Both the position numbers and the translations under genes were made by a program. 64,000 nucleotides of DNA, taken from assembly GCF_000689395.1 (NCBI RefSeq), contig NZ_HG966617.1, forward strand, positions 1,239,274 through 1,303,273. Direction: 5' to 3'. The notes beneath the pieces are model-generated. The model was given only the letters and a program-made list of their open reading frames with translations. It was not told where the DNA came from and made no database searches. The stretch comes from Candidatus Phaeomarinobacter ectocarpi. Lineage in GTDB: Bacteria > Pseudomonadota > Alphaproteobacteria > CGMCC-115125. Position 1 is the stretch's first letter. Each line of letters begins with the position of its first letter. Positions 1-64,000 of this stretch are shown here, piece by piece.

Positions 1-89
1 GGTTTTCGGGGTATGGAAAACGGGGGAACAGGCATGATGCAGCGCAGGTCCGCAAATGGACTTAACGGGTGTTTGTTGGGGGCAACCGT
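1..89. other. Window start, no gene supported
   Basis: These bases precede the first convincing gene. I see no recognisable end of an upstream gene and no clear promoter. A reading frame starting at 56 is out of frame with the secreted protein that follows and has no protein-like features. Confidence 0.5.
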
Positions 90-1826
90 ATGCCAGATTT
101 TCTTGCGCTGAACAAAGCGCCTTTCTCCACGTTCAAGGCCCTTGCGCGCACTACTGTGGTAGCCGCGGGTGCGTTTGCCTTCACGGCATCTTTTGTGGGT
201 GCAGCTCAGGCCGCGCGTTCATCTCAATGGGTCATCACAAAAGACCACTGGAGTGAATCGGACGAGCGCGGCTTCAGTGAATTCATTACCGCACTGGGTG
301 AGGCCGACTGCTTCACCATGAATGACTGTCTGAAGAGCCCAGCCAATCCCTATCGTGCGACAGACCCCTATGTGAAGTGGTGGGCAGACTGCGCGGACAT
401 GCCCTACATGCTGCGCGCCTATTATGCGTGGAAAAATGGACTTCCGTTTTCGCACCAAACCGCAATGCGATCAGGCGATGGGCCAGGTAGTGACATCCGC
501 TACTCGTTGGATGGCAATCAGGTTGTGGCGCGTCGTGATGCCAAGACCGGTATAAATGCCGTGAACTTCATTCGTTACATCGGAGCGGTCTCGACAGGGA
601 TGTACCGCCATCATGCGGCGGCGGAAGCCACCCCATACTTTACCGACCACTACTCACCGGACATAAACCGGGACACCATTCGTCCAGGTACTGTGGTGTA
701 TGACGTCAACGGTCACGTCACCATGGTTTACAAAGTGACGGAAGATGGGCGCGTGCTCACCCTCGCGGCGCACCCTGACCAGTCTCTTTCGCGTAGCTAT
801 TTTGGCCGCAACTTTTTGCGCACTCAGGCGAAACTCGGCACAGGTTTCAAAAATTGGCGTCCCATCCAGCTTGAAGGCTACAAGCGTGCGGCCAATGGCG
901 TGCTGTACGGCGGTCGTGTAACGGGTGCGGCCAACATCGAGTTGGCGGACTTTTCACTTGAGCAATACGCCGGCACCGAGGTGCTCAATTTCACCAAGTG
1001 GTATGAACCGTCCTTTGTGGTCAAAGGTCAGAACCTGAACTATTACGAGTGGGTGCGTGCGTCGCTTTCCGTCGGCGACCTTAAGTATCGCCCGGTTCGT
1101 GAATTGCGCGCGATGATGACGTCGCTATGTCAGGACATCGCAGCCCGCAAACATGCTGTCGACATCGCAATCAAGACAGGCATTCATAGATACAACCAGC
1201 CGCGCCAGTTGCCGGACAACATCTACGGAACGGAAGGGATCTGGGAGAGCTACTCAACTCCTTCCCGAGATGCCCGTCTCAAAACATCATTCAAAGAGAC
1301 GTATGATTTGGTTCAACAGCTTCTGGACATGCATGCATCCGGTGATCCAAAGCTGAGCTACGAGGGAACGGATCTGGCCGCTGACTTGATGGCCGCGTTC
1401 TACGAAGAAAGCCACGCCTGCGAAGTGACATATCGCAAGAGTAATGCACAGCAGGTTCGCCTCAACCTCGAGGACGTCATGCAACGTCTGTGGGATATGT
1501 CCTTCGATCCCTATCACTGTGTGGAACGCCGCTGGGGTGCGACAGACCCACAGGAACTGGCTTCATGCAAAGACGGTGCTGTGAAAACAGCTTGGTACAA
1601 GGCAGAGCAGCATCTGCGTTTTCAGATTGATCGCACATACGACGTGGACATGAGCCATGATCTCGCGAGCCTGCAAGCCCCGGGCAAAGGTCTCTACTCA
1701 GGTCGTGGCGTGGAGTCACCGCCTGACGTGAATATTCCAGCACTGCTGTCCAGAAACCTTAAAACCAAGGTTGAGGCCCATAACGCGGTACCATCGCAGA
1801 TACCGGTCGGTCAGCCGTCTTTGTAG
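90..1826 (+). CDS. Secreted protein of unknown function with possible Cys/His peptidase-like N-terminal domain
   Basis: I do not recognise a named family. The 578-residue product begins with a signal peptide (hydrophobic stretch about residues 21-38, AQA cleavage site ending at Ala41), so it is probably periplasmic. Residues 97-120 contain Cys101 in a WADCADMPY context at the head of a predicted helix. Residues 198-230 contain His209 in a strand-like GHVTMVYKV segment followed by an Asp. This spacing resembles papain-like (transglutaminase or NlpC/P60 type) folds, but that is inference. The rest looks helical. The ATG at 90 is preferred to an in-frame GTG at 69 because it puts the signal peptide at the N-terminus. 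A glutathione transferase gene follows 12 bases downstream. Confidence 0.75.
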   Translation: MPDFLALNKAPFSTFKALARTTVVAAGAFAFTASFVGAAQAARSSQWVITKDHWSESDERGFSEFITALGEADCFTMNDCLKSPANPYRATDPYVKWWADCADMPYMLRAYYAWKNGLPFSHQTAMRSGDGPGSDIRYSLDGNQVVARRDAKTGINAVNFIRYIGAVSTGMYRHHAAAEATPYFTDHYSPDINRDTIRPGTVVYDVNGHVTMVYKVTEDGRVLTLAAHPDQSLSRSYFGRNFLRTQAKLGTGFKNWRPIQLEGYKRAANGVLYGGRVTGAANIELADFSLEQYAGTEVLNFTKWYEPSFVVKGQNLNYYEWVRASLSVGDLKYRPVRELRAMMTSLCQDIAARKHAVDIAIKTGIHRYNQPRQLPDNIYGTEGIWESYSTPSRDARLKTSFKETYDLVQQLLDMHASGDPKLSYEGTDLAADLMAAFYEESHACEVTYRKSNAQQVRLNLEDVMQRLWDMSFDPYHCVERRWGATDPQELASCKDGAVKTAWYKAEQHLRFQIDRTYDVDMSHDLASLQAPGKGLYSGRGVESPPDVNIPALLSRNLKTKVEAHNAVPSQIPVGQPSL

Positions 1827-1838
1827 AAAAGTACATCC

Positions 1839-2450
1839 ATGAAAATCTATGACTACGGCATAGCGCCGAACCCAAGGCGCGTGCGCATCTTTCTGCACGA
1901 AAAAGGCATTGAGGCAGAGTACGAGAAAATCGATATCCGCAAGCGGGAAGGTAGAACCGAGGCGTTCCTCGAAAAGAATCCGCTTGGTGGGATTCCCGTG
2001 CTTGAGCTGGATGATGGGACTTGCATTTCAGAGTCCGTCGCTATCTGCCGATACTTTGAAGCCCTCCACCCTGAGCCCAATCTGTTCGGTGCGGCACCAG
2101 GTGAGATTGCTGAGATAGACATGTGGCTACGGCGTATCGAGATGTATTTGATGTCCCCCGCCGGGCTTGTCTGGATACATGGCAATGAGTTGACGGCCCA
2201 TTTGCTCGAGCAGAACCCTGGCACTGCTGAGTTCGGTCGAGCGCGGACGTATTACTTCTATGACATTTTGAACAAGGCATTGGAGGGCAAAGAATTTCTT
2301 GCTTCCGATCGCTATTCAATCGTCGAAAGCGTGGCACTGCCAACTCTGGATTTCATTACCACTCTTGTTGGGGTTCCGTACAAAGCGGAACATACGAATA
2401 TCAAGACCTGGCATGAAATGATGTCAGCACGAGAGAGTGCAAACGCCTAG
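1839..2450 (+). CDS. Glutathione S-transferase family protein
   Basis: This is a 203-residue cytosolic GST fold. An N-terminal thioredoxin-like domain (about 1-78) carries the cis-proline region GGIPVLELDDG (Pro53) and the glutathione gamma-glutamyl contact ES at 65-66. An all-helical C-terminal domain follows. The family conjugates or reduces electrophiles with glutathione; the substrate cannot be read from sequence. It starts 12 bases after the secreted-protein gene, so the two may be cotranscribed. Its stop codon overlaps the stop of the convergent hydrolase gene in a shared CTAG. Two other GST genes lie at 53.5 and 59.5 kb. Confidence 0.88.
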   Translation: MKIYDYGIAPNPRRVRIFLHEKGIEAEYEKIDIRKREGRTEAFLEKNPLGGIPVLELDDGTCISESVAICRYFEALHPEPNLFGAAPGEIAEIDMWLRRIEMYLMSPAGLVWIHGNELTAHLLEQNPGTAEFGRARTYYFYDILNKALEGKEFLASDRYSIVESVALPTLDFITTLVGVPYKAEHTNIKTWHEMMSARESANA

Positions 2451-3427
2451 TTCGTCCCTGCGGCTTGATCTGCAACATGGCGGACCGCTGCGACGACGCG
2501 GGGGGCATATCTTTTATCCATCGCAATCTGGGAATGGTTGGCACCCTCAACCACATCAAATCTGCTGTTGGACGAGAGGGCAGCAAGCTCACCTTGCATT
2601 TCAAGCCAACTGGGAACCATGAACTTGGGCCAGCCGCTTGCAACCAGGACGAACAGCGGCATATCACCAAGTGTTGCGACCTGCCGTGCTCGAGATGCAC
2701 TGCGTTCCCAGCCTTCAGCTTCTGCAGCAGAGCCACGCATGTGCTCCACTGTGTTCAACTTGCTCATGCTGGCCGCGAGGTTTTCGCCTTCCAACCCGTC
2801 AACCGCAGGGGCCATGAGCGAGAAGGCACGTGGAATGCCCGTGTAGTTGAGTTTCTCGACCAAAGCGAAACTGGCGAGAAGATCAGCAAATGCAATTTGT
2901 GCCTCCTCGGGAAAACGTTGCCCCATGTCCTGATGGGCAGAATCAACAAGCACAATGCCGCCCGTCAGTTGTGGATACGTGTCGGCGAAAATTCGCGCGA
3001 CGACGCCGCCATAGGAATGTCCGACAAGGATGTACGGGCCGCGAAAACCGTTGTTTGCGGCAAGGTCGCGAAGTCGCGATGCGGCAATCAGGGCATCACG
3101 TGGCTGTCCGCTATCAGAACTCCAGCCAGTGCCCTCACGGTCGTAGGTGCATACGTGATGTGTAGTTGCCAGACCGTCCATGACGGGTTGCCAGGCAGAA
3201 GAAAGGCTGCCCATTCCAGTTAGCAATACGACTGTAGGCCCGGCATTAGCTTCACCAGAACAATGAAGATGGAGGTCTACGCCATCCACACTCACCAACT
3301 CGCCGGCCATGGGGTAAGCCGAGCGGTCCATAGCGGCCGCCGCCATCTGATAGATGCTGCCAAGCGCCAAAAGTGTGAGGGGAAGGCCGACAATCAGTCC
3401 GGCTGCATACAGGGCAATGCGTTTCAT
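2447..3427 (-). CDS. Membrane-anchored alpha/beta hydrolase
   Basis: This 326-residue protein has an N-terminal hydrophobic segment (about 5-25), either a membrane anchor or an uncleaved signal, then an alpha/beta-hydrolase domain. The nucleophile elbow is GHSYGG with Ser138, an oxyanion-type LLTGMGS motif lies near 69-74, and a C-terminal His298 sits in GANHSQIA. Together these suggest an intact catalytic triad; the acid may be in the segment near 255-275. The substrate is unknown (ester, lactone or epoxide are all possible). Its start overlaps the stop of the upstream membrane-protein gene by 4 bases (ATGA), so the two form an operon. Confidence 0.85.
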   Translation of the reverse strand: MKRIALYAAGLIVGLPLTLLALGSIYQMAAAAMDRSAYPMAGELVSVDGVDLHLHCSGEANAGPTVVLLTGMGSLSSAWQPVMDGLATTHHVCTYDREGTGWSSDSGQPRDALIAASRLRDLAANNGFRGPYILVGHSYGGVVARIFADTYPQLTGGIVLVDSAHQDMGQRFPEEAQIAFADLLASFALVEKLNYTGIPRAFSLMAPAVDGLEGENLAASMSKLNTVEHMRGSAAEAEGWERSASRARQVATLGDMPLFVLVASGWPKFMVPSWLEMQGELAALSSNSRFDVVEGANHSQIAMDKRYAPRVVAAVRHVADQAAGTN

Positions 3428-3891
3428 CGGGCGGGGTATCCTTCCGGGAGGCCAACAAGTGTGGATCCACGATCACCACCCACCCATAGCGCCACATCGC
3501 GAACATCCATCACCAGAGAAATGGCGATGGTTGCTGCCGCAATAGCTGCATAGACCCGATAGGGCTTCCAGTACTCAGAGCGAATGTCCTTGTAGTACAG
3601 GATCATTGGATAGACCCATGCGATATGGCCCAAGCCGAAGAGACGCGTGACCTGGTTTCCTTCTGCCATGAAGACGATTGTGGCGATCAGGAAATTAACG
3701 ACCTGCGCAAGGATCATCATCCGGGCCGCGCGGTAGTAGATAAATACAAAAGGAAGTGCGATCAGAACGATCTGCATCCATGTGAGCCACGGAGCGACGT
3801 GCTCCGGTATGTAGTCGCCCATTTCGGCCATGAGCGTAAGCGCGGTGAGAATCTGTTCCATGAGGCCAAACTGGCTATTCTGGCTCCGCAC
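3424..3891 (-). CDS. Small four-helix integral membrane protein
   Basis: The 155-residue product has about four hydrophobic segments (roughly 34-52, 57-76, 86-100 and 112-130) and no catalytic motif I recognise. The GTG at 3891 is chosen because an AGGAGG ribosome binding site lies 8-9 bases upstream of it; an internal ATG at 3861 has none. It is translationally coupled to the downstream alpha/beta hydrolase through an ATGA overlap, so the pair probably acts together at the inner membrane. It is divergent from proS. Confidence 0.75.
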   Translation of the reverse strand: MRSQNSQFGLMEQILTALTLMAEMGDYIPEHVAPWLTWMQIVLIALPFVFIYYRAARMMILAQVVNFLIATIVFMAEGNQVTRLFGLGHIAWVYPMILYYKDIRSEYWKPYRVYAAIAAATIAISLVMDVRDVALWVGGDRGSTLVGLPEGYPAR

Positions 3892-4024
3892 CCCAATTAC
3901 CTCCTATTTCAGGGTCTCAATTCCCTCTCTCGCTTTTGTGTTCAATCGCTTATAGTCCCGCCACAATTCAGACATGGCAGGCCGCCATATCGAGTCCTGC
4001 CCAAAAACAGCGAATTTAGCCCCC

Positions 4025-5344
4025 ATGCGCCTCAGTCGTTTCTTCCTGCCAATCCTTCGCGAAACCCCGAAGGAAGCCGAAATCGTATCCCACCGCCTCA
4101 TGTTGAGGGCTGGGCTGGTCCGCCAGATGAGCGCTGGCATGTATGCCTGGCTGCCGCTTGGCCACATCGTGCTGCGCAAGATCGAGCAGATCGTTCGTGA
4201 GGAGCAGGCGAGGGCGGGTGCCGTCGAGTTGCTGATGCCCACCCTGCAGTCGGCGGATCTGTGGCGCGAGTCCGGCCGCTATGACGGTTATGGCAAGGAG
4301 ATGCTTCGCATTCAGGATCGTCACGAGCGCGATATGCTCTATGGCCCGACAAATGAGGAAATGATCACCGACATCGTCCGACGCGATATCAAATCGTATA
4401 AGGACCTTCCGTTCACGCTGTATCATATCCAGTGGAAGTTCCGCGATGAGATCCGTCCGCGCTTCGGCGTCATGCGCGGCCGCGAGTTCCTGATGAAGGA
4501 CGCTTACTCCTTCGACCTGTCGGAAGAAGCCGCCCGCATTTCCTATCAAAAGCAGTTTGTTGCCTATTTGCGCACCTTCGGGCGGATGGGCCTCAAGGCT
4601 GTGCCCATGAAAGCAGACCCGGGCCCCATCGGCGGGGACCTATCACACGAGTTCATCATTCTGGCTGACACGGGCGAAAGTGAAGTCTTCTGCCATCGCG
4701 ACCTGGTCGACATGGACATTCCAGGTGAGGACACGGATTTCGACGGCGATCTGTCTGACATCGTTGCTGGCCGAACCAGTTTGTACGCTGCAACCGACGA
4801 GATGCATGAGCCAGAACGTTTTGAAGCCGAAGTGCCAGAAGACAAGCGTTTGACCGCTCGAGGCATCGAGGTCGGACACATCTTTTATTTCGGCACCAAG
4901 TACTCAGAGCCCATGAAGGCAGCTGTGCAAGGGCCTGAAGGCTCGGAAGTCCTGCTGCATGGGGGGTCATATGGTGTCGGCGTTTCCCGCTTGATGGGGG
5001 CAATCATTGAAGCCAGTCATGACGATGACGGCATCATCTGGCCGGACGCGGTGGCGCCGTTCCATGTGGGCCTGATCAACCTGAAATCGGGCGACGATGC
5101 GACCGATGCCGCCTGTGATGACGTTTACGCGAAACTCACAAATGCCGGTTTGGATGTACTGTATGACGACCGGGATGAACGGGCAGGTGGTAAGTTCGCG
5201 ACCATGGATGTGATTGGGCTGCCCTGGCAGTTGGTGATCGGACCTCGTGGTCTGAAGAACGGTACCGTTGAACTCAAACGCCGAGCGACGGGTGAAAAAG
5301 AAGAACTGACGATCGACACGGCTCTCAACAAATTGATCGGGTAA
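4025..5344 (+). CDS. proS: Prolyl-tRNA synthetase, short alphaproteobacterial type
   Basis: The enzyme charges tRNA-Pro with proline in the cytosol. The 439-residue protein shows the class II signature motifs: an N-terminal block [13 protein letters not shown] (motif 1), [17 protein letters not shown] (motif 2) and [13 protein letters not shown] (motif 3). A C-terminal anticodon-binding domain follows. Its length, and the direct passage from motif 2 to motif 3, show that it lacks the large editing insertion of E. coli-type ProS. The start at MRLSRFFLP matches the family; an in-frame ATG at 3974 would add 17 unusual residues. It is followed at 7 bases by lolCE, in a common alphaproteobacterial order. 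Confidence 0.97.
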
Positions 5345-5351
5345 TCTGTCT

Positions 5352-6677
5352 ATGACCGAGATTGCTGAACAGACCGACTGGACCAAAGCGGACAAGGCGT
5401 CGGGCAGGTCGACAATGCCGTTCTCGGCATTTGAGTGGTTCCTTGCAGGGCGTTATTTGCGCGCGCGCCGTAAAGAAGGCTTCATCTCCGTTATCGCGCT
5501 GATCTCATTCATTGGCATCATGCTGGGCGTTGCCACGCTGATCATCGTCATGGCGGTGATGAATGGTTTCCGTACGGAACTTATCGGGCGCATTCTGGGT
5601 CTGAACGGCCACATGATGGTGCAGTCAGCAACGGGCACTTTCATCAACTATGAGGCAGCCGCCGCACGCATCCGCGAAGTAGACGGCGTGGTGCGGGTGA
5701 CACCTCTTGTCGAGGGGCAGGTCATGGCATCTGCCCGCCAGACAGCATCCGGTGCTCTCGTGCGTGGAATGTCGACCGAGAATTTGGCCAACTTTGATAT
5801 CATCGCTGATGGCATCGAAGGGGGCTCGCTGGACACCTACCGCAATCTTGAAGCAGACGGCCAAAGCCCGTTGCTGTTGGGCGCGCGACTTGCTCAGGCG
5901 CTTGGCGTTGGTGTGGGTGACAAGATCACGCTGCTATCACCGCGAGGCGCATCGACCCCCTTTGGAACAACGCCGCGTGTAAAAGCCTACATTGTTGCCG
6001 CGACGTTCCAGATCGGAATGTCTGAGTATGACTCAAGCTTCATTTTTATGCCGCTGAGTGAAGCGCAAGCCTTCTTCCGCCAGAACGGTTCCGTGTCCGG
6101 CATCGAGGTCATGATCGAGAAACCGGATCGAGTGAAAGACTTTACGCCGTCGATCAAGGCCGCTGCCGGAGACATTGCGAACGTCTATGACTGGCAGCAA
6201 ATGAATGGCACGTTCTTCAATGCCCTGCAGATCGAGCGCAACGTGATGTTCATCATTCTGACGCTGATCCTCCTCGTCGCAGCGCTCAACATCATTTCGG
6301 GTCTGTTCATGCTGGTGAAGGACAAGGGGCCGGACATTGCGATCCTCCGCAGCATGGGTGCGACGCGCGGCGCCATGATGCGTGTCTTTCTGATTGTCGG
6401 GGCGGCCATCGGCGTATTGGGAACGATTGCAGGTTTCATCATCGGCGTTCTGTTTTGCGAAAACATCGAAGCCATTCGTCAGGCGTTGATCTTCCTGACT
6501 GGCGCCCAATTGTTTGATCCTGCCATTTACTTCCTCAATGAGCTGCCGGCCGAAATGGAAATGAGCGAGGTCATTTCCGTTGTGGTGATGTCACTTGTTC
6601 TCTCCTTGCTCGCGACGATCTATCCAAGCTGGCGCGCCGCCCGCCTCGATCCGGTAGAGGCACTGCGATATGAGTAA
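5352..6677 (+). CDS. lolC: Lipoprotein-releasing ABC transporter permease (LolC/LolE type)
   Basis: This inner-membrane permease extracts mature outer-membrane lipoproteins in an ATP-dependent way for transfer to LolA. The 441 residues show the MacB/LolCE layout: one N-terminal transmembrane helix (about 43-72), a large periplasmic domain (about 75-290), then three helices (about 298-322, 341-367 and 403-427) ending in the conserved [18 protein letters not shown] segment. Only one such permease gene is present, so a homodimeric LolF-like arrangement with LolD is likely. It overlaps lolD by 8 bases. An alternative start at codon 22 (MPFSAFEWF) is possible. Confidence 0.93.
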
Positions 6678-7374
6678 GGCCGCACTGGAACTGCAGGGTG
6701 TTGAACGGACATTCATGCAGGGTGAGGATGAACTGCGGATTTTCCGCGGAGCCAATCTGTCTGTTCAACCTGGCGAATTGGTTGCCCTTGTTGGCCCTTC
6801 CGGCGCGGGCAAGTCCTCGTTGCTGCATATAGCAGGACTGATGGAACAGCCTGATGCAGGCGAGGTCGAAATTGGCGGCATTCCGTGCATGGGTCTATCG
6901 GATTCCGAGAAGACGCGCGTGCGCCGAACCGAGGTCGGCTTCGTCTATCAGGCGCATCATCTGCTTGCCGAGTTCTCGGCGACCGAGAATGTCGTCCTGC
7001 CGCAGCTCATTGCGGGCGTGAAACGCAAGGAAGCCGTTGCTGTCGCTGAACGCCTGCTAGGCCGGCTTGGCCTCGAAGAACGCCTGGAGCACCGGCCTGC
7101 GCAGCTGTCTGGCGGTGAACAGCAACGGGTGGCCATTGCCCGAGCGCTGGCCAATCGGCCCCGGCTTTTGCTGGCGGATGAACCAACAGGCAATCTTGAT
7201 CCAAAGACCTCACGTGGTGTGTTTAACGAGTTCGTCCAATTGACCCGCGGTGAAGGTGTTGCAGCACTCGTTGCCACTCACAACCTCGACCTGGCCCGTG
7301 AGATGGACCGGGTGGTCCTTCTGCATGAAGGCCTGCTGGTTGACGGCGCTGATATTGCCGGCAACCAGCTCTGA
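6670..7374 (+). CDS. lolD: Lipoprotein-releasing ABC transporter ATP-binding protein LolD
   Basis: This is the cytosolic ATPase that drives the LolC/E-type permease. The 234-residue protein has Walker [10 protein letters not shown] (42-50), the Q-loop near Gln94, the signature LSGGEQQR (146-153), Walker B LLLADEP (166-172) and a switch His in ATHNLD. Its ATG lies inside the end of the permease gene (8-base overlap), consistent with translational coupling. Nothing terminator-like with a T-run is visible directly downstream. Confidence 0.96.
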
Positions 7375-7462
7375 GCAGCGGACCTTTATGACCTTGAGAA
7401 AAGTCCCAAGATTTCAGGCAAAAATTGCTGAAGTCGACACGGTGTGGCTTCTTTGATAAAAA

Positions 7463-7477
7463 GAACAAAATGGGTAC
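7463..7477 (+). promoter_or_regulatory. Degenerate second SOS-box-like repeat
   Basis: GAAC-AAAATGG-GTAC matches GAAC-N7-GAAC at seven of eight fixed bases and lies 25 bases upstream of the perfect box at 7488. It could be an auxiliary LexA site; on its own it would not be convincing. Confidence 0.35.
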
Positions 7478-7507
7478 TTGACCAAAAGAACAAAAAGAGA
7501 ACATGAT
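7478..7507 (+). promoter_or_regulatory. Predicted SOS (LexA-controlled) promoter of the 32-codon ORF
   Basis: A perfect alphaproteobacterial SOS box, GAAC-AAAAAGA-GAAC, occupies 7488-7502. It sits between a -35-like TTGACC (7478-7483) and a -10-like CATGAT (7502-7507) spaced 18 bases apart, so bound LexA would block RNA polymerase directly. The box type GAAC-N7-GAAC (reverse complement GTTC-N7-GTTC) is the known LexA target in Alphaproteobacteria. The lexA promoter in this window has the same arrangement. The predicted start site is about 30 bases upstream of the small ORF. Confidence 0.7.
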
Positions 7508-7542
7508 GTCTTCAGATTGAACGTCACAGCTGGAGGCTGGTT

Positions 7543-7641
7543 ATGTCTGAATGGGTCAAAGATACTGCTGCTCTTTTCGTTCTCGGTGCTGTCATGTGGA
7601 GTGGCTTTGCGCTGACCGCCGCCGCGCAGGCTGCCGGGTAA
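7543..7641 (+). CDS. 32-residue small membrane protein, probably SOS-induced
   Basis: This short ORF is preceded by GGAGG at 7532-7536, 6 bases before the ATG, an excellent ribosome binding site. The product starts MSEWVKDTA, has one hydrophobic helix (about 9-28, with Trp19) and ends in AAAQAAG. It has only two acidic residues and one lysine, all near the N-terminus. A single-pass inner-membrane peptide, or a very short secreted one, is likely. Its promoter holds a perfect LexA box, so induction on DNA damage is inferred. Size, topology and regulation resemble SidA, the 29-residue SOS division inhibitor of Caulobacter, though I claim no sequence homology. dnaE begins 87 bases downstream. Confidence 0.65.
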   Translation: MSEWVKDTAALFVLGAVMWSGFALTAAAQAAG

Positions 7642-7728
7642 TCCACAACCAACTGCGTCAGGCGACTTTTCTGGGGATAACTGAAACCCCGGTAACCGGG
7701 CCGGATCACTTGGCGGTACACTTTGGCC

Positions 7729-10700
7729 ATGAGTGACGAATCGAGCCTAGGCGCAACGCCGGACGAGATCAGGGAATTCAAAGATCCTGTCTTCGTCCAT
7801 CTGAGACTTCATACGGCTTATTCCCTTCTGGAAGGTGCCGTGCGGGTGCCGGATTTGCCCGGTCGTTGTCAGTCAATGGATATGCCAGCGGTGGCCATTA
7901 CCGATACCGGCAATCTGTTTGGCGCTCTTGAATTTTCTGAAAAACTCTCTGGTGCAGGCGTCCAGCCCATAATTGGGTGTACCCTCGCATTGGACCTAGA
8001 GGTTGAGCCTGTGAGAGGCGGAGGTGTCCGTCCTCCCGACCCAACAATCGCGCTCCTTGCAAAGGACGAAGTCGGTTACCTCAATTTGATGGCCCTTACC
8101 TCAGAGGCCTATCTGGGAACCGACGGCACCGAGCAGCCGCACATCTCACTTGAAGAGTTGGCCGGCCATGCCGAAGGGCTTATCTGTCTCACCGGTGGAC
8201 CGAATGGCCCGATAAATCGCCTCATCGTTTCCGGGCAATCAGACCCGGCAACAAAGCTTGCGCAGACACTGGCCAAGTCGTTTCCCCAGCGGCTCTATGT
8301 TGAGCTCCAGCGGCACGGTATGGCTGAGGAGGCCGCGGCTGAGCCCCTGCTTCTGGATATTGCCTATGACCAGAATTTGCCTCTGGTTGCCACCAACGAA
8401 GTCTTCTTCTTTGAAGCTGATGATTACGAAGCCCACGATGCACTTTTGTGTGTCGCAGACGGCGCTTATGTGATGCAGGAAGACCGCCGTCGTATGACGC
8501 CGGATCACCGGTTCAAGTCAGGCGCGGAAATGGCGGCGCTTTTTGCCGATCTGCCTGAAGCAATCGCATCAACGGTCGAGATCGCCCAGCGGTGTGCGTA
8601 TCGCCCTCGCATCATTGATCCAATCCTTCCACGATTTGAAGGGTTGGACGGCGTCGAAGGTGAATCAGCCGAGCTCAAACGTCAGGCTGAGGAGGGGTTG
8701 CGCGCCCGGCTAGAGGCACTGGGAACCTTCGCGCCGGAGGAAGACTACTGGAAGCGGCTTGAGTTTGAGCTCAGCGTTATCCAGAATATGGGATTCCCCG
8801 GCTATTTTCTGATCGTTGCCGACTTTATCAAGTGGGCAAAGCAGCATGACATCCCGGTTGGCCCGGGCCGCGGTTCCGGTGCGGGGTCAGTGGTCGCCTG
8901 GGCACTCACCATCACAGACCTTGACCCGTTGCGGTTTGGTCTGCTGTTCGAACGGTTCTTGAACCCCGAACGCATATCAATGCCCGACTTTGATATCGAT
9001 TTCTGCCAGGACCGTCGCGATGAAGTGATCTCCTATGTACAGGAGAAATACGGGCGCGATCGCGTAGCCCAGATCATCACATTCGGTAAGTTGCAGGCCC
9101 GTGCTGTGTTACGTGACGTTGGGCGCGTCTTGCAGATGCCCTACGGCCAGGTTGACCGCCTGTGCAAGCTCGTGCCGAATAATCCTGCGAATCCGGTGAC
9201 CCTCGGAGAAGCCATTAAGGGCGAACCAAAGCTGCAGGAAGCGCGGCGGTCTGAGGAAATTGTCGACCGGCTGATCAGCATGTCTTTGAAGCTGGAAGGT
9301 CTGTACCGCCACGCGTCCACCCACGCAGCCGGCGTGGTGATTGGCGACCGTCCGCTGCAGGAGCTGGTGCCTCTCTATCGCGATCCGCGTTCAGACATGC
9401 CGGTGACTCAATTCAACATGAAATGGGTAGAGCCGGCGGGGCTCGTCAAATTTGACTTCCTTGGCCTGAAGACCCTCACCGTCATTGAGCGCGCGCTGAA
9501 GCTGCTGAAGAATCGCGGCGTTGACGTCAACATCGAGGCATTGCCGCTTGATGATGTCGGGACCTACGAGATGCTGTCGCGCGGTGAGACTGTGGGCGTG
9601 TTCCAGCTTGAAAGTTCAGGCATGCGCGACATCCTGCGCAAAATGAAGCCTGACAGGTTTGAGGACATCATTGCCCTTGTGGCGCTCTATCGTCCCGGCC
9701 CGATGGACAACATCCCCAAGTACCTCGCTGTGAAGAAGGGCGATGAAGAACCAGACTATCTGCATCCAAGTCTTGAGCCGATCCTGACCGAAACCTACGG
9801 CATCATGATCTATCAGGAGCAGGTGATGCAGATTGCCCAGGTCCTGTCCGGCTATTCACTCGGTGACGCTGATTTGTTGCGCCGTGCCATGGGCAAGAAG
9901 ATCCAGGCCGAAATGGACAAGCAGAAGGTTCGCTTTGTTGAGGGCGCGGAAGCAAACAAGGTGGATGGCAAGCAGGCTGCTGGAATTTTTGAGCAGGTTA
10001 ACAAGTTCGCTGGATACGGCTTCAACAAGAGTCATGCAGCTGCCTATGCACTGGTCGCGTATCAAACCGCCTGGCTCAAGGCCAACTATCCTGTGGAGTT
10101 CCTGGCGGCATCAATGAACCTTGATATGGGGAATACGGACAAACTCAATACGTTCCGGCGCGAGGCGCAGCGATTGGAGATTGAGGTCTACACGCCAAAC
10201 ATAAATCAGTCCGGCGCAGAATTTACGGTGATTGACGGCGCCATTTCTTATGCACTTGCGGCAGTTCGCAATGTAGGAAAGCAGGCCATGCATCACCTGG
10301 CGGAGGAGCGAAAATCGAACGGCCCGTTCAAATCAGTTGCAGACTTTGCCTCTCGCGTATCGCCGAAACATGTGAACAAACGCGCTATTGAAAATCTCGC
10401 ATGCGCGGGCGCATTCGACGGTGTGGACAAAAATCGCGCACGACTGCATGGGGCGGCCGATAAGGTCATGGCTGAGATGAGCCGTGCTGACGCAGAGCGC
10501 GAAAGTTCACAATCAAGTCTGTTTGGTGATGGGCCGGGTGTCGCCCCTGATCTGCGACTGGGAGACCAGCGCGATTGGATGCCCATGGAGCGGTTGCGTC
10601 ATGAAATGGAGGCCGTCGGCTTCTATTTGTCGGGCCACCCGCTGGACGATTATCGGGATGCCTTGCGGCGCGCCCGCGTCAAGCCCTATGCGGAATTTGT

Positions 10701-11205
10701 GCAGGCTATTGCATCCGGGGGGCCACGTGTCGGCAAACTCGCCGGCACTGTGGCCTACAAGCAGGAGCGTCGCTCCAAGAGCGGCAACAGTTTTGCATTT
10801 ATGGGTCTGTCAGACGGCACAGGCGAATTTGAGGCGGTGATATTTTCAGATGCACTGGCGATGTCACGTGACTTTCTTGAACCCAACATGTCTGTGGTCG
10901 TGGGGGTCGAGGCAGAGGTGGACGGAGATGATGTTCGGCTCAAGATTGCGACTGTTCAGCCAGTGGACAAGGTAGCGTCAGAGACCTCCAACGGCTTGCG
11001 CCTGTTTGTGGATGACCCAAAAGCCCTCACCAGCATTCAGGCTTGTTTGCCACCAAAGGGCAGGGGGCAGTTAAGTCTCATCGTCGATGCCGAAGGCGGT
11101 AAGAAGGAAGTGGAAATCACTTTGCCCGGGCGCTTTGAAGTAACCCCTCAGGCACGCGGTGCACTCAAGGCGATTGACGGCGTCGCGCACGTAGAGGATC
11201 TGTAA
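7729..11205 (+). CDS. dnaE: DNA polymerase III alpha subunit
   Basis: This is the replicative polymerase catalytic subunit, 1158 residues, the usual length for DnaE1. It shows an N-terminal PHP domain (VHLRLHTAYSLLEGA), the polymerase palm with GPGRGSGAGSVV and catalytic aspartates in PDFDID (419-424), a helix-hairpin-helix region, and a C-terminal OB fold (GKLAGTVAYKQERRSKSG). The ATG at 7729 is preferred to an in-frame TTG two codons earlier. An odd palindrome CCCGGTAACCGGG at 7688-7700 lies in its leader. It is 87 bases downstream of the SOS-type small ORF, so read-through from that promoter could raise dnaE during damage; this is inference. Confidence 0.97.
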   Translation: MSDESSLGATPDEIREFKDPVFVHLRLHTAYSLLEGAVRVPDLPGRCQSMDMPAVAITDTGNLFGALEFSEKLSGAGVQPIIGCTLALDLEVEPVRGGGVRPPDPTIALLAKDEVGYLNLMALTSEAYLGTDGTEQPHISLEELAGHAEGLICLTGGPNGPINRLIVSGQSDPATKLAQTLAKSFPQRLYVELQRHGMAEEAAAEPLLLDIAYDQNLPLVATNEVFFFEADDYEAHDALLCVADGAYVMQEDRRRMTPDHRFKSGAEMAALFADLPEAIASTVEIAQRCAYRPRIIDPILPRFEGLDGVEGESAELKRQAEEGLRARLEALGTFAPEEDYWKRLEFELSVIQNMGFPGYFLIVADFIKWAKQHDIPVGPGRGSGAGSVVAWALTITDLDPLRFGLLFERFLNPERISMPDFDIDFCQDRRDEVISYVQEKYGRDRVAQIITFGKLQARAVLRDVGRVLQMPYGQVDRLCKLVPNNPANPVTLGEAIKGEPKLQEARRSEEIVDRLISMSLKLEGLYRHASTHAAGVVIGDRPLQELVPLYRDPRSDMPVTQFNMKWVEPAGLVKFDFLGLKTLTVIERALKLLKNRGVDVNIEALPLDDVGTYEMLSRGETVGVFQLESSGMRDILRKMKPDRFEDIIALVALYRPGPMDNIPKYLAVKKGDEEPDYLHPSLEPILTETYGIMIYQEQVMQIAQVLSGYSLGDADLLRRAMGKKIQAEMDKQKVRFVEGAEANKVDGKQAAGIFEQVNKFAGYGFNKSHAAAYALVAYQTAWLKANYPVEFLAASMNLDMGNTDKLNTFRREAQRLEIEVYTPNINQSGAEFTVIDGAISYALAAVRNVGKQAMHHLAEERKSNGPFKSVADFASRVSPKHVNKRAIENLACAGAFDGVDKNRARLHGAADKVMAEMSRADAERESSQSSLFGDGPGVAPDLRLGDQRDWMPMERLRHEMEAVGFYLSGHPLDDYRDALRRARVKPYAEFVQAIASGGPRVGKLAGTVAYKQERRSKSGNSFAFMGLSDGTGEFEAVIFSDALAMSRDFLEPNMSVVVGVEAEVDGDDVRLKIATVQPVDKVASETSNGLRLFVDDPKALTSIQACLPPKGRGQLSLIVDAEGGKKEVEITLPGRFEVTPQARGALKAIDGVAHVEDL

Positions 11206-11212
11206 CCGGGTA

Positions 11213-13444
11213 TCAGTTTATTGCCAGCTTGGTGATATCAACCGGCATCCCATTCAGTCTTCCGTTCCATGTCAGCGGATCAACTTCGTCGTAGTTGATG
11301 ATCCTGTTGACGTTGACCCCGGGGTTTGCGCTCGCAACGTTCAGTTTGCCGTCGAGCATTTCATGCCCCCAGCCATGGGGAATGGAAACAACACCGGGCG
11401 AGAGTGTGTCGCTCACCTCCGCCGGAATATCGATCGCAGCCTTCGGCGTGGAAACACGCAACAGATCACCGGACTTTACTCCCAGGGTGGCTGCATCTTG
11501 CGGGTTGATTTGCGCGGTACATTCCCGGGTTGGGTGCTGCATCTTCTTCAGGTTGTGGAACCAAGAGTTGTTGGAGCGCAACTGACGCCGTCCAATAAGG
11601 GTGAAGCGCGGTCGCGCTTCACCAAGCCATGTCATCAGCCGGTCCAGCTCGGTCCCAATAATGTCGTGAACGGCCTCAATACGCCCGGACACCGTGCGTA
11701 GTGCCTCCGGCAGACGTGGAACCAGCGGCCCACAATCAACGCCCTGCGGCGAGTCCTTGAGGGTTTGCAGCGATATACCTTCGCGACTGCCAAAGCCGTC
11801 TCCGAATGGTCCAATGCGCAATCCAAAATCCATGCGCCGTTCCATGGGTTCAAGAGCGCGTAGGGCAGTCATGATCTCTTTAGGATTTCGGCCTTCGATT
11901 GCCGACTCGGGTAGCTGCGTCATTGCCTCAACGGTCGCCACCAGCGTTGCATCTTCCAGAGCATCAATATCAGCGTCCCAGCCGTGCCCCTGAGCAATTG
12001 CCATAAGCCGAAGCAATGTCTCCCGATCGCTACGCTCATGTGTTTCCAGAGCGCGGTATTGCTGTGTGTACCGCCCGTAGTTGCGCACTGTGAACCTGTA
12101 AAGGTAGGCGTCGTAATTGGCCCGGGCGAGCCTTGGCGGCGAAGGCAGAACGACGTCGGCCTTGGATGCTGTTTCGCCCTGATAGATATCCAGGCATACA
12201 AGCAGGTCGAGCCCATCAATGGCTGTAGCCATTCGTTGCGTATCCGGGCTGGCAGTGATGGGATTTCCTGCCAGGCAGAATAGCGCGCGTATCTTTCCTT
12301 CACCCGGGGTGTCCATCTCCTCTGCCATGCAGGCCATCGGCATCTGTCCGACGACCTCAGGTGCGCCACTGACACGGGACTTCCATTTGCCAACCGTGAA
12401 ACCAGCGCCGACACCGGATGGACCAATGGTATTTGGCTGAGCAAGGAGCGGCTTGGGGAACATGGATCCGCCAATCACATCAAGGTTGCCGGCAAAGATG
12501 TTGACCATGTCCATCAACCAGCAGGTGAGCGATGAAAAAAGCTGTGTAGTCGTGCCGATCCGGCCATAGACGGTCGCAGCCTCTGTTTCCCTTAGTTCGG
12601 TGGCCAGTCTGACAATCGTTTCTGCGTCAATGCCACACGCATCCGCTACCGCCGCAGGCGTAAAGGGAGCAAGCCACTTTTCTATTGTCCCTAGATCATC
12701 AACAAGCGAGAGCGCCGTTGTTTCCGGTGGGCCGAGTTTGAGCAGTGTATGCGCCACTCCCGCCAGAAATGCAGCGTCACCGGAAGGCGTAATGGGAACA
12801 TACTCGCTTGCGCGGGATGCGGTCATTGTGTGGCGCGGATCAAATACGACTGTCCGCCCGCCGCGCTCATGTACTTTCTGCATACGGCCCAGGAAACCAG
12901 GCGCGACCATCATGCTGCCATTGGATTCTGCTGGGTTGGCTCCCATGATCCAGACAAGCTGGCTGCGGTCGATGTCCGGCACGTAGAGTGCAAATTCGTC
13001 CCCGTACAAGAGGCCGGACATTACTTGCCTTGGATTCTGATCAAGGCTTGCCGCAGTAAACAGGTTGGTGGTGCCGAGCGCTTTCGCCAAGTCTTCGAAA
13101 TAGGTGATGATGTTCAGGTTGTGAGCAGCGGCATTGCCGACGTAAACACTCGTGGCCTGGGGACCATGCTCCTCAAGGATTGCGGTTAGTCGATTGTCTA
13201 TGAATGCGTAAGCTTCTTCCCAACTCGCAGGCTGCAGCTCTCCGTTTTTTCTGAGAAGCGGCGTGCGGACGCGGTCCGGGTCTGCCTCAAGGTCGGGAAT
13301 AGCGGCGCCCTTGGCGCAGATGAATCCGCCCGACAAGGCGTCATCCCGGTCAGCTACCACTTTGAGTATCCGGCCATCCTCTACGGTCATGACTGCGCCG
13401 CAGGAGGCTTCGCAAAGGCTGCAGGTGGTCCGGACGTGATCCAT
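11213..13444 (-). CDS. Molybdopterin-dependent oxidoreductase with one [4Fe-4S] cluster
   Basis: This 743-residue member of the DMSO reductase/BisC/formate dehydrogenase superfamily has an N-terminal [4Fe-4S] motif with Cys8, Cys11, Cys15 and Cys43, then three molybdopterin-binding regions and a C-terminal dinucleotide-binding domain (about 600-720). I see no Tat signal, so it is probably cytosolic. No electron-transfer subunit, chaperone or cofactor gene sits beside it, and neither substrate nor electron partner can be read from sequence. The molybdenum ligand is uncertain; the AASLDQNPRQV segment is the likely region. A GGGGAG site lies 6 bases before the ATG. Its stop is 7 bases from the convergent dnaE stop. 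Confidence 0.88.
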   Translation of the reverse strand: MDHVRTTCSLCEASCGAVMTVEDGRILKVVADRDDALSGGFICAKGAAIPDLEADPDRVRTPLLRKNGELQPASWEEAYAFIDNRLTAILEEHGPQATSVYVGNAAAHNLNIITYFEDLAKALGTTNLFTAASLDQNPRQVMSGLLYGDEFALYVPDIDRSQLVWIMGANPAESNGSMMVAPGFLGRMQKVHERGGRTVVFDPRHTMTASRASEYVPITPSGDAAFLAGVAHTLLKLGPPETTALSLVDDLGTIEKWLAPFTPAAVADACGIDAETIVRLATELRETEAATVYGRIGTTTQLFSSLTCWLMDMVNIFAGNLDVIGGSMFPKPLLAQPNTIGPSGVGAGFTVGKWKSRVSGAPEVVGQMPMACMAEEMDTPGEGKIRALFCLAGNPITASPDTQRMATAIDGLDLLVCLDIYQGETASKADVVLPSPPRLARANYDAYLYRFTVRNYGRYTQQYRALETHERSDRETLLRLMAIAQGHGWDADIDALEDATLVATVEAMTQLPESAIEGRNPKEIMTALRALEPMERRMDFGLRIGPFGDGFGSREGISLQTLKDSPQGVDCGPLVPRLPEALRTVSGRIEAVHDIIGTELDRLMTWLGEARPRFTLIGRRQLRSNNSWFHNLKKMQHPTRECTAQINPQDAATLGVKSGDLLRVSTPKAAIDIPAEVSDTLSPGVVSIPHGWGHEMLDGKLNVASANPGVNVNRIINYDEVDPLTWNGRLNGMPVDITKLAIN

Positions 13445-13774
13445 CGGTCGCTCCCCAAAGGCAATTTTTGTTTCTTTGAAAAATAGTTTATCACGTTAAG
13501 TGTCTGGCGCTAGCTCCTCGTTGCAAGGTGACTATGAACTTCACCAAAGCTGAGGTCCGAAGCCAAAAACACCAGCCCTTGCGCCTCAGGCCCTAACCCC
13601 TTATACCGCCCCGTAATCCACATGCGAGGGACGGGGTGTCAGGGCCCGCAAAAGCGTAGTTTTTGGCGCATTTGCACACATTCCTGCCAGTCCATCCGGT
13701 GCGGTCCGGGCTTCTAGCCAGCCGCTCTTCCTCCCTTGCAGAGGCTGAACCGGAAAACAAAAGGAGCAAGGCAC
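13445..13774. other. Divergent intergenic region upstream of rpsB
   Basis: This 330-base region holds the promoters of the oxidoreductase (minus) and of rpsB (plus). I found no ORF with a ribosome binding site. Near the rpsB start, CAGC..CTCT (from 13717) can pair with AGAG-GCTG (ending 13747) as an imperfect hairpin just before the AAGGAG site at 13761-13766. This could be an autoregulatory leader for S2, but evidence is weak. Confidence 0.4.
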
Positions 13775-14590
13775 ATGGCCCTGCCAGAATACTCTATGCG
13801 CCAACTGCTGGAAGCAGGCGTACACTTTGGACACCAAAGCCACCGCTGGAACCCGAAAATGGGCCAGTTCATCTTCGGCGTCCGCGACAACATCCACATC
13901 ATTGATCTTGCTCAGACCGTGCCACTGTTGCACCAGGCCCTTGTTGCACTAAGCGACGTTGCCGCCGGTGGCGGTCGCGTCTTGTTTGTCGGCACCAAGC
14001 GGCAGGCGTCCAACCCAATTGCAGAATCTGCACGTCGCTGCGCCCAGTATTACATCAATTATCGCTGGCTTGGCGGTACGTTGACCAACTGGAAGACCGT
14101 GTCCGCGTCCATCAAGAAATTGCGCGAATATGATGAGCAGCTGGCGGATGAAAGCCTGCGCCTCACGAAGAAAGAGCGTCTGGTTCTCACACGTAACCGC
14201 GACAAGCTTGACCAGGCAATTGGCGGTATCCGCGATATGGGCGGTGTACCTGACCTGATTTTTGTTGTGGATACCAACAAGGAACAGATTGCAATTCAGG
14301 AAGCGGCGAAGCTGGGTATCCCAGTCATTGCCGTCCTTGACTCCAATTCAGATCCTTCCGGCATCACGTACCCGATCCCGGGTAACGACGATGCCTCTCG
14401 CGCTATTTCGCTCTATTGCGATCTGGCATCCCGCGCTGTGCTTGACGGTATCTCGCGCAGTCAGGGCGGTGCCGCGTTTGACCCAGGCGAAGCTGACGAG
14501 CCGATTGCGGAAGTACTTCCCGAAGAGCCTGTGGCTGAAGCAGTTGCTGAGGCTCCGGCAGAAGAAGCAGCACCTGCAGAAACTGCCTAA
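13775..14590 (+). CDS. rpsB: 30S ribosomal protein S2
   Basis: This small-subunit ribosomal protein of 271 residues starts [20 protein letters not shown], the typical S2 N-terminus. AAGGAG lies 8 bases before the ATG. The body carries conserved [12 protein letters not shown] and [12 protein letters not shown] segments. The C-terminus has an extra acidic Ala/Glu/Pro-rich tail of about 35 residues, as in many alphaproteobacterial S2 proteins. It heads the cluster rpsB-tsf-pyrH-frr and is separated from tsf by a perfect 14-base-pair stem-loop. Confidence 0.98.
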
Positions 14591-14600
14591 CGCATTTGCC

Positions 14601-14633
14601 GCATGACACTCTGCTGCTTGCAGAGTGTCATGC
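14601..14633 (+). terminator. Perfect 14-bp stem-loop between rpsB and tsf
   Basis: GCATGACACTCTGC (14601-14614) is followed by a 5-base TGCTT loop and its exact reverse complement (14620-14633). No T-run follows, so it is not a classical intrinsic terminator. It may attenuate transcription, serve as an RNA processing site or protect the rpsB 3' end. It begins 11 bases after the rpsB stop codon. Confidence 0.6.
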
Positions 14634-14727
14634 TGGCGACGCATCGGGACGCTAAGGCCATGGCGAGGAATTGCCAGGTGCAAGGTGCCCAAACCCCATT
14701 TAGACAAACACCAAAGAGGATCACCCA

Positions 14728-15654
14728 ATGGCCAATATTACTGCCAGCATGGTGAAAGAGCTCCGCGACTCTACCGGCGCGGGCATGATGGACTGCAAAG
14801 CAGCCCTCAAGGAAACCGACGGCGACATGGAAGCCGCCATTGATTGGCTGCGCACCAAGGGCCTTTCAAAAGCTGCCAAGAAGTCAGGCCGCGTTGCTGC
14901 TGAGGGCCTTGTTGCTGTTGCCGTTGAAGGCACACGCGGCGTTGTTCTGGAAGTAAACTCAGAAACCGACTTCGTGGCTCGCAACGAAGGTTTCCAGGAA
15001 ATGGTTTCCGGCATTGCTGGTGTGGCTGCTTCTACAGGTGGCGACTTCGAAGCGCTCAAGAGCGCGGAATTCCCAGGTGCTGGAAAGTCGGTTGCAGATC
15101 ATGTGACTGCAATGGTCGGCACCATCGGCGAAAACATGACCTTGCGTCGCAGCGATAGCCTCGAAGTAAGTGCAGGAGCGGTTGCCGCTTACGTACATAA
15201 TCAGGTTGCCCCGGGTCTTGGCAAAATCGGCGTGCTGGTCGCGCTTGAATCTACAGGGGACGCCGCAAAGCTCAACGAACTGGGCCGCCAGGTCGCAATG
15301 CATGTTGCCGCCACCAACCCACTTGCGCTGACCGAAGCTGATCTTGATCAGGCGGTAGTGGAAAAGGAACGCGAAGTACTCTCCGCGGAAGCACGTGAAA
15401 GTGGTAAACCCGAAGAGATCATTGGCAAGATGGTCGAAGGTCGTATCCGCAAATTCTACGAAGAAGTCGTGCTCTCAAAGCAGGCTTTCGTGATTGATCC
15501 GGATAATACCGTCGAAAAAGCGATCAAGAACGCTGAAGGCGATGTTGGCGCCCCGATTGCACTCAAGGGCTTCAAGCGCTTCGAGCTTGGCGAAGGCATC
15601 GAGAAGGAAGAGACGGATTTTGCTGCCGAAGTTGCAGCTGCCGCCAATTCCTAG
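14728..15654 (+). CDS. tsf: Translation elongation factor Ts
   Basis: This is the nucleotide exchange factor for EF-Tu, 308 residues. The N-terminal UBA-like module carries [16 protein letters not shown] (EF-Ts signature 1) and the core carries [11 protein letters not shown] (signature 2), followed by the subdomain N/C core and coiled-coil region. AGAGGA lies before the ATG. It belongs to the ribosome/translation cluster rpsB-tsf-pyrH-frr, usually cotranscribed. Confidence 0.98.
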
Positions 15655-15710
15655 GCTTTCTACTCAGACGGGACGCTCTGGAAACTGAGCCTCGCATCGT
15701 CCAATATGCA

Positions 15711-15740
15711 GCGCCGCCGCCTCGAATGAGTCGGCGGCGC
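15711..15740 (+). terminator. GC-rich stem-loop between tsf and pyrH
   Basis: GCGCCGCCG (15711-15719) pairs perfectly with CGGCGGCGC (15732-15740) across a 12-base loop. A weak T-rich stretch (TTTTGCTGTT) appears about 30 bases later, too far for a classical terminator. It may modulate read-through from tsf into pyrH. Confidence 0.45.
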
Positions 15741-15791
15741 AGTACCATCTACTGCCCACTTTTGCTGTTAGTCGCCGTCGGAGCCTTGTTC

Positions 15792-16517
15792 ATGTCCGAG
15801 CCTCAGTACAAACGCGTGCTCCTGAAAGTGTCTGGTGAGGCACTGATGGGCGAAGAGGCCTACGGCATTGATCTCAATGTTGTGCAGCGCATTGCCGGTG
15901 AGGTGAAGGAAGCCCTGGCGATTGGCGTGGAAGTTTGCCTTGTGATTGGCGGCGGTAATATTTTTCGTGGCCTCAAGGGGGCTGCAGAAGGCATGGACCG
16001 AGCCAGCGCTGACTACATGGGCATGCTGGCAACTGTCATGAATGCCCTGGCAGTTCAAAACGGCCTTGAGCAACAAGGTGTCCCCACACGGGTCCTCTCC
16101 GCTATTCCCATGACGACTGTCTGCGAGCCCTACATCCGCCGCCGCGCTGTGCGTCACATGGAAAAGGGCCGAGTGGTTATTTTTGCAGCGGGTACTGGCA
16201 ATCCGTTTTTCACGACAGACACAGCCGCCGCGTTGCGGGCGTCCGAAATGGGGTGTGATGCTCTGATGAAGGGCACACAGGTTGATGGTGTCTACACTGC
16301 TGACCCTAAGCTCGACCCTGATGCGAAACGCTATGAGCGGCTTGGGTACATGCAGGTGCTGGCAGATGATCTTAAGGTCATGGATGCCTCCGCAATCAGC
16401 CTGTGTCGCGACAATTCAATTCCGATCGTGGTCTTCAATATTCATGAGACCGGCGAGTTTGGCCGGGTTCTCAAGGGTGAAGGCCGTGCAACAATAGTTG
16501 AGAACGAAGCAGCCTGA
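15792..16517 (+). CDS. pyrH: Uridylate (UMP) kinase
   Basis: This enzyme phosphorylates UMP to UDP in pyrimidine nucleotide synthesis; it belongs to the amino-acid kinase fold and forms a hexamer. The 241-residue protein has the phosphate-binding [11 protein letters not shown], the GGGNIFRG glycine motif and a C-terminal ATP-binding segment. The start [18 protein letters not shown] is chosen on homology; upstream in-frame codons would add a hydrophobic extension not found in the family. A GGAGCC site lies upstream. Confidence 0.97.
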
Positions 16518-16574
16518 CGCGCGAGCAATTCGCCTTTGCCCCGTGATTGCACGACAGACCTAAGGAGAGCCAAC

Positions 16575-17144
16575 ATGGCCGAAGACGGATCAGGTGTAGA
16601 CCTGGATGACATCGAACTGCGCATGCATGGCGCACTCGACAATTTGATGAGTGAATTTGGCGGCCTGCGCACTGGCCGCGCGTCAGCATCACTGCTTGAC
16701 CCGGTGATGGTCGATGCCTACGGCGCAAAAACACCCCTCAATCAGGTGGGTAATGTGTCGGTTCCCGAGCCACGCCTGATTACGGTCTCAGTCTGGGACA
16801 AGGGACTCGTAGGTCCGGTTGAGAAGGCCATTCGTGACGCAGGTTTGGGCGTAAACCCGGTTGCAGACGGTACGCTTATCCGTGTCGGTATCCCGGAACT
16901 CAACGAAGAGCGTCGCGTTGAATTGACCAAGGTTGCCGGCAAATACGCTGAAGCTGCCCGTGTCTCTGTGCGCAATGTGCGTCGGGATGCGATGGATCAT
17001 CTTAAAAAAGCCGAAAAGGGTGGTGATATCGGCAAGGACGATCACAAAAAGCTGTCTGAGAAGGTTCAGGGCCTGACAGACAAAGCTGTCGCTGACGTTG
17101 ATGCTGCCCTAGCCACCAAAGAAGCGGAGATTATGCAGGTATAA
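16575..17144 (+). CDS. frr: Ribosome recycling factor
   Basis: This factor splits post-termination ribosomes with EF-G. The 189-residue, tRNA-shaped protein has the conserved [20 protein letters not shown] and [10 protein letters not shown] segments and the long helical C-terminus. An AAGGAG site at 16562-16567 supports the ATG at 16575. It follows pyrH by 57 bases in the standard order. Confidence 0.98.
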
Positions 17145-17217
17145 GGCGAGTTTTCGTCTGTTTTCGGCAGTTTTGCCGGTAACGTGCACTCAACGCTTTA
17201 CCTGATACTCTTGGTCC

Positions 17218-18027
17218 ATGCATCGAGCAGAAGCCCCAGTCCCATCTGACCAAAGCACCGCTGACCAGCAGGTGCTTGAGGAATGGTCTGCGCCACAGGC
17301 TGTGAATGCAGCACTGCCAAGGCACGTGGCTATCATCATGGATGGCAATGGGCGCTGGGCAGCAAAGCGGCATCTGCCCCGGAAGCTTGGCCATCGACAG
17401 GGCGTGGAAACCGTCCGGCGCATGGTGCGTGCGGTGGGTGAACGCGGCATTCCCTATCTGACACTTTTTGGTTTCTCTACGGAGAACTGGCGTCGCCCGC
17501 CGGACGAGGTGGAGGACCTGATGGGCCTGCTGCGCCTCTACATCCGTCGTGACCTTGCGGAACTTCACAAGAATAATGTCCGTATTCGGATTATTGGATC
17601 GCGTGAAGGTTTGGCAGACGACATTGTGCGGATGATTGCAGAAGCAGAAGAACTGACGGCAGGCAATGCTGGTCTGCGATTGACCATTGCCTTCAACTAC
17701 GGCGGGCAGAGTGAAATCACACGGGCTACGTTGCGCATTGCGGAAGCTGTGGCGCGCGGTGACCTCAATCCTTGTGATATCACGCCGGACACCGTGGCAG
17801 ACCATTTGGACACTCATGATCTGCCGGACCCCGATCTCATAATCCGGACGAGCGGCGACAAACGCCTATCCAATTTCCTGATCTGGCAAGCGGCGTATGC
17901 TGAGTTGGTTTTTGTGGATACGCTTTGGCCTGATTTCAACGACGATGTGTTGGGCGAGGCACTTGCGGATTATGCCTCGCGCGAACGGCGCTTTGGTGCG
18001 AGAGAGCCATGGACACCCCAGCCGTAG
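17218..18027 (+). CDS. uppS: Undecaprenyl diphosphate synthase
   Basis: This cis-prenyltransferase makes the C55 lipid carrier for peptidoglycan and surface polysaccharides. The 269-residue protein has the catalytic MDGNGRWA motif (41-48, Asp42), the [11 protein letters not shown] segment and the C-terminal [17 protein letters not shown] signature. The N-terminal 30 residues are a non-conserved extension. Its end overlaps the start of cdsA by 19 bases. Confidence 0.97.
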
Positions 18028-18920
18028 GCGCCTCAGGCGACAATGGAACGTCTCCGTCCGATGATGGGGACAACGTCCCGCCGCGTCCGCCACGCTCCAA
18101 GGAATTATTCCTGCGGATAGCGTCTGCTGCGGTGCTCGCACCTGGCGCGATCTACCTCGTCTATCTGGGCGGGTTGGCGTTCACTGCGTTGATCATGCTT
18201 GCTGCGGTGCTCATGACATATGAATGGGCGCGCCTAGTGCGCGGCAGCCATCTGAATGCCGACTATGTCATCCACGCTGTAACCGCGATCATTGCTGTCG
18301 GGCTAGCCGGAGCAGGCATGCCCCTGTTTGCCTTACTCGCGGCTGCGGTAGGATTTGCCGTGGCTATGGGAGTGGTCGTGTGGCGGGACGAAGGCAAGCG
18401 CTGGCCCATGATCGGTTTTCCTTACATCCTGCTCCCCTGCATTGCCATCGTATGGTTACGTTCCGGTGGCGATTGGGGCATGTGGACGCTTTACTGGCTG
18501 CTCGCTGTCGTTTGGGCAACCGACATAATGGCGTTTGTGACCGGTCGCACGATTGGCGGGCCCAAACTGGCGCCACGTTTTTCGCCGGCTAAAACATGGT
18601 CCGGCCTTCTGGGGGGAGTCGCCGGGGCCTCGGTAGCAGGGGCCGCAACCTCGATTATTCTGGGGTTGGACTCGCCCATTCTGCTTGCGTTGATAAGTGG
18701 TGCCACAGCTGTGATTGCCCAGATTGGTGATATCGCCGAATCTGCCTTGAAACGGTATGCCGATGTGAAAGACTCAGGGGCTCTTATCCCCGGCCATGGG
18801 GGCGTTTTGGATCGGGTGGATGGGCTAATTTTTGCTGCAGTTGCTACAGCCTTTGTGGCTCTGATCGGCATTCTTGCCGAAGAGGGAAAAGGCATCGGTT
18901 TGGGGATTTTTGTCTTATGA
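18009..18920 (+). CDS. cdsA: Phosphatidate cytidylyltransferase
   Basis: This integral inner-membrane enzyme makes CDP-diacylglycerol from phosphatidate and CTP, the precursor of all phospholipids. The 303-residue protein has a hydrophilic proline-rich N-terminus (about 1-35), roughly seven to eight transmembrane helices, and the family signature in two parts, [20 protein letters not shown] followed by GVLDRVD. It overlaps uppS at its start and dxr by 4 bases (ATGA) at its end, so all three are coupled. Confidence 0.96.
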
Positions 18921-20134
18921 GCATTGCCGTGGATACCAACCCTGCTGAAAGCAGCAGTAAGGCACCCAAAAGCATCTGCGTGCTTGGTTCCACCGGTTCG
19001 GTGGGCACATCCACTCTTGATTTGGTGGCGCGTGATCCGGGCCGATTTCAAATTGATGCTCTGACCGCAAACTCGAACGTCGACCTGCTTGCCAAACAGG
19101 CCCGTGATTTCGGAGCACGCTTCGCCGTTGTTGCGAACCCGGACAAATATCAGGATCTCAAAGATGCACTGGCCGGCTCTGGTGTTGAAGCTGCGGCAGG
19201 TGCTGATGCGCTGAACGAGGCAGCCGATCGCGATTCCGAATTTGTCATGGGTGCCATTGTAGGGGCCGCTGGACTTCAGCCAACGCTCACCGCCGCGAAA
19301 CGCGGCGCATGCGTTGCTCTTGCCAACAAGGAGTGTCTTGTCAGCGCCGGCACTGTTTTCCTGGAAGCAGTGAAGAATGCGGGTGCGACGCTGCTCCCGG
19401 TCGACTCCGAGCACAATGCGATTTTTCAGGTGCTTGAAACAGAAAACCATGAGGCGGTGGAGAAGATTATTCTAACGGCGTCCGGTGGTCCGTTTCGTAC
19501 CTGGCAGAAATCCAGAATGGAAGTTGCAACGCCGGCGCAGGCCGTGGCGCACCCCAACTGGTCGATGGGCGCAAAGATATCGGTCGACTCCGCTACTTTG
19601 ATGAACAAAGGGCTGGAGGTCATCGAGGCTTACTACCTGTTTGGTGTTGAACCCAATCAGCTGGAAGTGATCGTGCATCCCCAATCTGTCATCCATTCCA
19701 TGGTCGCCTATACAGATGGATCGGTGCTGGCGCAGCTCGGGTCTCCAGACATGCGCATTCCGATTGCACACACCATGGCCTGGCCGGAGCGAATGGCCAC
19801 GCCTTCGCCGCGTCTTGATCTTGCTGAAGTTGCCCAGTTGACCTTCGAAGCCCCTGATTTAGAACGCTTTCCAGCGCTGAGGCTGGCGCTTGCCGCCTTG
19901 CAAACCGGGGGGGCGGCACCTACACTCCTCAACGCTGCCAACGAGGTGGGCGTTGCAGCATTTCTAGGCGAAGAAGTCGGTTTTCTCGACATTGCGGCGA
20001 TTGTTGAGGAAACCATGTCACGCGCATTATCGCAGGGGTTGGATGCGGCACCCGCAAACCTTGAAGATGTGCTGATGCTTGACCAGGCCGGGCGTGTCAT
20101 TGCGAGTGAATTGGTTGCAATACGCCGAACGTAA
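18917..20134 (+). CDS. dxr: 1-deoxy-D-xylulose 5-phosphate reductoisomerase
   Basis: This is the second enzyme of the MEP isoprenoid pathway, making MEP from DXP with NADPH. The 405-residue protein has the nucleotide-binding LGSTGSVGTSTLDL near the N-terminus, the metal and substrate region NKECLVSAG..PVDSEHNAIFQ, and the C-terminal helical domain. It supplies precursors for uppS upstream. It begins within the cdsA stop (ATGA overlap). Confidence 0.97.
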   Translation: MSIAVDTNPAESSSKAPKSICVLGSTGSVGTSTLDLVARDPGRFQIDALTANSNVDLLAKQARDFGARFAVVANPDKYQDLKDALAGSGVEAAAGADALNEAADRDSEFVMGAIVGAAGLQPTLTAAKRGACVALANKECLVSAGTVFLEAVKNAGATLLPVDSEHNAIFQVLETENHEAVEKIILTASGGPFRTWQKSRMEVATPAQAVAHPNWSMGAKISVDSATLMNKGLEVIEAYYLFGVEPNQLEVIVHPQSVIHSMVAYTDGSVLAQLGSPDMRIPIAHTMAWPERMATPSPRLDLAEVAQLTFEAPDLERFPALRLALAALQTGGAAPTLLNAANEVGVAAFLGEEVGFLDIAAIVEETMSRALSQGLDAAPANLEDVLMLDQAGRVIASELVAIRRT

Positions 20135-20205
20135 CAAATCGAGGGAGTGCCACCCATGGGTGCTCTCAAAAGACGCGAGCAATGAAGGTTAGGGTCACCA
20201 CCTAA

Positions 20206-21354
20206 ATGGATTTCATCTCCGGACTATTCGGGTACGTCATACCCTTCATCTTCGTCCTGTCTCTTGTCGTGTTCATTCACGAGATGGGCCATTTTTTGGT
20301 CGCACGCTGGTTTGGCGTCATCGTTGAGCAATTCTCAATTGGTTTTGGGCGTGAGATCGTCGGTTGGACCGACAAGAACAACACGCGTTGGAAAATCGGT
20401 TGGCTGCCGCTTGGCGGCTACGTGAAATTCCTCGGCGATGAGAATGCAGCCAGCACGCCTGACAAAGAAGCCTTGTCGAGCCTGCCTGAAGAAATCCGCA
20501 AAGACTGCTTTCAGTTCAAGCCACTGCATGCACGTGCCGCTGTTGTGGCCGCAGGACCTGTGGCCAACTTCCTTTTGGCCATTGTCATCTTTGCGTTCAT
20601 GTACTCCGTCATCGGACAAAGCGTAACAGCGCCACGTGTGGATGAGGTGCAGCCCGACGGCGCTGCTGCGGACGCGGGCTTCTTACCGGGCGACCTTGTG
20701 GTCTCAATTGACGGCAGCGCAATCGCGAGCTTCAACGATATGCAACGTATCGTGTCGACAAGTCCGGAAAGGGTCTTGGCCTTCACGGTTGAACGCGATG
20801 GATCGTTGGTGGATCTCGAAGTTGTTCCTCAGCTGCGTGAAATCACCGACCGTTTCGGCAATACGCAGAGTATCGGATTGATCGGCCTGACCCGCAAAAA
20901 CGCGGAAGGTGACATCACTACAGTGCGCTACAACCCGGCTGTGGCGGTCTGGAAGGGCGTTGAGGAAACAGGTTTCATCATTTCAACGACGATGACCTAT
21001 CTGGGCGACATCATCGTCGGTCGCCAGGACGCGGACCAATTGGGCGGTCCACTGAGAATCGCACAGGTCTCAGGGCAGGTCGCGACACTTGGATTGATCG
21101 CTCTGTTGAACCTTGCAGCCATTTTGTCGGTCTCAATTGGCCTGTTAAACTTGTTCCCGGTTCCCATGCTCGATGGGGGCCATCTGCTGTATTATGCAGC
21201 GGAAGCGGTTCGTGGGGAGCCATTGGGGGAAAAAGCGCAGGAATACGGCTTTCGTATTGGGTTAGCAGCCGTTATGTCTTTGATGCTTTTTGCAACATGG
21301 AATGATTTGGTTCACCTGCGGGTCTTCGACTATATCGGCTCTGTATTTTCCTGA
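20206..21354 (+). CDS. rseP: Site-2 intramembrane zinc metalloprotease RseP
   Basis: This membrane protease clears anti-sigma factors and remnant signal peptides (the Caulobacter homologue is MmpA). The 382-residue protein has the zinc motif HEMGH at 25-29 in the first membrane helix, one periplasmic PDZ domain (about 125-200), and the third zinc ligand in LDGGH (322-326) within the C-terminal helices. One PDZ domain, rather than the two of E. coli RseP, appears to be present. It precedes bamA as in many Proteobacteria. Confidence 0.96.
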   Translation: MDFISGLFGYVIPFIFVLSLVVFIHEMGHFLVARWFGVIVEQFSIGFGREIVGWTDKNNTRWKIGWLPLGGYVKFLGDENAASTPDKEALSSLPEEIRKDCFQFKPLHARAAVVAAGPVANFLLAIVIFAFMYSVIGQSVTAPRVDEVQPDGAAADAGFLPGDLVVSIDGSAIASFNDMQRIVSTSPERVLAFTVERDGSLVDLEVVPQLREITDRFGNTQSIGLIGLTRKNAEGDITTVRYNPAVAVWKGVEETGFIISTTMTYLGDIIVGRQDADQLGGPLRIAQVSGQVATLGLIALLNLAAILSVSIGLLNLFPVPMLDGGHLLYYAAEAVRGEPLGEKAQEYGFRIGLAAVMSLMLFATWNDLVHLRVFDYIGSVFS

Positions 21355-21436
21355 TTTTGGCCGTTTTTAATGGTTTTCCTGAGTTTTTGGGGCAGAACAC
21401 GTGAATTTCAATAGGCCTGAAAACAGGCGGGGATAC

Positions 21437-23824
21437 ATGAAAAAGACGATGCCGGTCCGCATGTTGCGCCGCGTTTCTGCCATTTCAATGCTGGCGGCGA
21501 TGGCGTTCAGCACCTCTGCTGCTGCTCAATTGGGCCCTGCGGCACCCGGTGCCCCCTCGCAGGCCACGTCGGCGGCTCAGGTTCCATCTGGGAATGAACT
21601 TGTTGTTGAGCGGATCGACGTCGAGGGAAACCAGCGCGTCGAGGCTGAAACGGTTCGCTCGTACATGACTATCCGCGAAGGTCAGACGGCTGACGCAAGG
21701 GCCATTGATGACAGCCTGAAGACACTTTTTGCCACCGGGCTTTTTGCTGACGTGTCTATTCGCGAAAGTGGTGCGGGACTGATTGTAACCGTGGTTGAAA
21801 ATCCCATCATCAACCGTGTTGCATTCGAGGGCAATTACCGCATCGATGACGAAGACCTTGAATCAGAAACGGAACTGAAACCTCGCGTCGTTTTCACGCG
21901 CTCACGCGTTCAAAGCGACCTGCAGCGAATTATTGAGCTCTACAGGCGCAAGGGTAACTTCGCCGCGGCGATTGAGCCGAAGATCATTCAGCTGCCGCAA
22001 AATCGAGTGGATCTTGCATACGAGATTTCTGAGGGCCCTGAGACGGGTGTTGCCAGCATCAAATTTGTTGGCAACAAGGCCTACTCAGACGGTGATCTGC
22101 GCGGTGAAATCGCAACGTCAGAATCCGCCTGGTGGAAGTTCCTCTCGACCAACGACAACTATGACCCTGATCGTCTGACATTTGACCGGGAGTTGCTGCG
22201 CCGCTTCTATCTTACAAATGGATATGCCGACTTTCGGGTTTTGTCTTCGGTGGCTGAAATGGCGCCAGACGGCAGTGAGTTTTTTGTCACCTTTACGGTC
22301 GAAGAAGGCGAACTCTATACATTCGGAGACATTGAGGTTGCGACCGAGCTGGAACGGCTCAATCCCGAAGAACTTCGTGCACTGATCGAAATTGAAGATG
22401 GTGATGAATACGACGCGTCTCGTATTGACGAAGCAGTGGACGCCCTGACATTCGCCGCTGGTACGGAAGGTTACGCCTTTTCGGACGTGCGCCCGCGTGT
22501 CCGTCGAGACCGTGAGAACCGCAAGATCAACATCACCTTCCGCGTCGACGAAGGTCCGCGGGTTTATGTTGAACGTATCAACATCAACGGCAATACCCGC
22601 ACGTTGGACCGTGTGATCCGCCGCGAAATGCGGCTGGCTGAAGGTGACGCGTTCAACCGAGTCCTTCTGAGCCGCTCGCGTGATCGCATTCGCGCACTTG
22701 GCCTTTTCGCGAACGTAGAAGTGAGCGAAGAACCCGGGTCACAAGAGGACCAGACGGTAATCAGCGTGGATGTTGAAGAGCAATCAACCGGCGAGTTGTC
22801 GATTGGCGCTGGTTTCTCGTCAGACGCAGGCATCGTCGGCGACATCGCCATCGTTGAACGCAACCTGCTTGGCCGTGGCCAGTTCTTGCGCCTCCGGCTG
22901 TCTCTCTCGGGCGACCGTCAACAGATCGACCTGCGCTTTACAGAGCCTTACTTCATGGGCCGCAACCTGAGTGCTGGCATCGATCTGTTTGGTACCGAGA
23001 GCGATTTTCAGGATGAGTCCGGCTATGACTTCCAGCGAACTGGCGCCGGTGTGCGATTTGGTTTCCCCATGGGCGAGTTCTCGTCGCTGCAATTGCGAAC
23101 GAGTTATGTCCGCGAGGAAATCAAGAACGTATCCAGCCGCGCGTCGCTCTCAGTCTTGGCCGCAGAGGGTGTCGCCGATTCTCATCTGATTGGGTACACC
23201 TACTCCATTGATGAGCGAGACGATCCTGAAGCACCGACCTCAGGGTATACGTTCTTCTTTGATCAGACGGCCGGCACGCCATTGGGAGACAATCGGTTCC
23301 TTGCCACAGAGGGAGGAACCGCATTCTTCCACGGCTTCAATGAGGACTTTGTGCTGTCGCTTCGGCTCGATGGCGGGTACGTCTTGGGCTACGATGGTCA
23401 GGACGTCCGGCTCAACAACCGTTTCTTCAAAGGTGGGTCAAGCTTCCGAGGGTTTGAACCATCAGGCGTTGGTCCACGAGACCTAACAACGGATGACGCA
23501 CTAGGTGGCAATGCTTATGCAATTGGTACCGCGCAGATTTCAGTTCCCCTGTTCCTTCCTGAGGAACTCGGGATCAAAGGCGCATTCTTTACAGAGTTTG
23601 GTAGTGTTGGCGTTAGCGACGAGCAAGACCGTTTTCTGGTGGTCAACAACCTCTTGACCTTCAGCAATATTCAGGACGATTTCTCGCTGCGTGCGTCCGG
23701 CGGGTTTAGTGTCTTCTGGGAATCGCCGTTCGGTCCGGTTCGAGTTGATCTGGCCGAAGCCTTCATCAAGGAAGACTACGACAAAACCCAGTTCTTCAGG
23801 TTCAGCGCGGGCACGAGCTTCTAA
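21437..23824 (+). CDS. bamA: Outer membrane protein assembly factor BamA
   Basis: This is the central outer-membrane subunit of the BAM complex that inserts beta-barrel proteins. The 795-residue precursor has a signal peptide (cleavage near AAAQ), five POTRA domains covering about the first 410 residues, and a C-terminal 16-strand barrel of the Omp85 family ending in phenylalanine (GTSF). The GRGQ and FKGGSSFRGFE segments are typical. The ATG at 21437 has an AGGCGGGGA site upstream; a GTG at 21401 would extend the protein by 12 residues. Confidence 0.97.
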   Translation: MKKTMPVRMLRRVSAISMLAAMAFSTSAAAQLGPAAPGAPSQATSAAQVPSGNELVVERIDVEGNQRVEAETVRSYMTIREGQTADARAIDDSLKTLFATGLFADVSIRESGAGLIVTVVENPIINRVAFEGNYRIDDEDLESETELKPRVVFTRSRVQSDLQRIIELYRRKGNFAAAIEPKIIQLPQNRVDLAYEISEGPETGVASIKFVGNKAYSDGDLRGEIATSESAWWKFLSTNDNYDPDRLTFDRELLRRFYLTNGYADFRVLSSVAEMAPDGSEFFVTFTVEEGELYTFGDIEVATELERLNPEELRALIEIEDGDEYDASRIDEAVDALTFAAGTEGYAFSDVRPRVRRDRENRKINITFRVDEGPRVYVERININGNTRTLDRVIRREMRLAEGDAFNRVLLSRSRDRIRALGLFANVEVSEEPGSQEDQTVISVDVEEQSTGELSIGAGFSSDAGIVGDIAIVERNLLGRGQFLRLRLSLSGDRQQIDLRFTEPYFMGRNLSAGIDLFGTESDFQDESGYDFQRTGAGVRFGFPMGEFSSLQLRTSYVREEIKNVSSRASLSVLAAEGVADSHLIGYTYSIDERDDPEAPTSGYTFFFDQTAGTPLGDNRFLATEGGTAFFHGFNEDFVLSLRLDGGYVLGYDGQDVRLNNRFFKGGSSFRGFEPSGVGPRDLTTDDALGGNAYAIGTAQISVPLFLPEELGIKGAFFTEFGSVGVSDEQDRFLVVNNLLTFSNIQDDFSLRASGGFSVFWESPFGPVRVDLAEAFIKEDYDKTQFFRFSAGTSF

Positions 23825-23826
23825 TC

Positions 23827-24396
23827 ATGACAAAAAGAACACCTTTCACGTTCCGCAATATCTCGTTGCTCCTGATAGCAGCTGCCCTGTTTGCATCTGC
23901 AATGGTGCCTGCGTCGGCTCAGGTGCCCCCGGCGCGCGCGCTGTTTCTTGATTTGGATACGGTGTTCAGCCAATCCGAAGTGGGCAAAGACATCAGATCA
24001 CAGCTTCAGGTTATGCTGTCTGACATTTCCGCCCGGGAGAAAACCACAGCCGAGGGTTATGTGGAGAGGGAACGGGTCCTTCTGGCGAGCGCACGCGATC
24101 GCGACCCAGCCGTTTTGCAAAATGAATGGGAGGCCCTTCAGGCCGAAAAAGAGGGCAGCGGCAACCTTTTCCAGATTGAACGTACAGCCGTCCAGTCTGC
24201 TTCCAACAACGCACGTCGCCAGGTGAATGCTGTTTTGAATGAAATCATGCAGGGCATTCTGGTGGAGCGTGGTGCCAACATGGTGATGTCTGTAGGCGCA
24301 GTACATGTGGGTGGTGTGGACTATGACATCACAGCTGAGGTAATCGCGCGACTCGACAAAAGGATGCCGGCACTCAAGGTTGAACGTCCCCGGTAA
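23827..24396 (+). CDS. skp: Periplasmic chaperone Skp/OmpH family
   Basis: This 189-residue protein has a signal peptide (hydrophobic core about 14-28, cleavage near ASAQ) followed by an OmpH/Skp domain with a long charged helical region. In other bacteria Skp holds unfolded outer-membrane proteins for BamA. It begins 2 bases after the bamA stop, which supports the same role and cotranscription. Basic Skp-type C-terminal tentacle residues are less marked here than in E. coli. Confidence 0.88.
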   Translation: MTKRTPFTFRNISLLLIAAALFASAMVPASAQVPPARALFLDLDTVFSQSEVGKDIRSQLQVMLSDISAREKTTAEGYVERERVLLASARDRDPAVLQNEWEALQAEKEGSGNLFQIERTAVQSASNNARRQVNAVLNEIMQGILVERGANMVMSVGAVHVGGVDYDITAEVIARLDKRMPALKVERPR

Positions 24397-24462
24397 CTCC
24401 AGGTGAAGATCGGGAACACTCTGTGCGACCATGGTGTTTCGTAACAAGGCAAATTAGAGCAC

Positions 24463-25500
24463 ATGGCTGATCCGCGCTTTTTCACCAAGTCCGGTCCGTT
24501 CACTCTTGAGCGGATTGCTCAAGAGGTCGGAGCGACAATTGGGTCGGGTGCTTCTGAGCAAGAATTCGCCGACGTGGCGCCGCTGGATTCGGCCACCGCT
24601 TCAGACGTCAGCTTTTTTGATAATCCACGCTACAAAGACGCATTGTCGGCAACCAAGGCTGGCGCCGTCATTCTGGCGCCGGCTTCCGTTGAGTTGGCAC
24701 CCGCAGGCGTGTCTTTGCTCGTAACAGATGCTCCGTATCCAGCATATGCGTCTGCTGCCATGATGTTCTACCCGCATCTGCCGCGCAGCGACGAAACACT
24801 GATAAGTCCGTCCTCTCATGTCGATCCGTCGGCGAAAATCGGATCGTCGGTCAGAATAGACGCAGGTGCTGTGATTAGCGCCAATGTGGAGATTGGTGAA
24901 GGAACATCGATTGGTGCCAACGCGGTGATTGGGCGTGGTGTGCAGATCGGTCGGGAATGTGCGATTGCACCAAACGTAACGTTGACTCATGCATTGGTGG
25001 GCGACCGGGTAATCATTCACCCCGGTGCTCGTATTGGTCAGGATGGTTTTGGGTTCGCCATGGGGCCTAACGGTCACCAGAAGATACCGCAGCTTGGGCG
25101 CGTTATTTTGCAAGACGATGTGGATATCGGTGCGAACACGACCATCGATCGCGGGGCCGGTCCCGACACGGTGATCGGACAAGGAAGTAAAATCGACAAT
25201 CAGGTTCAGCTTGGGCACAACGTTTCTGTCGGCCGCGGGTGCATCATTGTCTCTCAGGTGGGCATTTCCGGCTCTGCAAAACTTGGCAACTATGTCGTTG
25301 CTGGCGGGCAGGTTGGTATTGCGGGACATCTGGAAATTGGTGATGGAGCTATGCTAGCGGCGCGCACTGGTGTTCCGAGCGATCTTGAAGGTGGCCAGCA
25401 ATACGGTGGGACACCTGCGCGACCCGTGGCACAATGGCGGCGCGAACTGGCGGCGGTGGCAATTCTGGCCAAACGCAAGAAGAAGAAAAAAGCAACTTAG
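24463..25500 (+). CDS. lpxD: UDP-3-O-(3-hydroxymyristoyl)glucosamine N-acyltransferase
   Basis: This is the third step of lipid A synthesis, N-acylating UDP-3-O-acyl-glucosamine. The 345-residue protein has an N-terminal uridine-binding domain (about 1-100), a left-handed beta-helix of hexapeptide repeats (about 110-290) with the conserved [11 protein letters not shown] histidine segment, and a lysine-rich C-terminus (KRKKKKK). It lies in the usual lpxD-fabZ-lpxA order. Confidence 0.96.
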
Positions 25501-25548
25501 GTCCGTTAACGGGCAAGTACGACAATTAGCGATTCTGCGAGATACGAA

Positions 25549-26088
25549 ATGGCTGAAGACACACCAACACCAAAAGGCGACATGCAGGTCGCTGACATCA
25601 TGCGGGTCATGCAACTGCTTCCGCATCGCTACCCCATGTTGCTGATCGACAGGATCATCGATATTGATGGCGATAAGTCGGCTGTGGGCATTAAGAACGT
25701 CACGATCAACGAGCCGCATTTCCAAGGACACTTTCCAGACATGCCTGTGATGCCGGGCGTGCTAATTGTTGAAGCCATGGCTCAGACCGCCGGTGCCGTT
25801 GTCATGAACAATATGGGCGCCGTCGCTGACACAAAGACAGTCTATTTCATGACCATCGATGGAGCGCGCTTCCGCAAGCCGGTCGTACCAGGAGATGTTC
25901 TTGAACTACATGTATCCATGATCCGTTCTCGAGGTCCTGTCTGGAAGTACTCAGGCAAGGCCATGGTGGGTGATAGCTTGGTTGCAGAAGCCGAATTCAG
26001 CGCAATGATAGCTGACCGAGATGCAAGCCAGGGAACGCAGCCACCAAAGATTGCAAAAGCTCAAGCCAAACCAACGGGAGATGCCTAA
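25549..26088 (+). CDS. fabZ: (3R)-hydroxyacyl-ACP dehydratase FabZ
   Basis: This hot-dog-fold dehydratase acts in fatty acid elongation. The 179-residue protein has [11 protein letters not shown], the catalytic histidine in [13 protein letters not shown] and the glutamate in [10 protein letters not shown]. It is about 25-30 residues longer than E. coli FabZ because of a hydrophilic C-terminal tail. Its last base overlaps the lpxA start (TAATG), so the two are translationally coupled and balance acyl-ACP use between fatty acids and lipid A. Confidence 0.96.
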
Positions 26089-26903
26089 TGGCCATCCATC
26101 CGACCGCTGTCGTGGCGGACGGTGCCCAACTAGGCAGTGATGTCGAAATTGGTCCCTACAGCGTTGTCGGCAAGAATGCCGTTCTTGGTGACGGCGCCGT
26201 CCTGCACAGCCATGTGGTCGTTGACGGCTGGACCACGATTGGAGGTGGGACGCACATATTCCCGTTCGCCTCAATTGGAAATCCACCGCAGGACAAGAAA
26301 TTTCTTGGTGAAAAAACCGAGCTGATTATCGGCAAGAACAACGTCATACGCGAAGGTGTGACGATCAATCCTGGCACCCAGAATGGCGGCGGGTTTACAC
26401 GAATAGGCGATGGTGGCCTGTTCATGGCGGGTTCGCACGTCGCCCATGACTGTCAGGTTGGGGACAATGTCATCTTTGCGAACAATGCCACGATTGGTGG
26501 TCACTGCAATGTCGGCGATTTTGCCTTCATGTCGGGCCTAACGGCAGCGCATCAGTTCGTGCGTATCGGCAAGCATGCCATCGTTGGCGGCATGTCTGGC
26601 GTCGAGAAAGACGTTATTCCGTATGGCTCAGTTCTTGGAAACCGTGCTGTTCTCAAAGGTCTCAATATCGTCGGGCTGAAACGCCGTGGTTTTTCAAGGG
26701 ACCAGATCCATACTTTGCGGCGGGCCTACCGACTTCTCTTTGCGGAAGAGGGAACGTTGCAGGAGCGTGTTGCCGACGTTGCCGACGAATTTGGGGACAA
26801 TGAATCCGTCATGGATATCGTGGAATTCATTCGTGCTGACACCAAGCGCAAATTGGTGACGCCACGCTCAGATGGAAATGGCCACTCCAACGTCGACGAG
26901 TAG
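26088..26903 (+). CDS. lpxA: UDP-N-acetylglucosamine O-acyltransferase
   Basis: This is the first lipid A enzyme, transferring 3-hydroxyacyl from ACP to UDP-GlcNAc. The 271-residue left-handed beta-helix protein shows the catalytic histidine segment AGSHVAHDCQVGDN, GGHCNVGDFAFMSGLTAAHQF, and the C-terminal helical acetyltransferase domain. Its start overlaps the fabZ stop by one base. Confidence 0.97.
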   Translation: MAIHPTAVVADGAQLGSDVEIGPYSVVGKNAVLGDGAVLHSHVVVDGWTTIGGGTHIFPFASIGNPPQDKKFLGEKTELIIGKNNVIREGVTINPGTQNGGGFTRIGDGGLFMAGSHVAHDCQVGDNVIFANNATIGGHCNVGDFAFMSGLTAAHQFVRIGKHAIVGGMSGVEKDVIPYGSVLGNRAVLKGLNIVGLKRRGFSRDQIHTLRRAYRLLFAEEGTLQERVADVADEFGDNESVMDIVEFIRADTKRKLVTPRSDGNGHSNVDE

Positions 26904-26924
26904 GTCAGGCGGCGGGATCTGACG

Positions 26925-27776
26925 ATGCGCAAACTAGGTATTATCGCCGGCTCTGGACCGGTTCCCTTGAAGCTGGCCGAGGCTTGCACCGCGATGGGGC
27001 GACCGCTGTATGTCATTGGCATTGAGGGTGAGGCGCGTCCAGAGATTGAGACCTATGATCACGGATGGTCTCGCCTGGGCGCAATTGGCAATGCACTGGA
27101 TCTACTGAAAAAGGCCGAATGTGAGGATGTATGCATCATCGGTCCTGTCAAAAGGCCGGATTTTTCCAAGCTGAAACTTGACTGGACAGGCACCAAACTT
27201 CTGCCGCGCGTGCTGAATGCAGCGCGCAAGGGTGATGATGCATTGCTATCGTTCTTCGTACGCTGGATGGAAGAGCAGGGGTTTGCGGTAGTCGGTGCAG
27301 AAGATGTGCTTGGCGACCTTGTTGCACCAGAGGGCGCCGTTGGCACCATATCGCCGGGCGAAACGGCCCTGAAGGATATCGAACTCGGTAAGCAGGTTGT
27401 CCATGCATTGGACAACCTAGATGTGGGGCAGGGCGCGATCGCGTGCGATGGGCTGGTGCTGGCTGTCGAAGCAGCCGAGGGAACGGATGAGATGCTCCGC
27501 AGGACCGGTGAACTGCCTATAACAGTCCGCGGCACGCCTGAAAACCGGCGCGGTGTCCTAGTCAAGCTACCAAAACCATCTCAGGACCGCCGTGTCGACC
27601 TGCCAATGATGGGAACAAAAACTGTGGAACTGGCCGCGGCGTCTGGGCTTGCTGGAATTGCAATCGAGGCAGGTGGCGCGATCGTTTTCGATCGTAGCGA
27701 AGTCGCAAGACTCGCAGACGAAGTGGGAATGTTTGTCTACGCCTTCCCGAAGACAAGTGTTGGCCAGCCTGAATGA
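26925..27776 (+). CDS. lpxI: UDP-2,3-diacylglucosamine pyrophosphatase LpxI
   Basis: This enzyme hydrolyses UDP-2,3-diacylglucosamine to lipid X and UMP. The 283-residue protein is the LpxI (former DUF1009) type, which replaces LpxH in Alphaproteobacteria. It starts MRKLGIIAGSGPVPLKLAEA and has the conserved IIGPVKRPDFSKLK and RGTPENRRGVLVKLPKP segments. Position between lpxA and lpxB fits the role exactly. It overlaps lpxB by 4 bases (ATGA). Confidence 0.95.
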   Translation: MRKLGIIAGSGPVPLKLAEACTAMGRPLYVIGIEGEARPEIETYDHGWSRLGAIGNALDLLKKAECEDVCIIGPVKRPDFSKLKLDWTGTKLLPRVLNAARKGDDALLSFFVRWMEEQGFAVVGAEDVLGDLVAPEGAVGTISPGETALKDIELGKQVVHALDNLDVGQGAIACDGLVLAVEAAEGTDEMLRRTGELPITVRGTPENRRGVLVKLPKPSQDRRVDLPMMGTKTVELAAASGLAGIAIEAGGAIVFDRSEVARLADEVGMFVYAFPKTSVGQPE

Positions 27777-28990
27777 GCCAACTCCCTGAGGTTCAATCAA
27801 GGCCACTGCGCGTGATGCTCATCGCAGGTGAGCCATCGGGGGACATTCTCGGTGCGGAGTTGATGACCAGCATTCGCAGGTCGTCCCCAGTGTCCGTTGA
27901 GTTTCTTGGCATTGGTGGCGATCGGATGACGGCGGAAGGACTCGACAGTCTTGTGGACATGTCCGAGATAGCCGTCATGGGGCTTCGCGAGGTTGTTCCC
28001 AGGATTCCGCTCATTCTGCGGCGTGTTGCAGAAACAGCGCGTAATGCTGTGGCAGCTGACCCTCACGTGGTGGTTATCATCGATTCACCGGACTTCACGC
28101 ACCGGGTTGCCAAGAGCATTGCAAAACAGGCGCCGCATATTCCCATCATCAACTATGTGTCTCCACAGGTTTGGGCGTGGCGTCAGGGCCGGGCGGCCAA
28201 AATGGCGACATACCTCAGTCATGTGCTGGCACTGTTGCCCTTCGAGCCAGCTTTCTACGCCGAGAAGTCAACGCTTCCATGTACTTTCGTTGGTCATCCC
28301 GTGCTGGAGCGTGTGCAGCTAGGTGGCGGCGAAGCATTCAGGGTGCGGCACAACATTGCCAAAGATGCACCAGTGCTCGCTCTATTGCCTGGCAGTCGGC
28401 CAAATGAAGTGAAGGGGCTGATCGCCATCTTTCTTGAGACAGCCCGGCGACTACGCCGAGAGATGCCCGATTTGGTGGTAGTCCTGCCGACAGTACCTAA
28501 TGTTTCTGCCTTGGTGCGCGAAAAGCTGGCAGGAGAAAGCCTGCCGCTCATTCTGGTCGAAGATCAGGCAGAAAAATTTGCGGCCTTTGATGCTGCAGAT
28601 GCCGCTCTGGCGGCCTCAGGCACTGTTTCTCTTGAGTTGGGCCTCGCACGTGTGCCGACAGTTATCGGTTATCGGATCGAGCGACTTGCTGCCTTCATTA
28701 TTCGCCGGTTGGCGAAAGTCGAAAGCATTGTGCTTGCCAATCTGGTGCTGGGACGCAAAGTCATTCCGGAGTATCTGCAGGAAGAATGCGAACCTGAGAC
28801 ACTGGCCCGTGCACTTGCCCCCTTGATGACGGACACGCCGGAACGAGCAGAGATGATCACGGCCCTCAGTGAAATGCGCAGGCGTCTTGGTGACGACGGT
28901 GGGCTGAAGCCAGCGGACCGTGCTGCCGAGGTCGTGCTCTCGATTGGGCTTCCGGAACAAGAACGCCGGGCCGCTCAACTGCCGCTATAG
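27773..28990 (+). CDS. lpxB: Lipid-A-disaccharide synthase
   Basis: This glycosyltransferase condenses lipid X with UDP-2,3-diacylglucosamine. The 405-residue protein has the N-terminal AGEPSGD motif (18-24), YVSPQVWAWRQGR, and the C-terminal nucleotide-sugar region ALAASGTVSLELGL. It is the last gene of the long plus-strand run that begins at rpsB and converges on gltA. Confidence 0.97.
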   Translation: MSQLPEVQSRPLRVMLIAGEPSGDILGAELMTSIRRSSPVSVEFLGIGGDRMTAEGLDSLVDMSEIAVMGLREVVPRIPLILRRVAETARNAVAADPHVVVIIDSPDFTHRVAKSIAKQAPHIPIINYVSPQVWAWRQGRAAKMATYLSHVLALLPFEPAFYAEKSTLPCTFVGHPVLERVQLGGGEAFRVRHNIAKDAPVLALLPGSRPNEVKGLIAIFLETARRLRREMPDLVVVLPTVPNVSALVREKLAGESLPLILVEDQAEKFAAFDAADAALAASGTVSLELGLARVPTVIGYRIERLAAFIIRRLAKVESIVLANLVLGRKVIPEYLQEECEPETLARALAPLMTDTPERAEMITALSEMRRRLGDDGGLKPADRAAEVVLSIGLPEQERRAAQLPL

Positions 28991-29001
28991 CGGTAGGGAG
29001 C

Positions 29002-29017
29002 GACCCGGCGCCGGGTC
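29002..29017. terminator. Palindrome between convergent lpxB and gltA
   Basis: GACCCGGCGCCGGGTC is a perfect 16-base palindrome in the 46-base gap between the two stop codons. It can form a 6-bp stem with a 4-base loop on either strand and may be a bidirectional, weakly intrinsic terminator. No T-run is present. Confidence 0.4.
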
Positions 29018-29036
29018 TTGCAGAAATCCAAAGAGT

Positions 29037-30350
29037 CTAGCGGCTGCTACGCTCAGTGTATTCGCGGGTCGGATAGCCGGTGTAGAGCTGACGAGGACGA
29101 CCAATGCGCTGGCTCGGATCCTCGATCATTTCTTTCCACTGGGCTATCCAGCCAACGGTTCGGGCCAGAGCAAACAGAACCGTGAACATGTCTGTCGGGA
29201 AGCCCAGCGCACGCAGTGTGATGCCTGAATAGAAATCGATGTTCGGGTAGAGCTTCTTCTCAACAAAGTACTCATCCTCAAGTGCGATCTTCTCAAGCTC
29301 CATGGCCACGTTCAGGAGCGGATCGTCTTTGATGCCGAGCGTCTGTAGAACTTCATGACACGTCTCCTGCATCACCGTCGCACGTGGGTCGTAGTTCTTG
29401 TACACACGGTGACCAAAGCCCATCAGACGGAACGGGTCGTTCTTGTCCTTTGCCTTCTCAACATATTCTGGAATGCGGTCAACACTGCCAATTTCCATGA
29501 GCATCTCGAGAGCTGCTTCATTGGCACCGCCGTGGCTTGGGCCCCAGAGGCAGGCAATGCCAGCTGCAATGCATGCAAACGGGTTGGCCCCGGATGAACC
29601 AGCAAGGCGGACAGTCGATGTGGAAGCATTCTGCTCATGGTCAGCATGCAGAATAAAAATGCGATCCATGGCGCGTGCCAGAACAGGATCAACTTTGTAT
29701 TCTTCAGCTGGAACCGCGAAGCACATATGCAGGAAGTTTTCAGCATATGAGAGGTTATTCTTCGGGTACACGAATGGCTGACCCATTGAGTACTTGAACG
29801 CCATCGCCGCAAGTGTCGGCATCTTGGCAATTAGACGTCGGCTTGCGATCATCCGCTGTTCTGGATCATTGATGTCGGTGGAGTCGTGATAGAACGCGGA
29901 CAGCGCGCCAACCACTCCGGTCATGATCGCCATAGGGTGTGCGTCACGGCGGAAGCCGCGATACAGGTAATTCAGCTGCTCATGAACCATGGTGTGGTAG
30001 GTGATGGCGCGCTCAAATTCCTGATACTGGCTTTCAGTCGGCAGGTCACCTTCCAGAAGCAGGTAGCATGTCTCGATGAAATCACCTTTTTCCGCGAGCT
30101 GACCAATCGGGTAACCACGGTGCAGCAGGATACCCTTTTCCCCGTCGATGAATGTGATCTTGCTTTCGCAGCTTGCCGTTGAGGTGAAGCCAGGGTCATA
30201 GGTGAAACGGCCGCTCTGTCCGTAGAATTTGGAGATGTCTACAACATCTGGTCCTTCGGAACCGGCATAGACCGGAAGGTCGTAGCTGTTGCCTTCCACA
30301 TCGATCTTGGCGGTGGCTTTGGGACCACCCTTCATTCCGTACTCATTCAT
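29037..30350 (-). CDS. gltA: Citrate synthase
   Basis: This enzyme condenses acetyl-CoA and oxaloacetate at the TCA entry point. The 437-residue, hexameric-type protein has [20 protein letters not shown] and [14 protein letters not shown], each carrying a catalytic histidine. It also has an N-terminal beta-rich domain (to about residue 60) typical of Gram-negative enzymes. It lies downstream of gltX on the same strand, with a strong stem-loop in its leader (30380-30417). Confidence 0.97.
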
Positions 30351-30379
30351 AGCTCTAAAGCCCCGTTGTTATGTCGGCT

Positions 30380-30417
30380 GATTTTCAGCGCCGGCAGTGC
30401 CGGCGTGCTGGAAAATC
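30380..30417. repeat. Interrupted inverted repeat in the gltA leader
   Basis: GATTTTC, AGC and GCCGGC on the left pair with GCCGGC, GCT and GAAAATC on the right around a 3-base loop, with small bulges. The stem lies 30 bases upstream of gltA on the minus strand. No T-run follows, so a leader structure or processing element is as likely as a gltX terminator. Confidence 0.45.
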
Positions 30418-30496
30418 GTCCGGGTTAGTCCAAAAGTCCGCGCATATGTCTTTTTGCTTTTGCGTGGTCTTCGTTGTGTTGGCCACCTCTTCTCAC

Positions 30497-31930
30497 TTAG
30501 GCAGCCTGATCCTTGATGCGGGCAAGACATTCGTCTTTGCCCAATACGGCCAGCACATCAAATATGCCAGGCGATGTCGTTGTCCCGGTCAAAGCTGCGC
30601 GCAAGGGCTGCGCAACTTTTCCAAGCTTGAGTTCTTTTTCATCAGCAAAATCGCGCACCGCGGCTTCAAGGCCGTCCAGCGTCCAGGAAGGGAGTGCCTC
30701 TAGCTTTGGCGCAATCCCCGTAAGCACTCCACGACCATCATCATCGAGCAGTTTTGCCGCTTTGTCGGACATGGCAAGCGGCCGTGTTTCGATCAGGAAA
30801 CGGGCGCTTTCCGCCAGGTCGTCAATGGTCTTTGCGCGTTCCTTGAGTCCAGGCATGGCGGTGATCAGAGCGTCGCGCGTGTCATCGGTCACCTGCCAGC
30901 CTTTGACATCCGTCATCATGCGCAGGGTTTCATTTGCCAGACGTGTATCATCTGCCTCACGCATATGAATGCCATTGAGGTTGGCAAGTTTCACAAAGTC
31001 GAACTTGGCGGGTGACTTGCCGATCGCATCAAGGCCAAACCACTCAATGGCCTGATCTGTTGAAAACACTTCATCGTCACCATGGCTCCAGCCAAGCCGC
31101 GCAAGGTAATTTCGCATGGCTTCAGGCAGGAAACCCATATCTCGATATTCTTCGGCACCCATTGCGCCATGTCGCTTGGAAAGCTTCGCACCATCAGCAC
31201 CATGGATCATCGGCACATGGGCATACTCGGGAACGTCCCAGCCTAGTGCCGTCATCAGGTTTATCTGACGTGCGGCATTGGTGAGGTGGTCATCTCCACG
31301 GATCACATGGGTGATGTTCATGTCGTGATCATCAACCACCACTGAGAGCATGTATGTTGGAGACCCGTCTGAGCGAAGCAGGATGTAGTCGTCCAACACG
31401 GCATTTGGGATGGTCACGTCGCCCTGGACATGATCACGGATAACGGTTTCACCGTCACGCGGCATCTTGATGCGAATGACGGGTTCAACACCCTCAGGAG
31501 CCTCAGCAGGATCGCGGTCTCGCCATCGGCCATCATAGCCTTGCGGCTTTCCTTCAGCCTTTGCAGCCTCGCGCATTTCTGCAAGGTCTTCCTTAGAGGC
31601 GTAGCACCTGTATGCCTTGCCATCTGCCAAAAGTTGATTGGCAACATCAGCATGGCGATTGCGCTGCGCATATTGGAAGACGACATCCTCGTCCCATTCC
31701 AGTCCAAGCCACCGCATACCTTCGAAAATGGCTTCAACAGCTTCATCCGTTGATCGGGCCCGGTCTGTATCTTCGATCCGCAGTAGAAATTGGCCGCCAT
31801 GATGACGGGCAAACAGCCAGCTGAACAAAGCAGTGCGCGTGCCACCAATGTGCAGAAAACCAGTGGGTGAGGGAGCAAATCGGGTGCGAACCGTTTTGCT
31901 GCCTTGGGATGTGGAGGCGCCAGCCGGCAT
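30497..31930 (-). CDS. gltX: Glutamyl-tRNA synthetase
   Basis: This class I synthetase charges tRNA-Glu. The 477-residue protein shows the HIGH-type motif in [17 protein letters not shown] and the KMSKS-type motif KLSKRHGA, followed by the helical anticodon-binding domain. The ATG at 31930 has an AAAGGA site 6 bases upstream; a further in-frame start at 32017 would add a 29-residue tail not seen in the family. Confidence 0.96.
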
Positions 31931-32280
31931 CAATCGTCCTTTGTCTGTCCTATCCACGTGGGTGCGTGCGTAGCCTTCTGGCCTCAAGGCCTGCAACAAA
32001 TGACCCGCCGTCGTCATGGCAGGTCCCGCATCCGCTTGGGGGCGTGGGTGAAACTCTTGAGACCGTCGCAGATACGCTGCGTCCAGGTCCCAAAAGTCAG
32101 GCGGTTTTTAACATATCAGCGCTCGGCGCGATACGTTGCAGTGCACCCAATATTGAACAACAACCAAACACGACTTTTTGGTGCAAAATGCCCCCTCTGA
32201 TAGCAGTCATGGCGCACTGAGGGGACAAAATCACTTTAGAAACAAGAAGATATCAGGGGTGGGGCCGCCGAAGCGTAGAG
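31931..32280. other. Divergent intergenic region between gltX and comEC
   Basis: This 350-base region carries the promoters of gltX (minus) and comEC (plus). It contains no ORF with a ribosome binding site, no SOS box, and no strong inverted repeat that I can see. Confidence 0.4.
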
Positions 32281-34380
32281 GTGCAGTCGGTTTTTTGCGT
32301 CCGCTGGCAGCAAATTGTGAAAATGGCTGGGCAGGAGCAGGACCGACTGACGCTATGGATTCCGGTGTTTTTTGGTGCTGGCGTGGTCCTGTATTTCGCC
32401 CGTCAAACCGAGCCTGCTGTCTGGGTAGCACCCTTCTTCCTGGGGTCTACGCTGTGCGCGCTGTCACTCGTTCGCCAGTCTTTGCTGCCAATGATGGTTC
32501 TGTCCGCTGTCGCAGCGCTTATGGCTGGATTTGCGACCGCGGACTGGCGTGCGGCGCGAGTTGATGCGCCAGCTTTGGACAGGGCGATTAGGTCCATATC
32601 CATTGAAGGCATCTTGTTGGAAAAGACCAACCGGGCAGAAGGTGGGACTCGGGTGGTCATTGCGCCAACGCGCCTTGGCCGCCAGATGAAGGAGGGAATG
32701 CCAGCCCGCATCCGCATCAATGTTCGGACGCAGATGGACAGGGTTCAGCCGGGTGATGTTGTGTCGGTGCGCGCGGGCCTGATGCCACCGCCGGGTCCGG
32801 CGGCACCGGGCGCTTTTGACTTTGGGCGGCAGGCATATTTTCGCCAGCTTGGAGCAGTGGGCTATGCACTATCGCCGCTCTCTCACGTCGCTCCGGCTCC
32901 GAACACATGGAGCGCCTGCCTGCGGTTTTGCGTCAGTAGACTGCGTAATGATCTGACAGAGCGGATTGTCACCGCGCTTCCACCGCCTCAGGGCGCCATC
33001 GCGGCGGCACTAATGACAGGCGACAGGGGGGGCATTCCCGAAAGCGTGCTGCAGGATCTGCGGGACACCGGTCTGGCGCATCTCCTGGCAATTTCAGGAC
33101 TGCACATGGCCTTGTTTGCGGGCGCAATTTTTTGGGGTGTGCGAGGGCTGTTGGCCTTGCTACCGGCTTTGGCATTGAGGGTGCCCATAAAAAAATGGGC
33201 GGCCGCAGCAGCGCTCATTGGAGGTTTTGGATATCTGCTTATCTCTGGTGGGTCCGTTGCAACACAGCGCGCGTTCGTAATGTTCACGCTGATTTTCGTT
33301 GCGGTCATGTTAGATCGCCCCGCCATCACCATGCGCAACGTCGCGCTGGCAGCAATGATCGTAATGGTACTGACGCCCGAAGCTGTCATGGAAGCCAGCT
33401 TCCAGATGTCGTTTTCAGCAGCAGTTGCTCTGGTCGCCTTTTATGAGGCATCCCGTCCCTGGCTCAGCCGTTGGAACAGCGCGATGGCAGAACGCGGCTT
33501 GGTGGCCAAAGGGGTGCTGTACCTAGGCGGCATTGCACTAACCTCAATTGTTGCGTCATTGGCCACCGCACCGTTTGCGGCGTTCCACTTCAACAGGGTT
33601 GTGGATTTCGGTCTTGTGGCCAATCTCGCTGCGATGCCCATTGTTGGTTTTGTCGTTATGCCGGCGTCACTTTTGGCCTTCCTTGCAATACCTTTCGGAC
33701 TGGAAGCTATTCCTCTTTGGGCTGCCGGTCAGGGCATCTCGCTTATCACTACGGTTGCCGACACAGTTGCGAGTTGGCCCGGCGCGATTACGGCGGTTCC
33801 CGCAATGCCTGATGCGTCATTGGCCCTCCTCATTGTTGGCGGGCTGTGGATGGCCTTGTGGTCCACGTTACTGCGGTGGATGGGGCTGATTGGACCACTT
33901 CTGGGAATCACGTTGGCAATGACAAGTCCGTATCCGGACGTTCTGGTAGACCGAGACGCTGAACTTGTCGCAGTGCGAGATGTGAATGAACAGCTCGCCC
34001 TTAGCGCGTCCAGGCGTGCCGGGTTTTCTGCTGAAACGTGGCTGAGGCGCGATGCTGACTTGAGGTCTCAAAAGGTAGCCGCCGCAAGCCTGTTTGCTTG
34101 TGATGCGGAAGGGTGTGCCGCCCGACATCCCGACATTGGATTGATTTCTGTGCCCCGAACCTGGCGTGGTTTGGTCGAAGACTGTGACGAGGCAAAGATC
34201 ATTGTGACCGATACATATGCACCCTTGGCTTGCCGAGTTCCGGTCATAATCGACAGGAGTGCATTGCAGCGACGCGGTTCACATGCGCTTTACGTTGATG
34301 CACACATGCCAACAGGCGTTCGCGTTGTTACAGCATGTGATGTGTCCGGCAATCGTCCCTGGACGCGTTGCCGACCATGA
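32281..34380 (+). CDS. comEC: ComEC/Rec2-family DNA-uptake channel protein
   Basis: The inner-membrane channel imports single-stranded DNA in natural transformation. The 699-residue protein has an N-terminal DUF4131-like region (about 15-170), the competence domain with many transmembrane helices including ISGLHMALFAG (about 225-540), and a C-terminal soluble region (about 550-699). That region lacks the HxHxDH metallo-beta-lactamase motif found in Firmicute ComEC. The start is uncertain: GTG at 32281 or ATG at 32323 (MAGQEQ). Whether this organism is transformable cannot be judged from one gene. Confidence 0.9.
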   Translation: MQSVFCVRWQQIVKMAGQEQDRLTLWIPVFFGAGVVLYFARQTEPAVWVAPFFLGSTLCALSLVRQSLLPMMVLSAVAALMAGFATADWRAARVDAPALDRAIRSISIEGILLEKTNRAEGGTRVVIAPTRLGRQMKEGMPARIRINVRTQMDRVQPGDVVSVRAGLMPPPGPAAPGAFDFGRQAYFRQLGAVGYALSPLSHVAPAPNTWSACLRFCVSRLRNDLTERIVTALPPPQGAIAAALMTGDRGGIPESVLQDLRDTGLAHLLAISGLHMALFAGAIFWGVRGLLALLPALALRVPIKKWAAAAALIGGFGYLLISGGSVATQRAFVMFTLIFVAVMLDRPAITMRNVALAAMIVMVLTPEAVMEASFQMSFSAAVALVAFYEASRPWLSRWNSAMAERGLVAKGVLYLGGIALTSIVASLATAPFAAFHFNRVVDFGLVANLAAMPIVGFVVMPASLLAFLAIPFGLEAIPLWAAGQGISLITTVADTVASWPGAITAVPAMPDASLALLIVGGLWMALWSTLLRWMGLIGPLLGITLAMTSPYPDVLVDRDAELVAVRDVNEQLALSASRRAGFSAETWLRRDADLRSQKVAAASLFACDAEGCAARHPDIGLISVPRTWRGLVEDCDEAKIIVTDTYAPLACRVPVIIDRSALQRRGSHALYVDAHMPTGVRVVTACDVSGNRPWTRCRP

Positions 34381-34461
34381 GGTTTTGGGCTGACACAAAT
34401 CCGCCTGAATAGACCTGGACTGTACGAGTTGGCAGGACCACAAAGATGTTCGGAGGTATCA

Positions 34462-34656
34462 ATGCCGTCATTTAACCCATTCAAACGCAGGACACCCCAA
34501 CCAACTCCGCCTTCAAGTGGTGATCCGGTGAAGGATATGACAGAGGTTCTCCTGCGGATTGAAGCGCATCTGAGAGATCTGTCAGTCCGCGCAAAATCGA
34601 TCGACAAGCTGGAGCGTCGTCTGCAAGGAATCGAGACGGCGCTAAAGCATATCTAG
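34462..34656 (+). CDS. Small hydrophilic coiled-coil protein
   Basis: This 64-residue ORF has GGAGG 9 bases before its ATG. The N-terminal third is Pro/Arg-rich (FNPFKRRTPQPTPPSS) and the rest (about 24-64) forms amphipathic helices with heptad-like leucines and isoleucines (LLRIEAHLRDL, IDKLERRLQGIETALKHI). I do not recognise a family. It is convergent with lexA (13-base gap) and 81 bases downstream of comEC. The good ribosome binding site and the protein-like composition argue that it is real. Confidence 0.65.
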   Translation: MPSFNPFKRRTPQPTPPSSGDPVKDMTEVLLRIEAHLRDLSVRAKSIDKLERRLQGIETALKHI

Positions 34657-34669
34657 AAGAGAACAAGGA

Positions 34670-35383
34670 CTAGTATCTGCGCATCAGTCCAACGAGTTTG
34701 CCCTGAACCTTTACCCGGTCTGATGGAAAAATCCGCGTCTCATAGGCCGGATTGGCGGCCTCAAGAGCAATGGTATCACCCTTGCGGCGCAGGCGTTTGA
34801 GCGTTGCTTCGTGCTGATCAACCAGCGCCACGACAATTTCACCCGAGCTGGCGGTATCAGCGCGCTGAATGACAACAATGTCGCCATCAAAAATACCTGC
34901 ATCAATCATCGAGTCACCCTTGACCTCCAAAGCATAGTGCTCGCCGGAGCCCAGCAAGCTTGCAGGAACACCTACATGGTTGGAGTCGTCCTGAAGCGCT
35001 TCGATTGGCGTACCAGCCGCAATTCGTCCAACAAGCGGAAGCGTCAGCGCATCTCCACCTTCTGGAACTGAATGGTGATTGTCTGGAAGGGGGGCTGGTT
35101 CAGACAGACTGCCTTGAATGACGCTCGGCGAGAAACCGCGCTTGGCAGGTGTTGATTGTGGGGCAGCTGACTCAGGAAGTTTTACAACCTCCAGGGCGCG
35201 GGCTCGATGAGGCATCCGCCGGATGAAGCCGCGTTCTTCTAGGGCCGTAATAAGGCGATGAATGCCCGATTTGGACCTTAGATCCAGCGCTTCTTTCATT
35301 TCATCAAAAGAAGGCGAAACACCTGTTTCGCGAATCCGCTCATGTATGAATGTCAAAAGCTCGTGCTGTTTCCGCGTCAGCAT
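34670..35383 (-). CDS. lexA: LexA repressor
   Basis: This is the SOS regulator that cleaves itself when activated by RecA. The 237-residue protein has an N-terminal winged helix-turn-helix ([19 protein letters not shown].., about 1-65), the Ala-Gly cleavage site in RIAAGTPI, the catalytic Ser in GDSMIDAG and Lys in HEATLKRL. The start MLTRKQ matches the family; a longer in-frame start at 35485 is unlikely. A predicted SOS promoter lies 174 bases upstream, which implies autoregulation with a long leader. Confidence 0.97.
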
Positions 35384-35532
35384 GACTGAACCCCTTCCCG
35401 CAATTCTTGCGTGACTGCGCAGCACGTACCCTCCGAGTGGGGAAGGTTCAGCCACACAATCTGTATACAGCGCGCAGGCCCGCATGCCAGCGCATCCAAG
35501 TTGCGGTTTCGTTCCAGAACCAAATCAAATCA

Positions 35533-35547
35533 GAACAAAACCGAAAC
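35533..35547 (-). promoter_or_regulatory. Degenerate second SOS-box-like repeat upstream of lexA
   Basis: GAAC-AAAACCG-AAAC matches GAAC-N7-GAAC at seven of eight fixed bases and is 10 bases from the perfect lexA box, downstream of the predicted -10. This mirrors the tandem perfect/degenerate arrangement at the 32-codon ORF promoter. Confidence 0.35.
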
Positions 35548-35556
35548 GGTCTAAAT

Positions 35557-35585
35557 GTTCTATTTTGGTTCTCAATTTCCGTCAA
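35557..35585 (-). promoter_or_regulatory. Predicted SOS promoter of lexA
   Basis: On the minus strand, a -35-like TTGACG (35580-35585) and a -10-like TAGAAC (35557-35562) are 17 bases apart. A perfect SOS box, GTTC-TATTTTG-GTTC as read on the plus strand (35557-35571), overlaps the -10 and spacer. LexA bound here would repress its own gene. The predicted start lies about 165 bases before the lexA ATG. Confidence 0.75.
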
Positions 35586-35621
35586 GCGCAAAAAGGGCAG
35601 ATCGCGGGGTGGTAGGTCGGG

Positions 35622-36110
35622 TCAGTCCTCGACACGTTCAAAGGTTCCGGACTTGCCACCGGACTTTTTTAGCAGCCGGACATTGCCAATTGTCATGGTC
35701 TTGTCGACCGCCTTGAGCATGTCATAGAGCGTCAGACTTGCGACGGTTGCCGCCATAAGCGCTTCCATTTCGACGCCGGTTTGCCCGCTTGTGCGGGCCG
35801 TTGCCTTAACGTCAACGGCCAGTTCATCAGGTCGTGTTTCCAGCGTGACTGCGACTTTGGAGAGAGGGAGCGGGTGGCACAACGGAATTAGGTCGCTGGT
35901 TTTTTTTGCGGCCATGATGCCGGCAATGCGCGCAGCCGCCATAACGTCACCCTTCGGAGATGCATCGCTTGTCAAAGCCTCAAATGCTTCTGCCGACATC
36001 GTGATGCGGCTGCCGGCCACAGCTTCGCGTTCTGTAACCGCCTTGCCGGATACATCGACCATGACCGCGTTGCCCTGGTCGTCCAGATGGGTAAGGGCAT
36101 CCTTGGTCAT
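35622..36110 (-). CDS. moaC: Cyclic pyranopterin monophosphate synthase MoaC
   Basis: With MoaA, MoaC converts GTP to cyclic pyranopterin monophosphate in molybdenum cofactor synthesis. The 162-residue protein shows [30 protein letters not shown] and the [18 protein letters not shown]-terminus. It starts in the stop region of the upstream GNAT gene (4-base overlap). It may support the molybdopterin oxidoreductase at 11 kb. moeA, often next to moaC in related genomes, is not here. Confidence 0.96.
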
Positions 36111-36514
36111 TTGATTTCCCGACGCATGATGCAGCGATGAGTGAGTCCGATGTCGGCTTCGTGGTTCTTTACCAGATGCAGACCGGGCGACAGCTCGTCA
36201 TCATCAAGCGAGTGGAAGCCAACACGCTCATAGAACGGCCCGTTCCATGCCACATCGGTGAAAGTTGAAAGAGTGACAGCGTCAAGCCCTCGCAATTTTG
36301 ATTCAGCACAGACTTTCTCAATCAGTGCTTTTCCCAATCCCTTGCCGCCGTGTTCAGGCACTATTGCCAACTCGTAGAGATGCAATGCCCGGTCCAGAAC
36401 ACCGCAGATGGCAAACCCAATGGGTGTGTCGGTGGCATCTACCATCAAGAAGCAGAGATTCTGGTTGATGTGCGCGCGGAACAACTGGGGAGAGCCAGCT
36501 TCGTGCCCGTCCAC
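36107..36514 (-). CDS. GNAT-family N-acetyltransferase, start uncertain
   Basis: This is an acetyl-CoA-dependent acetyltransferase of unknown substrate, with the CoA-binding motif [16 protein letters not shown] and the C-terminal PFYERVGF. The coordinates given use the first standard start (GTG at 36514, 135 residues). However, the open frame continues upstream with GNAT-like sequence (GYAIRQAHSAEAPQLPDIED), and a good AAAGGA site overlaps the trpC stop. The natural start may be the ATA at 36637, 8-9 bases after that site, giving about 176 residues. It lies between trpC and moaC on the same strand and overlaps moaC by 4 bases. Confidence 0.8.
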
Positions 36515-36642
36515 CTCGGGGTGGTTCGAGTCTAAAAAGAGTACTCCTGCGCGGTCTTCAATATCCGGCAGTTGAGGCGCTTCAGCCGAATGGGCCTGCC
36601 GGATGGCATAACCTTCTGGGAGGGGCTTGTGAGCTATGGATC

Positions 36643-37434
36643 TTATCCTTTCAAAAGAGAACGAGTTGCAGCAGCCACGTCAGCCTGTCGCATGAGACTT
36701 TCGCCGACCAGGTATGTCCGCACGCCAGCGTCAGCAAGGCGCAAAATATCTCCGTGGTTTGCAATACCGCTTTCGCCCACAACAATCCTGTCACCTGTGA
36801 CTTTCGGTGCCAGCTCCTCGGTTGTCGCTAGCGTCGTTTCAAACGTACGCAGATTCCGATTGTTGATTCCGATCATCCGGCAGTCGAGCTTTAGTCCGCG
36901 GGCCAGTTCGTCGGCGTCATGCACTTCAACCAAAGCGTCCATACCATGGTCACGCGCCGCAGCGGCAAGGTCAGCCGCCTCGGCATCCGTCGTGCAGGCC
37001 ATGATGATGAGAATGCAGTCCGCCCCCATCGCGCGTGATTCAGCTACCTGATAAGGCTCGAACATGAAATCCTTACGCAACACTGGTAGGGAGCAGGCAT
37101 CGCGCGCTGCGATCAGATAGTCCGGCTTGCCCTGAAAAGATGGCGCATCCGTAAGAACGGACAGGCACGTTGCGCCTCCGTCTTCGTAAGCCTTGGCATG
37201 GGCCGGCGGGTCAAAATCGGTGCGGATGAGACCTTTTGAGGGGCTTGCTTTTTTGATCTCGGCAATCAGCCCGTAGCCGGATGACTGCGCGGTCTCAAGC
37301 GCTTTGGAGAACGGACGCACTGCCGGAGCATCTGCCGCCTGCTTCTCAAGCTCAGCCATTGGCATCGCTTGCTTTGCCGCAGCAATTTCCTCGCGCTTAT
37401 ACGCCGCAATCTGGGAAAGGATGTCCATGCTCAC
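36643..37434 (-). CDS. trpC: Indole-3-glycerol phosphate synthase
   Basis: This TIM-barrel enzyme forms indole-3-glycerol phosphate in tryptophan synthesis. The 263-residue protein has [16 protein letters not shown] with the catalytic lysines, [13 protein letters not shown], and the phosphate-binding [10 protein letters not shown]. It starts in the trpD stop region (4-base overlap) and forms the operon trpG-trpD-trpC. Confidence 0.97.
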
Positions 37435-38450
37435 TCTGCCTGATTGCTTGATGTGACAAGGGCATCAAGCGCGGCCTTGGCCTTGCCGTTATCAATGGCT
37501 GCTTCTGCCAGTTTGGAACCAATCTGAAGTGTTTCAGCCTTGCCGGAAACCTTGAGTGCCGCGGCAGCGTTGAGAACAACAATGTCACGATAAGCACCGG
37601 ACTGACCGTCCAGAAGAGCACGCAATGCTTCAGCATTCTCGCTTTCGTCACCACCCACAAGCGCCTTGGGGTCTGCGCGCGTCAGGCCAACATCTTCCGG
37701 GGTCACTTCATAATTGCGCACGACGCCGTCGGACAATTCGCTGACATAGCTCACGCCAGTTGTTGTGAGTTCATCCAGACCATCAGAACCATGGGCAATG
37801 ATGGCGTGAGTGGCTCCAAGGTTCTGCAGTACGTGGGCCAAAGGCTCACACCATTCGCGCGCAAACACGCCGACAAGCTGCCGTTTGGTGCCCGCAGGGT
37901 TGGATAGAGGGCCGAGCAGATTAAGGATCGTTCTTGTACCCAATTCAGCCCGCACAGGGCCCACATGCTTCATGGCGGCATGATGCTGCGGAGCAAACAT
38001 GAAGCCCAGGCCAGCGGTCTCAATACACCGCGCAATGGCATCCGGACCAAGCTCCAGTTTCACGCCAAGAGCACGCAAAACATCCGCTGAGCCGGATTTC
38101 GACGTCAGAGCCTTGTTGCCGTGCTTGGCCACCTTGACCCCTGCGCCGGCAGCTACGAAGGCTACAGCGGTGGAAATATTGTAGGTGCCCGAAGCGTCAC
38201 CGCCAGTGCCGCAGGTATCAATGGCATCCGCCGGCGCGGGCACATGCAGCGCCATTTCGCGCATGACACCAGCCGCGCCGGTGATTTCGTCCACCGTTTC
38301 GCCGCGCACGCGCAGCGCCATCAGAAAGGCACCAATTTGCGCCGGTGAAGCTTCGCCGGACATGATTAATTCAAAAGCCGATTTTGCATGGGCAGCGTCA
38401 AGTGCCTTGCCGGCGCCCACATGGGCCAGAATGGTTTTGAAGTCGCTCAT
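37431..38450 (-). CDS. trpD: Anthranilate phosphoribosyltransferase
   Basis: This enzyme transfers phosphoribose to anthranilate. The 339-residue protein has the PRPP-binding [38 protein letters not shown], and the segments [15 protein letters not shown] and HGSDGLDE. It overlaps trpG by 4 bases upstream and trpC by 4 bases downstream. Confidence 0.97.
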
Positions 38451-39049
38451 GCTGGTTCCGTTTCCCGCGCCTCATTGAATTGCGCAGCGATATCGAGAAA
38501 GTTTTTCAAAAGGGCGTGACCGTGTTCGGAGGCGATGCTCTCTGGATGGAACTGCACACCATGGACCGTCTGAGTCTTGTGCTGTAGGCCCATGATGATG
38601 CCGTCATCGGTTTCCGCAGTGATCTCCAGTTCATCCGGCAGCGTGTCACGGTCCACGAGCAATGAGTGATAGCGCGTTGCTTCGAAATCACTATTGAGGC
38701 CCTTGAACAGACCCTTGCCTGTGTGGTGCACCTTGCTCATCTTGCCGTGCATCAAGGTCGGTGCGCGCACAACCTTGCCACCAAACACCTGGCCGATGGT
38801 CTGGTGGCCGAGGCATACGCCCATGAGGGGTACCTTGCCTGCGGCTTTTTCAGTGAGTTCCAGACAGATGCCAGCCTTGTCCGGGTCGCACGGGCCCGGT
38901 GACAGAACGATAGCTTCCGGCTCCATGGCCAGCGCCTCGTCGGCGGTGATCTTGTCATTGCGGACCACGCGCACGTCGGCACCAAGCTCGCCGAGGAAGT
39001 GGACGAGGTTATAGGTGAAGCTGTCGTAGTTATCGATGAGTAGCAGCAT
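38447..39049 (-). CDS. trpG: Anthranilate synthase glutamine amidotransferase component
   Basis: This subunit supplies ammonia to TrpE. The 200-residue class I amidotransferase has the nucleophile Cys79 in [12 protein letters not shown], the oxyanion segment [12 protein letters not shown] and the His/Glu pair in VQFHPES. It is the first gene of trpGDC here. trpE lies 1.4 kb away on the same strand, separated by an opposed gene. Confidence 0.97.
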
Positions 39050-39307
39050 CGCCTAAATGTCCCAAGAAGAGTGTAAGCCCGCGAAAAACATGAGGGCGAC
39101 ATATAGGGGCCATCCAGCCATTTAGGCAAGAAAACCGGACCGCTGGCGCTGCACCTCTGCCGCGCTTTTCCGCATGGAAACTGGCGACCGGACACATATC
39201 CCCAGCTTTCTGCGGTTTTTGGCCATTCAGCGCGTTTACCACCACAACATATAGTGTTAATAAGTGGTTAAGGCGCATAATGTGCCGCAAATCGGGCAGG
39301 AGCGCAG
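39050..39307. other. Divergent intergenic region between trpG and the deacetylase-like gene
   Basis: This region holds the promoters of trpGDC (minus) and of the polysaccharide-deacetylase-like gene (plus), and a CtrA-type box at 39257-39271. I see no trp leader peptide rich in tryptophan codons preceding trpG. Confidence 0.4.
39257..39271 (+). promoter_or_regulatory. CtrA-type box TTAA-N7-TTAA
   Basis: TTAA-TAAGTGG-TTAA matches the full binding motif of the alphaproteobacterial cell-cycle regulator CtrA. It lies 37 bases upstream of the GTG start of the deacetylase-like gene, near where a promoter would be. This suggests cell-cycle control of that gene, which is inference. Confidence 0.5.
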
Positions 39308-40396
39308 GTGGCGCAGGCAAAACCAATCGGCAACCGCTTCCGGCACGCATTCAGCGTACCAGCGAAGCTGCGTGCGCCCTTGGCCTTTGCGTCCGGAATG
39401 GCGTTGGGCATGACACTGCTTGCAGCATCTTTTTACGCGCCGCGTCTGGATGTCACGTTCTGGTTGACGCCTCGCGATTTGCCTGGCGACTACGTGGTCG
39501 CTGTGAGCAACCCGGACGTGGTTCCTGTGAAAATTGCTGATGGGAAGCGCGCGTTGACGGATGCGCCTCCCAGGATGGTGTTCTCTCAGATTATGCTTCC
39601 GGCGGAAGTCCCGCCGCTGGAGGTGGCAGCCGGTAAGACGGGCCTCGTGCCGTTTGCATCAGCGCCGATCGACGCGGGTCTTGCACGCGACAATCGTCCT
39701 GCCATTGCGTTGATGATCGACGATCTGGGGGTTGTGCCAGATCGCTCAGCGCACGCGCTGCGTCTCCCGACCGAGGTCACGCTCAGCTTCCTCCCTTACG
39801 GGCCGGTATCGCGCCCATTGGCGCAGGCCGCCGCTGCAAAGGGGCATGAGATTTTCCTCCACGTACCTATGGAGCCTCGTGGCCAGGCCAATCCAGGCCC
39901 AAATGCCTTGATGACAAAGGATAGCGATCGTCAGTTACGTGCCAAACTGGACAAGCAGATCGCTGACCTTGCGGACGCTGCGCCGCTTGCTGGCATCAAC
40001 AATCACATGGGCAGCCGCGCAACGGCTGACCGTCGGGTGATGGATGAAGTCATGCGCGGTGCCGCTGAACGCGGCCTGGTGTTTGTCGATTCAATCACCA
40101 CAAGAAACAGCAAGGCACGCGTCGCTGCTGCAACCTACGACGTGCCGTTCATTGCCCGCGATGTGTTTCTGGATCACGGCGAGGGAGAGGACTTCCTGCT
40201 GGCGCAGCTCGATGAGCTGGAACGCCAGGCCCGCACGCGTGGCATCGCTGTGGCAATTGCCCACCCGCATTCGACCTCCCTTGAGATACTGGACGTTTGG
40301 GTGAGGGGGCTTGAAGCAAAGGGCTTGCGGCTCGTGACCATCCGTGAGGCCATCGACATGCAAAGCCGACGCTCACAGCTTGCGATGGCTCAATAG
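39308..40396 (+). CDS. Divergent polysaccharide deacetylase family protein (YibQ-like)
   Basis: This 362-residue protein has an N-terminal hydrophobic segment (about 24-43, probable membrane anchor) and a NodB-like divergent deacetylase domain (about 130-350). Recognisable segments are IALMIDDLGV, LSFLPYGP, EIFLHVPMEP, GINNHMGSRAT and AIAHPHSTSLEIL, which probably hold the metal-binding Asp and His. The family acts in the envelope, and in many genomes lies beside the EnvC/CtpA peptidoglycan genes. The GTG start has AGGAG 5 bases upstream. It sits between trpE and trpG on the opposite strand. Confidence 0.88.
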   Translation: MAQAKPIGNRFRHAFSVPAKLRAPLAFASGMALGMTLLAASFYAPRLDVTFWLTPRDLPGDYVVAVSNPDVVPVKIADGKRALTDAPPRMVFSQIMLPAEVPPLEVAAGKTGLVPFASAPIDAGLARDNRPAIALMIDDLGVVPDRSAHALRLPTEVTLSFLPYGPVSRPLAQAAAAKGHEIFLHVPMEPRGQANPGPNALMTKDSDRQLRAKLDKQIADLADAAPLAGINNHMGSRATADRRVMDEVMRGAAERGLVFVDSITTRNSKARVAAATYDVPFIARDVFLDHGEGEDFLLAQLDELERQARTRGIAVAIAHPHSTSLEILDVWVRGLEAKGLRLVTIREAIDMQSRRSQLAMAQ

Positions 40397-40399
40397 TTT

Positions 40400-41917
40400 T
40401 TACTGACCACGCCCGACAGAACTTGCGTAGCGGATGGCTTCTTCCGCAGCTTTGAAAAGTGCCTTGGCCTTATTCACGCTTTCCATGCGCTCGGCCTCTG
40501 GGTCGCTGTCGGCAACGACCCCGCCGCCAGCTTGCACATAAAGCGTGTTGTCCTTGACGACACCGGTGCGCAGCACGATGCATGTGTCCATATCGCCACC
40601 GGCTGAGAAGTAACCCACGCAGCCTGCATAGAGGCCGCGCTTTTCTTTTTCCAGCTCGTCGATGATTTCCATCGCCCGCACTTTCGGTGCACCGGAGACA
40701 GTTCCGGCTGGGAAGCCCGCGACAAGAGCAGAGATCGCGTCATAGCTTGGGTCAAGCTTTCCGATGACGTTGGAAACAATGTGCATCACCTGGCTGTAGC
40801 GCTCGATGGTGTAGCTGGCAGTCACCTCCACCGTGCCGATCTTCGCCACGCGACCCACATCATTACGGCCCAGATCGAGCAGCATCAGATGTTCCGCGCG
40901 CTCCTTCGGGTCGGCCAGCAACTCAACTTCCAGCGCCAGATCTTCTTCAGGGGTTGCGCCGCGAGGGCGCGTCCCGGCGATCGGGCGGATGGTGACTTCG
41001 TCCCCGGCTACCTTGACCATGATTTCCGGTGACGACCCGGCGACAGCAAAATCCTCAAAGTCGAGGAAATAGAGATAGGGCGACGGGTTTGTGCGGCGCA
41101 AAGCGCGGTAAAGCGCAAAAGGTGGCAGATCGAAAGGTACGGAGAACCGCTGGCTTGGAACCACCTGGAAGATATCGCCCGCTGCAATGTATTCCTTGGC
41201 GGTGTTCACCATCTGGTGATACTCCGCAGGCTGAGTATTAGAAGTGGGTTCCGGCAGTGCCGCCACATCAACAAACGCGTTGGCCGTGTGGGGAAGGGGC
41301 TTGTCCAATGCATCAACGATGGCTGACAGCCGTTCTTCCGCCCGGGTCATGGCGACCTTGGCGGAGATGTCTTCCGTCGGGCGGACTGGTGTCACCAGCG
41401 AGATTTCATCACGCACGCTGTCAAAGACGGCAATTACCGTAGGTCGCGCCATGATCGAGTCCGGCAGGCCAAGAGCATCTGGATTCCGGTCCGGCAGATG
41501 TTCCATCAGCCGTACCATATCGTAGCCCAGATAGCCGAACACGCCCGCCGACATGGGCGGTAGGCCGTGCGGGAGGTCGATAGCGGACTCTGCCAGAAGG
41601 TCCCGCAGCGCATCGAGCGTGCCGACGTCGCACGGCTCATAGGCGGTACGGTCTGTCAGCGCCTTGCGATTGATTTCCGCAGCATTGCCTGTGGCGCGAA
41701 AAAGAATGTCCGGGTCAACGCCGATGATGGAATAACGCCCGCGCACAGCCCCGTCTTCAACGCTCTCCAGCAGGAACGAGTTGAAACGGCCGTCCATGAG
41801 CTTGAGCATGGCGGAGACTGGCGTTTCAAGATCAGCCACAAGCTTGGTCCACACCACTTGTGCGGTCCCCGCTTTGTAGGCGTGCTCAAAGGCGGAAAAC
41901 TCTGGTTCGACGATCAT
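40400..41917 (-). CDS. trpE: Anthranilate synthase component I
   Basis: This enzyme converts chorismate to anthranilate. The 505-residue protein has the tryptophan feedback motif LLES (in FNSFLLESVEDG) and the chorismate-binding block RPIAGTRPRGATPEEDLALE. The start MIVEPEFSAF is preferred to an in-frame start at 42046, which would read back into ppiD. It lies 34 bases after ppiD, so there is no space for a trp attenuator, and regulation may rely on feedback inhibition. Confidence 0.96.
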   Translation of the reverse strand: MIVEPEFSAFEHAYKAGTAQVVWTKLVADLETPVSAMLKLMDGRFNSFLLESVEDGAVRGRYSIIGVDPDILFRATGNAAEINRKALTDRTAYEPCDVGTLDALRDLLAESAIDLPHGLPPMSAGVFGYLGYDMVRLMEHLPDRNPDALGLPDSIMARPTVIAVFDSVRDEISLVTPVRPTEDISAKVAMTRAEERLSAIVDALDKPLPHTANAFVDVAALPEPTSNTQPAEYHQMVNTAKEYIAAGDIFQVVPSQRFSVPFDLPPFALYRALRRTNPSPYLYFLDFEDFAVAGSSPEIMVKVAGDEVTIRPIAGTRPRGATPEEDLALEVELLADPKERAEHLMLLDLGRNDVGRVAKIGTVEVTASYTIERYSQVMHIVSNVIGKLDPSYDAISALVAGFPAGTVSGAPKVRAMEIIDELEKEKRGLYAGCVGYFSAGGDMDTCIVLRTGVVKDNTLYVQAGGGVVADSDPEAERMESVNKAKALFKAAEEAIRYASSVGRGQ

Positions 41918-41951
41918 GGCAGTTGTGAAGGGGGTATGGGGCCGATAGAGC

Positions 41952-43868
41952 CTAGTACCCGCCTCCCTGGTTAATTCCTTCGCCGCCGATGACATAGTCA
42001 ATGGCGGCCTGATTGATTTCAACGCCAAGGTCAGCGCGAATGGCATTGATGTACTGCACCATCAGATCGTCGGCAAATCCGGCCGACAGACGCTCCCGAA
42101 ACCCATCAAAGGCATCGTCGGCTTCCAAGGCATCACCGGAGGTCACTTCGGTTACTTGCATAACCAAAACGCTGTTGCCAAAACCCACAGGCCCGTAAGT
42201 AGCTTCACCCTCGCCAATGCTGAAAAGGTTATTGATGGCGATGCGCGAAAAGGTTTCGTTTGTCATGCCGCGCCGCAGCTCCGGCGTCTCGATGGGCGCT
42301 TTGCCATGGTCAGACGCAACCTGTGCAATCGTCTCGCCCGCATTGATGCGTGCCGACAGATCAGCCGCAAGCCGCAGAAGGCTTGCCTCGCGTTCTTCTT
42401 CCCGCCAGGTGTCCACAACTCTTTCACGTACTTCCTCCAAGGGAGGCGTGCGCGCTTCAGCAATGTCTGTGACTTCAACCCAGAAGAATGACCCGTCGGC
42501 CAGTTCTCCCATGGGCGATTCCTCGCCGACGGCTGCTTCATAGGCAGCAGCGAGAATAGCTTCATCAGCTGGGAGTTCAGAGACACGCTGTCCATTGCGT
42601 CCCAAACCGGCTTGAGTCACTTCGGGAACATTGGTTGCCGTCATGCCCAGCACTGACACGGCAGAGTCAAGAGGATCACCGCCTGCGCGTGCGTCCTCGA
42701 CTTGATTTGCAAGGTCGAACAATTCGTCATAGGCCCGATTGGCTGCAAGATCGTCGCGCAGCTGTTGGCGCACATCTTCGAAGTTGCTTTCTACAGCAGG
42801 GATGATCTGTCCCACGCGGATCAGCAGGAAACCAAGCGGACCTTCGACCGGTTCGCTGACTTTACCTTCATCCAGCGAAAACGCGGCCTCTGCTATGGTT
42901 GTGTCAAAAATCTCTGCGCGCGTAAGCGTGCCCAACTGGTAGTCCGCGGGCGTGAGCTCTGCATCAGCAGCCAGACCGGCAAACGTCTTGCCTTCATTCA
43001 TGCTGTCGCGCGCGGCCTGAGCTTCTTCAAGCGTGGGGTAGGAAATCTGCTCAATGGTTCGGCGCTCAACCTGATCGAACTCGGCTTTGCGAAGTGAGTA
43101 TTCGTCGCGCAACGCTTCTTCAGGAATTTCAATGCTCTGAGCCACAGTGTCGGGCGTCATCAGCACGTAAGAGAAACTGCGGTACTCAGGCTCGCGGAAG
43201 AGGCCTTGACCGCGCACTTCATAGAAGTTGGTCAACTCTTCGTCTGTTGGTTGTCCTGGAGCATCCACTGTATCGGGAGTGAGCACGACATACTTGGCTT
43301 TGCGACGCTCATTCAGCACCGCGTACATGCGCTGGGCAAATCCAGTAGAAACCTCAACATCAGCGCTGATGGATTCGATCAGCTGTTGGCGCGCAATGAA
43401 TCGTTTGCGGTCATCAATCAGGAATGCTTCGGAAATACCATTGCTGAATAGCGTCTGCTGGAAGGTATTTGCATCAAACTGGCCGGTTGGACCCTGAAAG
43501 GCCGGGTCATTGCGAATATCCTCAATGACAAGGTCCTCTCCAGCGGCCAAACCAAGATTGCGTGCGGTCACATCAAGCGCGGTTCTTCCCACCATCTGTT
43601 CAAGAACCCGACGGTCGAACCCAAGTGTCTGGCCCTCATTCAGGCTCAACTGACGGCCAAAGCTCTGGGAACGCTGGTTCAGATCGCGCCGGTATTCAAA
43701 CAGGAACAACCCGCCATCAATCTCTTCGTCGCCAACTGTCGCCACGGTGCGATCAACAGACCCTGTAAAGATGTCATTGATGCCCCAAACCGCGAAGCTC
43801 AGCACCAATAGGCCGATGAATATCTGGGCGACAAACCCGGAAGCATTTTTGCGCAGTTTTTCGAGCAT
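41952..43868 (-). CDS. ppiD: PpiD-like periplasmic peptidyl-prolyl isomerase/folding factor
   Basis: This 638-residue protein is anchored in the inner membrane by one helix (about 12-33) with a large periplasmic part. It has a SurA-N-like chaperone domain (about 35-240), a parvulin-type domain near 240-360, and a C-terminal chaperone region. Parvulin catalytic residues are poorly conserved, as in E. coli PpiD, so it is probably mainly a chaperone for exported proteins. It is followed by trpE on the same strand. Confidence 0.9.
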   Translation of the reverse strand: MLEKLRKNASGFVAQIFIGLLVLSFAVWGINDIFTGSVDRTVATVGDEEIDGGLFLFEYRRDLNQRSQSFGRQLSLNEGQTLGFDRRVLEQMVGRTALDVTARNLGLAAGEDLVIEDIRNDPAFQGPTGQFDANTFQQTLFSNGISEAFLIDDRKRFIARQQLIESISADVEVSTGFAQRMYAVLNERRKAKYVVLTPDTVDAPGQPTDEELTNFYEVRGQGLFREPEYRSFSYVLMTPDTVAQSIEIPEEALRDEYSLRKAEFDQVERRTIEQISYPTLEEAQAARDSMNEGKTFAGLAADAELTPADYQLGTLTRAEIFDTTIAEAAFSLDEGKVSEPVEGPLGFLLIRVGQIIPAVESNFEDVRQQLRDDLAANRAYDELFDLANQVEDARAGGDPLDSAVSVLGMTATNVPEVTQAGLGRNGQRVSELPADEAILAAAYEAAVGEESPMGELADGSFFWVEVTDIAEARTPPLEEVRERVVDTWREEEREASLLRLAADLSARINAGETIAQVASDHGKAPIETPELRRGMTNETFSRIAINNLFSIGEGEATYGPVGFGNSVLVMQVTEVTSGDALEADDAFDGFRERLSAGFADDLMVQYINAIRADLGVEINQAAIDYVIGGEGINQGGGY

Positions 43869-44167
43869 GGCGTGAGGTCAGTACTTTTTGCTTGGAGGAT
43901 AACGGGTGAGGCCGATTACAGCGGCAAATCAGGCACGTATCGTTGCCCATAGCATAAACGCTGCAACTGCAGCGCATTTTATGTGTCCCAGGGTCCCGGC
44001 GGCAAGGAAATCAAATAGAATTTGGCCAAGTAACGTGCCGTTGTTGGACATGGCGGTCGGCAGGGGAAGCTGGCCACGCACCATGTGTTGTTTTTGTGCT
44101 GGTGCTCTCCAAACGGGTTTGCTATCCGCTCCACCAAGATTTGTCCGCAGAACTGGAAACCAGCCAA
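43869..44167. other. Divergent intergenic region between ppiD and tpiA with an inverted repeat
   Basis: This 299-base region carries both promoters. A perfect inverted repeat, CGCTGCA-AC-TGCAGCG, lies at 43959-43974 and is followed by CATTTTATG. It could be an operator. I see no ORF here. Confidence 0.4.
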
Positions 44168-44926
44168 ATGACCAATCGTCGTCCCATCGTTGCCGGAAAC
44201 TGGAAGATGAATGGCCTGCGAGGGTCAAAGGCGGAAATAGAAGCCCTCATTGCCGCATTGTCAGCGCGGCCCGCCAATGCCTGTGACGTGGTGATCGCGC
44301 CACCCTTTACGTTGGTTGCGGATTTCTCTTCCACATGCGCGAGCTCACCGGTTGAGATTGCCGGGCAGGACTGCTCGGCCCTCGCCCCCGGCGCACATAC
44401 GGGTGATGTTGCAGCCTCAATGCTGGCTGACGCCGGTGCCACCGCTGTGATTGTAGGCCACTCAGAGCGGCGGCAGGACCATCGTGAAACCGATGAAGAC
44501 GTTAACGCAAAAGCGCTGGCGGCATATGAGGCCGGCCTCACTACAATCATTTGCGTGGGCGAAACGGAGCCTGAGAGGGATCGCGGTGCCACACTGGACG
44601 TGGTGAACGGTCAGTTGGCCGGTTCGTTGCCAGATTCGGCAGATTCATCAAACACCGTGGTTGCTTACGAGCCGGTATGGGCCATCGGTACCGGACGTAC
44701 GCCAACAGCGGATGATGTAGCAAAAGTCCACGCCACCATGCGTGAGACTTTGGTGGCCCGCTTCGGTGATGAGGTTGGAAACGGTTTTCGGCTGCTATAC
44801 GGCGGCTCTGTAAAGCCCGCAAATGCGGCGGAACTTATGGGTGTCGCTGATGTTGACGGTGCACTCGTAGGCGGTGCCAGTCTCAAGGCAGTCGACTTTG
44901 ACGGGATAATTGACGCCTATCGCTAG
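44168..44926 (+). CDS. tpiA: Triosephosphate isomerase
   Basis: This glycolytic TIM-barrel enzyme interconverts DHAP and glyceraldehyde 3-phosphate. The 252-residue protein has GNWKMNG (catalytic Lys), [10 protein letters not shown] (catalytic His), [16 protein letters not shown] (catalytic Glu) and the phosphate-binding [10 protein letters not shown]. The start [16 protein letters not shown] fits the family better than an in-frame ATG at 44096. Confidence 0.97.
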
Positions 44927-45048
44927 TTGTGGTGCCCGCCACTGGAAAAACGCGGCACTGGCGTTCCGCGCTGCCTTGGCGTAAAACCCGCCGCGTGGGT
45001 GCTTTGAGTGCCCTAATCCTCTGACATTTATGAGAATTGCCTGCCGCT

Positions 45049-45429
45049 ATGGAAAATATCCTGCTTGTCATACACACCCTGGTTGCCATTGCTCTGGTGG
45101 GCGTTGTGCTGCTTCAGCGTTCTGAAGGCGGCGCACTGGGTATTGGCGGCGGTGGCGGTGGCGCCGGCGGAGGTATGTTCTCCAGCCGAACCGCGGCCAA
45201 CCTGCTCACGCGGGCCACAGGCATTCTTGCTGTCATCTTTTTTCTGTCTTCAATCGCCCTGACCGTCATTCACACAAATGACCGCAACCCGGGCTCAATT
45301 GTGGACCGTATTACGCCGGTTGCACCGCTGAACACCGAAGCAGATGGCGCAACTGAGCCGGATCTGGGGGTCGCACCGCCGACAGCCGGGCCCGTCGATG
45401 AAGAGCCTGCTGTCCCACGGCCTGAATAA
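45049..45429 (+). CDS. secG: Preprotein translocase subunit SecG
   Basis: This two-helix subunit of the SecYEG channel has 126 residues. Helix 1 is about 3-23 and helix 2 about 57-78, separated by the glycine-rich FALGIGGGG-type loop (GALGIGGGGGGAGGGMFSS). An acidic, Pro-rich C-terminal tail (about 85-126) is typical of alphaproteobacterial SecG. An in-frame TTG at 45037 would add four residues. It lies between tpiA and pyrG, as is usual. Confidence 0.96.
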   Translation: MENILLVIHTLVAIALVGVVLLQRSEGGALGIGGGGGGAGGGMFSSRTAANLLTRATGILAVIFFLSSIALTVIHTNDRNPGSIVDRITPVAPLNTEADGATEPDLGVAPPTAGPVDEEPAVPRPE

Positions 45430-45449
45430 AGCTTCATTTTTGGCACTAG

Positions 45450-47171
<1,722 letters not shown>

Positions 47172-47290
47172 AGACCTCAGTATCATTGCAGGTTTCGCGC
47201 GCCAACTGGCCCCCGAGCCGGGAAATGTGCAATATGCGCCCCAGGCGCGGCGGTAGGCTGTGGCTCCAATTTTACAGGTGAGATTTCCAT

Positions 47291-48127
47291 ATGGACGTGG
47301 TCGAGATTGCGGCGGGTGACGGCAAGAAGGTTGTATTCGGCAACGACAAGCCCTTGTCGATCATCGCGGGTCCATGCGCCATGGAGAGCCGTGACCACGC
47401 GCTCGAAATGGCGACTGCGCTGAAAGAAATCACGACAAAGCTTGGAATGGGGCTCGTCTACAAGTCGTCCTTCGATAAGGCAAACCGCACCTCTGCCAAT
47501 AGTCCTCGTGGGCTGGGACTGGAGCTGGCATTGCCGATTTTTGCCGAGGTGAAGGAATCGCTAGGCATCCCGGTGCTGACCGATGTGCATACGGCCGAAC
47601 AATGCGCGCCTGTCGCTGAAGTGGTTGACGTATTGCAGATCCCAGCCTTCCTCTGCCGCCAGACCGACATGTTGATCGCCGCTGCAGAAACCGGTGCAGT
47701 TGTGAACGTCAAGAAGGGGCAGTTCCTGGCACCTTGGGACATGAAGAACGTCATCGAAAAAGTACGTGGCGCGGGAAACCCCAATGTGATGGTAACCGAA
47801 CGTGGGGCCAGCTTTGGCTACAACACCCTGGTCTCTGACATGCGCGCATTGCCTGAACTTGCAAAAACGCGCGCGCCGGTGATTTTTGACGCCACTCATT
47901 CAGTACAGCAACCCGGTGGGCAAGGCACAACCTCGGGTGGCCAGCGCGAATTCGTATCTGTGCTTGCGCGTGCTGCTGTAGCGGTCGGCGTGGCAGGTGT
48001 CTTTATGGAAACACATCAGGACCCGGATTCAGCGCCGTCTGATGGACCCAACATGGTGCATCTGAAAGACATGCCTGCGTTGCTTGAGCGGCTGCAAGGC
48101 TTTGACGGGCTGGCCAAGGCTGCCTGA
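47291..48127 (+). CDS. kdsA: 3-deoxy-8-phosphooctulonate synthase
   Basis: This enzyme makes Kdo 8-phosphate from PEP and arabinose 5-phosphate for LPS. The 278-residue protein has the core [10 protein letters not shown] (Cys29) and [11 protein letters not shown]. The cysteine at this place marks the metal-dependent class of KdsA; metal-independent E. coli KdsA has Asn. eno, which often follows kdsA in related genomes, is here 15 kb away. Confidence 0.97.
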
Positions 48128-48525
48128 TTTCGCCGAAACAATTCCTTCCCCGACCTTGTCTGCCAAGCTATGTCGCCAACAGCACTGTGCGTTTAATGCG
48201 GCTCTAGTTTTGGCGCGCACCCCGAATACGAAACCGCTGCCGGGCTCGTTTGCAGGACCTTGGCTGAGCGGGGCATTCACACAAAACCATATGCACTTTT
48301 GAATGTGCGCGGCTGATTCGATCCGCTGATCGTTGAAGAGGGTGTAGGTGCCCTGTTGGACCATGCGACCAGATATCGGGCACCAGCGCCGAAATCGTAG
48401 CCCAGATAGCGACGTTTTTGTGACGCAATGTGGGTATTGCCCTGACGCCGCAAATCACTAATCCTGCGTCCAAGGGGAGCAACTTAAGCGGGCAGTCGCT
48501 CGTGCAGGTTAGGGGTGTCGGCTTC
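48128..48525. other. Intergenic region downstream of kdsA
   Basis: This is the longest gene-free stretch (398 bases). No ORF has a supporting ribosome binding site. It contains a potential structured RNA at 48214-48311 with a hairpin 8 bases after it; the rest I cannot interpret. Confidence 0.4.
48214..48332 (+). ncRNA. Candidate structured RNA with three-way junction
   Basis: An outer 7-bp helix CGCGCAC/GTGCGCG (48214-48220 with 48305-48311) encloses two helices that abut it directly: CCCG/CGGG (48221-48224 with 48269-48272) and ATTCA/TGAAT (48275-48279 with 48300-48304). A hairpin CGATC-CGCT-GATCG (48319-48332) follows, then only TT. A TTTAAT hexamer at 48192-48197 could be a -10. I do not recognise a known RNA family, and short helices can arise by chance. 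Confidence 0.25.
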
Positions 48526-49458
48526 ATGAATGTGAACCCGCAACTAGGTCACGAGTTTGATACACGGCAGCCAATGCCGGAACCAACTTTTTCCTATGCC
48601 TCGCCGGATGATCCGCGCCTCAAGCAGATCATCATCAAGTTGATCGAGCGCCTGACCGGCCAACCGCGTCTCAAACGCATGTATCTCGACAATCGAGCGA
48701 ATCCGGTTGAGGGCGAGACCTTTTTTGCGGCGGCTATTCGCTACCTGAAACTGCGGGTGGATTTCGATATGGCCCGCTTGCACGAGGTGCCCAAAGACGG
48801 CCCTTTGGTCGTCGTTGCCAATCATCCCTTCGGCGTTATTGATGGACTTGTGGTCAGCCATCTTGCATCGATGGTGCGCGGCGAATTCAAGATTCTGACC
48901 AACGCAGTTCTGAATCAAGCACCGGAAATTGAGGGCTATTTGTTGCCGGTTGATTTCGATGAAACACCTGAAGCCCTGGCAACGAACATCCGTACCCGGA
49001 AAATATCCCGTGATCTGCTAAAGGCCGGAGGCACGATTATCGTATTTCCCGGCGGCACCGTTTCAACGTCCCCGCGACCATTCGGCCGCGCAGTTGATCC
49101 CGTATGGCAGCCCTTTACAGCTCAACTCGTGCAGCGGTCGAAGGCCACCGTCGTACCAGTCTTTTTTGAAGGTCAGAACGGCAGGCTGTTTCAGGTTGCC
49201 AGCCACTTCAGTCGCACACTGCGGCTGTCTCTCCTCTTTCGCGAAGTTCGGGAGAGCATTGGCAGCCGTGTGCCGGTTCGTATCGGTCGGCCTATCCGAT
49301 ATGCTGAGCTTGCGCATCTGACGGATCGTCACGAGTTTGCCGAAGAGTTGCGCCAACGCACATATGCCCTTGGATCAGCGCCCATGCCCCAAGGGACGTA
49401 CAGCGGCCTGACCATCGGGGAAAAGCTTAAGGCCAAACGATTGGCCCGTCAGCGCTAA
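48526..49458 (+). CDS. Lysophospholipid acyltransferase family protein
   Basis: This 310-residue protein has a PlsC-type acyltransferase domain. The catalytic block is [10 protein letters not shown] with His100 and Asp106 (H-x5-D, as in hemolysin-like and ornithine-lipid acyltransferases rather than the H-x4-D of PlsC). An FPGG block ([12 protein letters not shown]) follows. Acyl donor and acceptor cannot be read from sequence. The start [11 protein letters not shown] is chosen; an upstream in-frame GTG at 48430 is unsupported. It converges on queF with a 4-base overlap. Confidence 0.85.
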
Positions 49459-49913
49459 CCGCGCCCACGATAGGCAGGCACACCCTGATCCGGCAGCCAG
49501 ACGCCCTGCGGCACATCACCTGTTTGCCAGAAAACATCAATCGGGATGCCGCCGCGTGGATACCAATATCCACCGATCCGCAACCATTTAGGCTTCAGCA
49601 AATCGGCCAAACGCTTGGCAATGGCAATAGTGCAGTCTTCGTGAAATGCACCATGATTTCGAAAACTGCCTAGATACAGTTTCAGCGACTTGCTCTCGAC
49701 CAGCCATTCGCCAGGCACATAGTCGATGACGATGTGCGCAAAATCCGGTTGGCCGGTGACGGGGCAAAGGGAAGTGAACTCGGGTGCTGTAAACCGGGCC
49801 ACATAGTCCGTACCTGGATGGGGGTTGGCCACGCGTTCGAGGTCTGCCTCCTCTGGAGATGCAGGAAGGGCGGTTTGTTGGCCAAGCTGCGTAGCGCCGG
49901 GTACATCACTCAT
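49455..49913 (-). CDS. queF: NADPH-dependent 7-cyano-7-deazaguanine reductase (unimodular)
   Basis: This enzyme reduces preQ0 to preQ1, the last step before insertion into tRNA. The 152-residue protein has the catalytic Cys50 in [12 protein letters not shown], Asp57, and the QueF motif ESKSLKLY at 73-80. It overlaps queD by 4 bases and ends the minus-strand operon queC-queE-queD-queF. Confidence 0.97.
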
Positions 49914-50290
49914 GATTTCTGTTTCCCGTGTCGTGAGCCTTCATAGATGCAGGCTTCCCCACAACTGTCGCGGTGTATCTCGATGCGCGCCAGCTCAGGT
50001 AGCGGTGCTGCCAGGCGCGTCCAGAGCCAAAGCGTGATGTTTTCCAGTGTCGGCGCCTCAAGCCCCTCGATCTCATTGAGAAACCGATGGTCCAGTTCTT
50101 CTTGTGCCTGGCCCAGGATATTTTCAACTTCGCCAAAATCTCGGATCAGGCCGGTGTCTTCGGCGGGCATGCCATCCAGAGCAACAATCACGCGGAACGA
50201 GTGACCATGCAGACGCCGGTTGGGGTGTCCCTCTTCTGCATGCGGCAGAAAGTGAGCCGCGTCGAAGGTGAATTGTTTTGTAATGCGCAT
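49910..50290 (-). CDS. queD: QueD-like 6-pyruvoyl-tetrahydropterin synthase family protein lacking the catalytic cysteine
   Basis: QueD makes 6-carboxy-tetrahydropterin in preQ0 synthesis. The 126-residue protein has the zinc histidines His13, His28 and His30 (FDAAH and LHGHS). Where E. coli QueD has Cys27 four residues before the HGH motif, this protein has Asn24. The C-terminal segment [12 protein letters not shown] is QueD-like. Position between queE and queF and the fold strongly suggest the QueD step, but the mechanism must tolerate or replace the missing nucleophile. The start MRITKQFTF fits the family. Confidence 0.9.
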
Positions 50291-50307
50291 GGCGGAGAAA
50301 TCAGGCC

Positions 50308-50976
50308 TTACGGAATGCCGATGTATTTGTGTGACTGCAGGGACAAACGCCATTTGGGGTGTGAAAGGCAATAGGAAACCGCAAGTTGCGTGTTTTTATC
50401 GCGGGCGGGGCTATCCATCGGTTGCAGATAAAAGTGCTGAAAATCATGAGTTTCAAAGCGTTCCGGCTGAGCTTCCGCCTCAGATTGGGGGTAGACCAGT
50501 TTGAGTTCCTGGCCGGAGGTAAGAACCAGAGGCGCATTGGCCTTAGGGCTGACGCAAATCCAGTCGATGCCGCCGGTCTTGCCTTCAGGTGCTTCTAGTG
50601 TGCCATTCGTTTCAACAGCGATTTCAAATCCAGCTGTGTGAAGGGCGTCGATCAGCGGACCATCAAGCTGTAGCAACGGCTCGCCACCCGTACATACCAC
50701 CAAGCGCCCCGCAGGGCCGCCCTGCCATTTGGACGTGACGGCGGCTGCTAGATCATCTGGTGTTGAAAACTTGCCACCGCCGTCGCCATCCGTGCCGACA
50801 AATTCCGTGTCGCAGAAGGTGCAGACGGCATCGGCCCGGTCTTCTTCGCGGCCTGTCCACAGATTGCAGCCAGCGAACCGCAAGAAGACAGCCGCACGCC
50901 CAGCCTGGCCGCCTTCGCCTTGGAGGGTCGGGAACATCTCTTTGACGGAGTAGGTCACAGGATATGTGCCTTCCAT
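50308..50976 (-). CDS. queE: 7-carboxy-7-deazaguanine synthase (radical SAM)
   Basis: This enzyme rearranges 6-carboxy-tetrahydropterin to 7-carboxy-7-deazaguanine. The 222-residue protein has the unusual C-x14-C-x2-C cluster motif typical of proteobacterial QueE, with Cys37, Cys52 and Cys55, plus the SAM-binding TGGEPLLQ. The start [15 protein letters not shown] is fixed by homology. Its 5' end overlaps the queC 3' end by 22 bases. Confidence 0.95.
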
Positions 50977-51680
50977 GTATCCCAGCCCGCGGCGCGCAAC
51001 TCGCACGCCGGGCAGGTGCCGCAACCCTTGCCCCACGGATGGGACGTTTGACGGTCGCCCAGATAGCAGGTGTGGGTGTCGTCGCGGATGATGTGCGTCA
51101 GCGTATCGCCGCCCAGTGCGTGCGCCATCGCCCACGTCTGCGCCTTGTCGATCCACATCAAGGGCGTCTCGATCACGAAGGCGCGGTCCATGCCCAGATT
51201 GAGAGACGCCTGAAGCGACTTGAGGGTCGTGTCGCGGCAGTCCGGATAGCCGGAATAGTCCGTTTCGCACATGCCGCCCACCAGCACCGTCAAACCGCGC
51301 CTGAAGGCGATGGCAGCGGCATAGGTGAAGAATAGGAGATTGCGGCCGGGCACGAAGGTCGACGGCAGGCCTTCTTCCGTGAAAGCGATTTCCGCGTCAC
51401 GGGTAAGCGATGTTTCCGAGATGCGGCCCAAATCCGTGAGGTCCAGCATGTGGTCGTCGCCGAGCTTGGCCGCCCAGTCCGGGTAGGCGGCGCGGATCTT
51501 GTCGAGAACCACTTCGCGCTGTTCAAGCTCGATGACGTGACGCTGCCCATAGTCAAAGCCGATGGTTTCTACCTGAGCATAGCGGTCCAGCGCCCAGGCG
51601 AGCGTTGTTGTGGAGTCCTGGCCGCCGGAAAAGAGGACAAGCGCGCCGGTTTTGCCGAGTGAGGATGAAGCATTGGTCAT
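50955..51680 (-). CDS. queC: 7-cyano-7-deazaguanine synthase
   Basis: This ATP-dependent enzyme converts 7-carboxy-7-deazaguanine to preQ0. The 241-residue protein has the PP-loop SGGQDS at 18-23 and a C-terminal zinc site of four cysteines (in [11 protein letters not shown], then [13 protein letters not shown]). It is the first gene of the minus-strand que operon. The start MTNASSSLG is chosen; an ATG seven codons earlier (51701) is possible. Confidence 0.95.
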
Positions 51681-51758
51681 GGGCAGTTTGAAGCGCGGCA
51701 AGGCGTGGCCGTCAAGGTCTTGTGAACAAGGCCGATATGCCTCGGGCCGGTTGGATGC

Positions 51759-53366
51759 CTAGATAGGTATGTTGATCCACAGATAACCGCCATAGGCATC
51801 AAAGCCCGCGACACCCAGACCTTCATATTTGCCCGAAATGGCGAAGTTGATGCCACTTTCGGTTTTGAGGATCGTCCCCGCTTCGACAACCGCACGCAGC
51901 TCGTCATCGCCATAGCGGACGCCGCCAAGCGTCACGCTGTCCGCCGGGTTGAAATCCCAAATCGCCGCCACGGCAACCCGTGGCTCGAGCGTGGCACCAT
52001 TGCCAATGTCAAAAATCCGCGCGATTTCAGGACCGGCCCTCAGTCGGCCGATGCTGACAGTCTGGGCTGCGATCTGTGCGCCGGAGGACACGGTGTAGGC
52101 ATCGAGCTTTTCCCGGATGTACTCAACTGAGACTTCCGGTGTGATGCGATAAGACCCTGCGTGGAAATTGCCGGACAGTTGACCTGTGACCAGCCACCGT
52201 TCCGTCGAGACATTGCCGGTGACGCCGGCGGCGTTGACGTCCGTGTCTGACAGCCCCCAGGCCGCGCGAACGTCTACGAACAGTTCCGGCGTCAGGCGCG
52301 CGGACAGATATGGACCGGCCATCCAGCCGATACCTTCTACGCGTGTGTTGGCACTGTTGATGTCATCCACCATCCAGTCGACCTGTCCCATCAACCCGGC
52401 GATGATCCATGGTGTGAGATGAATGTCCGCGCCAGCATATACTACCGCAAAATGGCCGTCCCGGTCGCCACGGTCCGTGAAGCGGGTGTAGTGCCCCTCC
52501 GTCCAGACATCGACGCAGCTCAGGCGCGATGCGCCAGCGTCATCCGCACCACAGCCTTCCGTCACGTCATCAGACCGGTAGGAATACGCTCGGAGCGTCG
52601 CGTCACGCGCGGACATGCCCGCAAGCGAAGACCCATCATTCGTGGAGGCAACCTGGAACGGCTGCTGCGTGTTGATGGGTGACGGAGGCGTTGCCCGGCT
52701 TTGCTGCCCATTGGCCGCGCGGGTCAGCGTGTCCGCAGTTTGCGACGTGTCCGCGTCATCCCCCCACAGGGCTTGCAGCCGTTTGCGGATATAGCGGGGG
52801 CGATCCGGACGTTCCTCCAGAATTCGCCGCGCGCGCTCTATGGCAAATGTCTTCGTCGCCGCGGCCGCCACGCTTGCCGGTTGCGTAGGTACTGATGACG
52901 CAGCGCCCGGTGTGCAGGAGGCCAAGATACGCAAAGTGCCTTCTGCCGAAGAAAAGGGGAGTGTGGTGAAAACAAGTGGAACGTTGGTCCCGTCCCCGGG
53001 GGGATCATACGAGACATTGCGTGTGAAAAAGACACCCAACGCCAGACCCCCGCCACCAAATGTGAGCGTCTCGGAGAATATTGTCGCCCCGTCGATATCG
53101 ATGGTGCCTGTTACGGTTCCGTTGGCACCGGAACTGTATACGACAGTGAAAGAGATCACGTCGCCGTCGTTGAGCGTGGTGATCGTATTGTTTTCTGAAA
53201 TGATGGCTGAATTGGACGCTCGGACGAAAACGTGGCCGTCGAGGGCCGCGCAGTCTGCAAAAGTGGTGTTTGCATAGGCAGGTGGGGCGGTCACAAGCAC
53301 CAGAAAACCAGCCACAGCACTTGCTGCGGCTGCCCATACGCGCAGCACAGTCGTCAAAAACGTCAC
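51759..53366 (-). CDS. Autotransporter-like outer-membrane protein with a very short N-terminal domain
   Basis: This 535-residue secreted protein has a GTG start, a signal peptide (cleavage near AYA-N, about residue 33), a small beta-rich domain (about 34-155), a linker with an arginine-rich helix (about 165-200), and a C-terminal autotransporter-type barrel (about 265-535). The barrel ends WINIPI rather than in a canonical terminal Phe. The small domain contains no known catalytic motif. I cannot assign a role beyond outer-membrane location. Confidence 0.75.
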   Translation of the reverse strand: MTFLTTVLRVWAAAASAVAGFLVLVTAPPAYANTTFADCAALDGHVFVRASNSAIISENNTITTLNDGDVISFTVVYSSGANGTVTGTIDIDGATIFSETLTFGGGGLALGVFFTRNVSYDPPGDGTNVPLVFTTLPFSSAEGTLRILASCTPGAASSVPTQPASVAAAATKTFAIERARRILEERPDRPRYIRKRLQALWGDDADTSQTADTLTRAANGQQSRATPPSPINTQQPFQVASTNDGSSLAGMSARDATLRAYSYRSDDVTEGCGADDAGASRLSCVDVWTEGHYTRFTDRGDRDGHFAVVYAGADIHLTPWIIAGLMGQVDWMVDDINSANTRVEGIGWMAGPYLSARLTPELFVDVRAAWGLSDTDVNAAGVTGNVSTERWLVTGQLSGNFHAGSYRITPEVSVEYIREKLDAYTVSSGAQIAAQTVSIGRLRAGPEIARIFDIGNGATLEPRVAVAAIWDFNPADSVTLGGVRYGDDELRAVVEAGTILKTESGINFAISGKYEGLGVAGFDAYGGYLWINIPI

Positions 53367-53506
53367 GCACAGCCCCCCGGCCCCTTCCCCAAGTTCTGCG
53401 GGGCCACGTCAGTCCCTATTGGAGCGCGACAGAGCGGCGGCGTCTCGGATGAGATTTACTTTTGGTTAACGCTGTTTGGGGCGGGCCTGCTTGAGATGCT
53501 TCAGCT

Positions 53507-54160
53507 TTAGATCTCGGCTGCCTGGCCCGATTCCATTGGCCAGCGTGTTGCTTCCAGACAGGGTTGAATGCCGCAAGCTTGCATCCACCGCTGCTGCCCC
53601 GGCATTTGCGACAGCATGGCTTTGCCTTCCGGCGTGAGCGAGACGGCAACCATGGTGCAATACATGAAGATGTCTGCCAGCGAGAAACTGCCCCCGGCGA
53701 GGTAGGGGGCCTCCCGCAGTCGGTCTTCCACCACCTGCAGGTAATACTGAATGGCGGGCAGAGCATCGCGGATCAGGTCTTCGCGCGGTTCGCGCCCCAT
53801 CATCGGCACGACGATGCGCGGGAGAACCAGACGTTCCTCGGTCAGCGGAAACACATAATGGTCCGTCACCGCCATCCATTGCCGCATGCGGGCACGCTCC
53901 AGTGGATCGGACGGCTGCAACCGACCCTCATTGTAGACGTCATCGATGTACGGGCAGATCGCAGCGCTCTCATACATCGCGATCGTCTGCCCGTTGTCAG
54001 TGATTTCGACGGCGGGCGTCTTCATGAACGGGTGGCGTGCGCGGTGCTCAGGGGCCTTTGAGTCCGTGGGAATGGTCTCGTAGGCAAGTCCGGCTTCTTC
54101 GGCAACGGTCGCGACAATGCGGCCATAGGTCGAAATCTGGGCGACGTAGATCTTCAGCAT
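53507..54160 (-). CDS. Glutathione S-transferase family protein
   Basis: This 217-residue GST has a thioredoxin-like N-terminal domain (about 1-78, cis-proline region MKTPAVEITDNG, then MYESAAICPYIDD) and a helical C-terminal domain. It starts immediately at the end of the gamma-carbonic-anhydrase-like gene (1-base overlap), so the pair is coupled. Substrate unknown. Confidence 0.87.
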   Translation of the reverse strand: MLKIYVAQISTYGRIVATVAEEAGLAYETIPTDSKAPEHRARHPFMKTPAVEITDNGQTIAMYESAAICPYIDDVYNEGRLQPSDPLERARMRQWMAVTDHYVFPLTEERLVLPRIVVPMMGREPREDLIRDALPAIQYYLQVVEDRLREAPYLAGGSFSLADIFMYCTMVAVSLTPEGKAMLSQMPGQQRWMQACGIQPCLEATRWPMESGQAAEI

Positions 54161-54729
54161 CAGTCTGCTGCCACGGCGGGTCCGATGGGGGCGGTACTTG
54201 CAACGAGCCTTATATCGTCGTCGCTCATGCGGTCGATGCCTTGGGCGTAGTTCAACGCATTTTGGTGGTAGAAACGCGCATTGAACAGATTGGCCTCACC
54301 ATTGTCGCGGGTGCCCACTTGTTTGGCCGGGACACCGGCAATGATCGAGTTGTCCGGAAACTCCTGGCCTTCGCGCACAATGGTGTGCCCGGCGACGATG
54401 GAGTTGGCACCGATTTTTGCTCCGTCCATGATCGTGGCATTAATGCCGATAAGACATCTGTCGCCGATCTCGCAGCCATGCAGTGTCGCATGATGCGTAA
54501 TGGAGCAGTCCTCGCCTACAATGGTCGGCGTCCCATTGCCCACATGCACCATGACAAAATCCTGGATGTTGGTGCGGGCACCGATCCGGATTTCAAACAT
54601 CTCCGCCCGCATCACAACCTGCGGCCAGATGCTGGCACCGGAGCCTATGTGGACTTTGCCGTAAAGGGTGACGGTGTCGTGGATATAGGCTGGATCATCA
54701 AGTGTGACGCTGGAACCAATATGTGGCAT
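54160..54729 (-). CDS. Gamma-carbonic-anhydrase-like hexapeptide-repeat protein
   Basis: This 189-residue left-handed beta-helix protein belongs to the gamma-carbonic anhydrase/PaaY/YrdA group. It shows QDFVMVHVGNG and SITHHATLHGCEIGD, whose histidines match the metal ligands of the family. Whether it hydrates CO2, acts as a thioesterase or as a transferase is unknown. It overlaps the downstream GST by one base. Confidence 0.88.
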   Translation of the reverse strand: MPHIGSSVTLDDPAYIHDTVTLYGKVHIGSGASIWPQVVMRAEMFEIRIGARTNIQDFVMVHVGNGTPTIVGEDCSITHHATLHGCEIGDRCLIGINATIMDGAKIGANSIVAGHTIVREGQEFPDNSIIAGVPAKQVGTRDNGEANLFNARFYHQNALNYAQGIDRMSDDDIRLVASTAPIGPAVAAD

Positions 54730-54744
54730 GCGGACTATCTCTGT

Positions 54745-55125
54745 TCAGGTTGTTTGAGGACTGAGCTGTCGGGCAGCCCAGATCGCCAGAGTGGCGGGAA
54801 CGATGACGCCAGCAAAGTCTGATGCCGTAATGATGTCAAACGGCAGGCCACGGTTGATGAAGATGCCGAAATGATAGAGTGCGTGAAACGCGAACCACAA
54901 GCCACCTGCCAATGCCAGTCTCTGGTCATGGCGCAGGGCACCCCACAGAAGGATCAATCCCCCGGCCAGGTAGGCAAGAGATACATCGCGCATGAAATGC
55001 AAGGAGAACGGCCCCATCATCGCAACGCCGGGCGTATTGTCATAAAACATCTGCGGCAGGAACCAGATATAGCCTGAGATGATGATGGCGTATCCGGCAA
55101 GGATAAATAGGAGAGTACGGGCCAT
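54745..55125 (-). CDS. Small four-helix membrane protein of unknown function
   Basis: This 126-residue integral membrane protein has about four transmembrane helices (roughly 4-24, 45-63, 70-90 and 100-118). I recognise no named family or catalytic motif. It lies between the TetR regulator gene and the carbonic-anhydrase-like gene on the same strand, and may be part of that transcription unit. Confidence 0.8.
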   Translation of the reverse strand: MARTLLFILAGYAIIISGYIWFLPQMFYDNTPGVAMMGPFSLHFMRDVSLAYLAGGLILLWGALRHDQRLALAGGLWFAFHALYHFGIFINRGLPFDIITASDFAGVIVPATLAIWAARQLSPQTT

Positions 55126-55280
55126 TGTAGAGTGTCCTTCTGCTTGGGCGCGGCACTAGCTGGATCATCCAGCGGTGTTTTATGCCGCGCCGGTGCCAAT
55201 GCAGCTGAAACGGTCAGAGCCAAAGCGGCACAACCTCTCCATATGACGTCGTAGGTAAGCATGCCGTGACGGATTGAACG

Positions 55281-55883
55281 CTAGAGACCTGCAATTTTCA
55301 GCAGTTCAGCGATAAAGGCGTCATCGCTACGCGGTTCAAGCGCGCCATTGAGGTGCAGGGAAACCCCTCCATGCAGCAGCATCCAGATGCGCATCACGGC
55401 ACGGCGGTTGTCATCGCTTGAGGCGTGCTCATCGCCAAACATTGCCAGCGAGAGACCAATAAGCCGCTGCACTTGCGTGCCCAGAGCATTGCCCGCAAAC
55501 ATCGATGCATTCCGCTGTGCCATCATCACTTCATAGAGATGCGGCCGCGCAACGGCGAAATCAGCATAGGCTTTGACATAGTCCCGGGGTGTTTTGGTCT
55601 TTGCCACAGCATCAGCCAGTGCGCCGAACCCAAACGCACCGACAGCAACAAGCAGGGCGTCACGATCCTGGAAGTGATTGTAGAGAGACCGGTGGGCAAT
55701 GCCGATGTCACCTGCAACCTGCCGAAGGCTCAGCTTGGCAGAGCCGCCAGCTTCAACCCGCGTTACCGCGGCAGCAAGCGCTTCCGCCGCCACATTGCCA
55801 TGGCGATAGGTCTTGCGTTTCGCAGCTGTGTCTGCAGTCGCTGACTTGGGAGTGGATCCGGTGGGCTTGGAAGGAGCGGGCAT
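55281..55883 (-). CDS. TetR-family transcriptional regulator
   Basis: This 200-residue regulator has an N-terminal helix-turn-helix (about 50-72, SLRQVAGDIGIAHRSLYNHF) preceded by a disordered Ala/Ser/Thr/Lys-rich tail, and a C-terminal ligand domain of the TetR type. The start lies 10 bases after the thioesterase stop, so it is probably cotranscribed and may control the downstream genes. The ligand is unknown. Confidence 0.88.
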   Translation of the reverse strand: MPAPSKPTGSTPKSATADTAAKRKTYRHGNVAAEALAAAVTRVEAGGSAKLSLRQVAGDIGIAHRSLYNHFQDRDALLVAVGAFGFGALADAVAKTKTPRDYVKAYADFAVARPHLYEVMMAQRNASMFAGNALGTQVQRLIGLSLAMFGDEHASSDDNRRAVMRIWMLLHGGVSLHLNGALEPRSDDAFIAELLKIAGL

Positions 55884-55893
55884 GCCTGCCTGT

Positions 55894-56334
55894 TTAGGTC
55901 TTTTTGACGTGCCACGCGACCGTCATCTGTGCCACCTGGTCACCATCCGTATTTGTGAGGTCTACGGCGACATCGAATGCCACTTTACCGTCCGTATTCA
56001 GTTTCTCGAGAAGTTCGGTACTCGGCAGCAGGGTCCTTGAGTGGGCAGTGATCATCCCCTTGGCAACCTTGGTATAGGCGATCTCTGCCTTACCCGCGAT
56101 GGGGCGAACCTCGAGGATGACAGGCGCAAAAGCACCAGCCATGGCCGCACCCGAAGCTGCTTCGCCGAGCGTAAACAGCGCACCTGCATGTTGACTACCA
56201 ATGTGATTGATACTGGTTTCTGTCTGCGGCATCCGGGCGGTGCCTTGCCCGTCGGCAACCTCCGTGATCTCGACACCGGTATGAGTGGCGAAGGGCACGT
56301 TGAACCCGTCCTTGATGACCTGAAACATGTCCAT
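55894..56334 (-). CDS. Hot-dog-fold thioesterase-like protein
   Basis: This 146-residue protein is a hot-dog-fold thioesterase-like protein of the DUF4442/PaaI type, with INHIGSQHAGALFTLGEAASG. AAAGGAG before the ATG supports the start at 56334. The acyl-CoA substrate is unknown. It is divergent from arsR, across a region holding one of the ArsR-type operators. Confidence 0.82.
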   Translation of the reverse strand: MDMFQVIKDGFNVPFATHTGVEITEVADGQGTARMPQTETSINHIGSQHAGALFTLGEAASGAAMAGAFAPVILEVRPIAGKAEIAYTKVAKGMITAHSRTLLPSTELLEKLNTDGKVAFDVAVDLTNTDGDQVAQMTVAWHVKKT

Positions 56335-56406
56335 GGCTGACTCTCCTTTAAAACATCCAGTGGATGCATATGCGGCGTGTGCGTTGTTGGTCAAGGTCAA
56401 AAAAAC

Positions 56407-56422
56407 TTAGGCAATTTGCTAA
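56407..56422. promoter_or_regulatory. Upstream ArsR-type operator
   Basis: TTAGGCAATTTGCTAA is an imperfect palindrome closely matching the perfect palindrome 49 bases downstream. The pair brackets the probable arsR promoter, and is consistent with repression by the ArsR-family product next to it. Confidence 0.55.
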
Positions 56423-56455
56423 TTGTTCTTGCGCCGAGCCGTCAGCGCTCTTAAC

Positions 56456-56471
56456 TTAGGCATATGCCTAA
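56456..56471. promoter_or_regulatory. ArsR-type operator overlapping the arsR start codon
   Basis: TTAGGCATATGCCTAA is a perfect 16-base palindrome that contains the arsR ATG (56464-56466) at its centre. Binding would cover the start of the gene. No strong ribosome binding site lies upstream of the ATG, so translation may be leaderless or nearly so. Confidence 0.6.
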
Positions 56472-56823
56472 CCAACAGATACAGACCGATCCGTCGCTGG
56501 ATGGCGTGTTTCACGCGCTGTCTGATTCAACCCGCCGCGCTGTGCTGGCCCGTCTGAGTACCGGCCCTGCCAGTGTCAGCGAACTGGCGCAGCCTTTTGA
56601 GATGGCTCTGCCGTCCTTCATGCAGCACCTCAAGGTGCTTGAAGGTTCAGGACTGGTGAGCACACAAAAGCAGGGCAGGGTCCGGACTTGTGAAATGGAG
56701 CCGCAAGCCCTTTCAACCGCTCAAGACTGGATCGTGGAGCAAAAAGCACTTTGGGAAGGTCGATTGGACCGTCTGGAATCCTACCTGGATGGTCTGCAAG
56801 CATCTACCAACAAGGAGGACTGA
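56464..56823 (+). CDS. ArsR-family transcriptional regulator
   Basis: This 119-residue winged-helix protein has DSTRRAVLARLSTGPASVSE, then LAQPFEMALPSFMQHLKVLEGSGLV. It lacks the metal-binding ELCVCDL motif of classical ArsR, so it may not sense metals. Two matching palindromes in its upstream region indicate autorepression. It is followed 2 bases after its stop by the DUF899 gene, whose ribosome binding site AAGGAGG lies in the arsR 3' end. Confidence 0.92.
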   Translation: MPNQQIQTDPSLDGVFHALSDSTRRAVLARLSTGPASVSELAQPFEMALPSFMQHLKVLEGSGLVSTQKQGRVRTCEMEPQALSTAQDWIVEQKALWEGRLDRLESYLDGLQASTNKED

Positions 56824-56825
56824 CC

Positions 56826-57551
56826 ATGCAGCCCAATATCGTATCTCGAGACGAATGGCTCGACGCCCGGAAGGCCCTGCTGGCGAAGGAACGCGAGGTA
56901 ACACACCTGCGCGACGAGGTTGCCGCACAACGACGCGCGCTGCCATGGGTAAAAGTCGAGACACCGTACGTGTTTCAATCCACGTCGGGCCCGGTGACGC
57001 TGGCAGACCTGTTTGACGGGCGCAGCCAGCTACTCGTGCAGCACTTCATGCTGACACCTGGCAAGGATCACATCTGCCCTGGCTGTTCGTTGATGGCGGA
57101 TCACGTTCCCGGTGCAAGCATGCATTTCAAAAATGCTGACCTGAGTTTCGTTGCAATATCGCGCGCGCCCATTGAACAGATAGAAGCAGCCCGCGCGCGC
57201 ATGGGCTGGGATTTTCCATGGGTGTCCTCCGGCGGCACCAGCTTCAACTACGATTTCGGCGTATCGTTCACGCCTGAGCAGATCGCCGAGGGCAAGCCGC
57301 TCTACAATTTCGGCACCACCGGCTATCTCGACGAAGATGTGCACGGCACCAGCGTCTTCGCCAAGGACGCAGCCGGCGATGTATTCCACACCTATTCAAC
57401 CTATGCTCGTGGAGACGAAGCTTTCATCGGCGCGTTCTCGTTCCTTGATCTTGTGCCCAAGGGCCGCAACGAAGAGGGCACCATGAGCTGGGTGCGACTG
57501 CATGATGAGTATGAGGATGCGGGTCCCAAGGGCGACGACTGCTGCGGGTAG
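56826..57551 (+). CDS. DUF899-family thioredoxin-like protein
   Basis: This 241-residue protein of the DUF899 family has a thioredoxin-like fold with a CPGC motif (Cys84 and Cys87) in DHICPGCSLMADHVPG, and a C-terminal CCG. The family function is not established; a redox role is likely. It is coupled to arsR. ArsR-DUF899 gene pairs are common, often with an SRPBCC-type gene, which is absent here. Confidence 0.9.
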   Translation: MQPNIVSRDEWLDARKALLAKEREVTHLRDEVAAQRRALPWVKVETPYVFQSTSGPVTLADLFDGRSQLLVQHFMLTPGKDHICPGCSLMADHVPGASMHFKNADLSFVAISRAPIEQIEAARARMGWDFPWVSSGGTSFNYDFGVSFTPEQIAEGKPLYNFGTTGYLDEDVHGTSVFAKDAAGDVFHTYSTYARGDEAFIGAFSFLDLVPKGRNEEGTMSWVRLHDEYEDAGPKGDDCCG

Positions 57552-57621
57552 TCGTTTTTCCTCCCATGGTCTGGCCTCATCCTAAACGCGGGGGTAAAAC
57601 CCGGCGTGCAAGGAGGCCGTG

Positions 57622-58359
57622 ATGAAGGATTTTGGGCCGGAGACATTCGGCGAGTTGAACGCCGAGGGATATGACGTTTTTCATGATCCCGGCACGACCG
57701 AGATTTCCGTTGAGCGGATCGCCGAGGTGGCGCGCTCCGGCAGGATCCTGGAACTCGCAATAGGCACGGGGCGCATCGCGCTACCGCTGCTCAACAAGGG
57801 CTTTGAGGTTGCCGGCATCGAAGGCTCGCCACTCATGGTCGACAAGCTGCGTGAAAAGCCCGGCGGTGATCGGATTGATGTGGTGATCGGGGATTTCGCG
57901 GACGTAGAAATCGATGGCACCTACGATCATGTCTGCCTCGTCTTCAATACCCTTTTCAACCTGCCGTCTCAGGACGCACAGATCCGCTGCTTTATGAACA
58001 CCGCAAAACGGTTGAAGTCGGGCGGCACCTTCCTGGTCGAAACCTTTGTTCCCGACCTGAGTGCCTTCAAGGACCACCAGCGGGTCTCGACGCGCAAGCT
58101 CGGCCGGGGCTTCGTTGTCATCGAAGCCGGGGTTCACGACCCTGTGCGCCAGACATTCGAATTCCAGCGTATCCATTTTTCGGACGCAGGCACGCGGTTA
58201 GTGCCCTTGCCGATGCGCTACGCCTTCCCGCCGGAGATGGACCTGATGGCACAACTGGCGGGTCTGAAGTTGCGTGACCGCTGGGGTGGCTGGAACAAGG
58301 AACCATTCACGGCGGACAGCAGGATGCATGTCTCGGTCTATGAGAAACCGGCGGTCTAG
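57622..58359 (+). CDS. Class I SAM-dependent methyltransferase
   Basis: This 245-residue protein has the SAM-binding motif I LELAIGTGR (43-51), the acidic motif II region AGIEGSPLMVD and a Rossmann core. The substrate is unknown. The ATG at 57622 has AGGAGG 5 bases upstream; a GTG three bases earlier is too close. It converges on fba with a 9-base gap. Confidence 0.9.
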   Translation: MKDFGPETFGELNAEGYDVFHDPGTTEISVERIAEVARSGRILELAIGTGRIALPLLNKGFEVAGIEGSPLMVDKLREKPGGDRIDVVIGDFADVEIDGTYDHVCLVFNTLFNLPSQDAQIRCFMNTAKRLKSGGTFLVETFVPDLSAFKDHQRVSTRKLGRGFVVIEAGVHDPVRQTFEFQRIHFSDAGTRLVPLPMRYAFPPEMDLMAQLAGLKLRDRWGGWNKEPFTADSRMHVSVYEKPAV

Positions 58360-58368
58360 CGGCCAATT

Positions 58369-59427
58369 CTAGGCGGCAATGGACTTGCCGGTGGACTGCA
58401 GGTCCGCGAAGGCCTCGTCGAGGCGCTTGACCATGCTGACTTCAGCTTCACGCAGCCACATCCGCGGGTCGTACTGCTTCTTGTAAGGTGTGCCGTCGTC
58501 CGGATCGATCTGGTATTTGAAGGCGCGGGCATGGGCGTCCACATAGGCGCCGACCGCCTGTGACTGCGCAAACTGGGTGTCTGTGTCGATGTTCATCTTG
58601 AACACGCCATATTCCAGCGCTTCCGCGATCTTGGATTTTTCTGAGCCCGAGCCGCCGTGGAATACCAGGTCCAGCGGGTTGTCGCCGGTCTGGTAGCGTT
58701 CCTTCACCAGCGCCTGAGAGTTCTTCAGGATTTCCGGGCGAAGCTGCACATTGCCCGGCTTGTAGACGCCATGGACGTTGCCGAACGAGGCCGCCAGCGA
58801 ATAGTGCCCGATGGGCGACAGGATATTGTGCGCGTAGAGCACGTCTTCGGGCTGGGTGTAGAGCTTGTCGTTGTCGATCTCGTCCGAGCCGACGCCGTCT
58901 TCCTCACCACCGGTCACGCCGAGTTCGATTTCGATGCTCATATCCAGCGGCACCATGCGCTTGAGGATACGGGCGCTCTCGGAAATGTTTTCTTCGATGG
59001 GCTCTTCAGACAGATCGAGCATGTGTGAGGTGTAAAGCGGCTTGCCGGTTTCCTTGTAGAAGGCTTCGCCGTGGTCCAGCAGTTTCTCTACCCAGGGAAT
59101 GAGCTTTTTGTTGGCGTGGTCCGTGTGCAGCACGACACAGACGCCGTAGTGCTCTGCCAACATGTGGACATGCTTGGCCAACGCGACTGCACCAAGCACC
59201 TTGCCTTCGTCCCCGTCCGGAAACCCTTTGCCGGCATAGAATTGCGCGCCGCCATTTGAAGCCTGAATGATGACGTCCGACTTGTTCTTCGCTGCTGCTT
59301 CCAGCACCGCGTTTGCGGTATTTGAATTCACGACATTGACGGCGGGGAGCGCGTACTTGCCGTCTTTGCAGGCTTTGAGGAGCGTTTTGTAGTCTTCGCC
59401 GCTGACGACGCCGGGCTTCACAGACAT
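58369..59427 (-). CDS. fba: Fructose-bisphosphate aldolase, class II
   Basis: This zinc-dependent aldolase interconverts fructose 1,6-bisphosphate with triose phosphates. The 352-residue E. coli FbaA-like protein has VVLHTDHAN (catalytic Asp103, zinc ligand His104), a second zinc site in SFGNVHGVYKPG, and FHGGSGSEKSKI. It lies in the accessory stretch, near tpiA and eno only loosely. Confidence 0.95.
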   Translation of the reverse strand: MSVKPGVVSGEDYKTLLKACKDGKYALPAVNVVNSNTANAVLEAAAKNKSDVIIQASNGGAQFYAGKGFPDGDEGKVLGAVALAKHVHMLAEHYGVCVVLHTDHANKKLIPWVEKLLDHGEAFYKETGKPLYTSHMLDLSEEPIEENISESARILKRMVPLDMSIEIELGVTGGEEDGVGSDEIDNDKLYTQPEDVLYAHNILSPIGHYSLAASFGNVHGVYKPGNVQLRPEILKNSQALVKERYQTGDNPLDLVFHGGSGSEKSKIAEALEYGVFKMNIDTDTQFAQSQAVGAYVDAHARAFKYQIDPDDGTPYKKQYDPRMWLREAEVSMVKRLDEAFADLQSTGKSIAA

Positions 59428-59539
59428 CTGGAATATCTACCTATGTTCTGGGTGTTGAATGCGTGTTGGCCGCTTTGATACTGGCTTCCGGGAGAGTCTG
59501 CAATGACTCTAAAGTGTCACCGAGCGAACCGGGAAACGG

Positions 59540-60184
59540 TCAAGTGAGGGGAAGGTCCACGGACCTGAAGGCCGTGCGGGCGCGTAACACCCCAAACCAG
59601 CTTTCAATATGTTCATGGCGCTTGTGATTCACTGGCAGTTTGTACCAGCGCGCGACAGTCAGCCCGACGGGAATATCGGCCATGGAGAAGCGCTTTCCGG
59701 CCACAAACGGGGAGACATCAAGCTGTGAATTCAAAACCGAAAGCTTGAATTCCACTTTCTCTGTCGACTTGGCAATCATCTCATCCGTGACATCTGGGGA
59801 TTTACGGATCAATCCGTGGAAGATCGGCCGCATTTCAGGCCAGAAATCTGTCGCCTGCCAGTCCATCCATTGTTCTTCCACCGCACGGACCCGCGCATCG
59901 CCGGGATAGTGCAGGCCCGTCCCACTGTCCGGGGCGTGTGTCGCAAAAAGATATCGAATGATGGTGTTTGATTCCCAGATGGTGGTGTCGCCATCCTTGA
60001 TGACCGGCACCAACCGGTTGGGGTTGAGAGCTTCGTACTCCGGAGTGTCGGTGATGCCATGCGTGCCGCCGGCCTCAATACGCTCATAAGGGATATTCAG
60101 CTCTTCGAGCGTCCAGACCACCTTTTGGACATTGATTGAGTTGGTGCGGCCCCACAGGCGGATTTTTGCTTTTGAGGGTGACAT
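59540..60184 (-). CDS. Glutathione S-transferase family protein
   Basis: This 214-residue GST has a thioredoxin-like N-terminal domain with a possible catalytic Ser16 (TNSINVQKV), a cis-proline region NRLVPVIKDGD and ESNTIIRYL, then the helical domain. It is upstream of fba on the same strand with a 112-base gap. Substrate unknown. Confidence 0.87.
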   Translation of the reverse strand: MSPSKAKIRLWGRTNSINVQKVVWTLEELNIPYERIEAGGTHGITDTPEYEALNPNRLVPVIKDGDTTIWESNTIIRYLFATHAPDSGTGLHYPGDARVRAVEEQWMDWQATDFWPEMRPIFHGLIRKSPDVTDEMIAKSTEKVEFKLSVLNSQLDVSPFVAGKRFSMADIPVGLTVARWYKLPVNHKRHEHIESWFGVLRARTAFRSVDLPLT

Positions 60185-60279
60185 GGCGGATTCCAGAGCA
60201 GGATGTTAGCAATCATGCTTTGTGGCATATCTTGAAGCCCGCTGCCCAGCCACCAAAAGTGTCCGTCTGTGATCGCCGG

Positions 60280-61686
60280 TCAGAACGTCAGGCGCAGATT
60301 GGCAGAGCCGGTGAGGAATTTCGCATCATCGAACCTGATATGCGTCGGCATCAATCCGGTCCGCTCCGTCACAGCTGCGGTTTTGCTATGCTGGTAAGTG
60401 GCCGAAAAGCTGAGCGACATGTTGGTGTTGGGCTCCGTGAGTGTGACACCCGTTCCCAGTCGCCAGCCAAAGCTTGTGTCGTTTTCACTGAGCGAAACGC
60501 TTTGCGGGTTGAAGCCTGTAAAATTGAGGGTATCGCTTCCTTTGGCGTCGATGACGTCCACACTACCCAGTGCGGACAAATTCAGCGCTATCATTGGATG
60601 GATACTCTTTGAAAGATCCACCCCGAACAAAGGGCTGACAGTGTTGGTCTTGACGTGGGTGTCGTATCTGAACGTCCGTCCAAAACCGGGGATGTTGCCC
60701 GACTGATACTGTTCCAGCCGTGAGCGTGTAAAGGCGACACCAGCAAAAGGCCGGACTGTAAGCCCAAGGCATTCGCACGGCATATCGAGCCCGCCTTTGA
60801 CCCATGCCCCGTCCCACTCCAGGTGAGAAGACGACATGACATTCGTCACACGGTTCAAACCACCAAAACTATTGAGCGAAAAGCCGGACCTGTTGGCGCT
60901 GTTGGGATCGCCGGTGCCGACAATCAGCAAACGGTCGCCGGCGGGATCAAAATCCGGCAGCGTACTCTCGATGGATGCGCTGCTGCCAAAATATCCACCA
61001 GCTACAAAAGCATTCAGAAATTCAGACAACGCAAACATGTACGCAGCGCTGCCGCTTGCGCCATAGACTGTGCCGTCTTCATCCGGTTTCACGACATTGA
61101 GAGTGCGGGCACCAGCCAGGGTCTCCGTCCCCAACAGGCCGCCGACCTTGTAACTGACGCGCCCAAGTGTGACGCCAACATCAACGATAGCGAGGGACGG
61201 GCGCGGCGGCGTTTCACAGGTCTGCGGGAAGGGGCGCGTTTCTACCACTTGATCGATGATAGAGATATCCAAAGCAATATCACCCTGGGGGTCACTGCTA
61301 CGACTCCGTACATCGCCGTAATCGGGAACGGATACCTCCCGTTCAGCAGCGGCCTCAGATTCGTCTAACGGCCTTAGGTCCTTCCAAAACGGATCGTTAC
61401 TTCTCAGATAGCTACGTCTCAGCGGCTCCCGAACGTTCTCGTAGGCATCTGCCAGAAGAACCTTCAGCTCGTCCGCCTTGGCCAAGGCCTGATCGTATGC
61501 GCCACGGTCACATGCGGCTATTGCCGAGTCTAGGTCAGCGATGATCCAGGAGATACGTCGGGCGGTCTCGGCGTTGGTACTTTGTATGTAAGTACCTGGA
61601 ATCTGAAAGGGTTCCTCGCTGGCAGCCTGGGCGGTGAACGCGATCAGGCTGACAAGAATGGCGGCTGATGAAACAGCATTGCGCAT
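60280..61686 (-). CDS. Outer-membrane beta-barrel protein of unknown family
   Basis: This 468-residue protein has a signal peptide (about 1-21, TAQAA). A helical segment (about 45-105), in which many residues are charged, is followed by a C-terminal beta-barrel rich in alternating hydrophobic strands that ends in LRLTF, the C-terminal Phe typical of BAM substrates. I do not recognise a family. A GGGGGAG site precedes the ATG. The LuxR gene lies just upstream on the same strand. Confidence 0.75.
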   Translation of the reverse strand: MRNAVSSAAILVSLIAFTAQAASEEPFQIPGTYIQSTNAETARRISWIIADLDSAIAACDRGAYDQALAKADELKVLLADAYENVREPLRRSYLRSNDPFWKDLRPLDESEAAAEREVSVPDYGDVRSRSSDPQGDIALDISIIDQVVETRPFPQTCETPPRPSLAIVDVGVTLGRVSYKVGGLLGTETLAGARTLNVVKPDEDGTVYGASGSAAYMFALSEFLNAFVAGGYFGSSASIESTLPDFDPAGDRLLIVGTGDPNSANRSGFSLNSFGGLNRVTNVMSSSHLEWDGAWVKGGLDMPCECLGLTVRPFAGVAFTRSRLEQYQSGNIPGFGRTFRYDTHVKTNTVSPLFGVDLSKSIHPMIALNLSALGSVDVIDAKGSDTLNFTGFNPQSVSLSENDTSFGWRLGTGVTLTEPNTNMSLSFSATYQHSKTAAVTERTGLMPTHIRFDDAKFLTGSANLRLTF

Positions 61687-61722
61687 GGGAACTCCCCCGG
61701 GTAACGCGTGCGAAAATACGCG

Positions 61723-61732
61723 CTAACGTTAG
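61723..61732. promoter_or_regulatory. Palindrome in the promoter region of the outer-membrane protein gene
   Basis: CTAACGTTAG is a perfect 10-base palindrome, 37 bases upstream of the gene start and beside a -10-like TATTTT on the minus strand. It could be an operator for the LuxR-type regulator encoded just upstream; this is inference. Confidence 0.35.
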
Positions 61733-61752
61733 GTCCGGTGCAACCTGCCGGT

Positions 61753-61772
61753 CCCCATCCGTATGGATGGGG
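61753..61772. repeat. Perfect 8-bp stem-loop between luxR-type gene and the barrel gene
   Basis: CCCCATCC and GGATGGGG flank a GTAT loop 21 bases after the LuxR-type stop codon. No T-run follows on either strand. It may be a weak terminator, or a second operator. Confidence 0.4.
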
Positions 61773-61792
61773 CGATGGCATATTCGGGCGTT

Positions 61793-64000
<2,208 letters not shown>

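Follow-up and report, generated by a model that had tools for sequence, protein, structure and literature searches.

In the whole 64,000-nucleotide stretch of DNA analysed here (the window), the gap between lolD and dnaE holds a short gene of 32 codons preceded by a compact promoter region, whose elements are collected in the table. The components described in an earlier note, that is, a perfect GAAC-N7-GAAC box between TTGACC and CATGAT, a near-perfect second box 25 bases upstream and a GGAGG followed by a 32-codon open reading frame (ORF), were all found in place. The promoter has an 18-nt spacer and scores 9/12. A further perfect GAAC-N7-GAAC match lies inside dnaE (8950-8964) and is probably due to chance.

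Features of the lolD-dnaE gap and of the lexA locus in the window
Feature	Position	Strand	Remarks
lolD, conserved upstream neighbour	6670..7374	+	
Imperfect second LexA-type box GAACAAAATGGGTAC	7463..7477	+	7/8 fixed bases matched
Sigma-70-type promoter TTGACC-18-CATGAT	7478..7507	+	-35 at 7478-7483, -10 at 7502-7507
Perfect LexA box GAACAAAAAGAGAAC	7488..7502	+	between -35 and -10
Ribosome-binding site GGAGG	7532..7536	+	6 nt 5' of the start codon
sidA-like gene, 32 codons, MSEWVKDTAALFVLGAVMWSGFALTAAAQAAG	7543..7641	+	ATG at 7543, stop ends at 7641
dnaE, conserved downstream neighbour	7729..11205	+	inferred start ATG 7729; in-frame TTG at 7723
lexA, likely repressor of the box	34670..35383	-	TIGR00498 match (N-terminal part); inferred start MLTRK at 35383
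LexA box GAACCAAAATAGAAC upstream of lexA	35557..35571	-	

Judged from its substitution pattern, the 32-codon ORF is a protein-coding gene. Between the genome of the window and that of a congener (G002), no residue of the protein differs, and the eight DNA differences are all silent and at codon position 3, a pattern reached in 0 of 20,000 random simulations. In a second relative (G001), 26 of the 32 residues are kept and 15 of 21 differences fall at third positions (simulation P = 5e-5), while the DNA flanking the ORF aligns poorly, with the exception of the promoter and its box. The earlier note had named loss of the reading frame among relatives as a refutation; the frame is conserved and the claim is not refuted. 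Regarding the protein, Pfam and NCBIfam searches with the ORF gave no match, and AlphaFold2, run on the single sequence, predicts one continuous helix spanning residues 3-31 (pLDDT 93), in agreement with the single hydrophobic helix previously proposed. With its 32 residues and one predicted transmembrane helix, the product has the size and topology of SidA (about 29 residues, single transmembrane helix).

Perfect GAAC-N7-GAAC boxes are rare neither in the window (4 against 2.2 expected) nor in the genome (71, the reversed control pattern giving 89), and one perfect box alone therefore carries little weight; that the association of box and ORF exceeds chance is shown by their conservation among relatives. 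In both G001 and G002, the box likewise lies between -35 and -10, the equivalent promoter of G001 being TTGACA-18-CATTAT, and the near-box is kept in G002 as GAACAAAATAGGTAC, with none seen in G001. The same box is found in intergenic DNA before five repair loci of the genome, namely the ImuA-like gene at the dnaE2 locus, uvrD/pcrA, ssb, the gene of a YifB/ComM-type ATPase and a divergent ligase-associated helicase/exonuclease pair. The imuA assignment was made from position and sequence appearance, NCBIfam giving no match for the 114-residue piece. These boxed loci (L218, L225, L229, L230 and L234) outline the SOS regulon of the genome, and the window also contains lexA with a box of its own, some 28 kb away from the sidA-like gene. 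With lexA and five repair loci carrying the same box, the SOS control proposed earlier is supported at the level of sequence, and LexA very probably uses the box at 7488-7502 in this genome.

The earlier note had suggested a search of the lolD-dnaE intergenic regions of related genomes for a short ORF with a transmembrane helix and a box; in the DNA upstream of dnaE, the pair was found to be conserved. The sample comprised the DNA upstream of dnaE from 119 genomes outside Caulobacteraceae (74 families), and is biased toward genomes whose dnaE resembles that of the window. A forward box precedes dnaE in 26 of these 119 regions, from 11 families besides Caulobacteraceae, as compared with 1/119 for a composition-matched control pattern. 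All 26 boxed regions contain a one-helix ORF of 25-60 residues starting within 95 nt of the box, against a background of 7.6% for such ORFs in box-less regions. The remaining 93 regions have no forward box before dnaE, and the gene is thus patchy in the class or relocated in those genomes. Among 58 distinct homologs, 50 have a perfect box at most 150 nt 5' of the start, and a TTGAC element stands 5' of the box in most relatives. Boxed one-helix ORFs of families f42, f117, f112 and f71 (L139, L180-L182, L169, L186, L029 and L202) also precede dnaE but fit the SidA core poorly, and could be either strongly diverged SidA proteins or replacements.

Caulobacteraceae genomes were found through the solved Caulobacter beta clamp (5wce), an identity with which the named loci agree. 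In C. vibrioides DSM 9893 (L107, NZ_PJRR01000019.1), a 29-codon ORF with the box GAACATCTTGTGAAC stands before dnaE, and NCBIfam NF033228 identifies it as SidA with 72.4 bits against a cut-off of 35 bits; the gene of the window occupies this same position directly upstream of dnaE. Tandem boxes precede many Caulobacteraceae sidA genes as well. The locus tags of Caulobacter dnaE (CC1926; PMC1839093) and sidA (CCNA_02004; PMC11034885) fit this adjacency, provided that, as we infer, the two numbering schemes match. The likeness to SidA in size, topology and regulation put forward in the earlier note thus holds, down to the same slot and an own box in C. vibrioides.

The window protein and SidA align without gaps from Met1 along the core [KR]-[DE]-[ST]-x-A-L...W19, with K6/R6, D7/E7, T8/S8, A10, L11 and W19 in register, and W4 of the window protein is common to the Caulobacteraceae members beginning with MARWVRE. 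Identity to C. vibrioides SidA is 14%. NF033228, whose matches among 28 aligned members number 14, as many as there are Caulobacteraceae rows, gave no match to the protein of the window at any E up to 10 and so stays short of its 35-bit cut-off; a single-sequence protein search of relatives with the window protein returned the same genus only. A Caulobacteraceae-only profile gave 3.2 bits on the window protein, a score equalled by 6% of shuffles and no direct match, and homology therefore rests on intermediates. This profile matches G287 of family f10 (E = 5.6e-5) and G006 of family f4 (E = 0.008). Linking profiles were built from non-Caulobacteraceae members with the window's genus left out; they place the window ORF at the top of 1789 window segments (E = 1.5e-4 to 2.7e-3) and match Caulobacteraceae SidA with E down to 5.6e-8. 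With the profile of families f10, f4, f80 and f120, the window ORF ranks first of the 1789 segments at E = 1.5e-4 and Caulobacteraceae SidA is matched at E = 3.5e-6, the window score being reached by 0 of 20,000 layout-preserving shuffles; for three wider-family profiles, the real score is reached by 0, 6 or 8 of 20,000. The bridging sequences include MARWVREMLSL... in Caulobacteraceae, LALSSVVGVLW in f4 and WFKDIAALISV in f10. When run across the class, the family profile ranks dnaE-linked members first and adds two boxed members that were not in the model (G180 and G259), its weak matches (E > 0.005) being mostly parts of longer proteins without box, with the exception of G207. The window protein is thereby connected to the broad SidA family, and homology to SidA, distant as it is and not asserted in the earlier note, can be claimed from these sequence comparisons through intermediates.

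In G207 (L260, 1501-1600), the homolog MQIWLKDTLALVSLFALTWMGMAWIAVLDLT comes after lolC/E-lolD and has GAAC-N7-GTAC behind TTGACA; an NtrY-like kinase gene follows, and dnaE lies on another contig without homolog. The G207 homolog is likely a member away from dnaE, and in this genome the sidA-like gene keeps company with lolD and not with dnaE.

Such a separation of homolog and dnaE on distinct contigs speaks against a leader peptide or upstream ORF controlling dnaE, by which the box would regulate the replicative polymerase. This reading, which draws on the ORF immediately preceding dnaE in the same orientation and on the lack of a visible forward intrinsic terminator between them, appears very improbable, since the distance between homolog and dnaE varies widely among relatives, the substitution pattern preserves the peptide and Caulobacter SidA works as a protein. 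It is somewhat less improbable, although still unlikely, that the gene encodes an SOS-induced small membrane protein not homologous to SidA, either an independent inhibitor or one with another envelope target, next to dnaE by accident. The resemblance to Caulobacteraceae SidA, when compared directly, is weak, families f42, f117 and f112 include members aligning poorly with the SidA core, and, as a hydrophobic helix of 30 residues holds little information, convergent sequence at a fixed locus is conceivable; against this stand the same locus and promoter geometry, the gapless alignment from residue 1 and the intermediates linking both ends. As for a coincidental ORF following a coincidental box, single boxes are indeed common in this genome, but the all-synonymous divergence, the conservation across families and the presence of an ORF in 26/26 boxed regions refute this explanation, to which we give hardly any credence.

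The gene is best read as a sidA ortholog outside the described SidA clade. With high confidence, drawn from sequence and from analogy, we regard it as a positional ortholog, although a diverged one, of sidA of Caulobacter that would do the same job, inhibiting division by way of FtsW once induced by the SOS response. SidA of Caulobacter has 29 residues and resides in the inner membrane, where it binds FtsW and holds FtsW/I/N in an inactive state (PMC4211646), and it is from Caulobacter that we infer induction, membrane topology, FtsW target and division arrest. Without damage, LexA bound to the perfect box would sit over the spacer that separates -35 from -10 and block transcription, possibly helped by the weaker box upstream. 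Upon DNA damage, active RecA would trigger LexA self-cleavage and the gene would be transcribed. Its 32-residue product would insert as a single transmembrane helix, with the N-terminus bearing K6/D7 probably cytoplasmic, and would hold the FtsW/FtsI/FtsN division complex inactive, so that septation waits for finished repair. FtsW is present in this genome. SulA (PF03846) was not found in it, and among 14 control genomes only E. coli has SulA.

With Caulobacter SidA, the window gene has in common its place before dnaE, a length of about 30 residues, one transmembrane helix, the GAAC-N7-GAAC promoter box and the core [KR][DE]xxAL...W; it differs by coming from another order, by being three residues longer and by having the -35 TTGAC directly before the box. 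The Gram-positive YneA, SosA, ChiZ and DivS are likewise SOS-induced small membrane division inhibitors, and YneA also binds FtsW (PMC13396833), but they are unrelated proteins encoded at other loci, several of them with further domains. DidA of Caulobacter is similarly a small damage-induced membrane inhibitor of FtsW/I/N, whereas it has 71 residues, is SOS-independent (DriD) and binds FtsN (PMC4211646). SulA is an SOS-induced division inhibitor too, yet it inhibits FtsZ and is absent from this genome.

To our knowledge, no SOS division inhibitor is known in most Alphaproteobacteria. Taken more broadly, sidA is probably an old alphaproteobacterial checkpoint gene, which at least 12 families keep between lolD and dnaE under the control of LexA and which would have escaped notice, its ORF being too small and too divergent to be picked up by gene callers or by the curated SidA model. 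If this holds true, an FtsW-directed SOS checkpoint would be a common alphaproteobacterial counterpart of SulA. Its conserved and predictable locus would offer a direct route to the checkpoint protein in many genomes, and the way in which so small a helix, of 30 residues, varies in nature alongside its FtsW partner would provide material to map how septal wall synthesis is arrested.
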